Virus record (IMG/VR): IMGVR_UViG_3300012350_000002
Coordinates: 1 to 49,166 of that record
DNA length: 49,166 nt
DNA from: a virus
Direction: 5' to 3' (one strand)
Below are positions 1 through 49,166 of this stretch, piece by piece (position 1 is the first letter of the stretch; every line of letters begins with the position of its first letter). The position numbers and the translations under genes were made by a program. The notes beneath the pieces were generated by a model. That model searched no databases. It was not told the DNA's origin and saw only the letters and a program-made list of their open reading frames with translations.

Positions 1-5
1 GAGCC

Positions 6-257
6 CTTGCAATGCGCGAAGGAAAGCGTCGACGTGGTCACGCAAAGATCTCGGTCTAAGGAAGCAAACGAACATGACTTGCTTGCAATGCGCGAAGGAA
101 AGCGTCGACGTGGTCACAACGATGCGATTGAGCGAGCTGCACTGGCTGCCGGGAGGCTTGCAATGCGCGAAGGAAAGCGTCGACGTGGTCACGTAGTGTG
201 TTTGGGATAGAAGGGTCCATTCTTGCAATGCGCGAAGGAAAGCGTCGACGTGGTCAC
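6..257 (-). CRISPR. Four-repeat CRISPR-like array, no cas genes in the window
   Basis: Four identical 36-base direct repeats lie at 6-41, 82-117, 157-192 and 222-257. They begin CTTGCAATGCGCGAAG on the plus strand and end CGTCGACGTGGTCAC. Three unrelated spacers separate them: 42-81 (40 bases), 118-156 (39) and 193-221 (29, unusually short). Read on the minus strand each repeat ends in ATTGCAAG, which resembles the ATTGAAAC/G-like 3' end of many type I and III repeats and would give an 8-base crRNA 5' tag. That suggests minus-strand transcription. Only five bases precede the first repeat, so the array may continue beyond the contig edge. Spacer 42-81 matches the window at 46784-46820; I see no match for the other two. 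No Cas effector or cas1/cas2 is present. Perfect repeats with spacers of similar length support CRISPR; a cluster of DNA-binding sites beside terS is the main alternative. Confidence 0.8.
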
Positions 258-336
258 TCCATGACCCGCATGGTGCGGGTGATTTGCCGACCACGCTCCC
301 GCCGTGCCAATCTTCACGGGTAAAGGAGCGACGCAA
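258..336. other. Region between array and terS with a 7-bp hairpin; possible fourth protospacer
   Basis: Directly after the last repeat comes a perfect inverted repeat, ACCCGCA-TGG-TGCGGGT at 264-280, without a U-run, so it is not an obvious terminator. The terS ribosome-binding site AAAGGAG is at 322-328. The stretch from 258 to about 297 sits exactly where a fourth spacer would be. It could be phage leader DNA, part of a packaging site, or a spacer identical to the phage that bridges array and phage in the assembly. Confidence 0.5.
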
Positions 337-891
337 ATGGGGGGGGGAGCGGCAGTCGTAGCGATCGGAAAGGGCAACCCGCGAAAGCCCTCACTCGTGA
401 AAGAGCAGCAGGGCACGGCGCGTGCGGATCAGAGTAACCCCGCCGAGCCGCGCCCTGATCCGATCAACATCTCCGCTCCGCCGCCCGGGATGACCAAAGA
501 GCAAATCACCGCGTGGCACTGGTTCGCAAAGCTGGTCGACCCGATGCGGATCTCCACCGCCGGCGACCTCGCGGCATTCGAACTCATGGTGAAATCGTGG
601 GTCCTCTGCGCGACAGCCGAAGACTCGCTTCGAAAGCCGATGGTCGTCGACGTGCCGCCGAAGAAGAAGCGAAAGAAGCTTCCCGACGTGGGGCCGCTTC
701 TATACATCGAGTGGGGCGCGACCGTCGCGCGCGTGAAGCCGAGGCCCGAGCTCCTCATCATCGCGACGCACTCGAAGATCCTCCTCTACCAATTCAGTCG
801 CTTCGGCTTGACCCCTGCCGACCGCTCGCGCGTGTCCGAGCTCGAGCAAGTGAGGCCGGGCGATAAGAAGGGCGTCGAAGAGTTTGAATGA
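337..891 (+). CDS. terS: Terminase small subunit (P27-like)
   Basis: Predicted DNA-recognition subunit of the packaging motor, 184 residues. The N-terminal GKGNPRKP segment, the Pro-rich linker (EPRPDP, APPPG) and the helical region with ITAWHWFAKLVDP and D-LAAFELMVKSW fit the P27-type small terminase family. The ATG at 337 is chosen because AAAGGAG lies 8 bases upstream; an in-frame GTG at 304 lacks such a site and would reach back toward the array. The stop overlaps the terL start (ATGA at 888-891), so both are translated from one mRNA. A basic KKKRKK stretch lies mid-protein. The position beside terL and, across the contig ends, the HNH gene supports the call. Confidence 0.85.
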   Translation: MGGGAAVVAIGKGNPRKPSLVKEQQGTARADQSNPAEPRPDPINISAPPPGMTKEQITAWHWFAKLVDPMRISTAGDLAAFELMVKSWVLCATAEDSLRKPMVVDVPPKKKRKKLPDVGPLLYIEWGATVARVKPRPELLIIATHSKILLYQFSRFGLTPADRSRVSELEQVRPGDKKGVEEFE

Positions 892-2663
892 ATGAGGGCG
901 ACGCGCCCGGGTACGTCGAGATCGACGACCCGCATGTGGTCAGGGCGATCGAGTACGCGCGCGCCGTCACCGCCGGCGACGTCGAGGCGTGCGTGCTCAC
1001 CGTCGCCGCGTGCCGCCGCCAACTCGGCGACCTCGAGACGTGGGCCAACGATCCCGCGTATCCCTTTCGCTTCGACGTCGCGCTCGCCGGCAAGGTCTGC
1101 CGCTTTCTCGAGCTCTTGCCGCACGTGAAGGGGCCGAAGGCCAACAAGGGCGAGCTCCTCGTGCTCGAGCCGTGGCAGTGCTTCGTGGTGACGACGCTCT
1201 ACGGGTGGGTGGCGAAGGTCGGTGAGCGCGCGGGCAAGCGGCGCTTTCGCCGCGCATACATCGAGGTCGCCCGCGGCAACGCGAAGAGCACGCTTCTCGC
1301 TGGGCTACTTCTCTACTCGATGCTCGAGGGCGAGCAGGGGGCGGAGTGCGTCTCCGCGGCGACCAAGCATGAGCAAGCGGCGATCGTGTTCGGCGTGGCG
1401 CAAGCGATGCTCCGAAAGCGGCCCGACCTTCGCGGGCGGCTCGGCTTTCGCGACACGACGCACCGGCTGCTCCACCGAAAGAGCGGCGGGCTCGCCTTCC
1501 CTTTGAGCCGCGACAGCAAGACGCAAGACGGGCTGAACATCCACTTTGCATGCATCGATGAGCTTCACGCGCACAAGACGCGTGAGACGTATGACGTCGT
1601 GGAGACGGGCACCGGCAAGCGGGACAACTCGCTCCTCGTCGTCATCACGACGGCGGGCACCGATACGAGCGGGATTTGCTACGAGATCCGATCATATTGC
1701 CAACAGGTACTCGAGGGGCGCGAGACGGATGATGCGCAGTTCGCGGTCATCTACACGCTCGATGATTCGGACGATTGGGTCGATCCTCGCACGTGGCTGA
1801 AAGCCAATCCGAATTGGGGCGTGTCCGTGCAGCCCGAGGTGGTCGAGCAACTTGCGCAAAAGGCCAAGGCCGTCGCGAGCGCGCAGAACAATTTCAAGAC
1901 CAAGCACTTGAATGTGTGGTGCAACGCGCACCACGCATGGATGAACATGGTGGCGTGGAACGCGTGCGGCGACACAACGATGCGGCTCGATGACTTCTTG
2001 GGTGAGCCGTGCTTCGAAGCGCTGGACCTGGCCAACACGATCGACATTTGCGCCCGGGCGCTTCTCTTCTGGAAAGACCTCCCCCACAGGAACGAGGGCA
2101 AGCGCGCCGCCGGCGAGCTCGAGCGGCACTGGTACGCGTTCACGGTGCACTACCTTCCCGAGGAAGCGATCGACGCCGGCCGAAACGCCTCGTATCAGGG
2201 CTGGGCGAAGATGGGGCTTTTGAAGACGACACCGGGTAAGGCGCTCGACCTCGATGCGGTGCGCGACGATCTCGAGGCCGACCGCGGCAGGTTCGAGATC
2301 CGCGAGATCCCCTTCGACCCCTACCAGGCCCGAAAGCTCGTTTCCGAATGTCTGAAGCTCGAGCTCCCCATGGTCGAGTTTCGAATGACGGTTCCCAACA
2401 TCTCCCCTCCGATGAAGGAGCTCGAAGCGCTCGTGCTCGATGGGCGCTTTCACCACACAGGGGATCCTTGCCTCAATTGGCAGATCTCGAACGTCGTTTG
2501 CCACACGGACGCGAAGGACAATATCTACCCGCGCAAGGTGCGCGCCGAACTCAAGATCGATGCGGCCGTGGCGCTCATCATGGCGCTCGGCCGGGCAGTA
2601 GTGTACGAATCGGAGCCAGATCCCTATAGTGAGGGGCGGGGTTTTTTGACACTATCGGCGTAG
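888..2663 (+). CDS. terL: Terminase large subunit
   Basis: ATPase and nuclease of the packaging motor, 591 residues, Terminase_1/HK97-like. Visible motifs are the Walker A variant ARGNAKST near residues 128-135, Walker B ACIDELHAH near 221-229 with the catalytic Glu after IDE, and the coupling motif ITTAGTD near 253-259. A C-terminal nuclease domain begins near ALDLANTIDI, with acidic residues at intervals. The start overlaps terS by four bases. Length and motif order are normal for the family, and a portal and ClpP-like protease follow as in HK97-type modules. Confidence 0.97.
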   Translation: MNEGDAPGYVEIDDPHVVRAIEYARAVTAGDVEACVLTVAACRRQLGDLETWANDPAYPFRFDVALAGKVCRFLELLPHVKGPKANKGELLVLEPWQCFVVTTLYGWVAKVGERAGKRRFRRAYIEVARGNAKSTLLAGLLLYSMLEGEQGAECVSAATKHEQAAIVFGVAQAMLRKRPDLRGRLGFRDTTHRLLHRKSGGLAFPLSRDSKTQDGLNIHFACIDELHAHKTRETYDVVETGTGKRDNSLLVVITTAGTDTSGICYEIRSYCQQVLEGRETDDAQFAVIYTLDDSDDWVDPRTWLKANPNWGVSVQPEVVEQLAQKAKAVASAQNNFKTKHLNVWCNAHHAWMNMVAWNACGDTTMRLDDFLGEPCFEALDLANTIDICARALLFWKDLPHRNEGKRAAGELERHWYAFTVHYLPEEAIDAGRNASYQGWAKMGLLKTTPGKALDLDAVRDDLEADRGRFEIREIPFDPYQARKLVSECLKLELPMVEFRMTVPNISPPMKELEALVLDGRFHHTGDPCLNWQISNVVCHTDAKDNIYPRKVRAELKIDAAVALIMALGRAVVYESEPDPYSEGRGFLTLSA

Positions 2664-2683
2664 GGGGAGGGCGAGCGGGGGGG

Positions 2684-2917
2684 ATGGCGACGATGCCGTT
2701 GACGATGACGGTCCGCGTCAAGACGAGTGCATTCGACAAGATCGATGTGCTCGCCGGGCTCGGCATCGCTGCCCTTTCGACCGGTACTTGGCGCGTCTTC
2801 GGGTGGGGATGGGCGCTTATTGTGCTCGGCTGTCTCCTCCTGGCCGGAGCTATCATGTTCGCGTTTGCGTGGGCGCCGAGCGAGACAGCGGGCGAGCGTC
2901 GTGCCGATCCTTCGTGA
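2684..2917 (+). CDS. Small two-helix membrane protein between terL and portal
   Basis: 77 residues with two hydrophobic stretches, roughly 22-35 (VLAGLGIAALSTGTW) and 41-62 (GWGWALIVLGCLLLAGAIMF), and a short polar tail. A G-rich ribosome-binding region (GCGGGGGGG) directly precedes the ATG. The 3' end overlaps the predicted portal start by 17 bases. It has no recognisable family. Small membrane proteins inserted in head operons are known but mostly uncharacterised. It could instead be a fortuitous frame, though codon bias and the overlap favour a gene. Confidence 0.55.
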   Translation: MATMPLTMTVRVKTSAFDKIDVLAGLGIAALSTGTWRVFGWGWALIVLGCLLLAGAIMFAFAWAPSETAGERRADPS

Positions 2918-4610
2918 CTTCGCCCGCTCCATGCGGGCCGCCCTTCGGAGCGTGCCCGACGATCCCTATCGTGTGATGCAATTCTTGCCGGTGCCGCTCA
3001 TGCCGGCCGGCATCCACGTCACGATGGACACGGCGCTCCAGATCGCCGGCGTCTGGGCGTGCGTCGATGCGATCAGCTCGGCGCTCGCCTCGTGCGCGTG
3101 GCTGGTGCTCACGCGCGACGACCGCGGGCGAAGGAAGGTGCTTCCCGAGGACCCCGCGAGCTACCTGCTCAACGTGCGGCCCAATCCCGACATGACGGCC
3201 ATCGCCTTTCGCGAGGCGATTCTCTTCATGTGTTTGACGTACGGTAACGGGTACGCCGAGATCGTGCGCGACCTCGCGAACCGTCCTTCGGCGATCTGGC
3301 CTCTCATCCCTGACCGCGTGACGCCTCGCCGGCTCGACAAGGCCCAGGGCTACACGCTCGTGTACGACTACGCGAACCCGGACGGCTCGTTCACGACGCT
3401 GCCGGCGAGCGATGTGCTCCACTTCCACGGTCCGGGGATTCACGGGCTCATGGGAGACAACCTCGTCGCGAGGATGGCCAAGAGCATCGCACTCGCCGCG
3501 GCGCACGAGCGGTTTGCAAGCACCTACTTCGGCAACAACACGGTCATCGGCGGCTGGATTGAATATCCCAGGGTGCTCGGTCCGGAAGCCCACACGCAAA
3601 TGCAAAAGAGCTGGGAGGACCAGCACAAGGGACCGGACAAGGCGCACAAGGCGATCATCATGGAGAACGGCGCGAAGTATCACGCGGTCGACTCCAACGC
3701 CGAGAAGGCGCAACTCATCGAGTCGCGGCAGTTTCAATTGGAAGAGATCTGCCGCTGGTACAAGGTGCCGCCGCACAAGGTGCAGCACTTGACCCGCGCG
3801 ACGTTCAACAACATCGAGCACCTCGGGCTCGAGTGGGTACGCGATGGTCTCACGCCGTGGGCCATGCGGCTCGAGCAGGAAATCGACTTCAAGCTCTTCC
3901 CCGCTCGCGGACTCGCGAGACGCACCAAGCTCGACATGGCGTGGCTTACGTACGGGGACGCGAAAAGCCGCGCCGAGTACTACAAGATCATGCGCGAGGC
4001 TGGGGCGTTTACCATCAACCAGATCCTCGAAAAAGAAGGCGACAATCCCATCGGCGACGAGGGCGACGTGCGCATCGTCCCGCTCAACTTCCAAACGATT
4101 AAACAGATTCTCATCGCCGAAGAGAACGCGGAGCTTGCACTTGAAGCCGCGCAAAAGCTCGCTGACAGCCCCGAGGCGGACGACACGGCACCGGTCGACC
4201 CCGAGGAAGACATCGGCGAGACCGACCCGAACGAAGAGCGCGGCGACATTGAAGAGAAAAGCAAAAGCGCCGCGGCACTTCGTGAAGCGGTCGCCCTGAA
4301 CTTTGCCTCGACGTTCGCGCACTACGAGCGGCGTCTTGCCAATCGCCGCGCCGATCTCGAGCGGCGCCAAGCGCCCGAGAAAGTCGAGTCGAACCTTGCG
4401 AGCGAGCGCGTGGCCCTTCGCCCGCAGATCCTCGCCGAGAGCACGGCCACCGTCGAGCTTTGCCGCCGCATCACGGGGCAAGTCCTCGAGCTCGACGCGC
4501 CCATCCTTCTCGCGCTCGACGAAATCGACAACGGCGCCGACCCGCGGACTGTCGCCGCGCGGCTCGCTATTCGCATTCTGCCGGCGACAACGACGGAGCG
4601 AGCCGCATGA
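2901..4610 (+). CDS. Portal protein (HK97-like)
   Basis: Forms the dodecameric portal ring through which DNA enters and leaves the head. The family signature region reads IAGVWACVDAISSALASCAWLV, followed by LLNVRPNPDMTAIAFREAI and, further on, WYKVPPHKV and FNNIEHLGLEWV, which are typical of Phage_portal proteins. The GTG at 2901 gives 569 residues; ATG 2931 is an alternative. The protein is longer than the usual ~400 residues because of an acidic, coiled C-terminal extension (from about residue 410, rich in E and D). The stop overlaps the protease start (ATGA). Confidence 0.93.
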   Translation: MPILRDFARSMRAALRSVPDDPYRVMQFLPVPLMPAGIHVTMDTALQIAGVWACVDAISSALASCAWLVLTRDDRGRRKVLPEDPASYLLNVRPNPDMTAIAFREAILFMCLTYGNGYAEIVRDLANRPSAIWPLIPDRVTPRRLDKAQGYTLVYDYANPDGSFTTLPASDVLHFHGPGIHGLMGDNLVARMAKSIALAAAHERFASTYFGNNTVIGGWIEYPRVLGPEAHTQMQKSWEDQHKGPDKAHKAIIMENGAKYHAVDSNAEKAQLIESRQFQLEEICRWYKVPPHKVQHLTRATFNNIEHLGLEWVRDGLTPWAMRLEQEIDFKLFPARGLARRTKLDMAWLTYGDAKSRAEYYKIMREAGAFTINQILEKEGDNPIGDEGDVRIVPLNFQTIKQILIAEENAELALEAAQKLADSPEADDTAPVDPEEDIGETDPNEERGDIEEKSKSAAALREAVALNFASTFAHYERRLANRRADLERRQAPEKVESNLASERVALRPQILAESTATVELCRRITGQVLELDAPILLALDEIDNGADPRTVAARLAIRILPATTTERAA

Positions 4611-5461
4611 GACTCAAGCGATCCAATGGGACCTTTCCCTTCCCCACCGACCTCGTGCCCGCGGCGCTTGAGCCGGCCGCGCCCAATCCATCGCGACCGC
4701 GCGCGGCAGCTGGGGGGAGGTTCTTCGCTCGCGCGAACGCGAAAGAAAAGACCGGCGAGCTTTATCTCTACGACGTCATCGGCGGCTACTGGGACGGCAT
4801 CCACGCGAAGGACATCGTCAAGGCGCTCGACGAGATGGGCTCCGCCACCAAGACGCTCAACATCTACATCAATTCGCCCGGTGGCGAGGTGTTCGAAGCA
4901 GTCGCGATCATGAGTGTGCTCGAGCGGTTCGATGCGACGAAGAACGTCTACATCGACGGCATTGCTGCCAGCGCTGCGTCCTTCGTTGCGATGGTCGGCG
5001 ACACGATCACGACGGCGAGTAACGGCATGTGGATGATCCACGAGCCGTGGGGCTTCGCGATGGGGCCGGCCAAGGACATGCGCGCGACCGCCGACGTGCT
5101 CGACAAGATCCGCGGCACGATGATCGACATCTACGCGAAGAGGACCGGCGCGAAGGCCGACGACATCTCGCAGTGGCTTGCCGATGAAACGTGGATGACC
5201 GCGGCCGAGGCGAAAGAGCGCGGCTTCACCGACGAGGTCACCGAGGAAGAGAAGTCGACTGGGCAAGACGTTGCCGCCGCGTACGCGGACGTCATTGCCG
5301 CGTACAAGCACCCGCCCGCGAAGTACCGCCCGCCGAGCTCGCCGAGTGACGCGCGGCTCGCAGCGGCCGAGGCGTATGCGATGAGAGTTCGAGCCGGGGC
5401 TAGCCCCGGTGCGAAGCGCGAAGGCCAGCCGGAGCGCGTGGGGCAATCAACGACACGATGA
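4607..5461 (+). CDS. ClpP-like head maturation protease
   Basis: Serine protease of the S14/ClpP fold that processes capsid during maturation, 284 residues. It has the oxyanion and substrate strand NIYINSPGGEV (about 85-95), the nucleophile in DGIAASAASF (Ser about 122) and the histidine in MWMIHEPWG (His about 145). The ATG overlaps the portal stop. The region after about residue 235 is proline- and alanine-rich and may be scaffold-like. The order portal-protease-capsid matches HK97-type phages, where the protease removes the capsid delta domain. Confidence 0.95.
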   Translation: MRLKRSNGTFPFPTDLVPAALEPAAPNPSRPRAAAGGRFFARANAKEKTGELYLYDVIGGYWDGIHAKDIVKALDEMGSATKTLNIYINSPGGEVFEAVAIMSVLERFDATKNVYIDGIAASAASFVAMVGDTITTASNGMWMIHEPWGFAMGPAKDMRATADVLDKIRGTMIDIYAKRTGAKADDISQWLADETWMTAAEAKERGFTDEVTEEEKSTGQDVAAAYADVIAAYKHPPAKYRPPSSPSDARLAAAEAYAMRVRAGASPGAKREGQPERVGQSTTR

Positions 5462-5496
5462 CGGGGCAGCGCTTCGTCTGAATTGGGGAAAGACAA

Positions 5497-6960
5497 ATGA
5501 GACTTCACCATCAACTTTCAAGACTGCTCGCGGTGCTGGCCGCGGTGCCGATCTGCGTTTACGCGGATGCGCGCAATCCGGTCGTCGCGATCGAGGAGCT
5601 ACGCAACAAGGTTTGCGCGCTCGTCGACCGGGCCAAATCGATCAAGGCTACCGCCGACGCGGACAACCGGCCCATGACGGACGAGGAGAGCCGCGAATTT
5701 GACGCGATTCTCAATGCTGTCGACGCGACCAAGGCTGAGATTGCTCAGTCGGAGCGGCTTCTCGCACTCGACCTGGAGATCTCGGCGCCCGGGCCACGCC
5801 GCACGCAGCCGGCCGACGATCCCGCAGTAGCAGCAGCGCCCCCGCCCGCAGCGGCAGCGCGACCGGGCAATGGTGCGGCGCCCCGAGTGACCGGTGGCAT
5901 GCCGTCGGGCGCTTCCGCCGGGAGCTACGGCTTTCGTTCGCTCGGCGAGTTCGCGCTCTCCGTGAAGAACTCCATTCGTGGGCAGACGGATCCCCGGCTC
6001 ATGTCGGCCGGTCCGACGACCTACGGGCAAGAGGGCACGGGCGAAGACGGCGGCTTTGCCGTGCCGCCCGACATGCGCACCGAAATCCTCTCGAAGGTGA
6101 TGGGGGAAGAAAGCCTTCTTCAGTACACCGACCAGCAGGTCTCGAGCTCGAATCAGCTCACGGTGCCGAAAGACGAAACGACGGCTTGGCAAACATCCGG
6201 CGGTGTCCAGGCGTACTGGGAAAACGAGGCTGCTCAGCTCAAGGCAAGCAAAATGGAGCTCCAATCGGAGACCATCCGCTTGAACAAGCTGACGTCGCTC
6301 ATTCCGGTGACCTCTGAGCTTCTCGAGGACGCAACCGCGCTCGCGTCGTACCTGCGTCGCAAGGCGCCCGAAAAGATGACGTTCAAGATCAACGACGCGC
6401 TCGTGAACGGCGTGGGTAAGGGGCAGCCGCAGGGGATTCTCAACTCGGGGGCCAAGGTCGCTGTGGCCAAGGAGACCGGGCAAACTGACCTCACGGTGAA
6501 CTTTGCCAACATCAACAAGATGTGGGCGAGAATGTACGCGCCGTGCCGTCGCCGATCGATCTGGATCGTCAACCAAGACGTCGAGCCGCAACTCATGGCG
6601 CTCGCGTTTCCGAACGCGGGCTCGGGCACCGTCGTGCCGGTGTACATGCCGCCCGGCGGTCTCTCGGTCGGGCCGTACGCCACGCTTCTCGGCCGGCCCG
6701 TCATCCCCAGCGAAGTCGCCCAGCAACTCGGCTACGAGGGCGATCTCATCCTCGTCGACTTCTCGCAGTACCTCACCGTTGCCAAGGCGGGCGGGCTTCG
6801 CTCGGACATCTCCATTCACCTATGGTTCGACTACGACGTGACGGCCTTCCGTTTCATCATGCGGCTCGGCGGTCAGTGCTGGTGGACCTCGCCCATCAAG
6901 CGCGCGCACGGGACGAACACCCTTTCGACGTGCGTCACCCTCGCCGACCGGCACGCCTAA
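5497..6960 (+). CDS. Major capsid protein (HK97 fold)
   Basis: 487 residues. Residues about 28-95 are a charged helical delta-like domain (EELRNKVCALVDRAKSIK), followed by a Pro/Ala linker and the capsid core from about 140. The core carries the family motif EDGGFAVPPDMRTEI, then LTSLIPVTSELLEDA and NDALVNGVGKGQPQGIL. The start has a GGGGAAAG site upstream. Oddly, the first 24 residues (HQLSRLLAVLAAVPICVYADA) resemble a signal peptide. Since the delta domain is probably cleaved off by the upstream protease, this may not matter. Confidence 0.95.
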   Translation: MRLHHQLSRLLAVLAAVPICVYADARNPVVAIEELRNKVCALVDRAKSIKATADADNRPMTDEESREFDAILNAVDATKAEIAQSERLLALDLEISAPGPRRTQPADDPAVAAAPPPAAAARPGNGAAPRVTGGMPSGASAGSYGFRSLGEFALSVKNSIRGQTDPRLMSAGPTTYGQEGTGEDGGFAVPPDMRTEILSKVMGEESLLQYTDQQVSSSNQLTVPKDETTAWQTSGGVQAYWENEAAQLKASKMELQSETIRLNKLTSLIPVTSELLEDATALASYLRRKAPEKMTFKINDALVNGVGKGQPQGILNSGAKVAVAKETGQTDLTVNFANINKMWARMYAPCRRRSIWIVNQDVEPQLMALAFPNAGSGTVVPVYMPPGGLSVGPYATLLGRPVIPSEVAQQLGYEGDLILVDFSQYLTVAKAGGLRSDISIHLWFDYDVTAFRFIMRLGGQCWWTSPIKRAHGTNTLSTCVTLADRHA

Positions 6961-7006
6961 TCGGGGTCGGCCCTACAAACTCCAAAGCAAAGAAAGAAAA
7001 GCCAAC

Positions 7007-7441
7007 ATGATCAGCGTAAACGTCAGACCGAGCTCGGTCATCCTCATCAAAGACACGATCCCGGCGCAATCGCTCACGGCCTCGGCCGCGTCGACGGGAT
7101 GGGTGAAAACATCCGACGAGCACAAGCACGCCATTGCGCTTCTCTTCGGATCGATCGCGACGGGGGCAGGCGTCACCATCTCCGCGCAGCAGGCGACCGA
7201 TTCGTCGGGTACGGGCGCGAAGGTGCTCAACATCAACGGAGCGGCGACGGCGGTCTATGTCGACACCGACGACAACAAGAGCGCGATTCTCGACCTCGAT
7301 CCCGTCGATGTCGAGAACACGTTCTATTACATTCGCGCGACCGTCACCACGACGGGAGCCGGCGACGCGGTGCTCGTTGCCGCGGCGCTCATCGGCGTCG
7401 GGCCGAAGCATGAGACGGGGCTGAACCCCTCGACGACGTAG
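7007..7441 (+). CDS. Probable head decoration or minor capsid protein
   Basis: 144 residues, rich in Ala, Thr and Val with a beta-strand pattern (SGTGAKVLNINGAATAVYV) and no membrane segment. It follows the capsid gene by 46 bases and precedes a terminator-like hairpin, the usual position of a decoration protein. No specific family is recognised, so the role is inferred from position and composition. Confidence 0.55.
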   Translation: MISVNVRPSSVILIKDTIPAQSLTASAASTGWVKTSDEHKHAIALLFGSIATGAGVTISAQQATDSSGTGAKVLNINGAATAVYVDTDDNKSAILDLDPVDVENTFYYIRATVTTTGAGDAVLVAAALIGVGPKHETGLNPSTT

Positions 7442-7456
7442 CCAGTATCTTTGGGC

Positions 7457-7499
7457 GGGGGACTCGGGGCTCTTATCCCTTTCGAGTTTCGGGTCCCCC
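7457..7499 (+). terminator. Hairpin after the capsid/decoration operon
   Basis: GGGGGAC at 7457-7463 pairs with GTCCCCC at 7493-7499, and an inner CTCG/CGAG pair (7463-7466 with 7483-7486) extends the fold. There is no U-run after it, so it may attenuate transcription or protect mRNA ends rather than stop transcription fully. It separates the highly expressed capsid genes from the connector genes. Confidence 0.5.
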
Positions 7500-7526
7500 G
7501 TTCGCAGTGTGGGAGGCGAGGCGCTT

Positions 7527-8240
7527 TTGAGTTCGTACCTGTATGACCGATCGGTTCGCGGAGCCAAGCTCATCACCGGCCCGGTGGTGGAGCCGGTGTC
7601 CCTCGATCTGGCCAAGCAGCACTTGCGACTCGAGTCGTCCTTCACTACCGATGACACGTACGTCAAGACGCTTATCCGCGCCGCGCGCGCGTGGGCGGAG
7701 CAGTACACCCGCCAGTGCTTTTGCAAGCAGACGTGGAAGCTCACGCTCGACCGGTTCCCGACCTGGGGCGATACCGACGACGTCTATTTTTGGCTCTTTC
7801 GCCGAGGGATCATCGACCTTGCGAAGCCCCCGCTCACGGCGGTCACCGAGCTCGCGTACATCGATACCAGCGGCACGCGCACGGTCATTGACCCAAGCCT
7901 CTACAAGCTCGACATCCAAGCGGCCTACGCTCGGCTCGAGCCGGTGTATGGGGAGTTCTGGCCCATCACACAGTTTTCGATCGCGACGGTCGAGATCACG
8001 ACGACGAGCGGCTACACGGATGGCGTGAAGACGCCGGGCGGATCGACTCCGCCCGACAACGCGCCCGCCGACGGCGATCCGCTGAACCTCATCCCCGACC
8101 CCATCAAGCTTGCGATGCTTCTCCTCGTTGGCGCGTTCTACGAGAACCGCGAAGAGGTGCTCGTTGGCCAGATCCCAACGCGCCTTCCCTTCGGCGTGGA
8201 GGACCTTCTCTCGCCCTATCGCTTCGTGAGGTGGCCGTGA
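7527..8240 (+). CDS. Head-tail connector (gp6-like adaptor)
   Basis: About 237 residues. The N-terminal helical part (EPVSLDLAKQHLRLE, then LIRAARAWAEQYTRQ) is the hallmark of gp6-like connector proteins, which bind below the portal. TTG 7527 is preferred because GGGAGGCGAG lies about six bases upstream; an in-frame GTG at 7509 would add six residues without a ribosome-binding site. The C-terminal half has beta-rich segments and ends with ALLLVGAFYENRE-like helices (LAMLLLVGAFYENR), also typical. It overlaps the following joining gene. Confidence 0.88.
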   Translation: MSSYLYDRSVRGAKLITGPVVEPVSLDLAKQHLRLESSFTTDDTYVKTLIRAARAWAEQYTRQCFCKQTWKLTLDRFPTWGDTDDVYFWLFRRGIIDLAKPPLTAVTELAYIDTSGTRTVIDPSLYKLDIQAAYARLEPVYGEFWPITQFSIATVEITTTSGYTDGVKTPGGSTPPDNAPADGDPLNLIPDPIKLAMLLLVGAFYENREEVLVGQIPTRLPFGVEDLLSPYRFVRWP

Positions 8241-8584
8241 CGATTCGGTCCGGAGCCCTGCGCCATCGGGTGACGATCCAATCGCGCGCGACGACGCAGA
8301 CGGCGAGCGGACAGCCCACTTGGAACTGGACCACCTTCGCAACGGTGTGGTCCTCGGTGGAGCCGCTGCTCGGTGGGGGCGAAGTGCTTGCGGCGGCGCA
8401 GCGTCAAGCACGCGTGCCGACCCGCTTTCGCATCCGCTACCTGACCGGCGTTCTGCCCAGCATGCGCATCCTCTGGGATGGGCGGCTCTTCGACATCAAA
8501 GAGGTCCAGCAGCCGCGCGGGATCGAGTACGAGATGATCCTCATCACCGAGGAGCTCGTTGGCGTGCAAGCGAGCTGGGGGTGA
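8237..8584 (+). CDS. Head-tail joining (head closure) protein
   Basis: 115 residues. The pattern RSGALRHRVTIQSRATTQTA, followed by WSSVEPLLGGGEVLAAAQRQA and RILWDGRLFDIKEVQ, matches the Phage_H_T_join (SPP1 gp16-like) family of small beta-barrel head-closure proteins. GTG 8237 overlaps the preceding stop (GTGA) with GAGG five bases upstream; GTG 8231 is an alternative. Confidence 0.88.
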   Translation: MTIRSGALRHRVTIQSRATTQTASGQPTWNWTTFATVWSSVEPLLGGGEVLAAAQRQARVPTRFRIRYLTGVLPSMRILWDGRLFDIKEVQQPRGIEYEMILITEELVGVQASWG

Positions 8585-8593
8585 AGTGGGGCC

Positions 8594-9088
8594 ATGCCGA
8601 ACGAGTTCAAGATCGAAGGGCTTGAAGAGTTGCGCGAGAAGCTCGAGGGGCTCGGCGCCATTGCGGGGCAGAAGGTCGTTGCGAGCGCCGCGCGTGCGGC
8701 GATGCAGCCGGTGCTCGACGAGGCGGTGCGCCTCGTGCCGAAGAAGACTGGGCTTCTTGCCAAGACGCTCCGCCTCACGGCGACCAAGCCAAAGAGCGGG
8801 GACATTGTGGCCTCGGCCGGCATCGCCATGCGCGCCAAGGTGAAGGACGAGATCCCCGTCGAGGAAGGGTTTCAGGGACCGGCGCTCGACGTGAAGGTGA
8901 AGGGCGCGGGCTGGCGCTGGCACTTTGTCGAGTTCGGCGTGCCGTCGCGCGGCATCCCGGCGCATCCGTTTTTGCGTCCCGCCATGAGCACGAAGGTGAC
9001 CCAAGTCGTCGAGATCTTTCGCGCCGCCCTCGAGAAGAAGGTCCTCGCGGCGATTCGCAAACAGGGCAAGGCGAAGGCCGGGGGGTGA
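8594..9088 (+). CDS. HK97 gp10-like tail completion protein
   Basis: 164 residues. It begins with the family pattern IEGLEELREKLEGL, continues with VPKKTGLLAKTL, and has HFVEFGVPSRGIPAHPFLRPAM near 112-134, the diagnostic segment of the HK97-gp10/minor tail family. It lies between the joining protein and the tail terminator, the conserved order in siphophages. Confidence 0.92.
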   Translation: MPNEFKIEGLEELREKLEGLGAIAGQKVVASAARAAMQPVLDEAVRLVPKKTGLLAKTLRLTATKPKSGDIVASAGIAMRAKVKDEIPVEEGFQGPALDVKVKGAGWRWHFVEFGVPSRGIPAHPFLRPAMSTKVTQVVEIFRAALEKKVLAAIRKQGKAKAGG

Positions 9089-9091
9089 CAG

Positions 9092-9475
9092 GTGCGGACC
9101 GGCGAGCGCATCTACTCGATCCTCTCGGCGAACTCAGCCGTTGTGGCGCTCGTGGGCACGCGCATTACGCCGTCGGTCATGCCCGAGCTCCAGCCACAGC
9201 CGGCGATCGTGTACACGGTCGTATCCAACGACCCGGTGCCGACGGTCGACGGAGCCTCGTTTCTTCGCCACTCGATCGTGCAGATCGATTGCTACTCGTT
9301 CGAGTACGACCTCTCGCACGCGGTGGCCGATGCGGTCGAGGCAGCTTTGAGCGGCTACGACGTTCCGGCCGTCGTGTCGGTTACGCTCGAATCGACGCGC
9401 GATGTGTCGGAGGAAGGGGTCACGCAGTACCAACGCGTTATGCTTCAATTCTCAATTTGGGGAGGAGATAAGTAG
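9092..9475 (+). CDS. Tail terminator (DUF3168-like)
   Basis: 127 residues. GERIYSILSANSAVVALVGTRI followed by QPAIVYTVVSNDP and VQIDCYSF is the usual arrangement of DUF3168 tail terminator proteins, which cap the tail tube. The GTG start has a G-rich site (GGGGGGTGACAG) immediately upstream. The next gene, the tail tube, begins three bases after the stop. Confidence 0.88.
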   Translation: MRTGERIYSILSANSAVVALVGTRITPSVMPELQPQPAIVYTVVSNDPVPTVDGASFLRHSIVQIDCYSFEYDLSHAVADAVEAALSGYDVPAVVSVTLESTRDVSEEGVTQYQRVMLQFSIWGGDK

Positions 9476-9477
9476 CC

Positions 9478-9921
9478 ATGCCGAGCAAAGCAACGAGTGG
9501 GCAGAAAGTACAATTCGAACGGGGCGACGGGGCGACGACGGAGGTCTTTACCAAGGTCGCTGAGATCACGACCTTCACCGGTCCTTCGCGAACGGCCAAA
9601 GAGATCGACGTGACGAGCGTCGACTCGGACGCGATGGAGTACATCGCGGGGATCATGGACTCGGGGGAGATGAGCCTCGATGGCAACTTCGTTGCGTCGG
9701 ACACGATGCAGCAAGGGCTTGCCGCCGACCTCACCAATCGCGTGCGTAGGAACTTCAAGTTCCTGCTCAACGACCATCCGACGACGCCGACGAGCATCTC
9801 GTTCACCGCCTTGGTGAAGGCGTTTTCAATCAAGGGCGGGGTGAACGCGAAGCTCGACTTCACGTGCTCGCTCCGGCTGACCGGGACGCCGACGATCGTC
9901 TACGCCGCGGCAGTGCCGTGA
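9478..9921 (+). CDS. Major tail tube protein
   Basis: 147 residues, beta-rich, without membrane segments. EIDVTSVDSDAMEYIAGIMD and the closing SLRLTGTPTIV fit phage tail tube proteins of the lambda gpV type. A strong ribosome-binding site (GGGGAGGAGAT) lies before the ATG, as expected for an abundant structural protein. It is followed directly by the chaperone pair. Confidence 0.85.
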   Translation: MPSKATSGQKVQFERGDGATTEVFTKVAEITTFTGPSRTAKEIDVTSVDSDAMEYIAGIMDSGEMSLDGNFVASDTMQQGLAADLTNRVRRNFKFLLNDHPTTPTSISFTALVKAFSIKGGVNAKLDFTCSLRLTGTPTIVYAAAVP

Positions 9922-10265
9922 TGGCGCCGCTCAATAAAGAAGCCATCCTCGCCGCAGTCGATCGCAAGTTCGTCGATGTCGAGGTGGCCGAGTGGGGCGG
10001 CTCTGTCCGTCTCGGCTCGATGAACGCGGAAGAGCGGCTCGAGTACGAGGAGATCATTCAGGCGAACGGCACGAATCGAAACCATTCGATGGGGGCGATG
10101 CTCGTCCGGTCGATTCGCGACGAGAGTGGCGAGCGCCTCTTCACGGACGAGGACATCGCGGCGCTCTCGAGAAAGGACCCGCGGATTCTTCTCGACCTCT
10201 ACAAGAGGGCGGCCGATTTGAACGTGCTTTCGGAGAAGAGCGCGGAGCAAACCAAGGGGGAATGA
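9921..10265 (+). CDS. Tail assembly chaperone, first frame (gpG-like)
   Basis: 114 residues, acidic and helical, with LGSMNAEERLEYEEII and LFTDEDIAALSRKDP. Its position between tail tube and tape measure is the conserved slot for tail assembly chaperones. The start overlaps the tube stop (TGATG). Its 3' end contains five consecutive G residues before GAATGA, and the next gene lies in the -1 frame, so a frameshift fusion like lambda gpGT is possible, though separate initiation at ATGA is equally plausible. Confidence 0.75.
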   Translation: MAPLNKEAILAAVDRKFVDVEVAEWGGSVRLGSMNAEERLEYEEIIQANGTNRNHSMGAMLVRSIRDESGERLFTDEDIAALSRKDPRILLDLYKRAADLNVLSEKSAEQTKGE

Positions 10266-10603
10266 GTGGGCGGCCGGGGCAAAGATTCGCGCATCGTCTC
10301 GCGCTCGCACTCGGAAGAGTCGACGTGTGTCGGATGCTGCGCGAGATCACGTCTGAAGACTTCGCCAAGTGGGAAGCGTACTTCCTGCTCGAGCCATTTG
10401 GCCCGCTCGGCGAGGACGTGCGCACGGCTCGCGTGTGTGCCGCGGTCGCCAACTTTTCCCAGTATCGCAAGGAAGACCGGTCCCTCTGGTCGCCGAGCGA
10501 GTTCATGCCCGTCTCTCCCCGAGAGCAGGAGCCGGAGATCGAAGGGCTCGGCGGGGACCTTGTCCGAGCGTTCAAGTCCGCCGGCGCGATCGTGGTGAAC
10601 TGA
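10262..10603 (+). CDS. Tail assembly chaperone, second frame (gpT/DUF4035-like)
   Basis: 113 residues. The segment REITSEDFAKWEAYFLLEP with a following GPLGEDVRTA resembles the DUF4035/Phage_tail_T domain found in the downstream part of gpGT chaperones. The ATG overlaps the previous stop and lies in the -1 frame relative to it. It probably coats the tape measure protein before tube polymerisation. Confidence 0.75.
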   Translation: MSGRPGQRFAHRLALALGRVDVCRMLREITSEDFAKWEAYFLLEPFGPLGEDVRTARVCAAVANFSQYRKEDRSLWSPSEFMPVSPREQEPEIEGLGGDLVRAFKSAGAIVVN

Positions 10604-10604
10604 C

Positions 10605-12842
10605 ATGCCGACCATCGCCGATCTCGTCGTTCGGATGGATGTGGACTCGGCGAAGTTTCGCTCCGAGATCACGAAGGTCCAGAATCAAATCGACCAGTTG
10701 AAAGGGAAAGCCGAGGAGACGAACAGCATCCTCAAGGAGTTCAAGGAAGCTTTCGAATTCGAAATCGTCAAAGAGGCGGCGATGAAGCTCTTCGAGTTCG
10801 CGAAGGCGGGCGGCGAAGCGGCCGACCGGATGTCTCGTCTCAGCGAACAGGTAGGCGTCGAGATCGGCGCCTTATCGGAGCTCTCCTACGCGGCGCAAGT
10901 GACGCAGGTCGGGACCGAGACGCTCGCAACGGGCCTCATCCGCATGTCGAAGAGCATGGGTCAGGCAGGCGACAACTCGACGACCGCGACGCGTGCGTTC
11001 AAGGCGATCGGTGTTGAGATTCGCGACTCGGCGGGGAAGCTCCGCGACGTCAACCAGGTATTCAACGAGGTTGCCGAGCGCTTTAGCCGCATGGAAGACG
11101 GCGCGACGAAGACCGCGATTGCCGTTGCGATCTTCGGACGGGGCGGCGCCGAGCTCATTCCGATGTTGAACAAGCTCACCGGCAAGTCGGCGGAGTTCGC
11201 CAAGGAGGCAGAAAACATCGGCTACAAGCTCGACGAGAATGCGAAGAAAGCGGCGAACGAGTTTCAAGAGAGCCTGACGCGAATGCATCTCGCGATGGAG
11301 TCGCTCTCCATGCAGATCGCGGTGAAGCTCTCGCCGATGTTCAAAGAACTTGCCGACGCGATCGTGAAGTCGGACGACGCTAGTAAGGCGTTCAAGTTCG
11401 TGGTCGATGCCCTTGTCCTTGTTTTTAGGTCCGTTGGGTCGGTTGTGATCGGAGTGATCGCCGACTTGGAAGTCTGGCGCGATGCCGTCGGGGCTACGAT
11501 CGCCGCGGGGATCTTGGCCGCAACGGGCGAGTTCACGAAGGCAAAGAACACGCTGAAGCAGGGCATGAAAGACATCGAAGGCGATTTGGAGAGGAATCAA
11601 AAGCGACTCGAAGACTTATGGAAGCCCCCGGAAAACGACGAGGACAAATGGGGCGTCGACATTTTCAAGATCGACCCGAAGTTTCAGGCCGAGTCGAGCG
11701 AGGCCGAGCGCGCGATGAAGCGCGCCTTCGAGACGCTCGAGCACATGGTCGAGCAGCACCAAGAGAAGATGGCGAAGCTTCAGAACGGCTACGAGTTCGG
11801 CGCGGTCGGCGAAATGCGCTACCGGCTCGAAGCGGGCGACCTCGCGAAGGCGCTCGCCCTCGTCGGTGACAAGGCGAATTACTTTCGGCAGAAGATCATG
11901 GAGCTGACGACGGCCGAGGCGCAGGCAACGGCCGAGGCGGAGCGCAACAAAGAAGCGCAGGGAGCGTTCAAGGCATTGACGGCCGAAGTGGACAACTTGC
12001 ACGCGGCGCTCGCGAAGAAAGCCGACGGGCAACTCGCCGCGATGATTCAAAAGATCGCGAGCCCCGAGATGGCGGCGAACCTGAGCAAGCTCGACGCGGC
12101 GACGCGGCAGGTCTTCATCGACGATCTTGAGAAGGGCGCGGCCGAGATCGACAAGTTCAATGCGCGGCAAAAGGAACTTGCCGAGTACGAGCGCCAAGAC
12201 GCGGAAGTGAAGGAGGCGGCGATTGCCATTCACAAGAAGGGGCACTCCGCACTCGAGGAGTACAACGACGAGGTGGAGCGACTAAACAAGCTCCTGGGAG
12301 AAGGGCTGTCCCAAGAGGACCTTGCACTCGGGATGAAGCACGCCAAGGACAAGTTCATTACCGAAGGCGGCGAGATGACCGACTTCACCAAGGAGATGAG
12401 CCAGAGCATCTCGGAGGGCTTTCAAAAGGATCTTTTCGACAGCTTCGACCATGGGCTCGACAACATGGTCAACTCGTTCATCACGGCGCTCGAAAAGATG
12501 CTCGCCGCGGCCATCGCGAAGGACATTCTAGGCGGCATTCTCGGACTCGGCCCGCAGGGTGGATGGGGCACGAACGCGCTCAACAGTCTCGGCATCTCGA
12601 TCGGCGCGACCGACAAGAAGGCCGGGGGCGGACCGGTGCAGATGGGGCAGGCGTACATGGTCGGCGAGCAAGGCCCCGAGATGTTCGTCCCGGCGATGTC
12701 GGGCAACATCGTCCCGAACGGGGGCGGCACACCCTCGTCGTCGCAGACCGTGCGGCACATCCTCGAGGTCGCCGACCACGGGCACCGAACGGTGCGCGAT
12801 ATCTGGGAAGGCTTTCTCGCCGACGAGGCGGCGAATCGATGA
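10605..12842 (+). CDS. Tail tape measure protein
   Basis: 745 residues, largely alpha-helical. The N-terminus (ADLVVRMDVDSAKFRSEI) and early coiled coil are typical of tape measures. A hydrophobic segment near 260-285 (KFVVDALVLVFRSVGSVVIG) may be the membrane-inserting part. The C-terminus carries AYMVGEQGPEMFVPAMSG, a conserved tape-measure ending. By the usual ~1.5 angstrom per residue this predicts a tail of roughly 110 nm (inference). Confidence 0.95.
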   Translation: MPTIADLVVRMDVDSAKFRSEITKVQNQIDQLKGKAEETNSILKEFKEAFEFEIVKEAAMKLFEFAKAGGEAADRMSRLSEQVGVEIGALSELSYAAQVTQVGTETLATGLIRMSKSMGQAGDNSTTATRAFKAIGVEIRDSAGKLRDVNQVFNEVAERFSRMEDGATKTAIAVAIFGRGGAELIPMLNKLTGKSAEFAKEAENIGYKLDENAKKAANEFQESLTRMHLAMESLSMQIAVKLSPMFKELADAIVKSDDASKAFKFVVDALVLVFRSVGSVVIGVIADLEVWRDAVGATIAAGILAATGEFTKAKNTLKQGMKDIEGDLERNQKRLEDLWKPPENDEDKWGVDIFKIDPKFQAESSEAERAMKRAFETLEHMVEQHQEKMAKLQNGYEFGAVGEMRYRLEAGDLAKALALVGDKANYFRQKIMELTTAEAQATAEAERNKEAQGAFKALTAEVDNLHAALAKKADGQLAAMIQKIASPEMAANLSKLDAATRQVFIDDLEKGAAEIDKFNARQKELAEYERQDAEVKEAAIAIHKKGHSALEEYNDEVERLNKLLGEGLSQEDLALGMKHAKDKFITEGGEMTDFTKEMSQSISEGFQKDLFDSFDHGLDNMVNSFITALEKMLAAAIAKDILGGILGLGPQGGWGTNALNSLGISIGATDKKAGGGPVQMGQAYMVGEQGPEMFVPAMSGNIVPNGGGTPSSSQTVRHILEVADHGHRTVRDIWEGFLADEAANR

Positions 12843-13072
12843 TGCGCGTCTATCCGCTCGGGCTCTGCCGCGCCGGGGGCGGAGCGCTCTTTCTCCTCGA
12901 GGGGGCGCCGCCCGCGGCGGGCGTCGTGTGGACGCTGAGCGGCACTGCCGGCGGGACGCTCACGCCGCTCGCTAACGCGACGAGCGGGGCGGGTGTGGCC
13001 CTCGCCAAGTGGAACGGCACGGGCGCGACAGCGGGCGGCACGCTGACCGTGGGGGCCCAAGTCTATGCGTAG
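12839..13072 (+). CDS. Small glycine-rich tail-region protein
   Basis: 77 residues, rich in Gly, Ala and Thr with a beta-strand pattern (GGTLTPLANATSGAGVALAKW). It starts at the ATG overlapping the tape measure stop and ends eight bases inside the next gene. It is probably a minor tail-tip component by position; no family is recognised. Confidence 0.6.
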   Translation: MMRVYPLGLCRAGGGALFLLEGAPPAAGVVWTLSGTAGGTLTPLANATSGAGVALAKWNGTGATAGGTLTVGAQVYA

Positions 13073-14030
13073 TCTCGTCGCTGGCCCGGTGACCGTCCAC
13101 TCGATCGACCCGCTCGACTCGTCGCTCGTCTTGGACAGCTTCGGTGTGTGGATCGACCGGCTCGGGTTCGTTGTGCGGTCGTCGAGCGGCACGCATCCTT
13201 CGCAGCTATACGCCGTGCAGCTCGATGGAGCGGCGATTCGCATCGGTGGACAAGTGGGGCCGGGCGCGGCGACGCCGTGGGCGCTCGGCTGGTCGCCGAC
13301 GGTCGGCACGCCTCGCCCCGCGGTTGTGTGGTTTGCCGGCTACTGGCAAGAGCTCGAGCTACCCTCTTGCGCGCGCCGGACTGAAATCTCTTCTGGGACG
13401 GTGTCGCCGGTTCTCACGGCCTTCGGCGTCATGCAGACGCGCATGATTCGCGCGGGCGGGACCAACAGGATCTTTGCATGTCCACTGGCGGGCGGAAGCG
13501 ACTCGACGGAGTTCACCTTTGCGAGTCTGCCGGGCGGGACCGATCTCGAATACCTCGCCTATGCCGGGCAAGTCGGCGGGCACCATCGATGGTGGGCGGG
13601 CTCACGGACGACGGGCTTCGTTTGCCTCTACGACGCGACCGCCATGATCGAAGTCTCCGGCCATCGGACCAAGCTCGGCGCCGGCTTCAAGTCGATGGGC
13701 TATTCGGTCAAGCACGACATCTTTATCGTGCACCGCTTCGAGTCGAGCGAGGACCATCTCTACGTCTACGCGAACGAGCCGGTCGCCACGGCCATCACCG
13801 CGCCGACGTTTGCGGGAGCGGTGAAGCGCGGCGAAGTGCCGGTGGCTTCGGTGACCGTGACGGGCGCCGATGGTGAACCATGCGCCGGGCGTAACGTGGG
13901 GTTTGCCGCGACTTCGGGGAGCTTCGACCCCGCGGTGGCAGCGACCGATGCGGCCGGCATTGCCCGCTCGAACTATCACGCGCCGTTTACCGCGGGAACC
14001 GACCCGCTCACCGCAACCTTGGTGCAGTGA
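13065..14030 (+). CDS. Tail-tip protein with C-terminal Ig-like domain
   Basis: 321 residues. The first two thirds are beta-rich with repeated aromatic strands (GHHRWWAGSRTTGFVCLYD) resembling a propeller-like fold. Residues about 245-321 (EVPVASVTVTGADGEPCAGRNV to ATLVQ) look like a bacterial Ig-like (Big_1) domain, common on phage surfaces. Overlaps with both neighbours indicate co-translation. Confidence 0.65.
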   Translation: MRSLVAGPVTVHSIDPLDSSLVLDSFGVWIDRLGFVVRSSSGTHPSQLYAVQLDGAAIRIGGQVGPGAATPWALGWSPTVGTPRPAVVWFAGYWQELELPSCARRTEISSGTVSPVLTAFGVMQTRMIRAGGTNRIFACPLAGGSDSTEFTFASLPGGTDLEYLAYAGQVGGHHRWWAGSRTTGFVCLYDATAMIEVSGHRTKLGAGFKSMGYSVKHDIFIVHRFESSEDHLYVYANEPVATAITAPTFAGAVKRGEVPVASVTVTGADGEPCAGRNVGFAATSGSFDPAVAATDAAGIARSNYHAPFTAGTDPLTATLVQ

Positions 14031-15520
14031 TGGCCCTTCGGCGCGCGTTTCGAGCCCAAGACAGGCTCACTTATGCGATGTGGCCATCGCCGGCGGCGCC
14101 GCCGCTCATCCACTACCACGACGAGCTCATCTCCTCGCCGCGCATCTACCAAGAGCAACTGGCCTCCATGGCGAGTTCCTACAAGCCCGGCGTCATCTTC
14201 GTCACGCCCGACGCGAACGTGAATGGCCCAACGACGATTCACTTCCTCGGCACGACCAATCAGGTTGCATGGCCCGGCTGGAATGCTGTGCGGTGGCGCT
14301 TCGATGGCCAGATCGGAGCGCTGCTCGGCGTCGACCACACGGCGTTCGGGAGCGGCATCTACTATCAGCAGATGATCGCGGGGGCCGACGGCTCGCTCTG
14401 GTGGTTCGGCGCGCTCGCGACCGTGTATCACGGCGGCCCGATGCAGATCGATCCCGCGACGCTCGCCGAAATCGGCACGACGTCGCCGTACCCGGTGAGT
14501 TCCTTTCTCGACAAGCACGGCAATAACCCGATCGACATCCAGGATTTCAGCATCGATCGAGGACGCGACCGCTTCTTCGTTCGGTGGAGCACCGATTACG
14601 TCGGCGAGATCGAAGTCTACGAGCTTTCGACCCGCACGTACCTCACATCGATCTACGCGCCGAACGAGACGAACGGAGTCGTTCTCACGCACGACGGGTA
14701 CATCTACCTTGTCGACAAGGCGGATTGGATTTCTGTCTACGATTACGCGGGCAATTCGCACGGCTCCTTTCGCAACCCGCGGCGGCAAAACTATGTAGGC
14801 GGCTACGGCGGCATCGTTTACGGCTGGGATCGGTACTACAAGCGGCTGCTGTTTTTGGGCGGCATCCAGGACGCCGCCGACGGCGCGTGCAAGTGCCGCA
14901 TCTGGGGCTACTACCCCGTGCCCGATGCGGCAGGCGTGACGGCGCCCGTTCCTCGCCAAGCACCGCGCCACGGCCGGCGCGTGTACGTCTTCTCTCACGC
15001 ATACGGGGAGGGTGGCGAGGCGCTTGCCTCGCGCGGCTCGACGGCGACAGGGCTCGACGTCGTGTCGGGCGTTACCGACCAAGACGGCGACGCGATTCTC
15101 TCGCTCACCGGCGGAACGCCGGGCTCGCTCTCCGTGTCGATCGCGGTCGACGTGAATACGACGCCGGCGGATACGGCGGAGACGGACCCCGCGGCGATCG
15201 TGGGGCGCACGTTGCAACTCACGATGAACCAGCCCGCGACGGTGACGCAGTCGTCGCCGCCGAGCTATGCGCACACGTCCCCGATCCCTTGTCAGGTGAC
15301 GATTGGTTCGAACGGCGTCTCGCCCTACACGGCGGTCTTTTCTTTCGACACGGGGAGCCTGGCTCACGTCGAGGTGTCGGTGAGCGGAGCCGGTCCGGTC
15401 CTCTCGACGACGGTCACGCTCGGCATTCAAACGTGGAACGTCGCGGTCGTCGTGACCGACTCAGCGGGGACACCGAATCACGGGCAGGCCAGTAAGCAGG
15501 GAGGAATCGGCGTAACATGA
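14030..15520 (+). CDS. Tail-associated beta-propeller-like protein with Ig-like domains
   Basis: 496 residues from ATG 14030 (GTG 14027 is an alternative). Residues 60-310 carry repeated strands of the type VVLTHDGYIYLVDKADWISVYDY and FFVRWSTDYVGEIEVYEL, suggesting a propeller. From about residue 315 two Ig-like segments follow (ATGLDVVSGVTDQDGDAIL and the C-terminal segment after PIPCQVTIGSNGVSPYTAVF). It may be a paralogue in architecture of the preceding gene. Likely exposed on the tail tip; function unknown. Confidence 0.6.
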   Translation: MALRRAFRAQDRLTYAMWPSPAAPPLIHYHDELISSPRIYQEQLASMASSYKPGVIFVTPDANVNGPTTIHFLGTTNQVAWPGWNAVRWRFDGQIGALLGVDHTAFGSGIYYQQMIAGADGSLWWFGALATVYHGGPMQIDPATLAEIGTTSPYPVSSFLDKHGNNPIDIQDFSIDRGRDRFFVRWSTDYVGEIEVYELSTRTYLTSIYAPNETNGVVLTHDGYIYLVDKADWISVYDYAGNSHGSFRNPRRQNYVGGYGGIVYGWDRYYKRLLFLGGIQDAADGACKCRIWGYYPVPDAAGVTAPVPRQAPRHGRRVYVFSHAYGEGGEALASRGSTATGLDVVSGVTDQDGDAILSLTGGTPGSLSVSIAVDVNTTPADTAETDPAAIVGRTLQLTMNQPATVTQSSPPSYAHTSPIPCQVTIGSNGVSPYTAVFSFDTGSLAHVEVSVSGAGPVLSTTVTLGIQTWNVAVVVTDSAGTPNHGQASKQGGIGVT

Positions 15521-15539
15521 CGACCCGGGGGGCGAAGCA

Positions 15540-16124
15540 GTGACCATTTCGGCGAGCTCGACGCTGACCGTTGCCGACCAGACGCCGGTCAGTGTCTCGA
15601 CGTCGACCGTCGTCCTTGCCGCCTCGGCGCCCCCCATGACCACGGGCGGACCGGGCTCGCCACTCCCGGACGGCTCGGGGGTCTATCCCGGCGGCAGGCT
15701 GGTGCACCCAACGCTCGGCACGTACGACTATCCAGCGACCCCGACCGAGACGGTGAACGTACTGGGCGGAGTCATTGTGGCGCCGATTTGGTCGCACGCG
15801 ATGACCCTCGGCGGGGGCGTCGATACGCTGTGGCCGGGGTTCAAACGCGACACTCGGGTGATCGAGCGGTGGGTGCATGGGCAGACGGGCGGGCCGATTG
15901 CGCATCTTTTGGCGCTCCTCGCGATGTGGCAGAACCCGCCCGACCCGTCCGCCGCGTCCTATGTCGTGTGGTCGCCCTCTTACGCGACGACGGCCTCGTA
16001 CAACGTCGCGCTCGTGGGGGTCCGCTCGGGTGGGCAGGAGATCACGATCGACCAGCGGCTACGCCGCTACGGCTTCGCGTCCTCCCCCGTCGAGCTCGAG
16101 CTTCGGATCATCAGCGATGCGTAG
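15540..16124 (+). CDS. Tail-tip protein, unknown family
   Basis: 194 residues starting at GTG 15540 after a G-rich site. The N-terminus is Ser/Thr-rich; the remainder (IVAPIWSHAMTLGGGVDTLWPGFKRD, LRRYGFASSPVELELRI) looks like a compact beta domain as in distal-tail proteins. It sits just before the predicted hub protein, where a Dit-like protein is expected. The assignment is by position only. Confidence 0.5.
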   Translation: MTISASSTLTVADQTPVSVSTSTVVLAASAPPMTTGGPGSPLPDGSGVYPGGRLVHPTLGTYDYPATPTETVNVLGGVIVAPIWSHAMTLGGGVDTLWPGFKRDTRVIERWVHGQTGGPIAHLLALLAMWQNPPDPSAASYVVWSPSYATTASYNVALVGVRSGGQEITIDQRLRRYGFASSPVELELRIISDA

Positions 16125-17598
16125 CGACATCGCGCCGCCCGCCGATACGACGCGTGTCCGCGGGTCGGTCACCGTGACCTACTACGGCACGGGGTCCCTT
16201 GCCGACCTCCTCGCCGGCACCGCGGGCGGAGCGCGCGACTTAACGGCTTACGTTCAGTCGGTGAGTCAGACCGACTCGCAGGCGACGGTCAAGATCGCTT
16301 TCCAAGGGCCGGAGTTTACGGGGGCGAACAGGCTGAAGCCCGGGCGCCCCGTCGCGATCAGCGTCGGAGCGGGGCTTCTCTTCCAAGGACCCATCGATGC
16401 GGTGTCGGGTGACCGGGAGGTGCGCCAAGCCGGGCAGACGCGGCGCGAAGTGACGCTCACCGTGCGCCGGCGCGACGCGATGCCCTGGTGGCGAGACGTG
16501 CGCCGCATGTCTCCCGTGTTCTCCGCGGGCGTCGAGCTTGGCTCGATGGCGCGGTCCATCGCCTCGGCGAGCATCGGACTCACCGATGCTGAGGTGAACA
16601 TTCCCGACCTCGGCGTCACGCTCGCGCACGGTACCGCCCAGCTCGTCGACCTCAACGCGTGGGACATGCTGACCTTGGTCCTCGCGCCAGGGCTACGCGA
16701 GCCGTGGGTCGATGGGCGCGGCGTCTTGAAGTCGATCTCGCGCGACGTGCGCCGGCCGGGGGATATCGAATTGACGGCCGAGCAGATCGTCGATGTGACG
16801 AGCTCGACGTCGCGACCCCCGATGACCACCTACCGGGTGAAGTGGCTCGACCCGAGTCTCTCGTACGTGGCGCAGCAGGAGCAATCGCTCGGGCAGACGA
16901 CCATCACGTGCGGCTTCTTCAAGCAGCACGAATCGGTGGACGTCTGGTTCTCCGAGGACCGGAAGCAGCGCGCGGCGTCTCCGCGCCTCGTCGAGAAGAG
17001 TTCGATCAACGCGGGGCAGATCGGCAAGATCGCCGACGTCTCCTATCTGCCCATCGACCAGTACCACGGCCAGCTTCACGCCGACGCCGACCTCACTTGG
17101 TTTATCGCCTCGCTCTACGTCGAGATTGGCGCGCTCGTTGGTTCTGCCGCATTGCCCGACATCTCGCCGCCGTTCGGTGGCCCTGACATCAAAGTCGGCA
17201 ATCTCGTGCACAACGCGGCGCTCATGCTGCTTCTCTTCACGATCACCAAGGTCGGACACGGCGTGTATGAAGTTTGGGGCACACCCTACGACTACGTGCA
17301 CACGATGAACGAAGTCGAGGCGTACGACCAAGACGCGGAGGAGTGGCAAACCAAGCTCGAAGAGAAAGAGAACGACCTCATTCCGAATGAGACGATTGCG
17401 ACCGCTCTCGCGGTCAACGAACTCGTGTACGCGTCGCGCGAGGCGTCGAAGGCGACGCTCTCGATCGCCGACGACTACCGCATCGAGCGGGGCGACATTC
17501 TCACACGGCTCGGGCGGCGCTTCTACGTGACGGGCTACTCGCGCGACCTCTCGCGCGGAGCGGACTCCATTCTCAAGTGTGACGGGTTCTGGCTATGA
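16117..17598 (+). CDS. Probable tail hub / baseplate protein
   Basis: 493 residues. The N-terminal part (YVQSVSQTDSQATVKIAFQGP, RPVAISVGAGLLFQGPIDAV) has the pattern of hub proteins that bind the tube end, and the C-terminus (IERGDILTRLGRRFYVTGYSRDL) resembles the closing domain of gp27-like hubs. It overlaps the genes on both sides. No catalytic motif is visible. Tail hub is the best reading by order and pattern. Confidence 0.55.
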   Translation: MRSDIAPPADTTRVRGSVTVTYYGTGSLADLLAGTAGGARDLTAYVQSVSQTDSQATVKIAFQGPEFTGANRLKPGRPVAISVGAGLLFQGPIDAVSGDREVRQAGQTRREVTLTVRRRDAMPWWRDVRRMSPVFSAGVELGSMARSIASASIGLTDAEVNIPDLGVTLAHGTAQLVDLNAWDMLTLVLAPGLREPWVDGRGVLKSISRDVRRPGDIELTAEQIVDVTSSTSRPPMTTYRVKWLDPSLSYVAQQEQSLGQTTITCGFFKQHESVDVWFSEDRKQRAASPRLVEKSSINAGQIGKIADVSYLPIDQYHGQLHADADLTWFIASLYVEIGALVGSAALPDISPPFGGPDIKVGNLVHNAALMLLLFTITKVGHGVYEVWGTPYDYVHTMNEVEAYDQDAEEWQTKLEEKENDLIPNETIATALAVNELVYASREASKATLSIADDYRIERGDILTRLGRRFYVTGYSRDLSRGADSILKCDGFWL

Positions 17599-18104
17599 GC
17601 GAGTCGATCCTCACGTACTTGACCAGCGCGAAGATTCGCGACGAGGTGCGCACAATCGAGGGCGAGGTACTCACGCGCCCGGCGCTCCTCGCGACCGACG
17701 GGGCTTCGCTCACTTGGGCATGTGACGTCAAGGTCGCCGGCTACGACGACCCACTTCGGACGGTTCCGATCGCGATGGGCAATCGGGACCTCGTCTACGC
17801 GGACGCGGGGCAAGCGGTGACGCTCTCGCGTAATCCTGGCGGGGCGTGGGAGATCATCGGCTTTGCGAAGCGAAAGCCCGGGCGGCGTGTGCGGGTGCCG
17901 GTCGCGATCGGCTGGGACGACAGCGCGGGGGGTGACCTCGGCGGCAACCTCACGATCACGACGGGTACACCGGTCGATCTCACGCTCTCGGCTCGAGCGC
18001 TCACCCTTGGCGAACTCATGACGCTCGGGGGCGGATTCGGCGTGGCGCCGCTTGGCGTGACGGCGATCTTTCGCGCTGGTGTATTGATAGAACTCGGGGG
18101 GTGA
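17595..18104 (+). CDS. Tail-region protein with SH3-like strands
   Basis: 169 residues. ALLATDGASLTWACDVKVAGYDDPLRTVPI and AVTLSRNPGGAWEIIGFAKR look like a small beta-barrel of the kind found in baseplate spike or linker proteins. The C-terminus is glycine-rich. The start overlaps the hub stop (ATGA). No precise family. Confidence 0.55.
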   Translation: MSESILTYLTSAKIRDEVRTIEGEVLTRPALLATDGASLTWACDVKVAGYDDPLRTVPIAMGNRDLVYADAGQAVTLSRNPGGAWEIIGFAKRKPGRRVRVPVAIGWDDSAGGDLGGNLTITTGTPVDLTLSARALTLGELMTLGGGFGVAPLGVTAIFRAGVLIELGG

Positions 18105-18108
18105 TGGT

Positions 18109-18759
18109 GTGACGCCGCTTTCGACCTACGCGACAGGTGATACCGACTACGTCTCGAAGCTGAACGCGGACAACTCCGCGATCGTCTCGGCGGTGACGGC
18201 GGTCGAGACGGGCAAGCAGGACACGAGCGCCAAGGGTCAGCCAAACGGCTACGCCGGACTCGACTCGGGCGGCAAGGTCCCCTCGGGCACGATGCCAAGC
18301 GGCGTCGAACTCACGGTCAACAAGGGCGCGAACAGCGGCTATTGCCCACTCGACTCGACAGGCAAGGTGCCGACAGCCAACCTCCCGACGAGCGGCGGTG
18401 GAGGCGGCGGAACCACGCCCTTCTATGTGCCGCTCTTCTATCCGGGCAAGCCGCCCAACGCGGCGCTCCTCACGAAGATCGTGCTGCCCGTCGGCGTCAC
18501 GTTTCCTTCGAGTCTCACGGGCTCGCTCGGCGACACGGGCACACCGCCCACGGCGAGCACGTCTCTCGCGGTCGCGTTCTATCGCGCTGGCTCACCGCAG
18601 CAGACGGGCACGATCACGATCTCGACCGCGGGCGTCTTCACGTTTGCGATGTCGGCGAGCTTCACGTCGCAGGCGGGAGATGTTTTGAAGGTGACCAACC
18701 AAGCGACCGCGGACGCAACATGCGCGGACATCAGCGCGACCCTTTCAGGAACGAGGTGA
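18109..18759 (+). CDS. Tail fibre protein with repeated shaft motif
   Basis: 216 residues. Two copies of a shaft motif, NGYAGLDSGGKVPSG and SGYCPLDSTGKVPTANLP (about 46-95), match the phage tail-repeat pattern G-ya-LDs-GKVP--LP found in fibres. A Gly-rich hinge follows, then a beta-rich C-terminal domain. The GTG start follows a strong GGGGGGTGATG region. It likely forms part of the host-binding apparatus. Confidence 0.7.
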   Translation: MTPLSTYATGDTDYVSKLNADNSAIVSAVTAVETGKQDTSAKGQPNGYAGLDSGGKVPSGTMPSGVELTVNKGANSGYCPLDSTGKVPTANLPTSGGGGGGTTPFYVPLFYPGKPPNAALLTKIVLPVGVTFPSSLTGSLGDTGTPPTASTSLAVAFYRAGSPQQTGTITISTAGVFTFAMSASFTSQAGDVLKVTNQATADATCADISATLSGTR

Positions 18760-18763
18760 TGTG

Positions 18764-19750
18764 ATGGGCGTTTTGTTTATGGGAGCGGAGCTCGAGGACT
18801 TCGCGATTACGGGAGCCTACACGTTCAGCACTTCGACGGTGAGCACGTACGCCGATGCTTCCTTCGTGAGAGGGGTTATTTTCGATGGTAGCGGAAGCTC
18901 CACTTCGGACAACGCGTCGGCCCCGCTTGCCTCGAGTGCAACGGAGCTATGGGCCCACTCGGCCACTTACCATAATTTATCAAGCGCTATCCGCATTCTC
19001 ATGTTGAGCAAGAGCGGCGGCGCGCAATCCAATGACCGCATTGGCTTGAAGTTCGACCTCGCCGCGACGCCGAAGGTTATTCAAATCGTCAAGTTCGACG
19101 GCACGACCGAAACGGTGCTCGCAACGTCGTCGGGCGGGATCGTCACAACGAATACCAAGTACACGCTTGATCTGTACGTGAAGCTTGGCGCGTCGGCGAT
19201 TGTGACCGGGTATTTGAACGGTACGCAGGTGGTCACGTGGACGGGTGACCTCACGGCGCTTACGGCCAATGTCGATTGGGTGCGGTTCTCGGGCACGGCG
19301 ATCTCTGAAGCGATCGTGCACACCGAGGACACGCGGCAGATGCGCCTTCAGACGCGAGCGCCGAACGCGGCGGGCGACTCCAACACGTTCACGGCGGGCG
19401 CGTACACGGCAATCGACGAGACGCCGGCGGACCTCTCGGACACGATCTATAGCGGCACCGCGGCGCAGGTCTTTCAGTGCAAGTTCCCCGCGCTGCCGAC
19501 GGCGCCGAGCGGCGGGTGGGTTGTGCGAGCGAGGAAGAGCACCATCCTCGCGGTGAAGGGACTCGACGCGGGACCCTCGTCGCTCGACTTTGGCGAGAAG
19601 ACCAACAGCACGGCGTACTATCCGACGACCGTAGCCCTCGCGAACGGGTGGACTCCCGCGTCGCTCGTCGAGGAGACGAACCCCGCGACGAGCGCGCGGT
19701 ACACGGCGGCCGAAGCGGCGGCGATTCAGCTCTCCTTGCGATCGGTGTGA
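18764..19750 (+). CDS. Lectin-like tail fibre protein
   Basis: 328 residues from ATG 18764 with GAGGTGAT just upstream. Strand-rich sequence such as KYTLDLYVKLGASAIVTGYLNG and ELWAHSATYHN suggests a concanavalin-A-like jelly roll, frequent in phage receptor-binding proteins. It ends with GWVVRARKS- and YYPTTVALANGW-type strands. Its place among fibre genes supports a host-recognition role; there is no direct proof. Confidence 0.6.
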   Translation: MGVLFMGAELEDFAITGAYTFSTSTVSTYADASFVRGVIFDGSGSSTSDNASAPLASSATELWAHSATYHNLSSAIRILMLSKSGGAQSNDRIGLKFDLAATPKVIQIVKFDGTTETVLATSSGGIVTTNTKYTLDLYVKLGASAIVTGYLNGTQVVTWTGDLTALTANVDWVRFSGTAISEAIVHTEDTRQMRLQTRAPNAAGDSNTFTAGAYTAIDETPADLSDTIYSGTAAQVFQCKFPALPTAPSGGWVVRARKSTILAVKGLDAGPSSLDFGEKTNSTAYYPTTVALANGWTPASLVEETNPATSARYTAAEAAAIQLSLRSV

Positions 19751-19753
19751 TCG

Positions 19754-20422
19754 ATGGCGCTTACGAACTACGGCTACACGACCGTCACCAGCGTCTCCAG
19801 CCGTAGCGCGAACAACGAGCACGTCGTTCGGGTCGTCACCGCCGCCACCATCACGATCGACGGCCTCATGCTTTCCTTCAGCTCGAGCTCGGCATCCTAC
19901 TCGAGCACGGCGAAGCTGAAGGCGCTCATCTACAACGCCGACGCGACGCCCGACCCGACGACGCTCGTTGCTACGGGTACCGAGGTTGTCGGCACGGCGA
20001 AGCCGCTCCTCTTTCTTCCTTTCGCCTCGTCGCAGACGCTCACGGCGGGCACGTACTTTTGGGGCTTTCACACCGACACGGCGCTGAACGTCGATACCGT
20101 CGCGGCGAGCGGGCAGGATGTGCGCCGGCTCTCGCGCTCGTACGCGTCGGGGCCGCTCGATCCGTTCGGTACGCCAAGCGGCTCCGACGCGCTCGGCATC
20201 ACGATCTTTGCCGTGTCGGGCACCGGGCTCGAAGTCGCGAAGGCGTACGAGCTCACGCTCCTCGCGCTCCCGGCGGGTGTGTCGGTCGCGAAGGCGTACG
20301 AGCTCACGCTCCTCGCGCTCCCGGCGGGTGTGTCGGTCGCGAAGGCGTACGACCTTCTTTTGCTGCAAGACGGCTCGGCGGCGCCGCCCGAGCCACGGCC
20401 GCAGGGGATGATTATCACGTAG
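19754..20422 (+). CDS. Beta-rich tail protein with an internal tandem repeat
   Basis: 222 residues. The N-terminal 155 residues form a Ser/Thr-rich beta domain (ITIDGLMLSFSSSSAS, YFWGFHTDTALNVDTV). The C-terminus contains two perfect copies and a partial third of a 17-residue unit, VAKAYELTLLALPAGVS, encoded by a 51-base DNA repeat, then a Pro-rich tail. The repeat may lengthen a fibre stalk. No family recognised. Confidence 0.65.
   Translation: MALTNYGYTTVTSVSSRSANNEHVVRVVTAATITIDGLMLSFSSSSASYSSTAKLKALIYNADATPDPTTLVATGTEVVGTAKPLLFLPFASSQTLTAGTYFWGFHTDTALNVDTVAASGQDVRRLSRSYASGPLDPFGTPSGSDALGITIFAVSGTGLEVAKAYELTLLALPAGVSVAKAYELTLLALPAGVSVAKAYDLLLLQDGSAAPPEPRPQGMIIT
20234..20352 (+). repeat. 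51-base in-frame tandem repeat
   Basis: Units start at 20234, 20285 and 20336. The first two appear identical over 51 bases and the third is cut after 17 bases. The unit keeps the reading frame, so copy number changes would add or remove 17 residues, a plausible route to variation in a tail protein. Confidence 0.9.
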
Positions 20423-20459
20423 GTCGGTTTGCGGGTATATTCCCGCGTGGGGGTGGAGG

Positions 20460-20909
20460 ATGCCGGACGCAACGTTACCGAGTGGCAATGGGCAGACGAC
20501 CGCGAATAGGAGCGTGTCCGTCGTCTTCGCGAGTGACGCGCTGGGCGGCTCGTCGGCGAACCCCGTGCCGACACAAGAGCAGCAGGCGCCCGGATACGAA
20601 GATGGCGTTGCGGGCGTTGCCAAGGTCGAGCAGCGCGGCACCTATCAGAACATCACGACGGCGACGACGACGGTCGTCAAGGCCGGCCCGGGCGAGCTCT
20701 ATTCGATCATCGTGAACACCCCTGTCGCATCTGCCGTCATTACGATCTATGACAACACGGCGGCGAGCGGAACGAAGATCGGCACGATCACGTTTCCCGC
20801 AACGCTCATCTCGGACGGCCCGATCCCGGTGCCGTACAACGTCGCGTTTTCGACGGGGCTCACGATCGTGACGACGGGGACGCCTGATTTGACGGTGAGT
20901 TACCGATGA
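20460..20909 (+). CDS. Small tail or fibre-associated protein
   Basis: 149 residues with GTGGAGG before the ATG. The opening NGQTTANRSVSVVFASD followed by NPVPTQEQ is often seen in phage proteins encoded near fibres. The C-terminal half (ELYSIIVNTPVASAVITIYDN) is a beta domain. Probably structural; function not established. It ends in an ATGA overlap with the next gene. Confidence 0.65.
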   Translation: MPDATLPSGNGQTTANRSVSVVFASDALGGSSANPVPTQEQQAPGYEDGVAGVAKVEQRGTYQNITTATTTVVKAGPGELYSIIVNTPVASAVITIYDNTAASGTKIGTITFPATLISDGPIPVPYNVAFSTGLTIVTTGTPDLTVSYR

Positions 20910-21901
20910 GTCTTGTGCTGCCCGGTCGGGTCGCCGCCGTTGGCCGGTGGGCTGGCAACGATTCAGCGTTCAACGTCGAGGCGCTCTTTGATTTGTGGAA
21001 TCTCGACCCGAAGAACTCGACTCTCGGCGACACGCTTACCGCGTCGGGCACCACGCCGCCCGCCGTCACGCTCACTGGGTCGCTCATCGTGCCGTACGGC
21101 ATCCGTGTCGAGATCACGACGCTCGGCGCGCTCGGCGTTGCGGTCTTTCGCGTCTCGCTCGACAACGGCACGACGTGGCTTGCCTCGGGAGTAACGACTG
21201 CGGCGACGTACGCCATCGCGGGCACGGCGATAGTTTTGAACTTCGCGGCGGGAACGTATGCGACGGATAATGTGTATAGGGCGACGGTCGCGACGGCCGT
21301 CGACGCGAGCCCCCGGCTGATTCACGCATTGCAGGCAACGCCAGCCAACCAGCCGTTCTTCACGGCAGCCAACGCGAGTTTTAACGGTAACCCTACGTGG
21401 AACGGACCTAACGCAACGGTGACGTCGCTAGACACGCCTCTATTCACGCCGATCACCAGTGCAACAACTTACTGCATCGTGGGCATGACAGACACGACCG
21501 CTGCGAATCATAATACCATCAACCGAATCCAAGCAGGGACCGGGACAAGAATTTTCACCTACACGACCTTCGTGGGCAACGGATGCTTTCAATCGTTGTC
21601 AACGACCGCCGGATTCTTTCGCGGAAACTTGCTACGTCCGGGCATTGCCATCGTCGAGTATTCGAACACGACGGTTAGCGCATGGATCAACGGCAACTAT
21701 CTGGGCACGGTGCCGGATGTCGTGACGTCGATCAATTCGCTGCGGCTCATGAACAACGCCAGCGCTACGCCCAATTCTCCATGGCGCGGGTCGTTGGCTG
21801 ATGTCCGCATCGCTGGCAAAGTCTTCTCGCTCACTGAACGCCGCGCCGTCTTCAAATATTTCTCCGATAAGCACGCGATTCCGATTGCGCTGGCGTCGTA
21901 G
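20906..21901 (+). CDS. Receptor-binding-like protein with LamG/lectin fold
   Basis: 331 residues. The C-terminal half (about 150-331) has the strand pattern of concanavalin-A/LamG domains, including IAIVEYSNTTVSAWINGNYLG and WRGSLADVRIAGKVFSLTERRAVF; the latter is a typical LamG ending. Codon use in 21350-21800 is less GC-rich than in neighbouring fibre genes, suggesting recent exchange of the binding domain. A good candidate for host specificity. Confidence 0.65.
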   Translation: MSLVLPGRVAAVGRWAGNDSAFNVEALFDLWNLDPKNSTLGDTLTASGTTPPAVTLTGSLIVPYGIRVEITTLGALGVAVFRVSLDNGTTWLASGVTTAATYAIAGTAIVLNFAAGTYATDNVYRATVATAVDASPRLIHALQATPANQPFFTAANASFNGNPTWNGPNATVTSLDTPLFTPITSATTYCIVGMTDTTAANHNTINRIQAGTGTRIFTYTTFVGNGCFQSLSTTAGFFRGNLLRPGIAIVEYSNTTVSAWINGNYLGTVPDVVTSINSLRLMNNASATPNSPWRGSLADVRIAGKVFSLTERRAVFKYFSDKHAIPIALAS

Positions 21902-21904
21902 ATC

Positions 21905-22210
21905 ATGGGCACCCTCTCCGATATCGGCTCGCTCGCGACGGAAAAGAGCGCCAATCGGCGCGCGTGGGGCAAGGCGATCGTCAGCGCGACGCTCTCCGCC
22001 GTTGTGTCCATCGTCGGAACAACGTGGAAGGCGCGCGGGTACGTCGACGAGATCGAGCGGCAGCAAGCCGAGGCGAAGAAGGATCTCGAATACCTGCGGG
22101 CGCACTTGCCCGAGGTGGAGAAGGTCGCGATCGATGCGAAGGCGGAATCGCAAGCGACAAGCCGACTCCTCTACGCGCATCTCGGAGGCTGGCCTGTCGG
22201 GGTGAAGTGA
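21905..22210 (+). CDS. Small membrane and coiled-coil protein, lysis region
   Basis: 101 residues. One hydrophobic segment lies near 25-41 (IVSATLSAVVSIVGTTW), then a charged helix (DEIERQQAEAKKDLEYLRAHLPEVEKV). The topology would suit a spanin-like or holin-accessory protein; position just before the lysis genes fits. No family recognised. Confidence 0.5.
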   Translation: MGTLSDIGSLATEKSANRRAWGKAIVSATLSAVVSIVGTTWKARGYVDEIERQQAEAKKDLEYLRAHLPEVEKVAIDAKAESQATSRLLYAHLGGWPVGVK

Positions 22211-22214
22211 AAAG

Positions 22215-22625
22215 ATGCCCACGCCATCGCCGCCCGACTTCGAAGAGGTGCTCCACCTGGTGGCGACGCTGCAAACGACGCTCGAACATGTCGCTCATAA
22301 CCAGGCGTCGACGAAGGTCGAGCTCTCGACCATTACCCCACGCATCGATGAACTGTCAGCGAAGATCTCGGTGCTCGCGGCCGAGGTGCGCGCGACCGGC
22401 GAGCGAGTGCACAGGTTCGGTAACCTCATGGTGCCGCTCATCGACGAGGCGGGGATTCTGCACCACGCGACGATCACGCTTGAGCGGGCCATCGAGCTTG
22501 CGTCGCACGACGTCGAGGTGAGGACCGCGCTCGAACGCATGCTCGATACGGTCGAGACACGCATCGGGCGCTGGCGCGACGAGCTCGCCGACGTGCGGGC
22601 GGGTGAGAAAGATGGGGGCACATGA
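22215..22625 (+). CDS. Coiled-coil protein
   Basis: 136 residues, almost entirely helical with heptad-like spacing (LVATLQTTLEHVAHNQASTK, DELSAKISVLAAEVRATGERV). There is no membrane segment. It overlaps the next, holin-like gene by four bases and may assist it. Function unknown. Confidence 0.55.
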   Translation: MPTPSPPDFEEVLHLVATLQTTLEHVAHNQASTKVELSTITPRIDELSAKISVLAAEVRATGERVHRFGNLMVPLIDEAGILHHATITLERAIELASHDVEVRTALERMLDTVETRIGRWRDELADVRAGEKDGGT

Positions 22626-23032
22626 CGGCCGACGACATCCGACAGATCTTGGCACTCGTGCAGGGGCACGCGTGGGTGCCGCTCGTCTCGCTCGTCATTG
22701 CCTTCTTGATCCGCTTCTCCAAGTCGGACGATGCGGTCAAGTGGTTTCCCGTCCTCGTCGCGCCTCGGTGGCGCCCGTGGATCTCGCTTGGGCTCGGCGT
22801 CCTCGGCGGCGTCGTCGATAAGCTTGCGGCCGGCGGCACGTGGGTAGATGCGCTCGCGGGCGGCATCACCGCGGGGCTCTTGCCGATCAGCGGTCACGAG
22901 CTCGTCGTCGAGAGTCTTCGGGGTGGGCGCGAGGTGGGCGCGAAGAAAGCGGCGCCGATGTTTCCGCCGAGCAAGCCCCCGCCTCCCATCTCGATCAAAC
23001 CGCCGTCTTTGCCCAAGGGGGAAACGCCATGA
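22622..23032 (+). CDS. Holin-like membrane protein
   Basis: 136 residues with hydrophobic segments near 18-31 (WVPLVSLVIAFLIRF) and 52-86 (WISLGLGVLGGVV, then DALAGGITAGLLPIS), and a basic, proline-rich C-terminal tail (PPSKPPPPISIKPPS). Two to three membrane helices and a charged tail fit a holin. It lies between a coiled-coil gene and a lipoprotein, all overlapping. The holin call is by topology and neighbourhood. Confidence 0.55.
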   Translation: MTADDIRQILALVQGHAWVPLVSLVIAFLIRFSKSDDAVKWFPVLVAPRWRPWISLGLGVLGGVVDKLAAGGTWVDALAGGITAGLLPISGHELVVESLRGGREVGAKKAAPMFPPSKPPPPISIKPPSLPKGETP

Positions 23033-23481
23033 AATGGATCCAGGTTACGGTTGTCGTTGTCGCTCTTGGTCTGCCCGGCTGCACGCAAGCCGCCGCGGCG
23101 AGTCTTGGGCGTGTCCTCGCGCAGATCGCGCTCGCCATTGCGCAAGCCGAGCCGGAGATCGCGGTCATCGAGGCGGTGGCGCAGGCGTTCTTTCTCGTGA
23201 ACCCGAACCCCGCCGCACAAGCGCAGATCACCGCGGGGGTGAATAAGCTCCGCTCGGCACTCGCGCTCGCCGCCAAGACGGTCGACGGGCTCGACGACAT
23301 CACGCAGGAGAACGTCGACGGGGCGCTCGCTGACTTTCGCTCAGCGTGGGCGGATCTCGAGAAGCTCCTCACCGACTCGGGCGTCGTGACGAAGGACGGC
23401 AAGTACGCGGTGGCCGTTCACGGCGCGACGGTGCCGAAGATGCCGGACCCCATCGCGCTCCATCTGAAGGTCCGCCGATGA
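23029..23481 (+). CDS. Lipoprotein in the lysis cassette
   Basis: 150 residues. The N-terminus MKWIQVTVVVVALGLPGC is a lipoprotein signal peptide with lipobox LPGC (Cys18). The mature protein is helical and Ala-rich. An outer-membrane lipoprotein at this place could be an o-spanin-like factor or act in superinfection exclusion. Its length is above a typical o-spanin. A Gram-negative host is implied but not proven. Confidence 0.65.
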   Translation: MKWIQVTVVVVALGLPGCTQAAAASLGRVLAQIALAIAQAEPEIAVIEAVAQAFFLVNPNPAAQAQITAGVNKLRSALALAAKTVDGLDDITQENVDGALADFRSAWADLEKLLTDSGVVTKDGKYAVAVHGATVPKMPDPIALHLKVRR

Positions 23482-24368
23482 TCGATGGCAAGGGCTTCGG
23501 CTGGCGCAAGAACACCGTCAACCACGCGGTCGACCGGCCGGCCCATCGGTTGCTCGCGCGAAAGCGGCTCACCATGCCCGAGCATCCGCCGCTCGACCAC
23601 GCGAGTCTTCTACCCTTCCGGGGGCGACGCATCGATCAGGGACGCGCCTCGGCGTGCGTCGCGTTCGCTGAGGCGCGCGGACTCGAGCTCGGCCAGGGCG
23701 CCAACAGCACAGCGCCCGCGATTCTGCCGGCGCCGCGACCCCTCTACTACGACGGGCGGCGCGAGGAGTGGGCGGGGCAGGACCCGGAGACTGTGCCTCC
23801 GCTTGAAGACACGGGGACCGAGCCTCGCCTGGGCCTCCGAGCTCTCGAGGCACAGGGCTTCGTCGCGTGGGACGCTTGCCCGTACACCGACGACCCCGTG
23901 CTCATCAATCAGGAGCCGCCGCCGAACGTCTATGCGCAAGCGTACTCGCAGCGAGGGCTCGACTGGGCGGTGGTCGGCGACGTCGGGCTCGCTCGCGTCG
24001 AGCGGGTGCGGCAAGCGCTCTGCGCTCGCATGCCGGTCATCTTCGGAATGACGGTCGACGAGGGCTTCATGGACAACCACGACGCTCGCATCACGGCGAT
24101 CGACCCGAATCGAATCGTCGGGGGGCACATGCTCTGTGTGCTCGCGGTGCTCGACGACACGCTTCTCACCGACTACGGCGGCCCGCTCGGACTGCCCGGC
24201 GACGCGCGCGCGGGGGATCTCCTTTTTGACAACTGGTGGGGAGAGGGCTCGGAGTGGGGAACGAAGGACGGCTTCGGCGTTCTCGCCGGCTCGCTCTTCG
24301 GTGGGCACTTCATCGACGACGTCACGATCTTTCAGACCGTGCCGCCCGTCCTCAAGGGGGCCGCATGA
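23478..24368 (+). CDS. Papain-like cysteine protease (C1-type)
   Basis: 296 residues. The catalytic arrangement of papain-like enzymes is visible in order: Gln54 and Cys60 in DQGRASACVAFA, His217 in IVGGHMLCVLAVL, and Asn252 in FDNWWGEGSEWG (the NSWG-like motif). There is no signal peptide. It lies between a lipoprotein and a membrane-anchored protein in the lysis cassette, with four-base overlaps on both sides. It might cut peptide bonds in the envelope, a host lysis barrier, or a tail protein. A protease here is unusual; the fold call is firm, the substrate unknown. Confidence 0.8.
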   Translation: MIDGKGFGWRKNTVNHAVDRPAHRLLARKRLTMPEHPPLDHASLLPFRGRRIDQGRASACVAFAEARGLELGQGANSTAPAILPAPRPLYYDGRREEWAGQDPETVPPLEDTGTEPRLGLRALEAQGFVAWDACPYTDDPVLINQEPPPNVYAQAYSQRGLDWAVVGDVGLARVERVRQALCARMPVIFGMTVDEGFMDNHDARITAIDPNRIVGGHMLCVLAVLDDTLLTDYGGPLGLPGDARAGDLLFDNWWGEGSEWGTKDGFGVLAGSLFGGHFIDDVTIFQTVPPVLKGAA

Positions 24369-24751
24369 AACGCGATGTCCTTTTGCCGTTCTGGATCGCC
24401 GGCGTGTGGGGGGTCTTCTTCTGGTTTCTCGTCCTCATGTCGCACTGCCAACCGACACCGAGCCCGGGGCCTCCACTCACGCCAGATGCGCCGCCGCCGC
24501 CCGAGGAGCCCGTGCACGATGCCACTCCGCCGCGTCCTCAGCCCCCTGGACCGAGCGCCAGCCCGTGCGCGCTCGCGTACTACCATCTCGCGACCGGGCT
24601 CGCCTGTGAGCCGCCTAAGCCAGCGGGGAGCGGGACGTGGACGGACGTCTGTGAGGTGGAGCGGGCGCACGCGCATTCGTTTGGGCTCGATTGCATCGCC
24701 AGGGCAACGACGTGCGACGCGGCGCGGCGGTGTCTTGCGGGGGCACGATGA
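24365..24751 (+). CDS. Membrane-anchored proline-rich protein
   Basis: 128 residues. One membrane helix near 8-26 (PFWIAGVWGVFFWFLVLMS) is followed by a proline-rich linker (PTPSPGPPLTPDAPPPPEEP) and a C-terminal part with several cysteines (CALAYYHLATGLACE, VCEVERAHAHSFGLDC). An N-terminal anchor with a rigid periplasmic stalk recalls spanin components, and the cysteines suggest disulfides outside the cytoplasm. Function inferred. Confidence 0.55.
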   Translation: MKRDVLLPFWIAGVWGVFFWFLVLMSHCQPTPSPGPPLTPDAPPPPEEPVHDATPPRPQPPGPSASPCALAYYHLATGLACEPPKPAGSGTWTDVCEVERAHAHSFGLDCIARATTCDAARRCLAGAR

Positions 24752-24966
24752 CGACGTCGATGGCAACGCTCGCGGCGCTCTACACGCTTGGGAGCATCAC
24801 CGAGTACTTCCCCGCGGAAGCGGGGCAACCAGCGGCTGAAGCGATCGGGCTCGCCGAGGACCTGGTCAAGGCGGGGCATGCCGACCCGGCGGGGATGATC
24901 AGGATCCTGCGGGACATGATGGCCGAGGATTGGCGAGCGGTGCTCGCGGGGCGATTCGTCGGTTGA
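24748..24966 (+). CDS. Small protein between membrane protein and endolysin
   Basis: 72 residues, helical and mildly acidic (ITEYFPAEAGQPAAEAIGLAEDLVKAG). It starts in an ATGA overlap and ends four bases before the endolysin start. No family recognised; an operon member by spacing. Confidence 0.55.
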   Translation: MTTSMATLAALYTLGSITEYFPAEAGQPAAEAIGLAEDLVKAGHADPAGMIRILRDMMAEDWRAVLAGRFVG

Positions 24967-24970
24967 CGGG

Positions 24971-25687
24971 GTGCTCACTCTGCTCGTTGTGGTGGCTCTG
25001 GCGAAGGGGGCAACGGACATGTACACGTGGACAACCCGAGCAGATGGCGTCGTTGTGGTGCGGGACGCGGGAGGAGCCGAGCAGATCATTACCCTTGCCG
25101 GGCCGAACGCCGCGGGAATGGATCATGTCGAAGCCCGATGGGGTGACCTCTGCCGGCGCATCGGCGAACGGCACGGCATCCCGGACGGGTGGCTTCAAGC
25201 GATGATCTGGCGTGAGAGCGGCGGCGACCCGAAGGCGCGTAACCCCGAGCGCTTGCCTGGTCCCGAGGATGACGGAATCGGGCTCATGCAGATCACGAGC
25301 AAGGCTCTCAAGGCCGGGCACTCGGACGTCGAGCTCGAGGACCCCGCGCTCAACATCGAGATCGGAGCGAGCTACGTCGGGTCGCTCATCAAGCGCTACG
25401 GCGATGACTTCCCCTCGGTCGCCGCAGCGTACAACGCGGGGAGCGTGCGAAAGCCCTTGCCCGGTTTCGAGAACCCGTGGGGCATGCACTCTTCGCCGGG
25501 GCACATCACGGCCGAGGTCTCCGCGCTCAACTACTACATCACGCGCGCGCTCTTTCTCACCGATGTGGAGCGCGCGCGCGTACTCTCGCTCGTCTTGGCG
25601 ACCGATGACGAGATCCTCCGACACGACTTGGAGCGCGGGGAGACGGAGCCGCCTCCGACGTTGCGAGAGAGGCCACCGAGCGCTTAA
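24971..25687 (+). CDS. Endolysin: SLT-type lytic transglycosylase
   Basis: 238 residues. The catalytic domain shows WLQAMIWRESGGDP (Glu82 as the expected acid), then GIGLMQIT near 102-109 and AAAYNAGSVRK near 151-161, the standard motif order of soluble lytic transglycosylases that cleave peptidoglycan glycan strands. The first 15 residues (LTLLVVVALAKGATD) are hydrophobic, so signal-dependent or SAR-like export is possible. It is the last gene of the late operon; its stop overlaps the stop of the convergent minus-strand gene. Confidence 0.88.
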   Translation: MLTLLVVVALAKGATDMYTWTTRADGVVVVRDAGGAEQIITLAGPNAAGMDHVEARWGDLCRRIGERHGIPDGWLQAMIWRESGGDPKARNPERLPGPEDDGIGLMQITSKALKAGHSDVELEDPALNIEIGASYVGSLIKRYGDDFPSVAAAYNAGSVRKPLPGFENPWGMHSSPGHITAEVSALNYYITRALFLTDVERARVLSLVLATDDEILRHDLERGETEPPPTLRERPPSA

Positions 25688-26046
25688 CTGGTTTTCAGAT
25701 CGCGCTCGATATCGTCGGAGATCTCGAGCTCGCCACGCTCAGCCAGCGTGATTGCATGGGCGTGGCCCTCTTCGGCCTCTGCCCAGGTCGAATATCGTTT
25801 TTGGTAGTTGAGTGCTTTGGCGCCGCGAAAGATCATCGTCTCGAACAGCAGAGGCGGGCCTCCGAAAGCCCAGTTGTGATCGAGCCCGAGGAAGACTGTC
25901 GAGATCGTCAGGTCGCCGACCTCGGTCCTACCGACAATCCGCTGGTCATTGGAATACTCAAACCACCGTCCCCACTCGCGGATGTCAGGACATTCGACGG
26001 GCGTCTTGCCTACGAGCTTGTACTTGCCAACGGGGTCGCGCTTCAT
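25684..26046 (-). CDS. Conserved small phage protein (LGLDH/GGPPLLFETM type)
   Basis: 120 residues. The core STVFLGLDHNWAFGGPP followed by LLFETMIF and a final EAEEGHAHAI belongs to a family seen widely in phages without known function. It is the last gene of a five-gene minus-strand operon; its TAA stop shares bases with the endolysin stop in a convergent TTAA. Confidence 0.8.
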   Translation of the reverse strand: MKRDPVGKYKLVGKTPVECPDIREWGRWFEYSNDQRIVGRTEVGDLTISTVFLGLDHNWAFGGPPLLFETMIFRGAKALNYQKRYSTWAEAEEGHAHAITLAERGELEISDDIERDLKTS

Positions 26047-26276
26047 TCGCTTCCCTCTTCTGAATCAAGCTTCCCAATGCGGAGCCAGTTGTCATTGTCG
26101 AGCCCGAGCTCGGCCATGCGCGTCGAGCCGAGGGAGATCATCACGCCGAAGGCTCGCCACTCGTGCACGCGAAAGACGAGCGTGCCGGCTTTCGCAAGGT
26201 GCTCGGTGTCGGGGCCGATGAACACGTCGACGTGGACGTGATCGCCGAGGAGCTTGTCTCGCAGTTTGAGAATCAT
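26043..26276 (-). CDS. Conserved small phage protein
   Basis: 77 residues, beta-rich (GDHVHVDVFIGPDTEHLAKAG, LVFRVHEWRAFGVM), no cysteines or membrane segment. It overlaps both neighbours by four bases. It resembles small accessory proteins that often accompany the downstream GGPPLLFETM gene. Function unknown. Confidence 0.7.
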   Translation of the reverse strand: MILKLRDKLLGDHVHVDVFIGPDTEHLAKAGTLVFRVHEWRAFGVMISLGSTRMAELGLDNDNWLRIGKLDSEEGSE

Positions 26277-26464
26277 TCTTCCCTATGCTCGCAGAACTTC
26301 GGCTCCGATGGGTCGGCGCGAAGATAGATCCCGTCGTCTGTGCTCCGGCCGCAAAAGCAGCAAACTTCAAGCGGCCCTTGTCCCGCATCTTCGGATCGAA
26401 GAGGCTGCTCGGGGTTACGTTCCGCCCAGCACTTCGCACAAATGGCATGCGTCCAACGGCTCAT
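26273..26464 (-). CDS. Small zinc-ribbon-like protein
   Basis: 63 residues with CAKCW near 9-13 and CCFCGRS near 35-41, plus a final C-EH. Two CxxC pairs suggest a zinc ribbon. It is in a tight operon, overlapping both neighbours. Role unknown; nucleic-acid binding is possible. Confidence 0.65.
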   Translation of the reverse strand: MSRWTHAICAKCWAERNPEQPLRSEDAGQGPLEVCCFCGRSTDDGIYLRADPSEPKFCEHREE

Positions 26465-26679
26465 GATCGCTCCCTTATTGCCTCGCGGACGGTTCCCGCC
26501 CCGGCGAAGATGATGTCCGCGTGCTCCTCACAGAAGTTTTCTTTCACGACTTCGCGCGCTTCTTCCGGGTCGTACCCGCCTGTCAAGACCACTCCGATCG
26601 CTACGCCCGCACAGTGCGCGAGCTCGACGGTCATCTTGTCGAAGCGCATCGCGAGGCAGGTCGGGCAAGAGGACTTCAT
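26461..26679 (-). CDS. Small cysteine-containing protein
   Basis: 72 residues. It starts MKSSCPTCLAMRFDKM, has a short hydrophobic stretch (AHCAGVAIGVVLTGG) and ends with CEEHADIIFAGAGTV. It may bind metal through the CPTC pair and CEEH. Co-translated with neighbours. Confidence 0.6.
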   Translation of the reverse strand: MKSSCPTCLAMRFDKMTVELAHCAGVAIGVVLTGGYDPEEAREVVKENFCEEHADIIFAGAGTVREAIRERS

Positions 26680-27185
26680 CGGTCTTTTCGTCCGTACGTC
26701 ACGAATTGAGAAAGTGTCACAGCTTGCTCATCAAGCCAATCCGCGCACTTCTTGAGGCACTCCACTCGATCGTTGCAGTAGCGCCCGTTCAACTGGACGA
26801 CTTGCCGAAGAGGCGGAAGTTCGACCTTGCGATGGGCAACCGAGATCCACTCGTCATCGCGATACTCGCCGCACCCGTGGCACCGCCAGACAACGGAGCT
26901 CATGGGCGGGGAAAGAGCTTCACGCCGAGCATGGCGAGCTTTGAGCATGCAATCGGAGCAGAGGACGCTCTCGACCTCGAGACCGCCTGGCGAGCGCACG
27001 GTGACGCGGAAGCCCGGCTGATGCTCCGTGACCGCGATGATCTCGATCTCGCACCCGTCGCACGTTGCAGTCGATGCGTCCCTCATGCTCTCCCCTCGTG
27101 TGAACCCGAAGCCCCGGTCGAGCTCGGCAATTCTCGCCGGGTCGGTGATCGGCGTGAGTCTCGGCTGGCTATACGGCCTCAGCAT
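26676..27185 (-). CDS. Multi-zinc-finger-like phage protein, operon lead
   Basis: 169 residues. CxxC pairs occur in ATCDGCEIEI, LCSDCMLKA and WRCHGCGEY, with further Cys in NDRVECLKKC, so it probably binds more than one zinc. ATG 27185 is chosen because AAGGGGG lies about seven bases upstream on the minus strand; the open frame extends to 27254. It is the first gene of the five-gene minus-strand operon, with an operator at 27216-27234 just upstream. Confidence 0.65.
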   Translation of the reverse strand: MLRPYSQPRLTPITDPARIAELDRGFGFTRGESMRDASTATCDGCEIEIIAVTEHQPGFRVTVRSPGGLEVESVLCSDCMLKARHARREALSPPMSSVVWRCHGCGEYRDDEWISVAHRKVELPPLRQVVQLNGRYCNDRVECLKKCADWLDEQAVTLSQFVTYGRKDR

Positions 27186-27215
27186 TCTCGGCCCCCTTGT
27201 CGACGTTTGGTTGCT

Positions 27216-27234
27216 CTGGTAACAGTCGTTAACA
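27216..27234. promoter_or_regulatory. Putative class-1 operator between divergent operons
   Basis: CTGGTAACAGTCGTTAACA is a partial palindrome (GGTAAC/GTTAAC halves). It agrees in 17 of 19 bases with the site at 37086-37104 upstream of the repressor gene. It lies about 31 bases from each of two divergent start codons (27185 minus, 27266 plus), so one regulator could control both directions. Confidence 0.65.
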
Positions 27235-27265
27235 GATGGACGGGGCGGGAGCAAGGGGACGAAGG

Positions 27266-27856
27266 ATGGCGGAATGGCGCGAGCATTTGAATCTACTTCC
27301 CGAGCACATGCGCGAGTCGGTGAAGTGGTGGATCGAGAAGGGAGAGCCGCATCCGACGCTTTTGGGCTCTTTCTTGACGGCTGTCTTGACCAACGATCTG
27401 TTGGAAGCGTTCGCTTGCGCCGACGCGATTAACGCGGCGAGCATGCGTCAATGGGCAACCTTCCTACACACCTACGCGCCGATGGGGTGCCACGGAAGCG
27501 AAGAGCGGCTTCTCGCCTGGTACGAGGCGCATCACGCGGAGAAAGAAGATGCGCGCTATGAACGCTTCGTTGCCAATGCCCAGGCGGCCCAGGCGGCCGT
27601 CGACGCACTTCTCGGCAAGCCCGATCGCGAGCGCATCACCGTCGAGCTCGACGGGCGTGCCGTCGATCGGCTTCGCGTGCTCGGAGATCCCGCCGAAGTC
27701 CTCGCTCGGCTCGCCGACCACGCGCAGCAAGGCGTTTACCGCCCCGGCGCGTGGGAGCGCGGTTGGATCGTGCAAGCCTTCGGCGACGAGTTTCTCGATT
27801 TACTTGAGCAGGATCCAGACGCGCCCCATTTTCAGCGACCGAAGGCAAAGGAATGA
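27266..27856 (+). CDS. Hypothetical phage protein
   Basis: 196 residues from ATG 27266, which has AGGGGACGAAGG upstream; an earlier ATG at 27236 is less well placed. Helical in the first half (LNLLPEHMRESVKWWIEKGE) with a mixed C-terminal part (AWERGWIVQAFGDEFLDLLE). First gene of a four-gene plus-strand operon opposite the class-1 operator. No family recognised. Confidence 0.7.
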   Translation: MAEWREHLNLLPEHMRESVKWWIEKGEPHPTLLGSFLTAVLTNDLLEAFACADAINAASMRQWATFLHTYAPMGCHGSEERLLAWYEAHHAEKEDARYERFVANAQAAQAAVDALLGKPDRERITVELDGRAVDRLRVLGDPAEVLARLADHAQQGVYRPGAWERGWIVQAFGDEFLDLLEQDPDAPHFQRPKAKE

Positions 27857-28170
27857 AACTGCGTCCGGGCGTGGAAGAGGCGATGCACCCGACGGTGCGC
27901 GCGATCATTGGACGGCAAGAGCCCGGCGCGTGGCCGCTCGGGTCGCGCGTGCGCAAGCTCACGAGTAACGAGAGTGACACGCATCCGCCTGGCGCGATGG
28001 CGACCATTCGCGGGTCGTGCGGGCCGTTTACGTCGGATGCGGGCGGGCCGCCGTCGATGGTCTACGTCGTCGAGTGGGACGACCTCCCCGGCGTGCCCGT
28101 CCTCGTCGCTGCCGTCACCGCCAAGGGGCCGCGGCTCGGGCTCGTGGCGGAAGGCGTGAGGGCGTCGTGA
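27853..28170 (+). CDS. Hypothetical small protein
   Basis: 105 residues with a compact beta pattern in the second half (MVYVVEWDDLPGVPVLVAAV). It overlaps both neighbours (ATGA and GTGA). No family recognised. Confidence 0.65.
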   Translation: MKLRPGVEEAMHPTVRAIIGRQEPGAWPLGSRVRKLTSNESDTHPPGAMATIRGSCGPFTSDAGGPPSMVYVVEWDDLPGVPVLVAAVTAKGPRLGLVAEGVRAS

Positions 28171-28508
28171 AGTACACTCGCAACAACATCGACGAACTCG
28201 ACATACTCGCCGACATCATGCGCGGCGGACGGCACTCGCGCGTCACCGTCGCGCGCGGCGGAGTCTCGCTGCCGACGGCCGACCGTTGGCTCGCGCGACT
28301 CGCGGCGAAAGTGCCGGGCGTGCGCAAGGTCCGGGAGAGTCAAACGTCGTGGTTCGAGTGGCATGCGACGCGTGCGACCGAGCGACCGTCTTGGGAAGAC
28401 GCGCGGGTGGAGCTGGCGCAGAAAGCGGCGGACCATGCGCGCCACAACCGATCGCGTCCTCGCCCGCCGCCCACTCCGCCCGTGATTCGCGGAAGGACAC
28501 GGCCATGA
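28167..28508 (+). CDS. Hypothetical protein with possible winged-helix N-terminus
   Basis: 113 residues from GTG 28167. Residues 5-60 (ELDILADIMRGGRHSRVTV, SLPTADRWLARLAAKVPGV) could form a helix-turn-helix with a wing, followed by a basic Arg/Pro-rich C-terminal tail. A DNA-binding role is a guess from this pattern. Confidence 0.55.
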   Translation: MKYTRNNIDELDILADIMRGGRHSRVTVARGGVSLPTADRWLARLAAKVPGVRKVRESQTSWFEWHATRATERPSWEDARVELAQKAADHARHNRSRPRPPPTPPVIRGRTRP

Positions 28509-28891
28509 GCGACGCGATCGACAACGTCATCGAGGCGCCCGACTGGGCATGGGACCTCGCGCCGACGGTGCTGCCGCCCGGATGGAAGCGACACAACGAC
28601 GAGCGCGGCCTTCGCTACACGAGCGGCGACGGCTTGCTCGTCATCTTCACGGCGGCCGAGGAGCGCGACGGCAAGCGGTGGATCCACGTCTCCGCTTCGC
28701 GCGCGAGTCGGCTCCCAGGCTGGCAGGACATGAAGAACGTGAAGGACATCTTCATCGGCCCGAAGCGGCTCGCCGTGCAGGTCTTTCCGCGCAAAGACGA
28801 GTACGTCAACGTCCACCCCTTCGTGCTGCACCTGTGGAGCTGTCTCGACGGCGACCCCGTGCCCGACTTCCGGCGACGCGGGGTGATCTGA
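28505..28891 (+). CDS. DUF7694-like conserved phage protein
   Basis: 128 residues. The segments KRWIHVSASRASRLPGWQDM and VKDIFIGPKRLAVQVFP, then YVNVHPFVLHLWSCLDGD, form a pattern shared by a widespread phage family of unknown function. ATG overlaps the previous stop; it closes this operon. About 470 bases of non-coding or weakly coding DNA follow up to attP. Confidence 0.8.
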   Translation: MSDAIDNVIEAPDWAWDLAPTVLPPGWKRHNDERGLRYTSGDGLLVIFTAAEERDGKRWIHVSASRASRLPGWQDMKNVKDIFIGPKRLAVQVFPRKDEYVNVHPFVLHLWSCLDGDPVPDFRRRGVI

Positions 28892-29025
28892 AGGGACAGG
28901 CGCCGACGGCGGGGTGATGCGCTACCAGCGCGGGCGCCCCACACACCGAAGGGACTACAAGGCGCTCGCGACCGCCGTCGGCCCGGTCAGGGGATACGGC
29001 CATGATCGCGCCAACTGAAACGCAC

Positions 29026-29121
29026 CTAAAACAGGTGCACCGTCCGGCCGGTGAAGGCGAGCATCAGCGCGAGCACCGCCGCGCCGAAGAGAAGCCGCCC
29101 GAGCTCGGCGACCTTGGCCAT
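29026..29121 (-). CDS. Possible 31-residue membrane peptide
   Basis: A minus-strand frame encodes a short protein with one hydrophobic helix (RLLFGAAVLALMLAF) and nearly all codons ending in G or C. A longer frame in another register (28955-29185, 76 residues) starts with a hydrophobic stretch, VPLLCALAGALVYALAG, and overlaps it. Neither has a good ribosome-binding site; one may be real, or the region may be a decayed membrane gene. Confidence 0.3.
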   Translation of the reverse strand: MAKVAELGRLLFGAAVLALMLAFTGRTVHLF

Positions 29122-29254
29122 TGCCCGCGAGCGCGTACACGAGCGCGCCGGCGAGAGCACAGAGCAGCGGGACGAGGGCGGTCATGGGGGGAAGGTTAGC
29201 GCTGGCGGAGGGGGGAAGACTTTGGGGCGATTTGACTAGGTTCCTGTGGTCAGG

Positions 29255-29279
29255 ATTCGGGGGGACTGTCCCCCCGAAT
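29255..29279. repeat. Perfect 12-bp inverted repeat near attP
   Basis: ATTCGGGGGGAC and GTCCCCCCGAAT flank a single T, making a 25-base almost perfect palindrome about 80 bases from the attP core. It can form a strong stem with a three-base loop. It could terminate transcription from either side or serve as a binding site for recombination proteins. CCCCAATTGGGG follows at about 29294-29305. Confidence 0.7.
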
Positions 29280-29360
29280 GGTTCCTTGAGTGCCCCAATT
29301 GGGGGGTTCCCGACTCAGTGGGTCCTAATGCTTTCAAATACTTAGGACACAAATCACGGG

Positions 29361-29414
29361 CTTCAGGTTCCTGTGCCCGCAAGGGCGTGGGGGTTCAATT
29401 CCCCCCTTTCGCAC
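29361..29414 (+). other. attP: attP core: 3' half of tRNA-Leu(CAG)
   Basis: The sequence starts in an anticodon loop TTCAGGT with anticodon CAG, continues with a variable arm stem GCCC-GCAA-GGGC (about 29375-29386), a T arm GGGGG-TTCAATT-CCCCC (29389-29405), the 3' acceptor strand CTTTCGC (29406-29412) and the discriminator base. The 5' half of the tRNA is absent, and the CCA is replaced. This is the standard form of a phage attachment site that restores a host tRNA on integration. The integrase stop lies 15 bases away. Confidence 0.88.
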
Positions 29415-29428
29415 AAGCGTTTTGGTGA

Positions 29429-30598
29429 TCATGCCCTTCGCCGCCGAGCCTTCTGTCCCCCCGTATTCCCCCCGAAATGATTCTCTTGAATGTATTTCGA
29501 GTCGGCTTGGAGGGCGCGCTCGGCGGCGCGCTCGGTCGGCTTGGCGTACTTGTTCATGGTCGTGATTTCCTTGTGGCCAAGGAGGTACGCCGTCCCCCGA
29601 AGGTCCGCCGTGCGGTCGACGAGATGCGACCCCCTGGCATGCCGGAGATCGTGCGGTGAGATGCGCGGGATCTTCGCGGCCTTGCACGCGGCGTCGATGT
29701 ACTCGCGGTAATGGTGCTCGCGACGCTTACCGCTCGCCTTGCCAAAAAACGGCTCGAGGTCTTTTGCGCCGACACTATCAAGGATTTTGCGAGCACGTTC
29801 GCTGAGGGGAAGGTCGCGGCCCCAACGCGCCTTGTCCGTCTCGTCTCGCACTCGAAGTTTGCCCGTCTCTTTGATGTAGTCGGCCCCGATGATCGTCGCG
29901 ACCGTTTGCGTTCGGAGGCCCGTCTCATATTCGAACTCGAGTGCTTCGCGGACTCGGAACTTGCGTTTGCCGTTCTTCCCAAGCGACCACGCCGGCAAGT
30001 GTGCGATGAATTGCGCGATCTCACGCTCGCTCACTTCGACAGGACCAGCCTTGTGCGTCGTAGTCTTGTCGGGCGTGCCGGTAACATTCGACGGGGGCGA
30101 CTCGATGACCGGTATCTCGCGGATGAAACCCTTCTCGAAGAGCCACGCGCAGAAGCGTCGCAGTGCGCTGAGCTCCTTGAGGAGCGTCTTCCGTTTGACC
30201 TTCTTGAGTCGCGCTCGAATGTAGTCGTTCACGCTGCGGGTGACGAGCCGATTGAGCGATTCGAAAAACGGCTGCCAATGGGCCGAGATGTACCCGCCGT
30301 AAGTGTCCGCGGTTAGCTCGTCGAGTTCGGCTTCGAGGTCGACGACCCACAACGAGCCGATCTCGTCGAGCGGAGTGCCCGGCTTTGGCGGCCCGATGCG
30401 CGCCTTGAGAACTAAGTCCGGCGACCACCGACCGGAAACAACCTCGGCGTAGATGCGCGCCGCTTCCGCCGAAGCTTCCGTAGGATCTCGTCGGCTCGTG
30501 CTGATCTCTTCACGTCGCCCATTGTGTCGGAACCTGACGAAGTGGATGCCGGTTCGCTCGTGTAATCGGAGTCTCCAACCTTCTGCATGCCGACCCAT
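29429..30598 (-). CDS. int: Tyrosine recombinase integrase
   Basis: 389 residues. An N-terminal arm-binding domain (GIHFVRFRHNGRREEISTS), a core-binding domain (about 75-165) and a catalytic domain with Arg229 in YETGLRTQTV, His316/Arg319 in SPHDLRHARG, His342 in LLGHKEITT and Tyr351 in MNKYAKP are present. All catalytic residues appear intact. Its 3' end abuts the tRNA-Leu attP core. Its first 187 bases overlap the excisionase-like gene in another frame. Confidence 0.96.
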   Translation of the reverse strand: MGRHAEGWRLRLHERTGIHFVRFRHNGRREEISTSRRDPTEASAEAARIYAEVVSGRWSPDLVLKARIGPPKPGTPLDEIGSLWVVDLEAELDELTADTYGGYISAHWQPFFESLNRLVTRSVNDYIRARLKKVKRKTLLKELSALRRFCAWLFEKGFIREIPVIESPPSNVTGTPDKTTTHKAGPVEVSEREIAQFIAHLPAWSLGKNGKRKFRVREALEFEYETGLRTQTVATIIGADYIKETGKLRVRDETDKARWGRDLPLSERARKILDSVGAKDLEPFFGKASGKRREHHYREYIDAACKAAKIPRISPHDLRHARGSHLVDRTADLRGTAYLLGHKEITTMNKYAKPTERAAERALQADSKYIQENHFGGNTGGQKARRRRA

Positions 30599-30771
30599 TT
30601 CTGCAAATCCTCTCGGTCGAAAAGAACCTTACTCCCGATCATGACGCGGGGAACGAACGGCTGCACTTTGCGTTCGAAGGTCTTCACCGAGATCCTAAGC
30701 AGTTTTGCGGCTTCCGGCTTCGTGAGAAGCATCGTGAATTCGCTTTTCGCCATCGAAGCTTCCGCCCCCAT
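30412..30771 (-). CDS. Excisionase-like helix-turn-helix protein
   Basis: 119 residues (ATG 30753 is an alternative start). LTKPEAAKLLRISVKTFERKV, then VMIGSKVLFDREDLQKWV, is the MerR/HTH_17 pattern typical of excisionases. The tail after about residue 75 is Ser-rich and then basic and lies within the 187 bases shared with int. Overlap suggests coupled expression with int; it could alternatively be a transcription factor. Confidence 0.75.
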   Translation of the reverse strand: MGAEASMAKSEFTMLLTKPEAAKLLRISVKTFERKVQPFVPRVMIGSKVLFDREDLQKWVGMQKVGDSDYTSEPASTSSGSDTMGDVKRSARADEILRKLRRKRRASTPRLFPVGGRRT

Positions 30772-30783
30772 CTCTTCGCCCCC

Positions 30784-31323
30784 TCACCCTCGCAGCGCCG
30801 GGCGCTCGGGCCAGAAGCTCAAAGAGGAGGTGCTCGCCCGCGCGCGCCTACGCGAAGCCCGGATCGCACTGCGGCACATGTCGAGGATGCGCACGTTGAT
30901 GTGGCGTGAGATGACGTCGAGCCGTTCGGTTACCTGGGCAAGCGCAGGAGTGGGCGCGGATGGACCGCCGAAGAAGACGGAGCGGAGCACACGAGCACAC
31001 TCGCGCTGGTAGCGAATGAGCTTGTCTCGAAGCTCGGGCCGAACTTTCTTGGTGTTGATCGTGAAGAGCCAGCCAGCGAGCGAGTCGACATCCAGGCAGA
31101 ATTGCTCGCGTACCTTGCCATCCTCGGCAACCGCACAGATTATCTGTGTACATGCCCATGGCACTTCCTTGAGCTTCGCGGCTTGGCCATGCGCTTGGAT
31201 GCCGAACACCTCGCACAAGCGCTTGAGCACGACCCATGCTCGTTCGCCCTGACGTATCGCCTCGAGCTCGTCGCCGTCGAAGGTCACCTTGACAATGCTC
31301 GTTACGTTCCCCTCTTCATTCAT
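30784..31323 (-). CDS. P22_AR_N-type antirepressor-like protein
   Basis: 179 residues from ATG 31323, with AGGAGG about six bases upstream. VKVTFDGDELEAIRQGERAWV, then KLKEVPWACTQIICAVAEDG and CLDVDSLAGWLFTINTKKV, followed by LIRYQRECARVL, is the P22 antirepressor N-terminal domain. The C-terminal part is Arg/Ser-rich and lacks the usual long second domain. It probably binds a repressor or DNA and influences induction; the exact target is unknown. Confidence 0.85.
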   Translation of the reverse strand: MNEEGNVTSIVKVTFDGDELEAIRQGERAWVVLKRLCEVFGIQAHGQAAKLKEVPWACTQIICAVAEDGKVREQFCLDVDSLAGWLFTINTKKVRPELRDKLIRYQRECARVLRSVFFGGPSAPTPALAQVTERLDVISRHINVRILDMCRSAIRASRRRARASTSSLSFWPERPALRG

Positions 31324-31642
31324 CAGATTCCTCCTCTCCCGCAATTGCGTCGATGGCGTTGGCAAGCTGCTCAAGCTCGGCGGCGTGTTCCATTAAGCCG
31401 TGCGCCATCGCCATGTGAGATTTTGCTTTTGCTCGCATCTCGGCAGTGGTCATGATGTGCGTGGGCACGATGGTGGACTCGCCGTCGCGCATGACCAGAT
31501 AGGCGCGTTGAATACGACCTCTCTTCATCCGTGCCGCCTGGCGGAGTATTCGCCTCACGTCGTTAAGCGAGAGGCCGGCGGCAGCGGCAACCGATTCCCG
31601 CGTTTCTGACGCGGCCGCCGGCGGGAGAACGAGGTCTTTCAT
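31316..31642 (-). CDS. Hypothetical helical protein
   Basis: 108 residues from ATG 31642 with GGAGGGAGG upstream. It contains a possible helix-turn-helix (SETRESVAAAAGLSLNDVRRI) and a Met/Ala-rich coiled C-terminus (AMAHGLMEHAAELEQLANAI). It overlaps the P22_AR_N gene. DNA binding is possible. Confidence 0.6.
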   Translation of the reverse strand: MKDLVLPPAAASETRESVAAAAGLSLNDVRRILRQAARMKRGRIQRAYLVMRDGESTIVPTHIMTTAEMRAKAKSHMAMAHGLMEHAAELEQLANAIDAIAGEEESDE

Positions 31643-32340
31643 TCCGTTCCTCCCTCCGGAAGATGCAGGCGGGGAAGAGCGGCGCCCGCCTTGTTCGCCG
31701 CCGCTCCGGCGGGTGAAAACGTGAGGCACCATACCCACGGGTTACTCTCCCACGGCGCGCGCTTAGCGTTCAGCGACTCCCAAATCTCATAGAAGGCTCG
31801 GCGATGAGGCGTGTTGCCGAGCAAAAAGCCTTCAATCGGATCGACACCTTCGGCGTGCGCGTCCTCTTCGCTGATGTCGTGCAGCCGCTCGACGCGCACG
31901 TCGGTGAGCTCGAGCGTGATGCGGCTCGCCCAGCGCGGCATGTAGATTGACGGGCGCTTGCGCCAGATCTTCGGGTGCTCTCGCGGATCGAATTCCGCGT
32001 TCGATTGATAGTTCGCTTGACCATTCCCGAGATGGCACATCGTCCCGCCGACGAAGCCGGCTTGCTCGAGCTCGTTGGATTTGTAGTGCCACCACGTCTC
32101 GCGGACCCAAAGCCGATCGCCCGGCACGCCGTAGGGGCAAGCGATGGGCGGCGCATCGATCGCCTCGCCTTCGAATGCATTGACGACCTCAACATTCTTG
32201 GAATCACCGTCGGTCCAATAGACAGCAACGCCATCGGCGAGCTTCGAAGTCGGACGAACGATTCGCCGCGTCTGCGTCTTGCGCCCTTCGAGAAGGGCGC
32301 GCACCATCGGCGCCGAGAAAAGAATCGGCCGCTCTTTCAT
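31639..32340 (-). CDS. Conserved phage protein, ASCH-like
   Basis: 233 residues. RPILFSAPMVRALLEGRKTQ, CPYGVPGDRLWVRETWW, RWASRITLELTDVRVERLHD and ISEEDAHAEGV are signatures of a common phage family with an ASCH/PUA-like fold, suspected to bind RNA or modified nucleotides. ATG 32340 begins the conserved part. Overlaps with neighbours place it in the long minus-strand early operon. Confidence 0.82.
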   Translation of the reverse strand: MKERPILFSAPMVRALLEGRKTQTRRIVRPTSKLADGVAVYWTDGDSKNVEVVNAFEGEAIDAPPIACPYGVPGDRLWVRETWWHYKSNELEQAGFVGGTMCHLGNGQANYQSNAEFDPREHPKIWRKRPSIYMPRWASRITLELTDVRVERLHDISEEDAHAEGVDPIEGFLLGNTPHRRAFYEIWESLNAKRAPWESNPWVWCLTFSPAGAAANKAGAALPRLHLPEGGTE

Positions 32341-32771
32341 CGCGGATCCACTGCCGCGCAGTACCAACTCGAGTGCCCCTCTTGTTTGCACCGCACGCAC
32401 CACTGCGAGCGGCGTAGTACGTGGGGGTTTGGCTTGGTCTCGTCGTCAAAAAAGCAATCGGGGCAGAGCTGAGAGCTCGGCGCCTTGGGTCCCGGATGAT
32501 TGCACTCCCTTCGCTTCTGATTCGCGCTCACGGCTTTGCCCTTCCGCAAAATCTGCTGAAGCTCACGCATGCAACTGTAATTGAGCATGTCCGCAATCTC
32601 GTAGCCGCGCTCCATCTCGAGATCGCGCTTGTCGTCGGCGAGACGAAGGCGCCCGTAGACTTGCTGCCCGCCGAGAAGGCGCTTGGCGAGGAGCGCGAGG
32701 ACGGCGATCTCCTCGTCGCCGAGGTCTGGCACGATGGCGGCAAGCTCCGCGCGCGGGTCGGAGGTCTTCAT
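32337..32771 (-). CDS. Conserved phage protein with C-terminal zinc ribbon
   Basis: 144 residues. The N-terminal helical part (AKRLLGGQQVYGRLRLADDKRD, EIADMLNYSCMREL) resembles a known phage family; the C-terminal part contains CPDCFFDDE and WCVRCKQEGHSSWYC, which could bind zinc. Unknown function; a fusion of the two parts is possible. Confidence 0.7.
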   Translation of the reverse strand: MKTSDPRAELAAIVPDLGDEEIAVLALLAKRLLGGQQVYGRLRLADDKRDLEMERGYEIADMLNYSCMRELQQILRKGKAVSANQKRRECNHPGPKAPSSQLCPDCFFDDETKPNPHVLRRSQWCVRCKQEGHSSWYCAAVDPR

Positions 32772-32998
32772 GACAGCGGTCCTCTCTTACTTATCTCTTC
32801 GAGTACTTTTCTCATGCGCCGCCAAGCCACCTCGGGGTCGATGCGCAGCATCGCGGCGATGTTGATCGCGGAGCCCATGAGGCTCATCATCAGCGGACCG
32901 AGCTTGCGCCGGTCGGTCCGCGCGAGGCGTAGATAATGGTCAATCTGCGCCTCGAGCTCTTCCAGTTCGGTGAGCGGGTCAGAAGGGCAGTTTGTCAT
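32768..32998 (-). CDS. Small helical protein
   Basis: 76 residues from ATG 32998. Helical throughout (LTELEELEAQIDHYLRLARTD, WRRMRKVLEEISK). It overlaps the SSB-like gene on one side and the zinc-ribbon gene on the other. No family recognised. Confidence 0.6.
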   Translation of the reverse strand: MTNCPSDPLTELEELEAQIDHYLRLARTDRRKLGPLMMSLMGSAINIAAMLRIDPEVAWRRMRKVLEEISKRGPLS

Positions 32999-33485
32999 CG
33001 TCCAACTCAGGAGACGCCGGCGTCGCCGCGGGCTTCGGCTTCGGCGCCACTTGCCTTTGCGGAGCTGGCGCCGGCGCACCGGCGCGACTCGCGAGTGCGG
33101 CGCCTTTCATCTTCCGGGCAAACGCCTTCGCCTCCGCTTCATTCATGCGCTCTTTCAACGCGATGCCGCCGGACTTGTTGATCCACTTCACTTTCAGGCG
33201 GACCTCGCCCATGTACTCGTCTTCCTCGACGACGATCTTGACCTCGTTGTCCGTGATGCCCGAGAGGTCCGAAAGGTCATCGGTCTTCCAGCCGAGAATG
33301 CGAAGCGACTCGAGCGTGCGCTCTTGCGACTTCTCGGTGAAGTAGCCGAACCACGTGATCGACTCGCCCGCGAAGCTCTCGTCCAAGACGTGAAGCTCGA
33401 CCGCTACCTGCGGGTTATGGTCCTTCGTGTAGCCAAGGGCGCCGGCGACAGCCTTGGCTCGATACGTTCCTGCTTCGATGCTCAT
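32979..33485 (-). CDS. SSB-like / DUF669-type DNA-binding protein
   Basis: 168 residues. A beta-rich N-terminal domain (EAGTYRAKAVAGALGYTKDHN to EVRLKVKWINK) is followed by a Pro/Ala linker and the acidic end DDDKLPF, like the interaction tail of single-stranded DNA-binding proteins. It lies beside a Sak4-like ATPase and an exonuclease, a common recombination cassette. It probably coats single-stranded DNA during replication or annealing. Confidence 0.75.
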   Translation of the reverse strand: MSIEAGTYRAKAVAGALGYTKDHNPQVAVELHVLDESFAGESITWFGYFTEKSQERTLESLRILGWKTDDLSDLSGITDNEVKIVVEEDEYMGEVRLKVKWINKSGGIALKERMNEAEAKAFARKMKGAALASRAGAPAPAPQRQVAPKPKPAATPASPELDDDKLPF

Positions 33486-34456
33486 GTCGTTCCCTCCGTT
33501 GTTGTCGTTTGAATCATCCCTGTCAGCTTGTCTGCAATCCTCGCGAGCTCGGCCGCGTCGTCGCCCGCTTTCTCGACCGAGGCTTTGACCTTCGCGGCGA
33601 GGTCGGCGGCGAGTGTCGGCGCGTCGGCGAGCGCTTGGGCGATGCGCTTGCGAATGTGCGCGGGCTCGCCCGGGCGATGCGAGGCGACGTGCTCGGCGAA
33701 GATCTCCCAATCGAGCGGCATTGTCTCGGGCAAGTCGTAGCGATTCTTCGCGTCCCACGCGGCGCGCCTTTGCGTGTGCACCACACGCGCCCCCGAGTCG
33801 AGACCCTTGATTCGGTCTTGCTTCGTCTTGTGCGTAAAAGTTTCGTAGTTGCCAAAAAGAACGGCGTCGACCCACTCCTTCAGAAGTCCGCCGCTCTTGG
33901 CGTGGAGCTTTAACTCGTACCTGTCGAAGTCGTCGCCCTCGGGGTTTTTGAAAGGCTTGATCCACGCGTGCGCGAGCATGATGACGTGCATCGACTTCGC
34001 GACTCGTAGCTTCTCAAGCCTCGCGAGGAGCAGCCGCCACTCGTCGAGCGCGGCGGAAAAGCCTTTCCCGTACGAAAGATCCTCAAGACTCGCGACGCCC
34101 GCGCGGGCACTGACGGCTTGCCAGCAGAGCGGCTCGAGCCAATCGACCGTATCGAAGACCACGGTCTTGAACTCGTGCGCATCGTTCGTCAGGACGTGCA
34201 GGGCTTCGAATACGTCGGACCATGCGGTCGGCTCGGGGAACCGAGTCACGTCGACGTTGCTCGTGCCGTCTTCTGTGCCGATGTAGATCGGCGACGGCGC
34301 CTTCGACGCCCAAGTCGTCTTGCCAAGGCCCTCGGTGGCGAACAAGAGAACGCGGATAGGCTTGTGCAGAATGCCTCGGTTGACGTTCGTGAGAAGCATC
34401 TTTGACGGAGGCTTCGGCGGAGCTGGTTTCTGGGCCGGCTGGCTAACGTTGTTCAT
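33482..34456 (-). CDS. Sak4-like RecA-fold ATPase
   Basis: 324 residues. Walker A is TEGLGKTT (about 41-48) after the strand RVLLFA; Walker B is KTVVFDTVDWL with Asp about 102; HVIMLAHAWIK follows. This matches AAA_24/Sak4 single-strand annealing recombinases. The start and stop overlap neighbours, the SSB-like gene downstream and the nuclease upstream, so the three probably work together in phage recombination. Confidence 0.87.
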   Translation of the reverse strand: MNNVSQPAQKPAPPKPPSKMLLTNVNRGILHKPIRVLLFATEGLGKTTWASKAPSPIYIGTEDGTSNVDVTRFPEPTAWSDVFEALHVLTNDAHEFKTVVFDTVDWLEPLCWQAVSARAGVASLEDLSYGKGFSAALDEWRLLLARLEKLRVAKSMHVIMLAHAWIKPFKNPEGDDFDRYELKLHAKSGGLLKEWVDAVLFGNYETFTHKTKQDRIKGLDSGARVVHTQRRAAWDAKNRYDLPETMPLDWEIFAEHVASHRPGEPAHIRKRIAQALADAPTLAADLAAKVKASVEKAGDDAAELARIADKLTGMIQTTTTEGTT

Positions 34457-35466
34457 GGCGTGCACTCCTCTTTCGTGCGTTTGACTTGCAGAAGTTCTTG
34501 GTGGGGATCTTCCATCTTGCGAAAGCGCGCGGGGTCGCTGAGCGTCGTCAATCCCGTGCATACGTCGAAGAAACTGCAAGTCGTGCCCCACTTCGAGCAC
34601 GCGTCGGGATTGCGGATGTGGTGGCCCGTGCTCTTCGCTTCGCGAATCAAGCGCGCGGTCTGCCAAACGTCGAAGGCGGCATCCTTCTCCTGCTCTTCGA
34701 GGCGCGGAATCTCGCCGCGCTGGTAGTAGCGGTCGGGGTTTTCCGCGATGTGATCGCGAAGGCGCACGCGATACTCCTCGATGTCCTCGTCTTGGTCGCG
34801 CTGCGCGGCGTAGAGCCGGCCGTCTTTCGTGTACTTTCTCGACTCGATGGGGGTGGCTAACCGCGGCTCGAGCCTCGGCTTGGCGACGACATCGTAGAGG
34901 CACCCCTCGACGTCGTAGCCGAGCGAGCGGGCGCCGACGAAGTACGTCGAGATCTGCGGGTCGAGTGTGAGCCTCCGCCAGTACTCCGAGCCCGCGCCGA
35001 GATTCTCGGCGGATGTCTTTCGCTCGGTGAGAAGCACGCGCCCGTCGGGAGCCTTCACGATGCCGTCGATCTTGCCGGCGAGCTCGAAGGTGCGTGACTG
35101 TGCCCCCGTCTCGGGATTGACGAGCGCGGTCAGGAACTCGACCTCCACTTCGAGCGGCGTATAGCCGGCGTCCCACCAGCGAAAGTGGTAGCCGCGCATG
35201 AGCTCCTCGGCGCGCACGCGATCGAGCGGGTCGGCCGCGGCGAACGTGATGGTGTCGAGCGCCTGGTCGAGCCACGCGTTGTCGTTGGGTCCCTCCCGCA
35301 ACGCCTTCCACCACGCCTCGGTGCCGGCGTGCCACAAGGTCCCGAAGCGGAGGAACTCCGGCTCGCTCGCGGGGGCGATCGATTGGTTATAGCGAATGTC
35401 GTGAAGCCTCGGGCACGAGCGGAAGGCTCGCGCGCGGGAGTTGGTGAGGAGCTCTTTCTCTTTCAT
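34453..35466 (-). CDS. Cas4/RecB-like PD-(D/E)XK nuclease with probable Fe-S cluster
   Basis: 337 residues from ATG 35466. Nuclease motifs are His46 (LWHAGTEAW), Asp134 in AGKIDGIV, Glu148-x-Lys150 in LLTERKTSA and the Gln171/Tyr175 motif in DPQISTYFV. Cys18 (SCPRLHDIRY) and Cys290, Cys297 and Cys303 (CSKWGTTCSFFDVC) have the spacing of the [4Fe-4S] site in Cas4 and AddB proteins. In phages such genes usually provide the exonuclease of recombination. Given the array in this window, a Cas4-like role deserves a test, but the neighbouring Sak4 and SSB-like genes favour recombination. Confidence 0.87.
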   Translation of the reverse strand: MKEKELLTNSRARAFRSCPRLHDIRYNQSIAPASEPEFLRFGTLWHAGTEAWWKALREGPNDNAWLDQALDTITFAAADPLDRVRAEELMRGYHFRWWDAGYTPLEVEVEFLTALVNPETGAQSRTFELAGKIDGIVKAPDGRVLLTERKTSAENLGAGSEYWRRLTLDPQISTYFVGARSLGYDVEGCLYDVVAKPRLEPRLATPIESRKYTKDGRLYAAQRDQDEDIEEYRVRLRDHIAENPDRYYQRGEIPRLEEQEKDAAFDVWQTARLIREAKSTGHHIRNPDACSKWGTTCSFFDVCTGLTTLSDPARFRKMEDPHQELLQVKRTKEECTP

Positions 35467-35747
35467 GGCGTCGACGAACTGGGCACGTCGCCGATCTCGG
35501 CGACTTGGGGCGGCACGCTCTCGCCCTTGAGCTCGAGCACGGTACGCAGGTAATCGAGAAGGCGAAGGGGCTCGCGCGTCTTGAAAAAGTGCGCGTGAAT
35601 CGGCGGATCGCGCGGCACGTGGACCGACCAAAGCACATCGACGCGGCCCGGATGATCCTCGACGGCTTGCACACTAATGACAAAGGTCGACAGTCCCGCC
35701 GAGTGCACGAGCGCGCGGACGGCAATATGGATCTCGCGATAGTCCAT
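35463..35747 (-). CDS. Hypothetical small protein
   Basis: 94 residues with alternating beta and helix (EIHIAVRALVHSAG, RVDVLWSVHVP, RLLDYLRTVLELKG). It overlaps the nuclease gene start by four bases. No family recognised. Confidence 0.65.
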   Translation of the reverse strand: MDYREIHIAVRALVHSAGLSTFVISVQAVEDHPGRVDVLWSVHVPRDPPIHAHFFKTREPLRLLDYLRTVLELKGESVPPQVAEIGDVPSSSTP

Positions 35748-35754
35748 TGACGAC

Positions 35755-36036
35755 TCACCCCTTTCGCTTGCGCGGGCGCTTCAATTGCCGGCGGCAAGAG
35801 AGCGCGCGCTCTTTGTAAAAACTCGCATCGAGCGGCAGATGCGCACTCGAGAGCGCCGCCGCGATCTTGTCGTAGAGAAGAGCCGCGTCGGCGAAGCGTT
35901 CGGCCTTTACGAGCTCGACAATCGATGCGAACTCAGACGCGTGCGCCGAGAGGATGGCGCTCTTTTCTTGCTCCATCCTCTCCATCGTCTCGAGGATGAC
36001 GTTGTCGAGCTTGCCCCTTTCGCCCTTGCCCCCCAT
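35755..36036 (-). CDS. Small helical protein, first gene of the leftward early operon
   Basis: 93 residues, helical, with a basic end (RRQLKRPRKRKG). Its ATG lies about six bases from the class-2 operator at 36042-36063, so it is the first gene of the unit that runs down toward int. No family recognised. Confidence 0.65.
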   Translation of the reverse strand: MGGKGERGKLDNVILETMERMEQEKSAILSAHASEFASIVELVKAERFADAALLYDKIAAALSSAHLPLDASFYKERALSCRRQLKRPRKRKG

Positions 36037-36041
36037 GTGTT

Positions 36042-36063
36042 GGTAGCGGTTGTAACCGCTACC
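36042..36063. promoter_or_regulatory. Putative class-2 operator, perfect palindrome
   Basis: Halves GGTAGCGGTT and AACCGCTACC flank GT: a perfect 10-bp inverted repeat. Twenty of 22 bases agree with the site at 37150-37171 before the Cro-like gene. It sits directly upstream of the leftward early operon, so repressor binding here should shut off recombination and excision genes. Confidence 0.75.
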
Positions 36064-36098
36064 TGTGCGCGTTGGCTAGTCTTTTTTTTGCGCACATG

Positions 36099-36132
36099 AA
36101 AAAGCCCCTCTACCAGGTCAGGGCAGAGGGGC
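36099..36132 (-). terminator. Rho-independent terminator (minus strand)
   Basis: On the minus strand GCCCCTCT and AGAGGGGC (36125-36132 with 36104-36111) form an eight-base stem followed by TTTTT. It ends transcription of the gene at 36156-36377 before the next minus-strand operon starts. A second hairpin (TGTGCGC/GCGCACA, 36064-36096) with eight Ts lies beside it. Confidence 0.85.
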
Positions 36133-36155
36133 AGTTCGTCCGGAAGGGTTTTGGT

Positions 36156-36377
36156 TTACGCGGTGTCGAGCCAACCCGGCGGCTCGACAAGATCGCGCAA
36201 TTCGGCGAGCGCCTCATCGTAGCGATTCAGCGTCGCCTTGGTGTAGGCGAGGCCGCGCGCTTCCAAGCTTTCGATCTTCGCCTTGGCGGCGGCATCTACT
36301 TCTCGAAGCTTGTGTTTGTAAACCGCCCTCAGCTCATCATCACCGACCGATGCATCGTCATCATCACGTGATCGCAT
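36156..36377 (-). CDS. Small acidic helical protein
   Basis: 73 residues from ATG 36377, which is preceded by GAGGGGGGGG. It starts with an acidic run (RSRDDDDASVGDDE), then a helix (LREVDAAAKAKIESLEARG). It is followed by a strong terminator, so it forms its own unit or the end of the repressor transcript. Confidence 0.6.
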   Translation of the reverse strand: MRSRDDDDASVGDDELRAVYKHKLREVDAAAKAKIESLEARGLAYTKATLNRYDEALAELRDLVEPPGWLDTA

Positions 36378-36555
36378 GCCCCCCCCCTCGTTTCGACCCG
36401 TCGACCCGTACGGCGGGGAGTACGTTCTTTCCGTCAAACGGATGACACAATCAAGTCAAAAATATCGGGACGAGTCTTTAGTTTGTGTCCGGATTGGCAT
36501 CGACAATCGAGACGGAAATGCTTCGGGGGCGCTGTCCCTGTGGAGAACCATTAGC

Positions 36556-37059
36556 TTAGCGTTTAAAGCGCTTTTCGAGCGCTGCGGTGATCGCGGGCGG
36601 CAGATCCAAGATGGCTTCGACTGCGCGCGCGACGTACGCGCCTCGTCGATCCTCGCGAGGCTCATCGCCTTGCGGCTTCTCCTCGGCCGCTGAGATCGCC
36701 CACGCGATTTGAGGGCGAGTCTTTGCGAACTTGCGCGCCTCCTCGCTCCACCAAGCGAAGTCGCGATTGAGCGGGATGGCTCCGGCCGGCCGGTAGCCCG
36801 CCGGTCTCCACCCGGGATTTTTCACATGCCACTCGGCTGCCCGGCGACGGAGCTCGCCGACATCGCCCTTTGCGACAAGGTTCGCGACGCGTGTTTCGAA
36901 GGCGCGTCCACCGCCACGCAAATGGCGGCGGAAGATCGCAAGCGCGGGGTGGCTGATCTTCCACTCCACGCTGATCTCTCGGTAACTTTTGCCTGCGTCA
37001 TGCTCCCTTTGGAGGAGCCACGCCATGTAGAGGAGCGTTGCGTCGATCGTCTCGGTCAT
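36556..37059 (-). CDS. Putative phage repressor (HTH), divergent from a Cro-like gene
   Basis: 167 residues. The N-terminal part has a helix-turn-helix-like segment, SYREISVEWKISHPALAIFR, with a recognition helix similar to that of the divergent 37175 gene (RHPALWMWIH). The C-terminal part is basic then acidic and does not look like a LexA-type protease, so induction may not use self-cleavage. A promoter is suggested by TTAACG-N18-TATTGT on the minus strand, with the class-1 operator over its -35. The CI-like role is inferred from this layout. Confidence 0.65.
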   Translation of the reverse strand: MTETIDATLLYMAWLLQREHDAGKSYREISVEWKISHPALAIFRRHLRGGGRAFETRVANLVAKGDVGELRRRAAEWHVKNPGWRPAGYRPAGAIPLNRDFAWWSEEARKFAKTRPQIAWAISAAEEKPQGDEPREDRRGAYVARAVEAILDLPPAITAALEKRFKR

Positions 37060-37085
37060 CGGGGTGAGTGGGACAATACCACACG

Positions 37086-37104
37086 CTGGTAACGATCGTT
37101 AACA
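37086..37104. promoter_or_regulatory. Putative class-1 operator at the repressor promoter
   Basis: CTGGTAACGATCGTTAACA, with halves GGTAACGA and TCGTTAAC matching in seven of eight positions. It overlaps the -35 region of the predicted minus-strand promoter (TATTGT at 37073-37078). A 17/19 match occurs at 27216-27234. Confidence 0.7.
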
Positions 37105-37149
37105 AGCTTCGAAAAAGGGGCTTCGTGAAGAAAGCTCTTGCCTGTCGTC

Positions 37150-37171
37150 GGTATCGGTTGTAACCGCTAAC
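37150..37171. promoter_or_regulatory. Putative class-2 operator at the Cro-like gene
   Basis: Halves GGTATCGGTT and AACCGCTAAC flank GT. It covers a possible -10 (TAACCG at 37161-37166, 17 bases after TTGCCT at 37138-37143) and ends three bases before the ATG at 37175. The transcript would then be almost leaderless. Confidence 0.7.
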
Positions 37172-37174
37172 AGC

Positions 37175-37471
37175 ATGGGGAAGCGGGGCGAGATTGTAAC
37201 GAAGCGCGAGACGCGCAAGGGGCCGGCGCTCCTCTTGGCTTTTCTCGTGCGGCACGACATCACGCTGCGCGAGGCGGCGGTCGCGCTCCACGTTCGGCAC
37301 CCGGCGCTCTGGATGTGGATCCATCGCCGCTCGGCGCCGAAGCCGCATCTACGCAAGCGAATTGCCGATTGGACATCGAACGAGGTGCCCGAGTCGTCCT
37401 GGCTCTCGGCGTCGGAGATTGTTGAGATAGAGCCGTACGTTGCCGCGAAGCGCAACGGGACGGACGAATGA
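37175..37471 (+). CDS. Cro-like HTH regulator
   Basis: 98 residues. FLVRHDITLREAAVALHVRHPALWMWIHRR is shortened here to its key part, REAAVALHVRHPALWMWIHR: a helix-turn-helix akin to that of the divergent repressor gene. There is no Shine-Dalgarno sequence; the operator and possible -10 lie directly before the ATG, so a leaderless mRNA is likely. First gene of the rightward early operon that leads to replication. A Cro-type role is inferred from arrangement. Confidence 0.7.
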   Translation: MGKRGEIVTKRETRKGPALLLAFLVRHDITLREAAVALHVRHPALWMWIHRRSAPKPHLRKRIADWTSNEVPESSWLSASEIVEIEPYVAAKRNGTDE

Positions 37472-37647
37472 GGCGGCCCGCGGCGCTGTCTCTCGCCGAC
37501 GACATCCTCGCCCTACTCGAAGAGCCACAGGGCGTTGTCATCAAGTGCGCATGTGGCTCTGCGCGCTACTGCCCGACGACGCGACGCGGGCTCGAGTGTT
37601 ACCAGCAATTCCAAGCCGAGCACGCGCACTGCGCTCGCACGGCGTAA
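37468..37647 (+). CDS. Small cysteine-rich protein
   Basis: 59 residues. It starts in an ATGA overlap with the Cro-like gene. The second half holds CACGSARYCPTTRRGLEC and a last Cys, suggesting a metal-binding fold. It is too short for most automatic filters, but overlap and codon use support it. Confidence 0.55.
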   Translation: MRRPAALSLADDILALLEEPQGVVIKCACGSARYCPTTRRGLECYQQFQAEHAHCARTA

Positions 37648-37663
37648 GGGGGGGGCGGGGCGC

Positions 37664-37789
37664 ATGCTACTCGTCGTCGGGATCTCGTTTGTGCTGCTCG
37701 TCCTCCTGGTGGAGCGCGAGTGCGGCAAGCAGACGGAGGCGCGGAGAGCAGCGCGGCGGTACTTGCGCGACCGGGAGGGGCGGCGGTGA
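37664..37789 (+). CDS. 41-residue single-pass membrane protein
   Basis: One hydrophobic helix (LLVVGISFVLLVLLV) is followed by a basic tail (RRAARRYLRDREGRR). GGGGCGGGGCGC precedes the ATG. The stop overlaps the next start (GTGA). Role unknown. Confidence 0.55.
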   Translation: MLLVVGISFVLLVLLVERECGKQTEARRAARRYLRDREGRR

Positions 37790-38361
37790 TCTCCGACGTC
37801 GTTGTGCTCTACGTGGACGCGCGCGGGCCCTATCCGAAGCTCGTCGAGCACTGGTTCGACGAGACGCGCGACGCACGAACGTACGCGGGACCGTGGCCGG
37901 TCGTGGCGCATCCGCCGTGTGGACCATGGGGATGCTTGAAGCATCTTTGGAAGGGCGGCGGAGCGGAGCTCGCGCCCTTGGCTGTCGAGCAAGTGCGACG
38001 GTGGGGCGGCGTTCTCGAGCACCCCGCGCATTCCAAGCTCTGGCGGCACTCGGGGCTACCCGGTCCGGGTGAATTGCCGGACGCGTGGGGCGGAGTGACC
38101 ATTGCGGTCAACCAAGTCGACTATGGGCATTGCGCGCGCAAGCCGACGTGGCTCTACATCGTCGGCTCACGCAACGTTGGTCCCATTCCGCCGAGGGGAA
38201 CGCCCACGCATTGGGTAGGCGGGAGCCGCGGGCACGGCAGGAGTCGACAGGGGGCACACATCCCCGCGGGGATAAAAGCGTGTAGTGCAGAGCAGCGGCG
38301 CCGCACGCCCAAAGCTTTCGCCGAGTATCTCTTGTCGCTGGCCGGAGCTTGCAGCCGATGA
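37786..38361 (+). CDS. Conserved phage protein with AHPPC motif
   Basis: 191 residues from GTG 37786. DVVVLYVDARGPYP, WFDETRDARTYAGPWPVVAHPPC, GGVLEHPAHSKLW and DAWGGVTIAVNQVDYGH belong to a phage family common in siphophages. AHPPC resembles the PC loop of cytosine methyltransferases, but the rest of such an enzyme is missing, so catalytic function is open. Confidence 0.8.
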   Translation: MISDVVVLYVDARGPYPKLVEHWFDETRDARTYAGPWPVVAHPPCGPWGCLKHLWKGGGAELAPLAVEQVRRWGGVLEHPAHSKLWRHSGLPGPGELPDAWGGVTIAVNQVDYGHCARKPTWLYIVGSRNVGPIPPRGTPTHWVGGSRGHGRSRQGAHIPAGIKACSAEQRRRTPKAFAEYLLSLAGACSR

Positions 38362-38705
38362 CGCCCTTCCGTCGCTGCGCCGCGTGCGGCAGGCTGCTGC
38401 CTCGGGCGAGCTTTCCTAGGTACGAGACGCGGCGACGGGGCTTACCTGCGCACTACAAACCCACGGTCGCCTTTGGGCCGCGATGTTTCGACTGCGGCGC
38501 GAGGCCACCGCGCACACGCGACAAGCTCGACGAGAAATTCGCGAGCCTCATCCCGCTCGACGGCGTGCCGTGTGACCTCGCGACCATTGCCGATATCGTC
38601 GGATGCTCGCGCCAGCTCATCATCAATATCGAGATGCAAGCGCTTCGCAAGCTCCGCTTTCGGCACCCCCACTTGGCCGCTTGGCTCGAAGGGGACGCGC
38701 GGTGA
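38358..38705 (+). CDS. Zinc-finger plus sigma-70 region-4-like HTH protein
   Basis: 115 residues. An N-terminal zinc site is suggested by CAACGRLLP and CFDCGARP. The C-terminal part, DLATIADIVGCSRQLIINIE with QALRKLRF after it, closely follows the sigma-70 region 4 helix-turn-helix (IAE-hG-SR--I-QIE--AL-KLR). It may direct or modify host RNA polymerase. Overlaps at both ends. Confidence 0.7.
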   Translation: MTPFRRCAACGRLLPRASFPRYETRRRGLPAHYKPTVAFGPRCFDCGARPPRTRDKLDEKFASLIPLDGVPCDLATIADIVGCSRQLIINIEMQALRKLRFRHPHLAAWLEGDAR

Positions 38706-38923
38706 AGAAGCCCCCGCCCGTTCTCCGGTGCCCCAAGTGCCTAGCGTTTCTCGCCGACATTACTGTGCCCAATCCGCCAAAGCACGCGCCCCGACTCGAG
38801 CAGGGGTGCGTCGCGTGCGAGGGGCTGCTCGGGCCGCTCGATGTCGTGGCGCAGTTATTCATCCGGCCTGCGGATCTCGAGTACTGGGAAAAGCTCGGAT
38901 GCTGGAAGGGCGGGACTAAGTGA
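38702..38923 (+). CDS. Small zinc-ribbon protein
   Basis: 73 residues. CPKCLAFLADI and CVACEGLLGPL provide two CxxC pairs 27 residues apart, typical of a zinc ribbon. GTGA overlap at the start, GTGA at the end. Possibly nucleic-acid binding. Confidence 0.65.
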   Translation: MKKPPPVLRCPKCLAFLADITVPNPPKHAPRLEQGCVACEGLLGPLDVVAQLFIRPADLEYWEKLGCWKGGTK

Positions 38924-39255
38924 GCGTCATCTCGCGTCGCGCGGCACGCCGAGAGTTGGAGGCGGCGCGGGCTCTGGCTGGCCAGCGGCAGCATCGATTG
39001 CGATTCGAAAGCATCGGCGACTTGGCACCGATCGACTTGCCCTGCGGCATCGTGATTCAAGTCGAGGTCAAGACGCGCAAGCATCTGCCGAAGCTCCTCA
39101 CGGCCGCGCTCGAGCAGGCGCGGCGCTACGAGCCTTCGGCGGTGCCGGTGGCCGTCATTTCCGAGACGGGTGGGCGCGCGCTTGCGGTCCTTTCTTTGAC
39201 GGCGTTTGCGGCGATCTGCGGGCTCGAGCCGGCGAAGATCGCGGGGGGTGGGTGA
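38920..39255 (+). CDS. PD-(D/E)XK-like nuclease fragment or relative
   Basis: 111 residues. IGDLAPIDLPCGIVIQVEVKTRK with ALEQARRYEPSAVPVAVI looks like a small PD-(D/E)XK-type fold (D..., then E-x-K as VEVKT, then a helix). It is encoded directly before the primase-helicase. Enzyme activity is unproven. Confidence 0.6.
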   Translation: MSVISRRAARRELEAARALAGQRQHRLRFESIGDLAPIDLPCGIVIQVEVKTRKHLPKLLTAALEQARRYEPSAVPVAVISETGGRALAVLSLTAFAAICGLEPAKIAGGG

Positions 39256-41276
39256 TGGTGGGGCCGGCGCCGGAGCGAAACCCGTCGATGTCCATGATGG
39301 CGCTCTCGTACGCCAAGCTCCACTCGTGGATGGTTTTGCCCATTCACCGACCCATCTTCGGCGTCAACGGCTTCGTGCGCTGCTCGTGCGTGGGGTTTCG
39401 CAAGTGCACGAACATTGCGAAGCACCCATGGAGCGAGCACGGCGTCAAGGACGCGAGCCGAAACGAAGAGTGGATCACCGAACGGTGGAAAGACGAGCTT
39501 GCCAACATCGGCGTTGCCTGTGGCCAGGCGAGCGGATTTTGGGCGCTCGACGTCGACCCGTTGAAGGGCGGCGCAGAGTCGCTCGCCGAGCTTGAGGCGA
39601 AGCACGGCAAGCTACCCGATACGGTTGAAGCCATCACGGGCAGCGGCGGCCGTCACATTCTCTTTGCCATGCCGCCGGCGGGTGTGAAGATTCGAAACCG
39701 CGTCGGGTTCGCGCCGGGGCTCGATACGCGAAGCGACGGCGGGTACATCATCGTAGCGCCGTCGCTGCACGAGAGCGGGCGACGGTACGAGTGGGAAGCG
39801 TCGAGTCAGCCCGACGAAACGTCGATCGCATCCGCGCCCGATTGGCTCATCGAGCTCGTGCTTGGTGCGCCAGGGCGCGAGCTTCGCGGCATCGAGGCGT
39901 TTTGCGAAGCGGATTTACCCGAACTCAATTACCGAATCGAGCGGGCCAGAAAATACATCGCCAAGGTGCCGGGCGCGATTGCGGGCAAAGGCGGGCACTT
40001 GCAGACGTGGCTCGTTGCGCTCGTTCTCGCGCGCGGCTTGGCGCTGCCCGAAACCGTCGCGCTCGAGGTGCTTGCGGCCGAATACAACCCGAGGTGTGAG
40101 CCGCGCTGGTCACTCGCGGACCTGGCCCACAAGGTCGCGTCGGCGACCAAGGATGGGCGCCGCCCGCTCGGCTACCTGCTCAATCACCCGATCGGTCATC
40201 CGCTACCGAACGGCGATCCCGACTTCTACGAGCCCGATGTCGAGCGGGTGGCGATCGTCAGCGAGCCGCCGGCCGACAAGCCGCGCATCGTCTGGATTAC
40301 GGGTCCCGACCTCGCTGTAGCACTGCCCCCTACGCCCTGGTGCGTGAAGGATCTGCAGATAGGGCCGGGCCGCCCAACCATGCTGCAGGCGTATGGGGGT
40401 GGAGGAAAAACGCTTATCGCACAGAGTCTCGCGCTGGCGTACGCGTCGGGCGGGCGTGTGTGGGGGCGGTTCGCAACGGGGCGCGGTGGGCACGTCCGTC
40501 ACTTCGACTATGAGCAAGGGCGCCATGCGACGATCCGCCGCTATCAGAGGCTCGCCAAGGGCCTCGAGATCGAACTGCCCCCACTCGGCTCGAAGATTGG
40601 CCTTTGCAACTTCCCGGATCTCTACCTGACCACGGTCGATGCGGAGAGTGTGCTCCTTCACGAACTTGAGCAGGTTGAGCTTGCGATCTTCGACGCGCTA
40701 CGCGGGGCGACACCCGGCATCGACGAGAACGATTCGAAGATCCGCATGTACATCGATCTCTTGATTCGCGTCTCGTCGAAGACTGAGGCGGCTGTCGTCC
40801 TCATCCATCACGCCGGTAAGGCGAAAGATGGACACTCGGACGCGCGCACAAGAGGGCGCGGCTCGTCGGCGATTTTCGACGGGTGCGGCTGCGTCTTCGA
40901 CATTACGGGCGAGAAGGACCCGCGGCTTGTCAAACAAGTGAAGACGCCCGCCGAAGCCGAGGGCGGCAAGATCGAGGAGTTCTATCTGGTCATTGAAGAC
41001 ATACCCGACGGCGATGATCCCTTGGGCGCGGTGCGCGTGCTCGCGAAGTCGAAAGAGGAGATCGTGCCGCGCCGCAGTGGTTCGAAATTCGACAAGCTGA
41101 AAGAGGACATGGTCACCGTCGTGCGCGACAACGCCGGCATCTCGACCCTGAACGCCCTCTGCGCGCGCGTCACCGGAGGCAACAAGACGGTGAAGATGGA
41201 GGCTTGGCATGAACTTGTCCGAGAGGGCCGAATTGTCCAGCCGGGAGGAGAAGGGAGCCCATTTCGTGTCGTCTGA
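39252..41276 (+). CDS. Primase-polymerase / RepA-type helicase fusion
   Basis: 674 residues. Residues about 15-215 form a bifunctional primase-polymerase domain: FWALDVDPLKGG (DxD at 100 and 102), ITGSGGRHILFAM (His135) and DTRSDGGYIIVAPS. From about 375 a RecA-fold helicase follows, with Walker A GGGGKT near 381-386, Walker B LAIFDALRG and VVLIHHAGKAKDGHS. GTG 39252 overlaps the previous stop; ATG 39255 is an alternative with a better site (GGGGGGTGGG). It should prime and unwind at the motif cluster just downstream. Confidence 0.9.
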   Translation: MMVGPAPERNPSMSMMALSYAKLHSWMVLPIHRPIFGVNGFVRCSCVGFRKCTNIAKHPWSEHGVKDASRNEEWITERWKDELANIGVACGQASGFWALDVDPLKGGAESLAELEAKHGKLPDTVEAITGSGGRHILFAMPPAGVKIRNRVGFAPGLDTRSDGGYIIVAPSLHESGRRYEWEASSQPDETSIASAPDWLIELVLGAPGRELRGIEAFCEADLPELNYRIERARKYIAKVPGAIAGKGGHLQTWLVALVLARGLALPETVALEVLAAEYNPRCEPRWSLADLAHKVASATKDGRRPLGYLLNHPIGHPLPNGDPDFYEPDVERVAIVSEPPADKPRIVWITGPDLAVALPPTPWCVKDLQIGPGRPTMLQAYGGGGKTLIAQSLALAYASGGRVWGRFATGRGGHVRHFDYEQGRHATIRRYQRLAKGLEIELPPLGSKIGLCNFPDLYLTTVDAESVLLHELEQVELAIFDALRGATPGIDENDSKIRMYIDLLIRVSSKTEAAVVLIHHAGKAKDGHSDARTRGRGSSAIFDGCGCVFDITGEKDPRLVKQVKTPAEAEGGKIEEFYLVIEDIPDGDDPLGAVRVLAKSKEEIVPRRSGSKFDKLKEDMVTVVRDNAGISTLNALCARVTGGNKTVKMEAWHELVREGRIVQPGGEGSPFRVV

Positions 41277-41292
41277 AATCGCCCAAATAGGC

Positions 41293-41458
41293 GGTCCCAG
41301 AAATCCCGGGACCACCCCTTGTGTCAGGGACCACACGGTCCCGGTGGTCCCGACCGGTCCCGAGACGGTCCCAGGGTGGTCCCGGCGTCGCGGGGACCGG
41401 TCCCAGCTAATCCCCCCCCTTTAGGGGGGATAGCGGGACCACCCCCACCGCGGGGACC
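41293..41458. other. Putative replication origin: 12 GGTCCC/GGGACC motifs
   Basis: The hexamer GGTCCC or its complement occurs at 41293, 41308, 41327, 41337, 41346, 41356, 41367, 41378, 41393, 41399, 41435 and 41453. Between 41327 and 41378 the spacing is 9-11 bases, about one helical turn. The block is non-coding, directly after the primase-helicase gene, where phages often keep iterons. A GC-rich hairpin sits inside it. Confidence 0.7.
41410..41431 (+). terminator. Hairpin inside the motif cluster
   Basis: ATCCCCCC (41410-41417) pairs with GGGGGGAT (41424-41431) around CCTTTA. There is no U-run, so it may be a structural part of the origin instead of a terminator. Confidence 0.45.
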
Positions 41459-41539
41459 GGGGAGAAGAGGTTTAGAAGTGGAAAGTTACACCTAGCCAAA
41501 CGACATCAGACGACACGTACGCAACCACAAGAGGGAACC

Positions 41540-41989
41540 ATGTACGCAACGCAGAAAAAACCAATGACTGAGAATGACCGCGTGAGGCTCGGCGGGGAAC
41601 TCGCCGGGGTGAGCCAAAGGCTCGCGGAAACCAAGTCGGAGAAGTCGGCCGTCGCGAAGGTCTACGCGGGACGCGTTGGGAACTTGGAAAACCAAATCAC
41701 CGAGATCTCGCGCCAGCTCACCGACGGGTTTCTCGAGCTGCGCATCGAAGTCGAAGAAGTCCCCGACGACGCGCGGCAGATCGTTGTGATCGTGCGCACC
41801 GACACGGGCGAAGTGTTCGACTCGCGCCCGATGAATGAGGCGGAGAAAGCCGAGGCAGTGAAGCGCAGGCAAGTGGGCCTCTTCGAAACGCCGAACGACA
41901 CAGAGCCCGCGCCCCCGCTGAGAGTCACCGCCGTTCGCCCGAAAGCCAAGCGCCCGCCCGCCGCGGCGAAGAAAGCGAAGCGCGCGTGA
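41540..41989 (+). CDS. Hypothetical coiled-coil protein
   Basis: 149 residues. The N-terminal half is helical (LGGELAGVSQRLAETKSEKSA, NLENQITEISRQLTDGF); the middle has strands (ARQIVVIVRTDTGEVFDSRP); the end is Lys/Ala/Pro-rich like a DNA-binding tail. GAGGGAACC precedes the ATG. First gene after the origin-like block. Confidence 0.65.
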   Translation: MYATQKKPMTENDRVRLGGELAGVSQRLAETKSEKSAVAKVYAGRVGNLENQITEISRQLTDGFLELRIEVEEVPDDARQIVVIVRTDTGEVFDSRPMNEAEKAEAVKRRQVGLFETPNDTEPAPPLRVTAVRPKAKRPPAAAKKAKRA

Positions 41990-42282
41990 TGGCGGCTCCG
42001 CCCCCGCTCCCGACCCGGCTCCTCGCCCGTTGCCGCGGGTGCGGGGCGAACATCTACTGGGCAGAGTCAACGCGGGGCAAGGCGATACCCTTGGATGCGG
42101 AGCCGGCGGAGGGCGGTAACCTCGTCCTGCAGCGGCGACTCGACGGGGTGCTCGTTGCGATGGTCGTCAAGGCGGACGAGATGCCGGGCGCGCCGCGCTT
42201 CGTCTCGCACTTCTCGACGTGCGTGGACGCGGCGAAGTTTCGCCGAGCTCGAAAGCCTTCGGGCGCGATGAGGCTCCGATGA
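41986..42282 (+). CDS. Zinc-finger-like conserved phage protein
   Basis: 98 residues. CRGCGANIYWAESTRGKAIP, DAEPAEGGNLVL and VSHFSTCVDAAKFR match a small family common in phages, in which the CxxC and the later His/Cys probably bind zinc. Start at GTG 41986 (GTGA overlap) or ATG 41989. Confidence 0.78.
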   Translation: MMAAPPPLPTRLLARCRGCGANIYWAESTRGKAIPLDAEPAEGGNLVLQRRLDGVLVAMVVKADEMPGAPRFVSHFSTCVDAAKFRRARKPSGAMRLR

Positions 42283-42677
42283 AGCCGACTCTCACGCCCA
42301 AGCTCGAGGAGCAGATCCGCCAGCGCGTCGCGGCGCAAGCGGAGGCGGGGATGGAGAGCGTATGCGGCAAGCAACGCGCGGCGCTGCTCGCTGAGCTCGA
42401 CGCGGTGCGAGCGGAGCTTGCAATAGCGATCGAGCAATACGATCACATGAAGGACTCTCGCGACGCGGCCAAGGCGGAGCGTGACGAAGAGGCGAGGGAA
42501 TCGGCGCGCTACCTCCACGACATCACGAAACTGAAGGCCCGATACGTCACGCTGCTCGCGGCGGCGGAACAAATTCAACACGTCTTCGGGCGCGACGGGT
42601 CGATGGACTTGGAAGACGGAGCGCTCAGCGGACTTTATGACGCCATCCAAGCCACAGAGCGCAAGGAGAAGCCGTGA
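42279..42677 (+). CDS. Hypothetical helical protein
   Basis: 132 residues, helical and charged (QRAALLAELDAVRAELAIAI, MKDSRDAAKAERDEEARES). Overlaps both neighbours. No family recognised. Confidence 0.65.
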   Translation: MKPTLTPKLEEQIRQRVAAQAEAGMESVCGKQRAALLAELDAVRAELAIAIEQYDHMKDSRDAAKAERDEEARESARYLHDITKLKARYVTLLAAAEQIQHVFGRDGSMDLEDGALSGLYDAIQATERKEKP

Positions 42678-42832
42678 AGCTCCTCGGGTGGCTCGTCGCG
42701 AGGCTCGATTGCTGGATGCACGGGCACGCGCCCCATCTCCTCGCGAGCGGAAAGAATCATTGGGAACTGCGCTGCCGCGTCTGCGGTGCAAAGACTCCCG
42801 CGATCTCGGCGAGGGCGGGGTGGAAGCCGTGA
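42674..42832 (+). CDS. 52-residue small protein with CxxC
   Basis: It starts at GTG 42674 in a GTGA overlap and ends in a GTGA overlap with the resolvase gene. The sequence holds WLVARLDCWMHGH and LRCRVCGAK, a possible metal site. The overlaps at both ends and phage-like codon use support a real gene. Confidence 0.6.
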   Translation: MKLLGWLVARLDCWMHGHAPHLLASGKNHWELRCRVCGAKTPAISARAGWKP

Positions 42833-43293
42833 AGCGTGTACTCGGTATCGACCCCGGCACGAGCTCGCACGGGTGGGCGCTCCTCGACCTGTCGACGCCG
42901 GCGCGGCCGCTCTACCTCGAAGGGGGGCGGACAGCGGACGTGCGGCCGCTCCTCGCGAGAGAGGGGCTCGGCATGGTCGCTGTCGAGCGGGCGGTGGCGC
43001 TGTGGAAGCCGGAGGCCAACGTGCACGCGATGTCGACCGCTTGGGAAGGCGGGTGGATCGCGGGGTTCGCGGCAGCGCGAGGGCACCGCGTCGTGTGGAT
43101 GGGCGCCACCGAGTGGCGAACTGCACTCGTCGGGCACTCGGAGAAGGGTGAGAATGTCGACGGCAAGGTGAAGACTGCCCTCCTCATGTTCGTGCGCGAG
43201 TTTCCCGCTCGCTCGAGCGTGCACCTTCGCGACGCCGCCGGCGTTGCGTGCGTTGCCGCTCGCGATTGGCGACAGCGCCTCGCCGTTCGGTGA
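42829..43293 (+). CDS. RuvC-like Holliday junction resolvase
   Basis: 154 residues. RVLGIDPGTSSHGWALLD carries the first catalytic Asp; MVAVERAV gives the second acidic residue; VHLRDAAGVACVAARDW gives the last Asp. This is the RuvC/RNase H order. It probably resolves branched DNA before packaging. Confidence 0.87.
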   Translation: MKRVLGIDPGTSSHGWALLDLSTPARPLYLEGGRTADVRPLLAREGLGMVAVERAVALWKPEANVHAMSTAWEGGWIAGFAAARGHRVVWMGATEWRTALVGHSEKGENVDGKVKTALLMFVREFPARSSVHLRDAAGVACVAARDWRQRLAVR

Positions 43294-43296
43294 GCG

Positions 43297-43839
43297 ATGA
43301 CTGTCCAATTCTCGCTCACTCCAACGGGCTATCGCGACATCGGGCTTGCCCATTGGCTCTTAGCCGAGAGCGGTGCGTGGGACAGGCTAGGGGCTAAGCT
43401 CGCCGACGGGCACTACTCCAGGCGCACGGTAGGAGCGCGGCAATTCATGCCGCCGGGGCAGCGCTTCGTCCTTGTGTCGCGTGACCTTCGAAACGTATGG
43501 GGCTGGTATCGGCCCGACCCAAAGAGCGGCGTCGTGGCGCTGAATGGGCTCGACGGCTGGACGTGCGGAATCTTTCGACGAACGGGCGGGGTGCTCGCAA
43601 GCGAACTCGTCCTCGATGCCGAGCTGGCCATCGGGCGACTCGGTTACGATTGTGGTCCTGATGGGCTACTCACCTATATCCACGACGCAAAGGTGAAGAG
43701 TGTGAACGCGGGCTATTGCTACAAGGTTGCCGTCTGGCACATTGCTGGACGATGCGCCGAATGCAAGGCAATGGCGCCGAGGAGCGCGGACAATCGGAAG
43801 ACGCTCCTGCACAAGTCTTTCATGCTCGCCGGACGCTGA
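43297..43839 (+). CDS. Conserved phage protein, GNAT/Mom-like pattern
   Basis: 180 residues. HYSRRTVGARQFMPPGQRFVL, CGIFRRTGGVLASELVLDAE, DGLLTYIHDAKVKSVNAGY and CYKVAVWH are conserved in a widespread phage family. The arrangement resembles the GNAT-like fold of Mom-type DNA modification proteins, but this is a tentative reading. Last gene before a long region without clear genes. Confidence 0.72.
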   Translation: MTVQFSLTPTGYRDIGLAHWLLAESGAWDRLGAKLADGHYSRRTVGARQFMPPGQRFVLVSRDLRNVWGWYRPDPKSGVVALNGLDGWTCGIFRRTGGVLASELVLDAELAIGRLGYDCGPDGLLTYIHDAKVKSVNAGYCYKVAVWHIAGRCAECKAMAPRSADNRKTLLHKSFMLAGR

Positions 43840-44522
43840 GGGAGGGGGTTGGGGTCCCCCCGTTGGGTCCCCCCCGAATGCAAATATCGGGTAGGTGCCT
43901 TTTCTGGACGAGGGGGGGAAGCGGCGCGGCCGTTAAGCGAGAGCGGCTGGCGAAGCTTGCTGGAGCGCGACGGTGCCCACGGAGGCCGATGAATCCCGTG
44001 GGCCAAGCGGCGTCGCCCCGCACTCCCTCACGCGGATCAATGTCGGGGAGCGGCTCTCATCCCGCTTTCCCCCGGCTCCTCGCTCGGCTTTGGAAGTTCT
44101 CATCGCCGCCTATCGTCGCACTAGCGCGATTGTGAGGCAAACAGCGGGGATTGTACCGGGCGTTCGCGAGGGAATCGTGGGCAGAGTCAGCGGCGATTGC
44201 GGTGAGACTTCTGTGGGGAGGCTCCAGCGTTCGGCGGGGTGAGGCGTTTCGATCGATCGCCTGGGCGGGCGGCCTCAAATTTGGCGCCCGATTATTCCGG
44301 GGGCAAAAGCTGAAAAACGCCTAGCTATTTTGTTTTTAGAGCGAAAACCTCGGGAAAACGGCGATCTCGTAACCCCGCGGACCCTGGTCGCGAGGCACTG
44401 AACAGAGGGCCTAAGTGCCCGGATTCGCGCGCGTTTTTGACCTTTGCCTCCCCCCTCGCCGCGCTCGGGCCCGGGAAGAGCACGGCCCATCGGGGGCTAA
44501 CCCCTCGGATGCTGGTGAGCTC
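43840..44522. other. Long region without a convincing gene; possible regulatory DNA
   Basis: No frame here has a good start and phage-like codon use. It holds G/C runs GGGGTCCCCCC at 43851-43861 and GTCCCCCCC at 43867-43875, a perfect 8-bp inverted repeat GCCCACGG/CCGTGGGC (43975-43982 and 43996-44003), and an AT-rich island around 44312-44347 (AAAACGCCTAGCTATTTTG) in otherwise GC-rich DNA. The AT-rich island is the best place for a promoter for the right-arm genes. Confidence 0.4.
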
Positions 44523-44705
44523 ATGCGATTTCGGGCGGAGCTGGGCGAGTCCGGCACGCTGTTAGCAATGAGTGTCTGTATGAACCGCAACTCAAAGCAG
44601 ATTGAAAACAGCGCCGCTCGTATCGCGCGATTGATTGCAGACACTCTCGCTGCTGCGCCGGGCGCGATCGTCTCGATCCGTAGCCTCGCCAACGGGTCGC
44701 GATAA
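44523..44705 (+). CDS. Small helical protein, first of the right-arm block
   Basis: 60 residues from ATG 44523; later ATGs at 44568 or 44580 would give 45 or 41 residues. The core NSKQIENSAARIARLIADTL is helical. The stop overlaps the next start (TAATG). Function unknown. Confidence 0.5.
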   Translation: MRFRAELGESGTLLAMSVCMNRNSKQIENSAARIARLIADTLAAAPGAIVSIRSLANGSR

Positions 44706-44830
44706 TGCGCGCCGCGCTGCTTATGCTCGCGATTGTCGCCGCAATGAGTGCCGGCGCGGCAAGTCTCACGGGTTACACAACGTCTACCGCGTTCGCTCCG
44801 ACGAGCGCATTGCATGGAGCAGTCAAATGA
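44705..44830 (+). CDS. 41-residue peptide with signal-like N-terminus
   Basis: MRAALLMLAIVAAMSAGAAS is a short basic start plus a hydrophobic core with a likely cleavage site near Ala-Ala/Ser. Only about 20 residues would follow. TAATG and ATGA overlaps at both ends support translation. Possibly a secreted or membrane peptide. Confidence 0.5.
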   Translation: MRAALLMLAIVAAMSAGAASLTGYTTSTAFAPTSALHGAVK

Positions 44831-45216
44831 GTTCGAAGCACGCCGATCCGTCGTTTCTCTTTACTCTTCGTTTCCGTTTGAGTGGCGGCATGGCCACGAT
44901 TACCGCGTGGGAAGATGCCACGATTCACTACGGCGCAACTCATACGCGCATTGACACTAGGCTCATGTTCAACGGCAAAGAGATCTTTGCTCGCGGACAG
45001 ACATGGTGCGGGATTCCAGGACACTCGTCGCTTGACGGCGTGAGCGCACGCGAATGCGTGACCAGTCTCTTCTGTCTGCGACCTGGTGATACCGATTCAG
45101 ATTACTTCGAGCACTATACGGCCGAGCAATTGGAGTGGGTTGCCGCGCATGCGGAGGAATTGGACTTAGCTCGCGAGTGCCGTTACTGCGACGAGAACGG
45201 CAATCCGAAGCGATAA
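44827..45216 (+). CDS. Hypothetical protein with C-terminal CxxC
   Basis: 129 residues. LFTLRFRLSGGMATITAWED is beta-rich, and DLARECRYCDENGNPKR at the end has a CxxC. Start overlaps the previous stop (ATGA). It ends before a 151-base intergenic leader region. No family recognised. Confidence 0.65.
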   Translation: MSSKHADPSFLFTLRFRLSGGMATITAWEDATIHYGATHTRIDTRLMFNGKEIFARGQTWCGIPGHSSLDGVSARECVTSLFCLRPGDTDSDYFEHYTAEQLEWVAAHAEELDLARECRYCDENGNPKR

Positions 45217-45290
45217 ACAACAATCGCTGTAGCATTAGCAACATCGGCTCTAATCGCTAATCGCAATTGGGTCGCTATACGCAAGGCTAA

Positions 45291-45367
45291 GCCGTTCTGG
45301 GCGAACGGCATGAGCCGTGCACTATCTACTAATCGTAGGGCAGGGGGAAAAAGGGAAAGAACGAATC
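45291..45367 (+). promoter_or_regulatory. Hairpin leader module, copy 1
   Basis: GCCGTT (45291-45296) pairs with AACGGC (45304-45309); then GTGCACTAT (45317-45325) and a purine-rich tract (AGGGCAGGGGGAAAAAGGG) up to the ATG at 45368. The same arrangement recurs at 46168-46245. CACTAT may be part of a -10. Confidence 0.6.
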
Positions 45368-45583
45368 ATGAAAACTCTAATCGCTGCAATCGTGCTCGCT
45401 GGAATCGCCACTCTCGCAATCAACGCATCGGCTGACCCGATCGTGCACGTGCACGGCAATGTCCGGGTGATTGTGCTGGACCCTGTTGTTGTAATGGTGC
45501 GCGCGCCCGCCCCTAAGTGCACGGTGCGCGCTCTTGAGCAAGGGAGCGGCATGGTGCGCGTTTGCGAAGGCGGTGCACTGTGA
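45368..45583 (+). CDS. Small secreted protein
   Basis: 71 residues. MKTLIAAIVLAGIATLAINA followed by SADP is a clear signal peptide with cleavage near Ala-Ser-Ala/Asp. The mature part has two Cys (PKCTVRALEQ, VRVCEGG) that could form a disulfide. Purine-rich ribosome-binding tract upstream. Could act in the periplasm, e.g. in exclusion; no evidence beyond the signal. Confidence 0.65.
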   Translation: MKTLIAAIVLAGIATLAINASADPIVHVHGNVRVIVLDPVVVMVRAPAPKCTVRALEQGSGMVRVCEGGAL

Positions 45584-45951
45584 GCCTCTCCTACGGTGGA
45601 CGTCGACACATTGCGGATTTCTGGCGCCAATTCACGCGCGAGCCACTTTGGCATACGGGTTTCGCTGACGCGGTAACCGGGAGTGGAGCAACTCGATTAG
45701 ACGATAGCGATGGCGCCGCGACAGATGTTGCTCGGGCACTCGCCTATATGACGGGTTACGCGCACGGTTGCCGTCTCGCTTGTGAGTACATGTCCCCAGC
45801 ATGGCAGATTGCCCATCTTGTTGGAATTGCCGCGGGAATGTTTCTTACGCTGTCTGAAGATGATGCGCCGTACAAGAACATTCCCGAACTCTGTCAGTGC
45901 TACACGGCGGAATTGACCGACTTGGTTGCGCGAAAAGACGGTGCCGCATGA
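45580..45951 (+). CDS. Hypothetical protein
   Basis: 123 residues from GTG 45580 (GTGA overlap). ARALAYMTGYAHGCRLACEYM and AHLVGIAAGMFLTLSED are helical, moderately hydrophobic stretches. No family recognised. Confidence 0.6.
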   Translation: MSLSYGGRRHIADFWRQFTREPLWHTGFADAVTGSGATRLDDSDGAATDVARALAYMTGYAHGCRLACEYMSPAWQIAHLVGIAAGMFLTLSEDDAPYKNIPELCQCYTAELTDLVARKDGAA

Positions 45952-46112
45952 GACGTTTCCGTGTGAATTTCGGCAACGGACAGGTATCGGAAACCATGAC
46001 GCTCGCCGATGCGCAATGGCTGTTGGCGCGGCAGACGGATTACGCTGGTTTTATGTACATTCAAGTTTGCGTTGGCGACGGGGAATGGCGCCGCGCCAAA
46101 CTTTTGGGCTAA
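45948..46112 (+). CDS. 54-residue conserved-type small protein
   Basis: RRFRVNFGNGQVSETMTLAD and DGEWRRAKLLG give a small beta fold seen in short phage proteins. ATGA overlap with the previous gene. It ends before the second leader module. Confidence 0.6.
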   Translation: MRRFRVNFGNGQVSETMTLADAQWLLARQTDYAGFMYIQVCVGDGEWRRAKLLG

Positions 46113-46167
46113 GCAACAACGATGTTGCTTGCCCAACGGTAAGCGCAATCGCAATTGGAGTTAGCAC

Positions 46168-46245
46168 GCCGTCTGCAGTGTCAAGGGACGGCATGCGGAG
46201 TGCACTATACAAAGTCAGAGGGTGGGGGAGAAAAGAGAAGAGATC
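46168..46245 (+). promoter_or_regulatory. Hairpin leader module, copy 2
   Basis: GCCGTC (46168-46173) pairs with GACGGC (46187-46192); then GTGCACTAT (46200-46208) and a purine-rich tract (GGGTGGGGGAGAAAAGAGAA) up to ATG 46246. Same elements and nearly the same distances as at 45291-45367. Confidence 0.6.
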
Positions 46246-46542
46246 ATGGAAACGGAATTCATCGTTCGAACCGCTGCGGCCCATATGCCCAATTCGTGTT
46301 GGGGCGTTTACCGCCGCGTTGCGGTGCTTGAAGTCATCAAGGGAACTGTGCCTGCGATGATTAGTTCTCGCGCGCGCGGCGTGGTTCGCGTGGTCGCGAC
46401 GTGGGAAAGACGCAACGTTGGATCGACGGACCGATGCGCGTATGAGCGTGCCGTTAGTGCAGCGCGCGCGATGGCAGCTGAGCTCACGGCGGAGCGACTG
46501 CGTGCGCTCTACACGAGCGGATCGGCTGGGCATTCGCTCTAG
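46246..46542 (+). CDS. Hypothetical protein
   Basis: 98 residues. EFIVRTAAAHMPNSCWGVYR and RRVAVLEVIKGTVP are strands; the C-terminal half is a helix (RAVSAARAMAAELTAERLRA). First gene after leader copy 2. No family recognised. Confidence 0.6.
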   Translation: METEFIVRTAAAHMPNSCWGVYRRVAVLEVIKGTVPAMISSRARGVVRVVATWERRNVGSTDRCAYERAVSAARAMAAELTAERLRALYTSGSAGHSL

Positions 46543-46600
46543 GGATGCGCGCTTGCGGTTTGCGTCCGAGCGGATCGGGCGCAACGCGGAGGCTCGCATC

Positions 46601-46801
46601 ATGAAAAAGTCTGAACTCGATTATGCTGTTGAACAGCTGATAGACGCTTCTAGCGTTGCTGAAGTGCTGGAAGCACTAGAGCAAGTTTGCTGGGCGAAAT
46701 CTGAGCACCTTGCAACGAATTGGCAAGATATGCAGACGGCCAAAGCATGGCGCGGCGCGGCGCTAAAGCTTGCTGCCGCTGCAGCAAAGATCTCGGTCTA
46801 A
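46601..46801 (+). CDS. Small helical protein
   Basis: 66 residues (ELDYAVEQLIDASSVAEVLE, AWRGAALKLAAAAAKISV). Its last codons and stop lie inside the 37-base segment that also occurs in the array. No family recognised. Confidence 0.6.
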   Translation: MKKSELDYAVEQLIDASSVAEVLEALEQVCWAKSEHLATNWQDMQTAKAWRGAALKLAAAAAKISV

Positions 46802-46820
46802 GGAAGCAAACGAACATGAC
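46784..46820 (+). other. Protospacer matching CRISPR spacer 42-81
   Basis: Thirty-seven consecutive bases are identical to 42-78 of the window. They run from the last codons of the upstream gene through its stop, the ribosome-binding region AAGGAAGC and the ATGAC start of the next gene. The last three spacer bases (TTG) differ from the genome (AAC). A minus-strand crRNA would be antisense to this mRNA. Confidence 0.95.
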
Positions 46821-47331
46821 AACGATTCTAACCGGCCACGTTTCGCCCGAAACCGCGTATGTCGTCGCGGATTATCCTTACGGTTTTCGCTTGCGATGCA
46901 AGATTCGCTATTGGCTCGAGCGAACCAAGCACGGTGTACGGCTCGTTTCGCAGACCACTAACCCAAAGGTCGCATACGAGAAATGGAACAAGCCGAAAGC
47001 GAGCACCTATCACGACGTGGCCGTCATGTACTTGGACGACGAGAGCCACGTTCACATTGCGTGCCTCGGAATGTACGACAGTGAAGAGGATATCGCGGCG
47101 TTTGTCGCGACGTACGGGCACGCCTTGACGGCGGAAGATCTGGCGGAAGTGAAGCGTCTACGTGTCTTTTCCCGAGCTGGGAAGCTGGTTACGTGGGAGG
47201 TCACAACCGAACGCCAGACACGCACGGCGGACGAACAGAAGGCACATGACGAAGAGCAGAAAGCTATTTTGCGCCGCGCGGTAGGTGTCGCCGCGGGACA
47301 GATCAAAAAAGAAGAGGACGGTGACAAGTGA
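46816..47331 (+). CDS. Conserved phage protein (YPYGFRLRCKIRYWLE type)
   Basis: 171 residues. VVADYPYGFRLRCKIRYWLE, VSQTTNPKVAYEKWNKPKAS and TYHDVAVMYLDDESHVHIAC are typical of a small-phage-protein family of unknown function. AAGGAAGC precedes the ATG. Its translation start is the part matched by the CRISPR spacer. Confidence 0.8.
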   Translation: MTTILTGHVSPETAYVVADYPYGFRLRCKIRYWLERTKHGVRLVSQTTNPKVAYEKWNKPKASTYHDVAVMYLDDESHVHIACLGMYDSEEDIAAFVATYGHALTAEDLAEVKRLRVFSRAGKLVTWEVTTERQTRTADEQKAHDEEQKAILRRAVGVAAGQIKKEEDGDK

Positions 47332-47660
47332 AGGCGCGCTCGCATTGGGAAACTACGGCGGACGGCGCGCGGCATGAGCTCGGGATAGTCGAGGTCAACG
47401 GCCATGAGTTTGCCGCATGCGGGAGCACGATCGATGCATCGGCTGGCGTGCTCGTTGGCTACGTGCACGTTGGAGCGGACGGCGTAGCGACGCTTACGAC
47501 GTGGGACGGACAGCACATTTGTCCGCTCTACAAATCGGGCGAATCGCGCGGATGGTGCCGCTCTCGAATCACCTGTTGGCGCGCGACGTTTGCCGGCAAG
47601 CGCTGGCATGGGCGTAACGCCGGAGCGAGCATGCTCCTTCGCATGCGCACGGGAAGGTAG
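47328..47660 (+). CDS. Conserved small phage protein
   Basis: 110 residues from GTG 47328 (GTGA). VLVGYVHVGADGVATLTTWD and SRITCWRATFAGKRWHGRN belong to a known small phage family without assigned function. Confidence 0.7.
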   Translation: MKARSHWETTADGARHELGIVEVNGHEFAACGSTIDASAGVLVGYVHVGADGVATLTTWDGQHICPLYKSGESRGWCRSRITCWRATFAGKRWHGRNAGASMLLRMRTGR

Positions 47661-47666
47661 AGCACA

Positions 47667-47906
47667 TTGGCAAAAAAAACCACGCCAGCTCCCAAAAAAC
47701 CGGTAACCATCGGCGTCACCGCTGCGTTTACCGCGCTCAATTCGGCGCTTGACGCGGCGCTACGACGAGACGATCACGCGCATGCGTGGCGCATCCTAGG
47801 CGCGATGCTCAGTTTGATCCGCAATTTTCAGGAGACACAAGATGAGCCCAGAGCAACAACGCGCGTTGCGGGCGCAACATCGGCGGAGGACAGGGCGATG
47901 CGTTGA
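47667..47906 (+). CDS. Small protein with TTG start
   Basis: 79 residues from TTG 47667 (GGAAGG about ten bases upstream). Basic start (AKKTTPAPKKP), then a helical core (ALNSALDAALRRDDHAHAW). An ATG at 47842 in another frame has a better site (CAGGAGACACAAG), so a second overlapping product cannot be excluded. Confidence 0.5.
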   Translation: MAKKTTPAPKKPVTIGVTAAFTALNSALDAALRRDDHAHAWRILGAMLSLIRNFQETQDEPRATTRVAGATSAEDRAMR

Positions 47907-48151
47907 CTCCGCCGATCGACTATCAAGGCGATGGCATGATGCTCGCAATATGGTGGAGCATGCCCCGCACGATCCGCCTCCGGTACCTCGTAAAAGACGC
48001 GGACGTGTACAGCGCCACGACGGGGCAGATTCACCCGGGCGAATGGCACCGAGTTTGGTCGCGCACGTGGAAAGAATTTCGCGGCGCAAAAAAAGTAATG
48101 AGTGGTAAAACGACGATCGTTGCGCTTGCGGCGATGCGCGGATGGGAGTGA
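47903..48151 (+). CDS. Conserved small phage protein
   Basis: 82 residues from TTG 47903 (TTGA overlap). RTIRLRYLVKDADVYSATTG and HPGEWHRVWSRTWKEFRGAK resemble a small phage family. An internal ATG near 47936 is an alternative start. Confidence 0.55.
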   Translation: MTPPIDYQGDGMMLAIWWSMPRTIRLRYLVKDADVYSATTGQIHPGEWHRVWSRTWKEFRGAKKVMSGKTTIVALAAMRGWE

Positions 48152-48284
48152 GATCAAATGGAAAAGTACCCGGCGTGATGGCATCGGCGGATTTCAGCTC
48201 CGAAGTTTGCGCATCGACGGCTCTATCGAAACCAACGACAATGGGCAATACCTCTGGCGAGCCCATATTGCGCGGCAAGGTTAA
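48102..48284 (+). CDS. Small protein, start uncertain
   Basis: 60 residues in the longest form. The part from about residue 18 on (IKWKSTRRDGIGGFQLRSLR to WRAHIARQG) looks like a small phage protein; the first residues overlap the previous gene and may be untranslated. No good ribosome-binding site is seen. Confidence 0.4.
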   Translation: MVKRRSLRLRRCADGSEIKWKSTRRDGIGGFQLRSLRIDGSIETNDNGQYLWRAHIARQG

Positions 48285-48289
48285 AACTC

Positions 48290-48481
48290 ATGCATCCTAC
48301 CTTTGAATCTTGCCACCATTGCGGCTGTACCCTCATGGCCCCATGCGAATCGTTCGAAACGGAAGAGGGCCTTTCGGAGCCGGTCCTCCGTCATTGCACA
48401 CGAGAGCCCTCCGAAGAGCTATGCTCGCGATGTGCGCTCTTCCCGGTCGGCTTTGTGAATCCCGAAAAGGCGGCGCTATAG
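48290..48481 (+). CDS. Small zinc-ribbon-like protein
   Basis: 63 residues. ESCHHCGCTLMAPC and ELCSRCALFP give two CxxC sites. Last gene before the terminator; start is five bases after the previous stop. Confidence 0.6.
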   Translation: MHPTFESCHHCGCTLMAPCESFETEEGLSEPVLRHCTREPSEELCSRCALFPVGFVNPEKAAL

Positions 48482-48586
48482 CATCGCACGGGTTAGGGTC
48501 CGCGATCGCTGCGTGGTCGGCAGGGCGATGGCAAGGTGCGTCGCGTCAACGTCGGCTAACTCGCCGCGCACAAAACGTCTTTTTGG

Positions 48587-48620
48587 ACGGCCACCCTAAC
48601 CCGGTGGCCGTTGCCGTTTT
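48587..48620 (+). terminator. Rho-independent terminator of the right-arm operon
   Basis: ACGGCCACC (48587-48595) pairs with GGTGGCCGT (48603-48611), followed by TGCCGTTTTT. A nine-base GC-rich stem with a T tract just after it is a strong terminator, placed after the last right-arm gene. Confidence 0.88.
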
Positions 48621-48666
48621 TGTGCGCCCGCTTGCGAGTGAGCTCGGCCAGCGCTAGCCCGCTCTG

Positions 48667-49166
48667 GTGTCCGACCTAGCGCCGCACCCATGCGCGGGCT
48701 TGCGCTGCAACGTGCTCCTACCATCGGGGCAGCGATGGTGTGACCGCTGTAGGAGTAAGGTACGCCGCGCACAAGATGATCGGCGCGGTACCGCTCGCGA
48801 GCGTGGGTACTCCACAGCGTGGGATCGCTACTCGGTTGCGTATCGCCAGGTGCACCCGCTATGTGCGACGTGCGCGCGAGCTGGGCTGGTGACGTCCAGC
48901 CGAGTCGTAGACCACGTGCGCCCGCATCGCGGGGACGCTGGGCTGTTCAGCGACCCACGCAATCACCAGCCGCTATGCGTGCGGTGCCACAACACCAAGT
49001 CTGCGGGCGAGGCGCATGACCCCTCGCCGCGCGGGCGGAGCTCACCGATCGAGAGCGAAACAACACGACGCGTAGCGCGCGCAACACCCGACCCGAGGCA
49101 ACGTTGCGGCGCAACACTGAACGGGTGGGGGGTGGTCGGTTTTCTGCCCACATCGGCCTCGGGACA
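48667..49166 (+). CDS. HNH endonuclease, incomplete at the contig end
   Basis: At least 166 codons, open to the last base. WCDRCRSKVRRAQDDRRG, HPLCATCARAGLV, VVDHVRPHRGDAGLF and HQPLCVRCHNTKSAGE form the HNH fold with zinc-binding CxxC pairs and the catalytic DHVRPH. GTG 48667 is the likely start. In a circular map this gene lies directly before terS, where HNH enzymes assist terminase in cos cleavage. Confidence 0.87.
   Translation, partial: MSDLAPHPCAGLRCNVLLPSGQRWCDRCRSKVRRAQDDRRGTARERGYSTAWDRYSVAYRQVHPLCATCARAGLVTSSRVVDHVRPHRGDAGLFSDPRNHQPLCVRCHNTKSAGEAHDPSPRGRSSPIESETTRRVARATPDPRQRCGATLNGWGVVGFLPTSASG

Follow-up and report, generated by a model that had tools for sequence, protein, structure and literature searches.

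What does a dense cluster of one short word do directly behind a primase-helicase gene of a virus? The question is raised by the IMG/VR virus record IMGVR_UViG_3300012350_000002, which was analysed as a whole and is called the window in the following (49,166 bases). Its virion genes comprise terminase and portal (Pfam) as well as tape measure, and since an integrase gene is present (29429–30598, minus strand), the window probably represents a tailed temperate phage. A sequence-only reading of this DNA had called the cluster a likely origin, and our sequence comparison supports this proposal: With a probability of about 0.82, the array acts in cis within the replicon of the phage itself, as an iteron-type replication origin that directly follows its initiator gene. 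We consider this the best-supported reading because the gene upstream is initiator-like, relatives carry drifted repeats, the layout recurs in unrelated loci, and tested precedents exist.

The hexamer count recovered all twelve copies of GGTCCC/GGGACC that had been claimed for these 166 bases in both orientations, and they form an unstranded array at 41293–41458. On the plus strand, GGTCCC is found at 41293–41298 (iteron 1), 41337–41342, 41346–41351, 41356–41361, 41367–41372, and 41378–41383 (iterons 4 to 8) as well as 41399–41404 (iteron 10); on the minus strand, seen as GGGACC, it is found at 41308–41313 and 41327–41332 (iterons 2 and 3), 41393–41398 (iteron 9), 41435–41440 (iteron 11), and 41453–41458 (iteron 12). 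The resulting start-to-start spacings are 15, 19, 10, 9, 10, 11, 11, 15, 6, 36, and 18 bp. As the sequence-only reading had stated, six successive sites lie 9–11 bases apart: This core runs from iteron 3 at 41327 to iteron 8 at 41378 with gaps of 10, 9, 10, 11, and 11 bp, and its first site is oriented opposite to the other five. The geometry of binding on one face of the DNA, which had been ascribed to the cluster, applies to the core and to the site at 41399, but not to the outer sites at 41293, 41308, 41393, 41435, and in part 41453, which are out of helical phase. A flank check further revealed that the base 5′ of GGTCCC is a pyrimidine in all twelve units (C in seven, T in five), so that the true unit is YGGTCCC/GGGACCR. 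The first unit begins 17 bp past the stop codon of the primase-helicase gene, as "just after" this gene had implied, and the array is non-coding; it lies between the upstream gene, with its end at 41276, and the next likely gene, with its start at 41540.

Such a density is indeed far above chance. The next densest hexamer of the window, on either strand, reaches at most 7 copies per 170 bp, no hexamer exceeded 8 copies when 60 second-order Markov genomes were simulated, and 3000 local first-order shuffles contained the hexamer 1.5 times on average and 7 times at most. Counting the word in the rest of the genome, which had been proposed as a check, yielded 25 copies outside the array at a whole-window expectation of 28; hence, the hexamer is not dense elsewhere in the window.

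We then turn from the repeats to the protein that might read them. The candidate initiator (39276–41276, plus strand) lies in a frame that is open from 38841 and has an ATG at 39255 as candidate start. According to Pfam, a PDB profile search, and AlphaFold, it joins a Prim-Pol domain (PF09250), a RepA-type hexameric helicase (AAA_25, PF13481), and a C-terminal winged-helix-like domain (about 41082–41273). The profile search, which was based on 29 homologues, returned RepA of RSF1010 as best match (1g8y, E=1.5e-33), and the structure model agrees with the fold of the same protein (TMt 0.72). The last about 65 residues are predicted by AlphaFold to adopt the order H-H-H-strand-strand with a pLDDT of about 80, so that the C-terminus is modelled as a winged helix from 29 sequences; modelled alone, it gave a poor result, and a PDB sequence search with it returned no match.

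Several further elements lie within or around the array. The separator of iterons 10 and 11 at 41405–41434 (about 60% GC) is formed by a perfect G/C hairpin, ATCCCCCCCCTTTAGGGGGGAT, at 41410–41431, and it is unclear whether this hairpin is a terminator of the primase operon or a part of the origin. The array is bracketed by a perfect 12-bp inverted repeat, whose left arm CGTGTCGTCTGA (41265–41276, plus strand) holds the stop codon of the primase and whose right arm TCAGACGACACG is located at 41506–41517 on the minus strand. Over a longer stretch, the arms match at 15 of 17 positions, and a 17-nt inverted repeat of this quality appeared in none of 400 shuffles; it is not built of iterons, unlike the inverted repeats at many other array loci. 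Adjoining the array, a stretch of 60 bp (41465–41524) has a G+C content of 45% in a genome of about 63–64%, which is weak evidence for a possible melting region, as stretches equally low in G+C are found in 18% of 500-bp windows. A clear AT-rich melting region was not found inside the array, nor did GC skew switch clearly at this place, and the search for tRNAs found none. Within 4 kb of the array there is no DnaA box, even when one mismatch is allowed; initiator-helicase systems are not known to need such boxes.

The closest relatives of the helicase and C-terminal part are four proteins with 35–39% identity, all from Myxococcota. When 195 genomes of Myxococcota were searched with this part, 4 had matches, whereas 385 genomes of Alphaproteobacteria had none, and a profile of the window and its four relatives matched none of 247 Acidobacteriota and none of 369 Gammaproteobacteria genomes; a protein scan of IMG/VR contained no direct relatives of the window protein or of the Myxococcota relative L451. 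Since relatives occur only in Myxococcota among the searched groups, these results suggest a myxobacterium as host of the phage.

In all four relatives, repeats lie right behind the stop codon, at the same place as the array of the window. Three of them (L450/L454, L451/L455, and L452/L456) carry 8–10 copies of GGGAACC/GGTTCCC in both orientations directly 3′ of the gene, with runs spaced by 11, 10, and 9 bp in two cases and by 10, 10, and 8 bp in the third, and these arrays are the strongest hexamer cluster within their 5–15 kb (L454, L455, and L456). The fourth (L449/L453) contains GGTCCCgccttaagggcgGGGACC and GGATCC repeats, a weaker mixed set of GGTCCC/GGGACC and GGATCC that ranks below the strongest cluster of its region. 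From one unit to another, the difference is a single base: GGGA-CC, GGGAACC, and GGGATCC. In two of the three GGGAACC relatives, a RepB-type primase domain takes the place of Prim-Pol. The primase is thus exchanged, whereas the helicase, the C-terminus, and the array remain associated, and this comparison suggests that the putative reader of the array is the helicase/winged-helix half.

Related units are also found outside of this group. Rhizobial prophages and Rhizobium phage 16-3 encode C-termini similar to that of the window protein, and their units are GGGACAA (L322, L429, and L440), CCGGACA (L352), and CGTGACA (phage 16-3). The p101 protein of phage 16-3 (L279) is the closest annotated homologue, with 31% identity in a pairwise alignment. 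Right after p101, 14–15 copies of CGTGACA in both orientations occupy 5508–5865 of this locus; the array bears no annotation in the phage record (DQ500118.1), and by its sequence and position we regard it as a candidate origin of this cultured phage. The homologous gene followed by a repeat array in both orientations is what phage 16-3 shares with the window, whereas the unit differs from GGTCCC/GGGACC.

Is it then the word or its position that recurs? We scanned IMG/VR for GGTCCC triplets with a period of 10–11 bp and used the reversed word CCCTGG (CCAGGG) as control, which gave 75 stretches for the former and 94 for the latter. In unrelated contigs, arrays of GGTCCC immediately follow genes for AAA_25, Prim-Pol, Toprim, and VapE, and arrays of the control word follow right behind VapE-like, DUF5906, PriCT, and AAA_25 genes, too; as the reversed word shows the same layout, the rule is the position and not the word. 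The idea that GGTCCC marks origins in general was therefore rejected, given that its reverse matches as often and that the motif-blind survey described below yields many other words. Coding repeats were likewise discarded as an explanation for the window: Many of the IMG/VR matches have spacings divisible by three or fall within ORFs, which is expected of repetitive proteins, and neither is true of the array.

For the motif-blind survey, 160 Prim-Pol loci were collected by protein query only and reduced to 99 at 70% identity, of which 68 independent loci with a complete long Prim-Pol-helicase ORF formed the final set. In 28 of these 68, the strongest 6-mer cluster of the locus is located 0–350 bp past the stop codon, where 2.7 would be expected for uniform position; among strong clusters, the proportion rises to 19 of 27 (1.05 expected). 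Other large ORFs of the same loci are followed by such a cluster in 3 of 120 cases, and the result remained unchanged with other word lengths and windows. The units are diverse (GTGGAG, TTGTCC, CAACCT, GGTAGA, CAGACG, TAGGAA, and others), their spacing is often 8–12 bp, and their orientations are usually mixed. Behind short Prim-Pol ORFs, the cluster often appears about 1.2–2.3 kb further on, where it plausibly follows a separate helicase gene. In the remaining 40 of the 68 loci, no such array is present 0–350 bp past the stop; among them is a large clade of Prim-Pol-AAA_25 prophages (such as L396–L446), which has the same domain order without a short-repeat array behind the gene. The layout is therefore common but not universal, and it is no necessity of the gene family.

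Known replicons provide the frame for these observations. In SaPIs, Rep uses its C-terminal domain on an origin whose iterons directly follow the rep gene, according to the account of Ubeda 2007 given in PMC7581432; in SCCmec, the repeats bound by Cch2 are situated downstream of its operon (PMC7581432), and the pri-rep-ori segment of PICIs drives plasmid replication (PMC6092414). With SaPIs and PICIs the window shares iterons immediately 3′ of a primase-helicase gene and an initiator with a C-terminal DNA-binding part, which is predicted in the window protein. Unlike them, it is a tailed and probably temperate phage that encodes its own terminase, portal, and tape measure proteins, it has a RepA-type (RecA-fold) helicase, and it differs in the organization of the repeats: PICIs have an AT-rich middle that separates two iteron sets, whereas the twelve hexamers have none. 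Because of these virion genes, which such satellites lack, and the missing AT-rich middle, the window is not a PICI. The RSF1010 replicon consists of the RepA helicase, the RepB′ primase, and the iteron binder RepC (PMC4234260), and thus resembles the window in its RepA-type hexameric helicase, its own primase, and its iteron origin, the latter being a candidate in our case. In the window, however, a single protein unites the primase and the helicase with the presumed reader of the iterons, the units are hexamers, and the candidate origin directly follows the gene; with regard to a separate RepC-type protein, the small downstream ORFs have no Pfam or NCBIfam match. In the window, enzymes like those of RSF1010 are thus joined in one polypeptide, and the candidate origin is placed as in SaPIs.

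Single polypeptides of comparable composition are known as well. The alpha protein of phage P4 comprises a primase, a helicase, and a winged helix that binds origin repeats (PMC4234260); the window protein has the same three parts, the winged helix being modelled, but its primase is of the Prim-Pol type (PF09250) and not of the Toprim type, and the repeats differ. Because of the different primase, it is not a P4-type initiator. The orf904 protein of pRN1 is also a Prim-Pol fused to a helicase and a winged helix, and in pRN1 the region directly downstream is essential; its helicase, however, belongs to SF3, and this region forms a 100-nt stem-loop in place of iterons (PMC4234260). By domain make-up, the PrimQH proteins (PMC5862659) share with the window protein a primase, a RepA/DnaB-type or other ATPase, and a C-terminal winged helix, for which the PrimQH authors suggested that it might recognise origins. 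The passages on PrimQH map no origin sites.

The array could also serve transcription: It would then be an operator or incompatibility region by which the same protein or another regulator controls the primase operon or the genes from 41540 onward, without being a start of replication. Iterons near initiator genes, as is generally known from plasmids, often regulate the gene or the copy number too, and several small genes, none with a Pfam or NCBIfam match, lie directly downstream of the array. Nevertheless, we regard this as unlikely, as the array comes after and not before its likely partner gene, both here and in the Myxococcota relatives as well as in 28 of the 68 surveyed loci, and as this region is the origin in tested systems of the same layout (PMC6092414, PMC7581432). 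No sigma-70-type promoter was predicted in 38700–43900, which argues weakly in the same direction, because the promoter type of the host may differ from this consensus.

A function as structured nucleic acid seems quite improbable to us. Here, hexamers and hairpin would act as a terminator or stem-loop in RNA or single-stranded DNA at the end of the transcript, or as a stem-loop origin such as the essential 100-nt element after the Prim-Pol gene of pRN1 (PMC4234260). The strand at the array does fold better than shuffles (z −3.8), and the hairpin at 41410–41431 is perfect. But the excess of folding follows from the presence of the hexamer in both orientations, there is no single 100-nt stem, and many arrays of other loci are mostly direct repeats of one orientation that do not fold (all plus in L355; also L368 and L350); the hairpin has no T tract and was not called a terminator by prediction, and there is no match in Rfam. 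That the array is a partition site or binds a host protein, unrelated to the primase-helicase, is hardly credible: Short repeat arrays are generally known to serve as centromeres, too, but the unit varies between phages while the type of neighbouring gene is constant, although a site for a host protein should keep its sequence. Moreover, no partition genes were identified among the scanned neighbours, most of which have no family match.

If the array is an iteron origin, how might it work? The C-terminal winged helix of the Prim-Pol-RepA-type protein would bind a single YGGTCCC in either orientation, and the core units, being one helical turn apart, would bring several monomers together on the same side of the helix, where they could nucleate helicase rings. 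Within the array or next to it, and perhaps at 41465–41524 where G+C is low, the DNA would then open, the helicase would be loaded, the Prim-Pol domain would lay the first primers, and the replisome of the host or the phage would take over. We infer the steps of binding, ring loading, and priming from known systems; melting is the weakest part of this proposal.

Beyond the single locus, we somewhat favour the view that a fast-drifting array behind an initiator is a portable initiator-origin cassette of phages and prophages with Prim-Pol or related primase-helicases: The helicase/winged-helix half and the array would travel together and drift in step, with an exchangeable primase. The units that we set out as drifting are GGGACC, GGGAACC, and GGATCC in the Myxococcota group and GGGACAA, CCGGACA, and CGTGACA in the rhizobial group. 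By comparison, the array of the window belongs to a known kind, an iteron origin beside its putative initiator, and the broader recurrence of the layout is the more interesting result. According to PMC6092414, no known replicon besides PICIs has this layout, a statement that, within the open-access literature compared, the pattern of our survey appears to contradict. For a related Prim-Pol phage, the outcome of a search for iterons was considered negative (PMC4234260); our survey suggests that both views were too narrow. If the cassette exists, tailed phages would commonly have a layout that had been ascribed to PICIs alone. The origins of most uncultured phages are unknown, and if the arrays are origins, they could be read from the sequence for many phages, while the pairs of C-terminal domain and unit would constitute natural data on how winged helices choose their DNA.

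Three minor observations complete the picture. Two further copies of GGTCCC, 13 bp apart, are found at 43853–43871 directly 3′ of an ORF ending at 43839 and may be due to chance. Several arrays contain, or have at their edge, a G/C hairpin whose short loop is T/A-rich (CCCTTTAGGG or CCTAAGG type), and comparable hairpins between iterons were seen by eye in L440, L352, L319, phage 16-3 (L279), and L449–L452. In three further loci (L125, L135, and L154), GGGACC units with the flank tcgga lie about 30–280 bp after an AAA_25 gene, a separate copy of GGTCCCTCCGAC is found some 170 bp beyond these units, with TTATCCACA-like words in between; these loci possibly represent an array with DnaA boxes.
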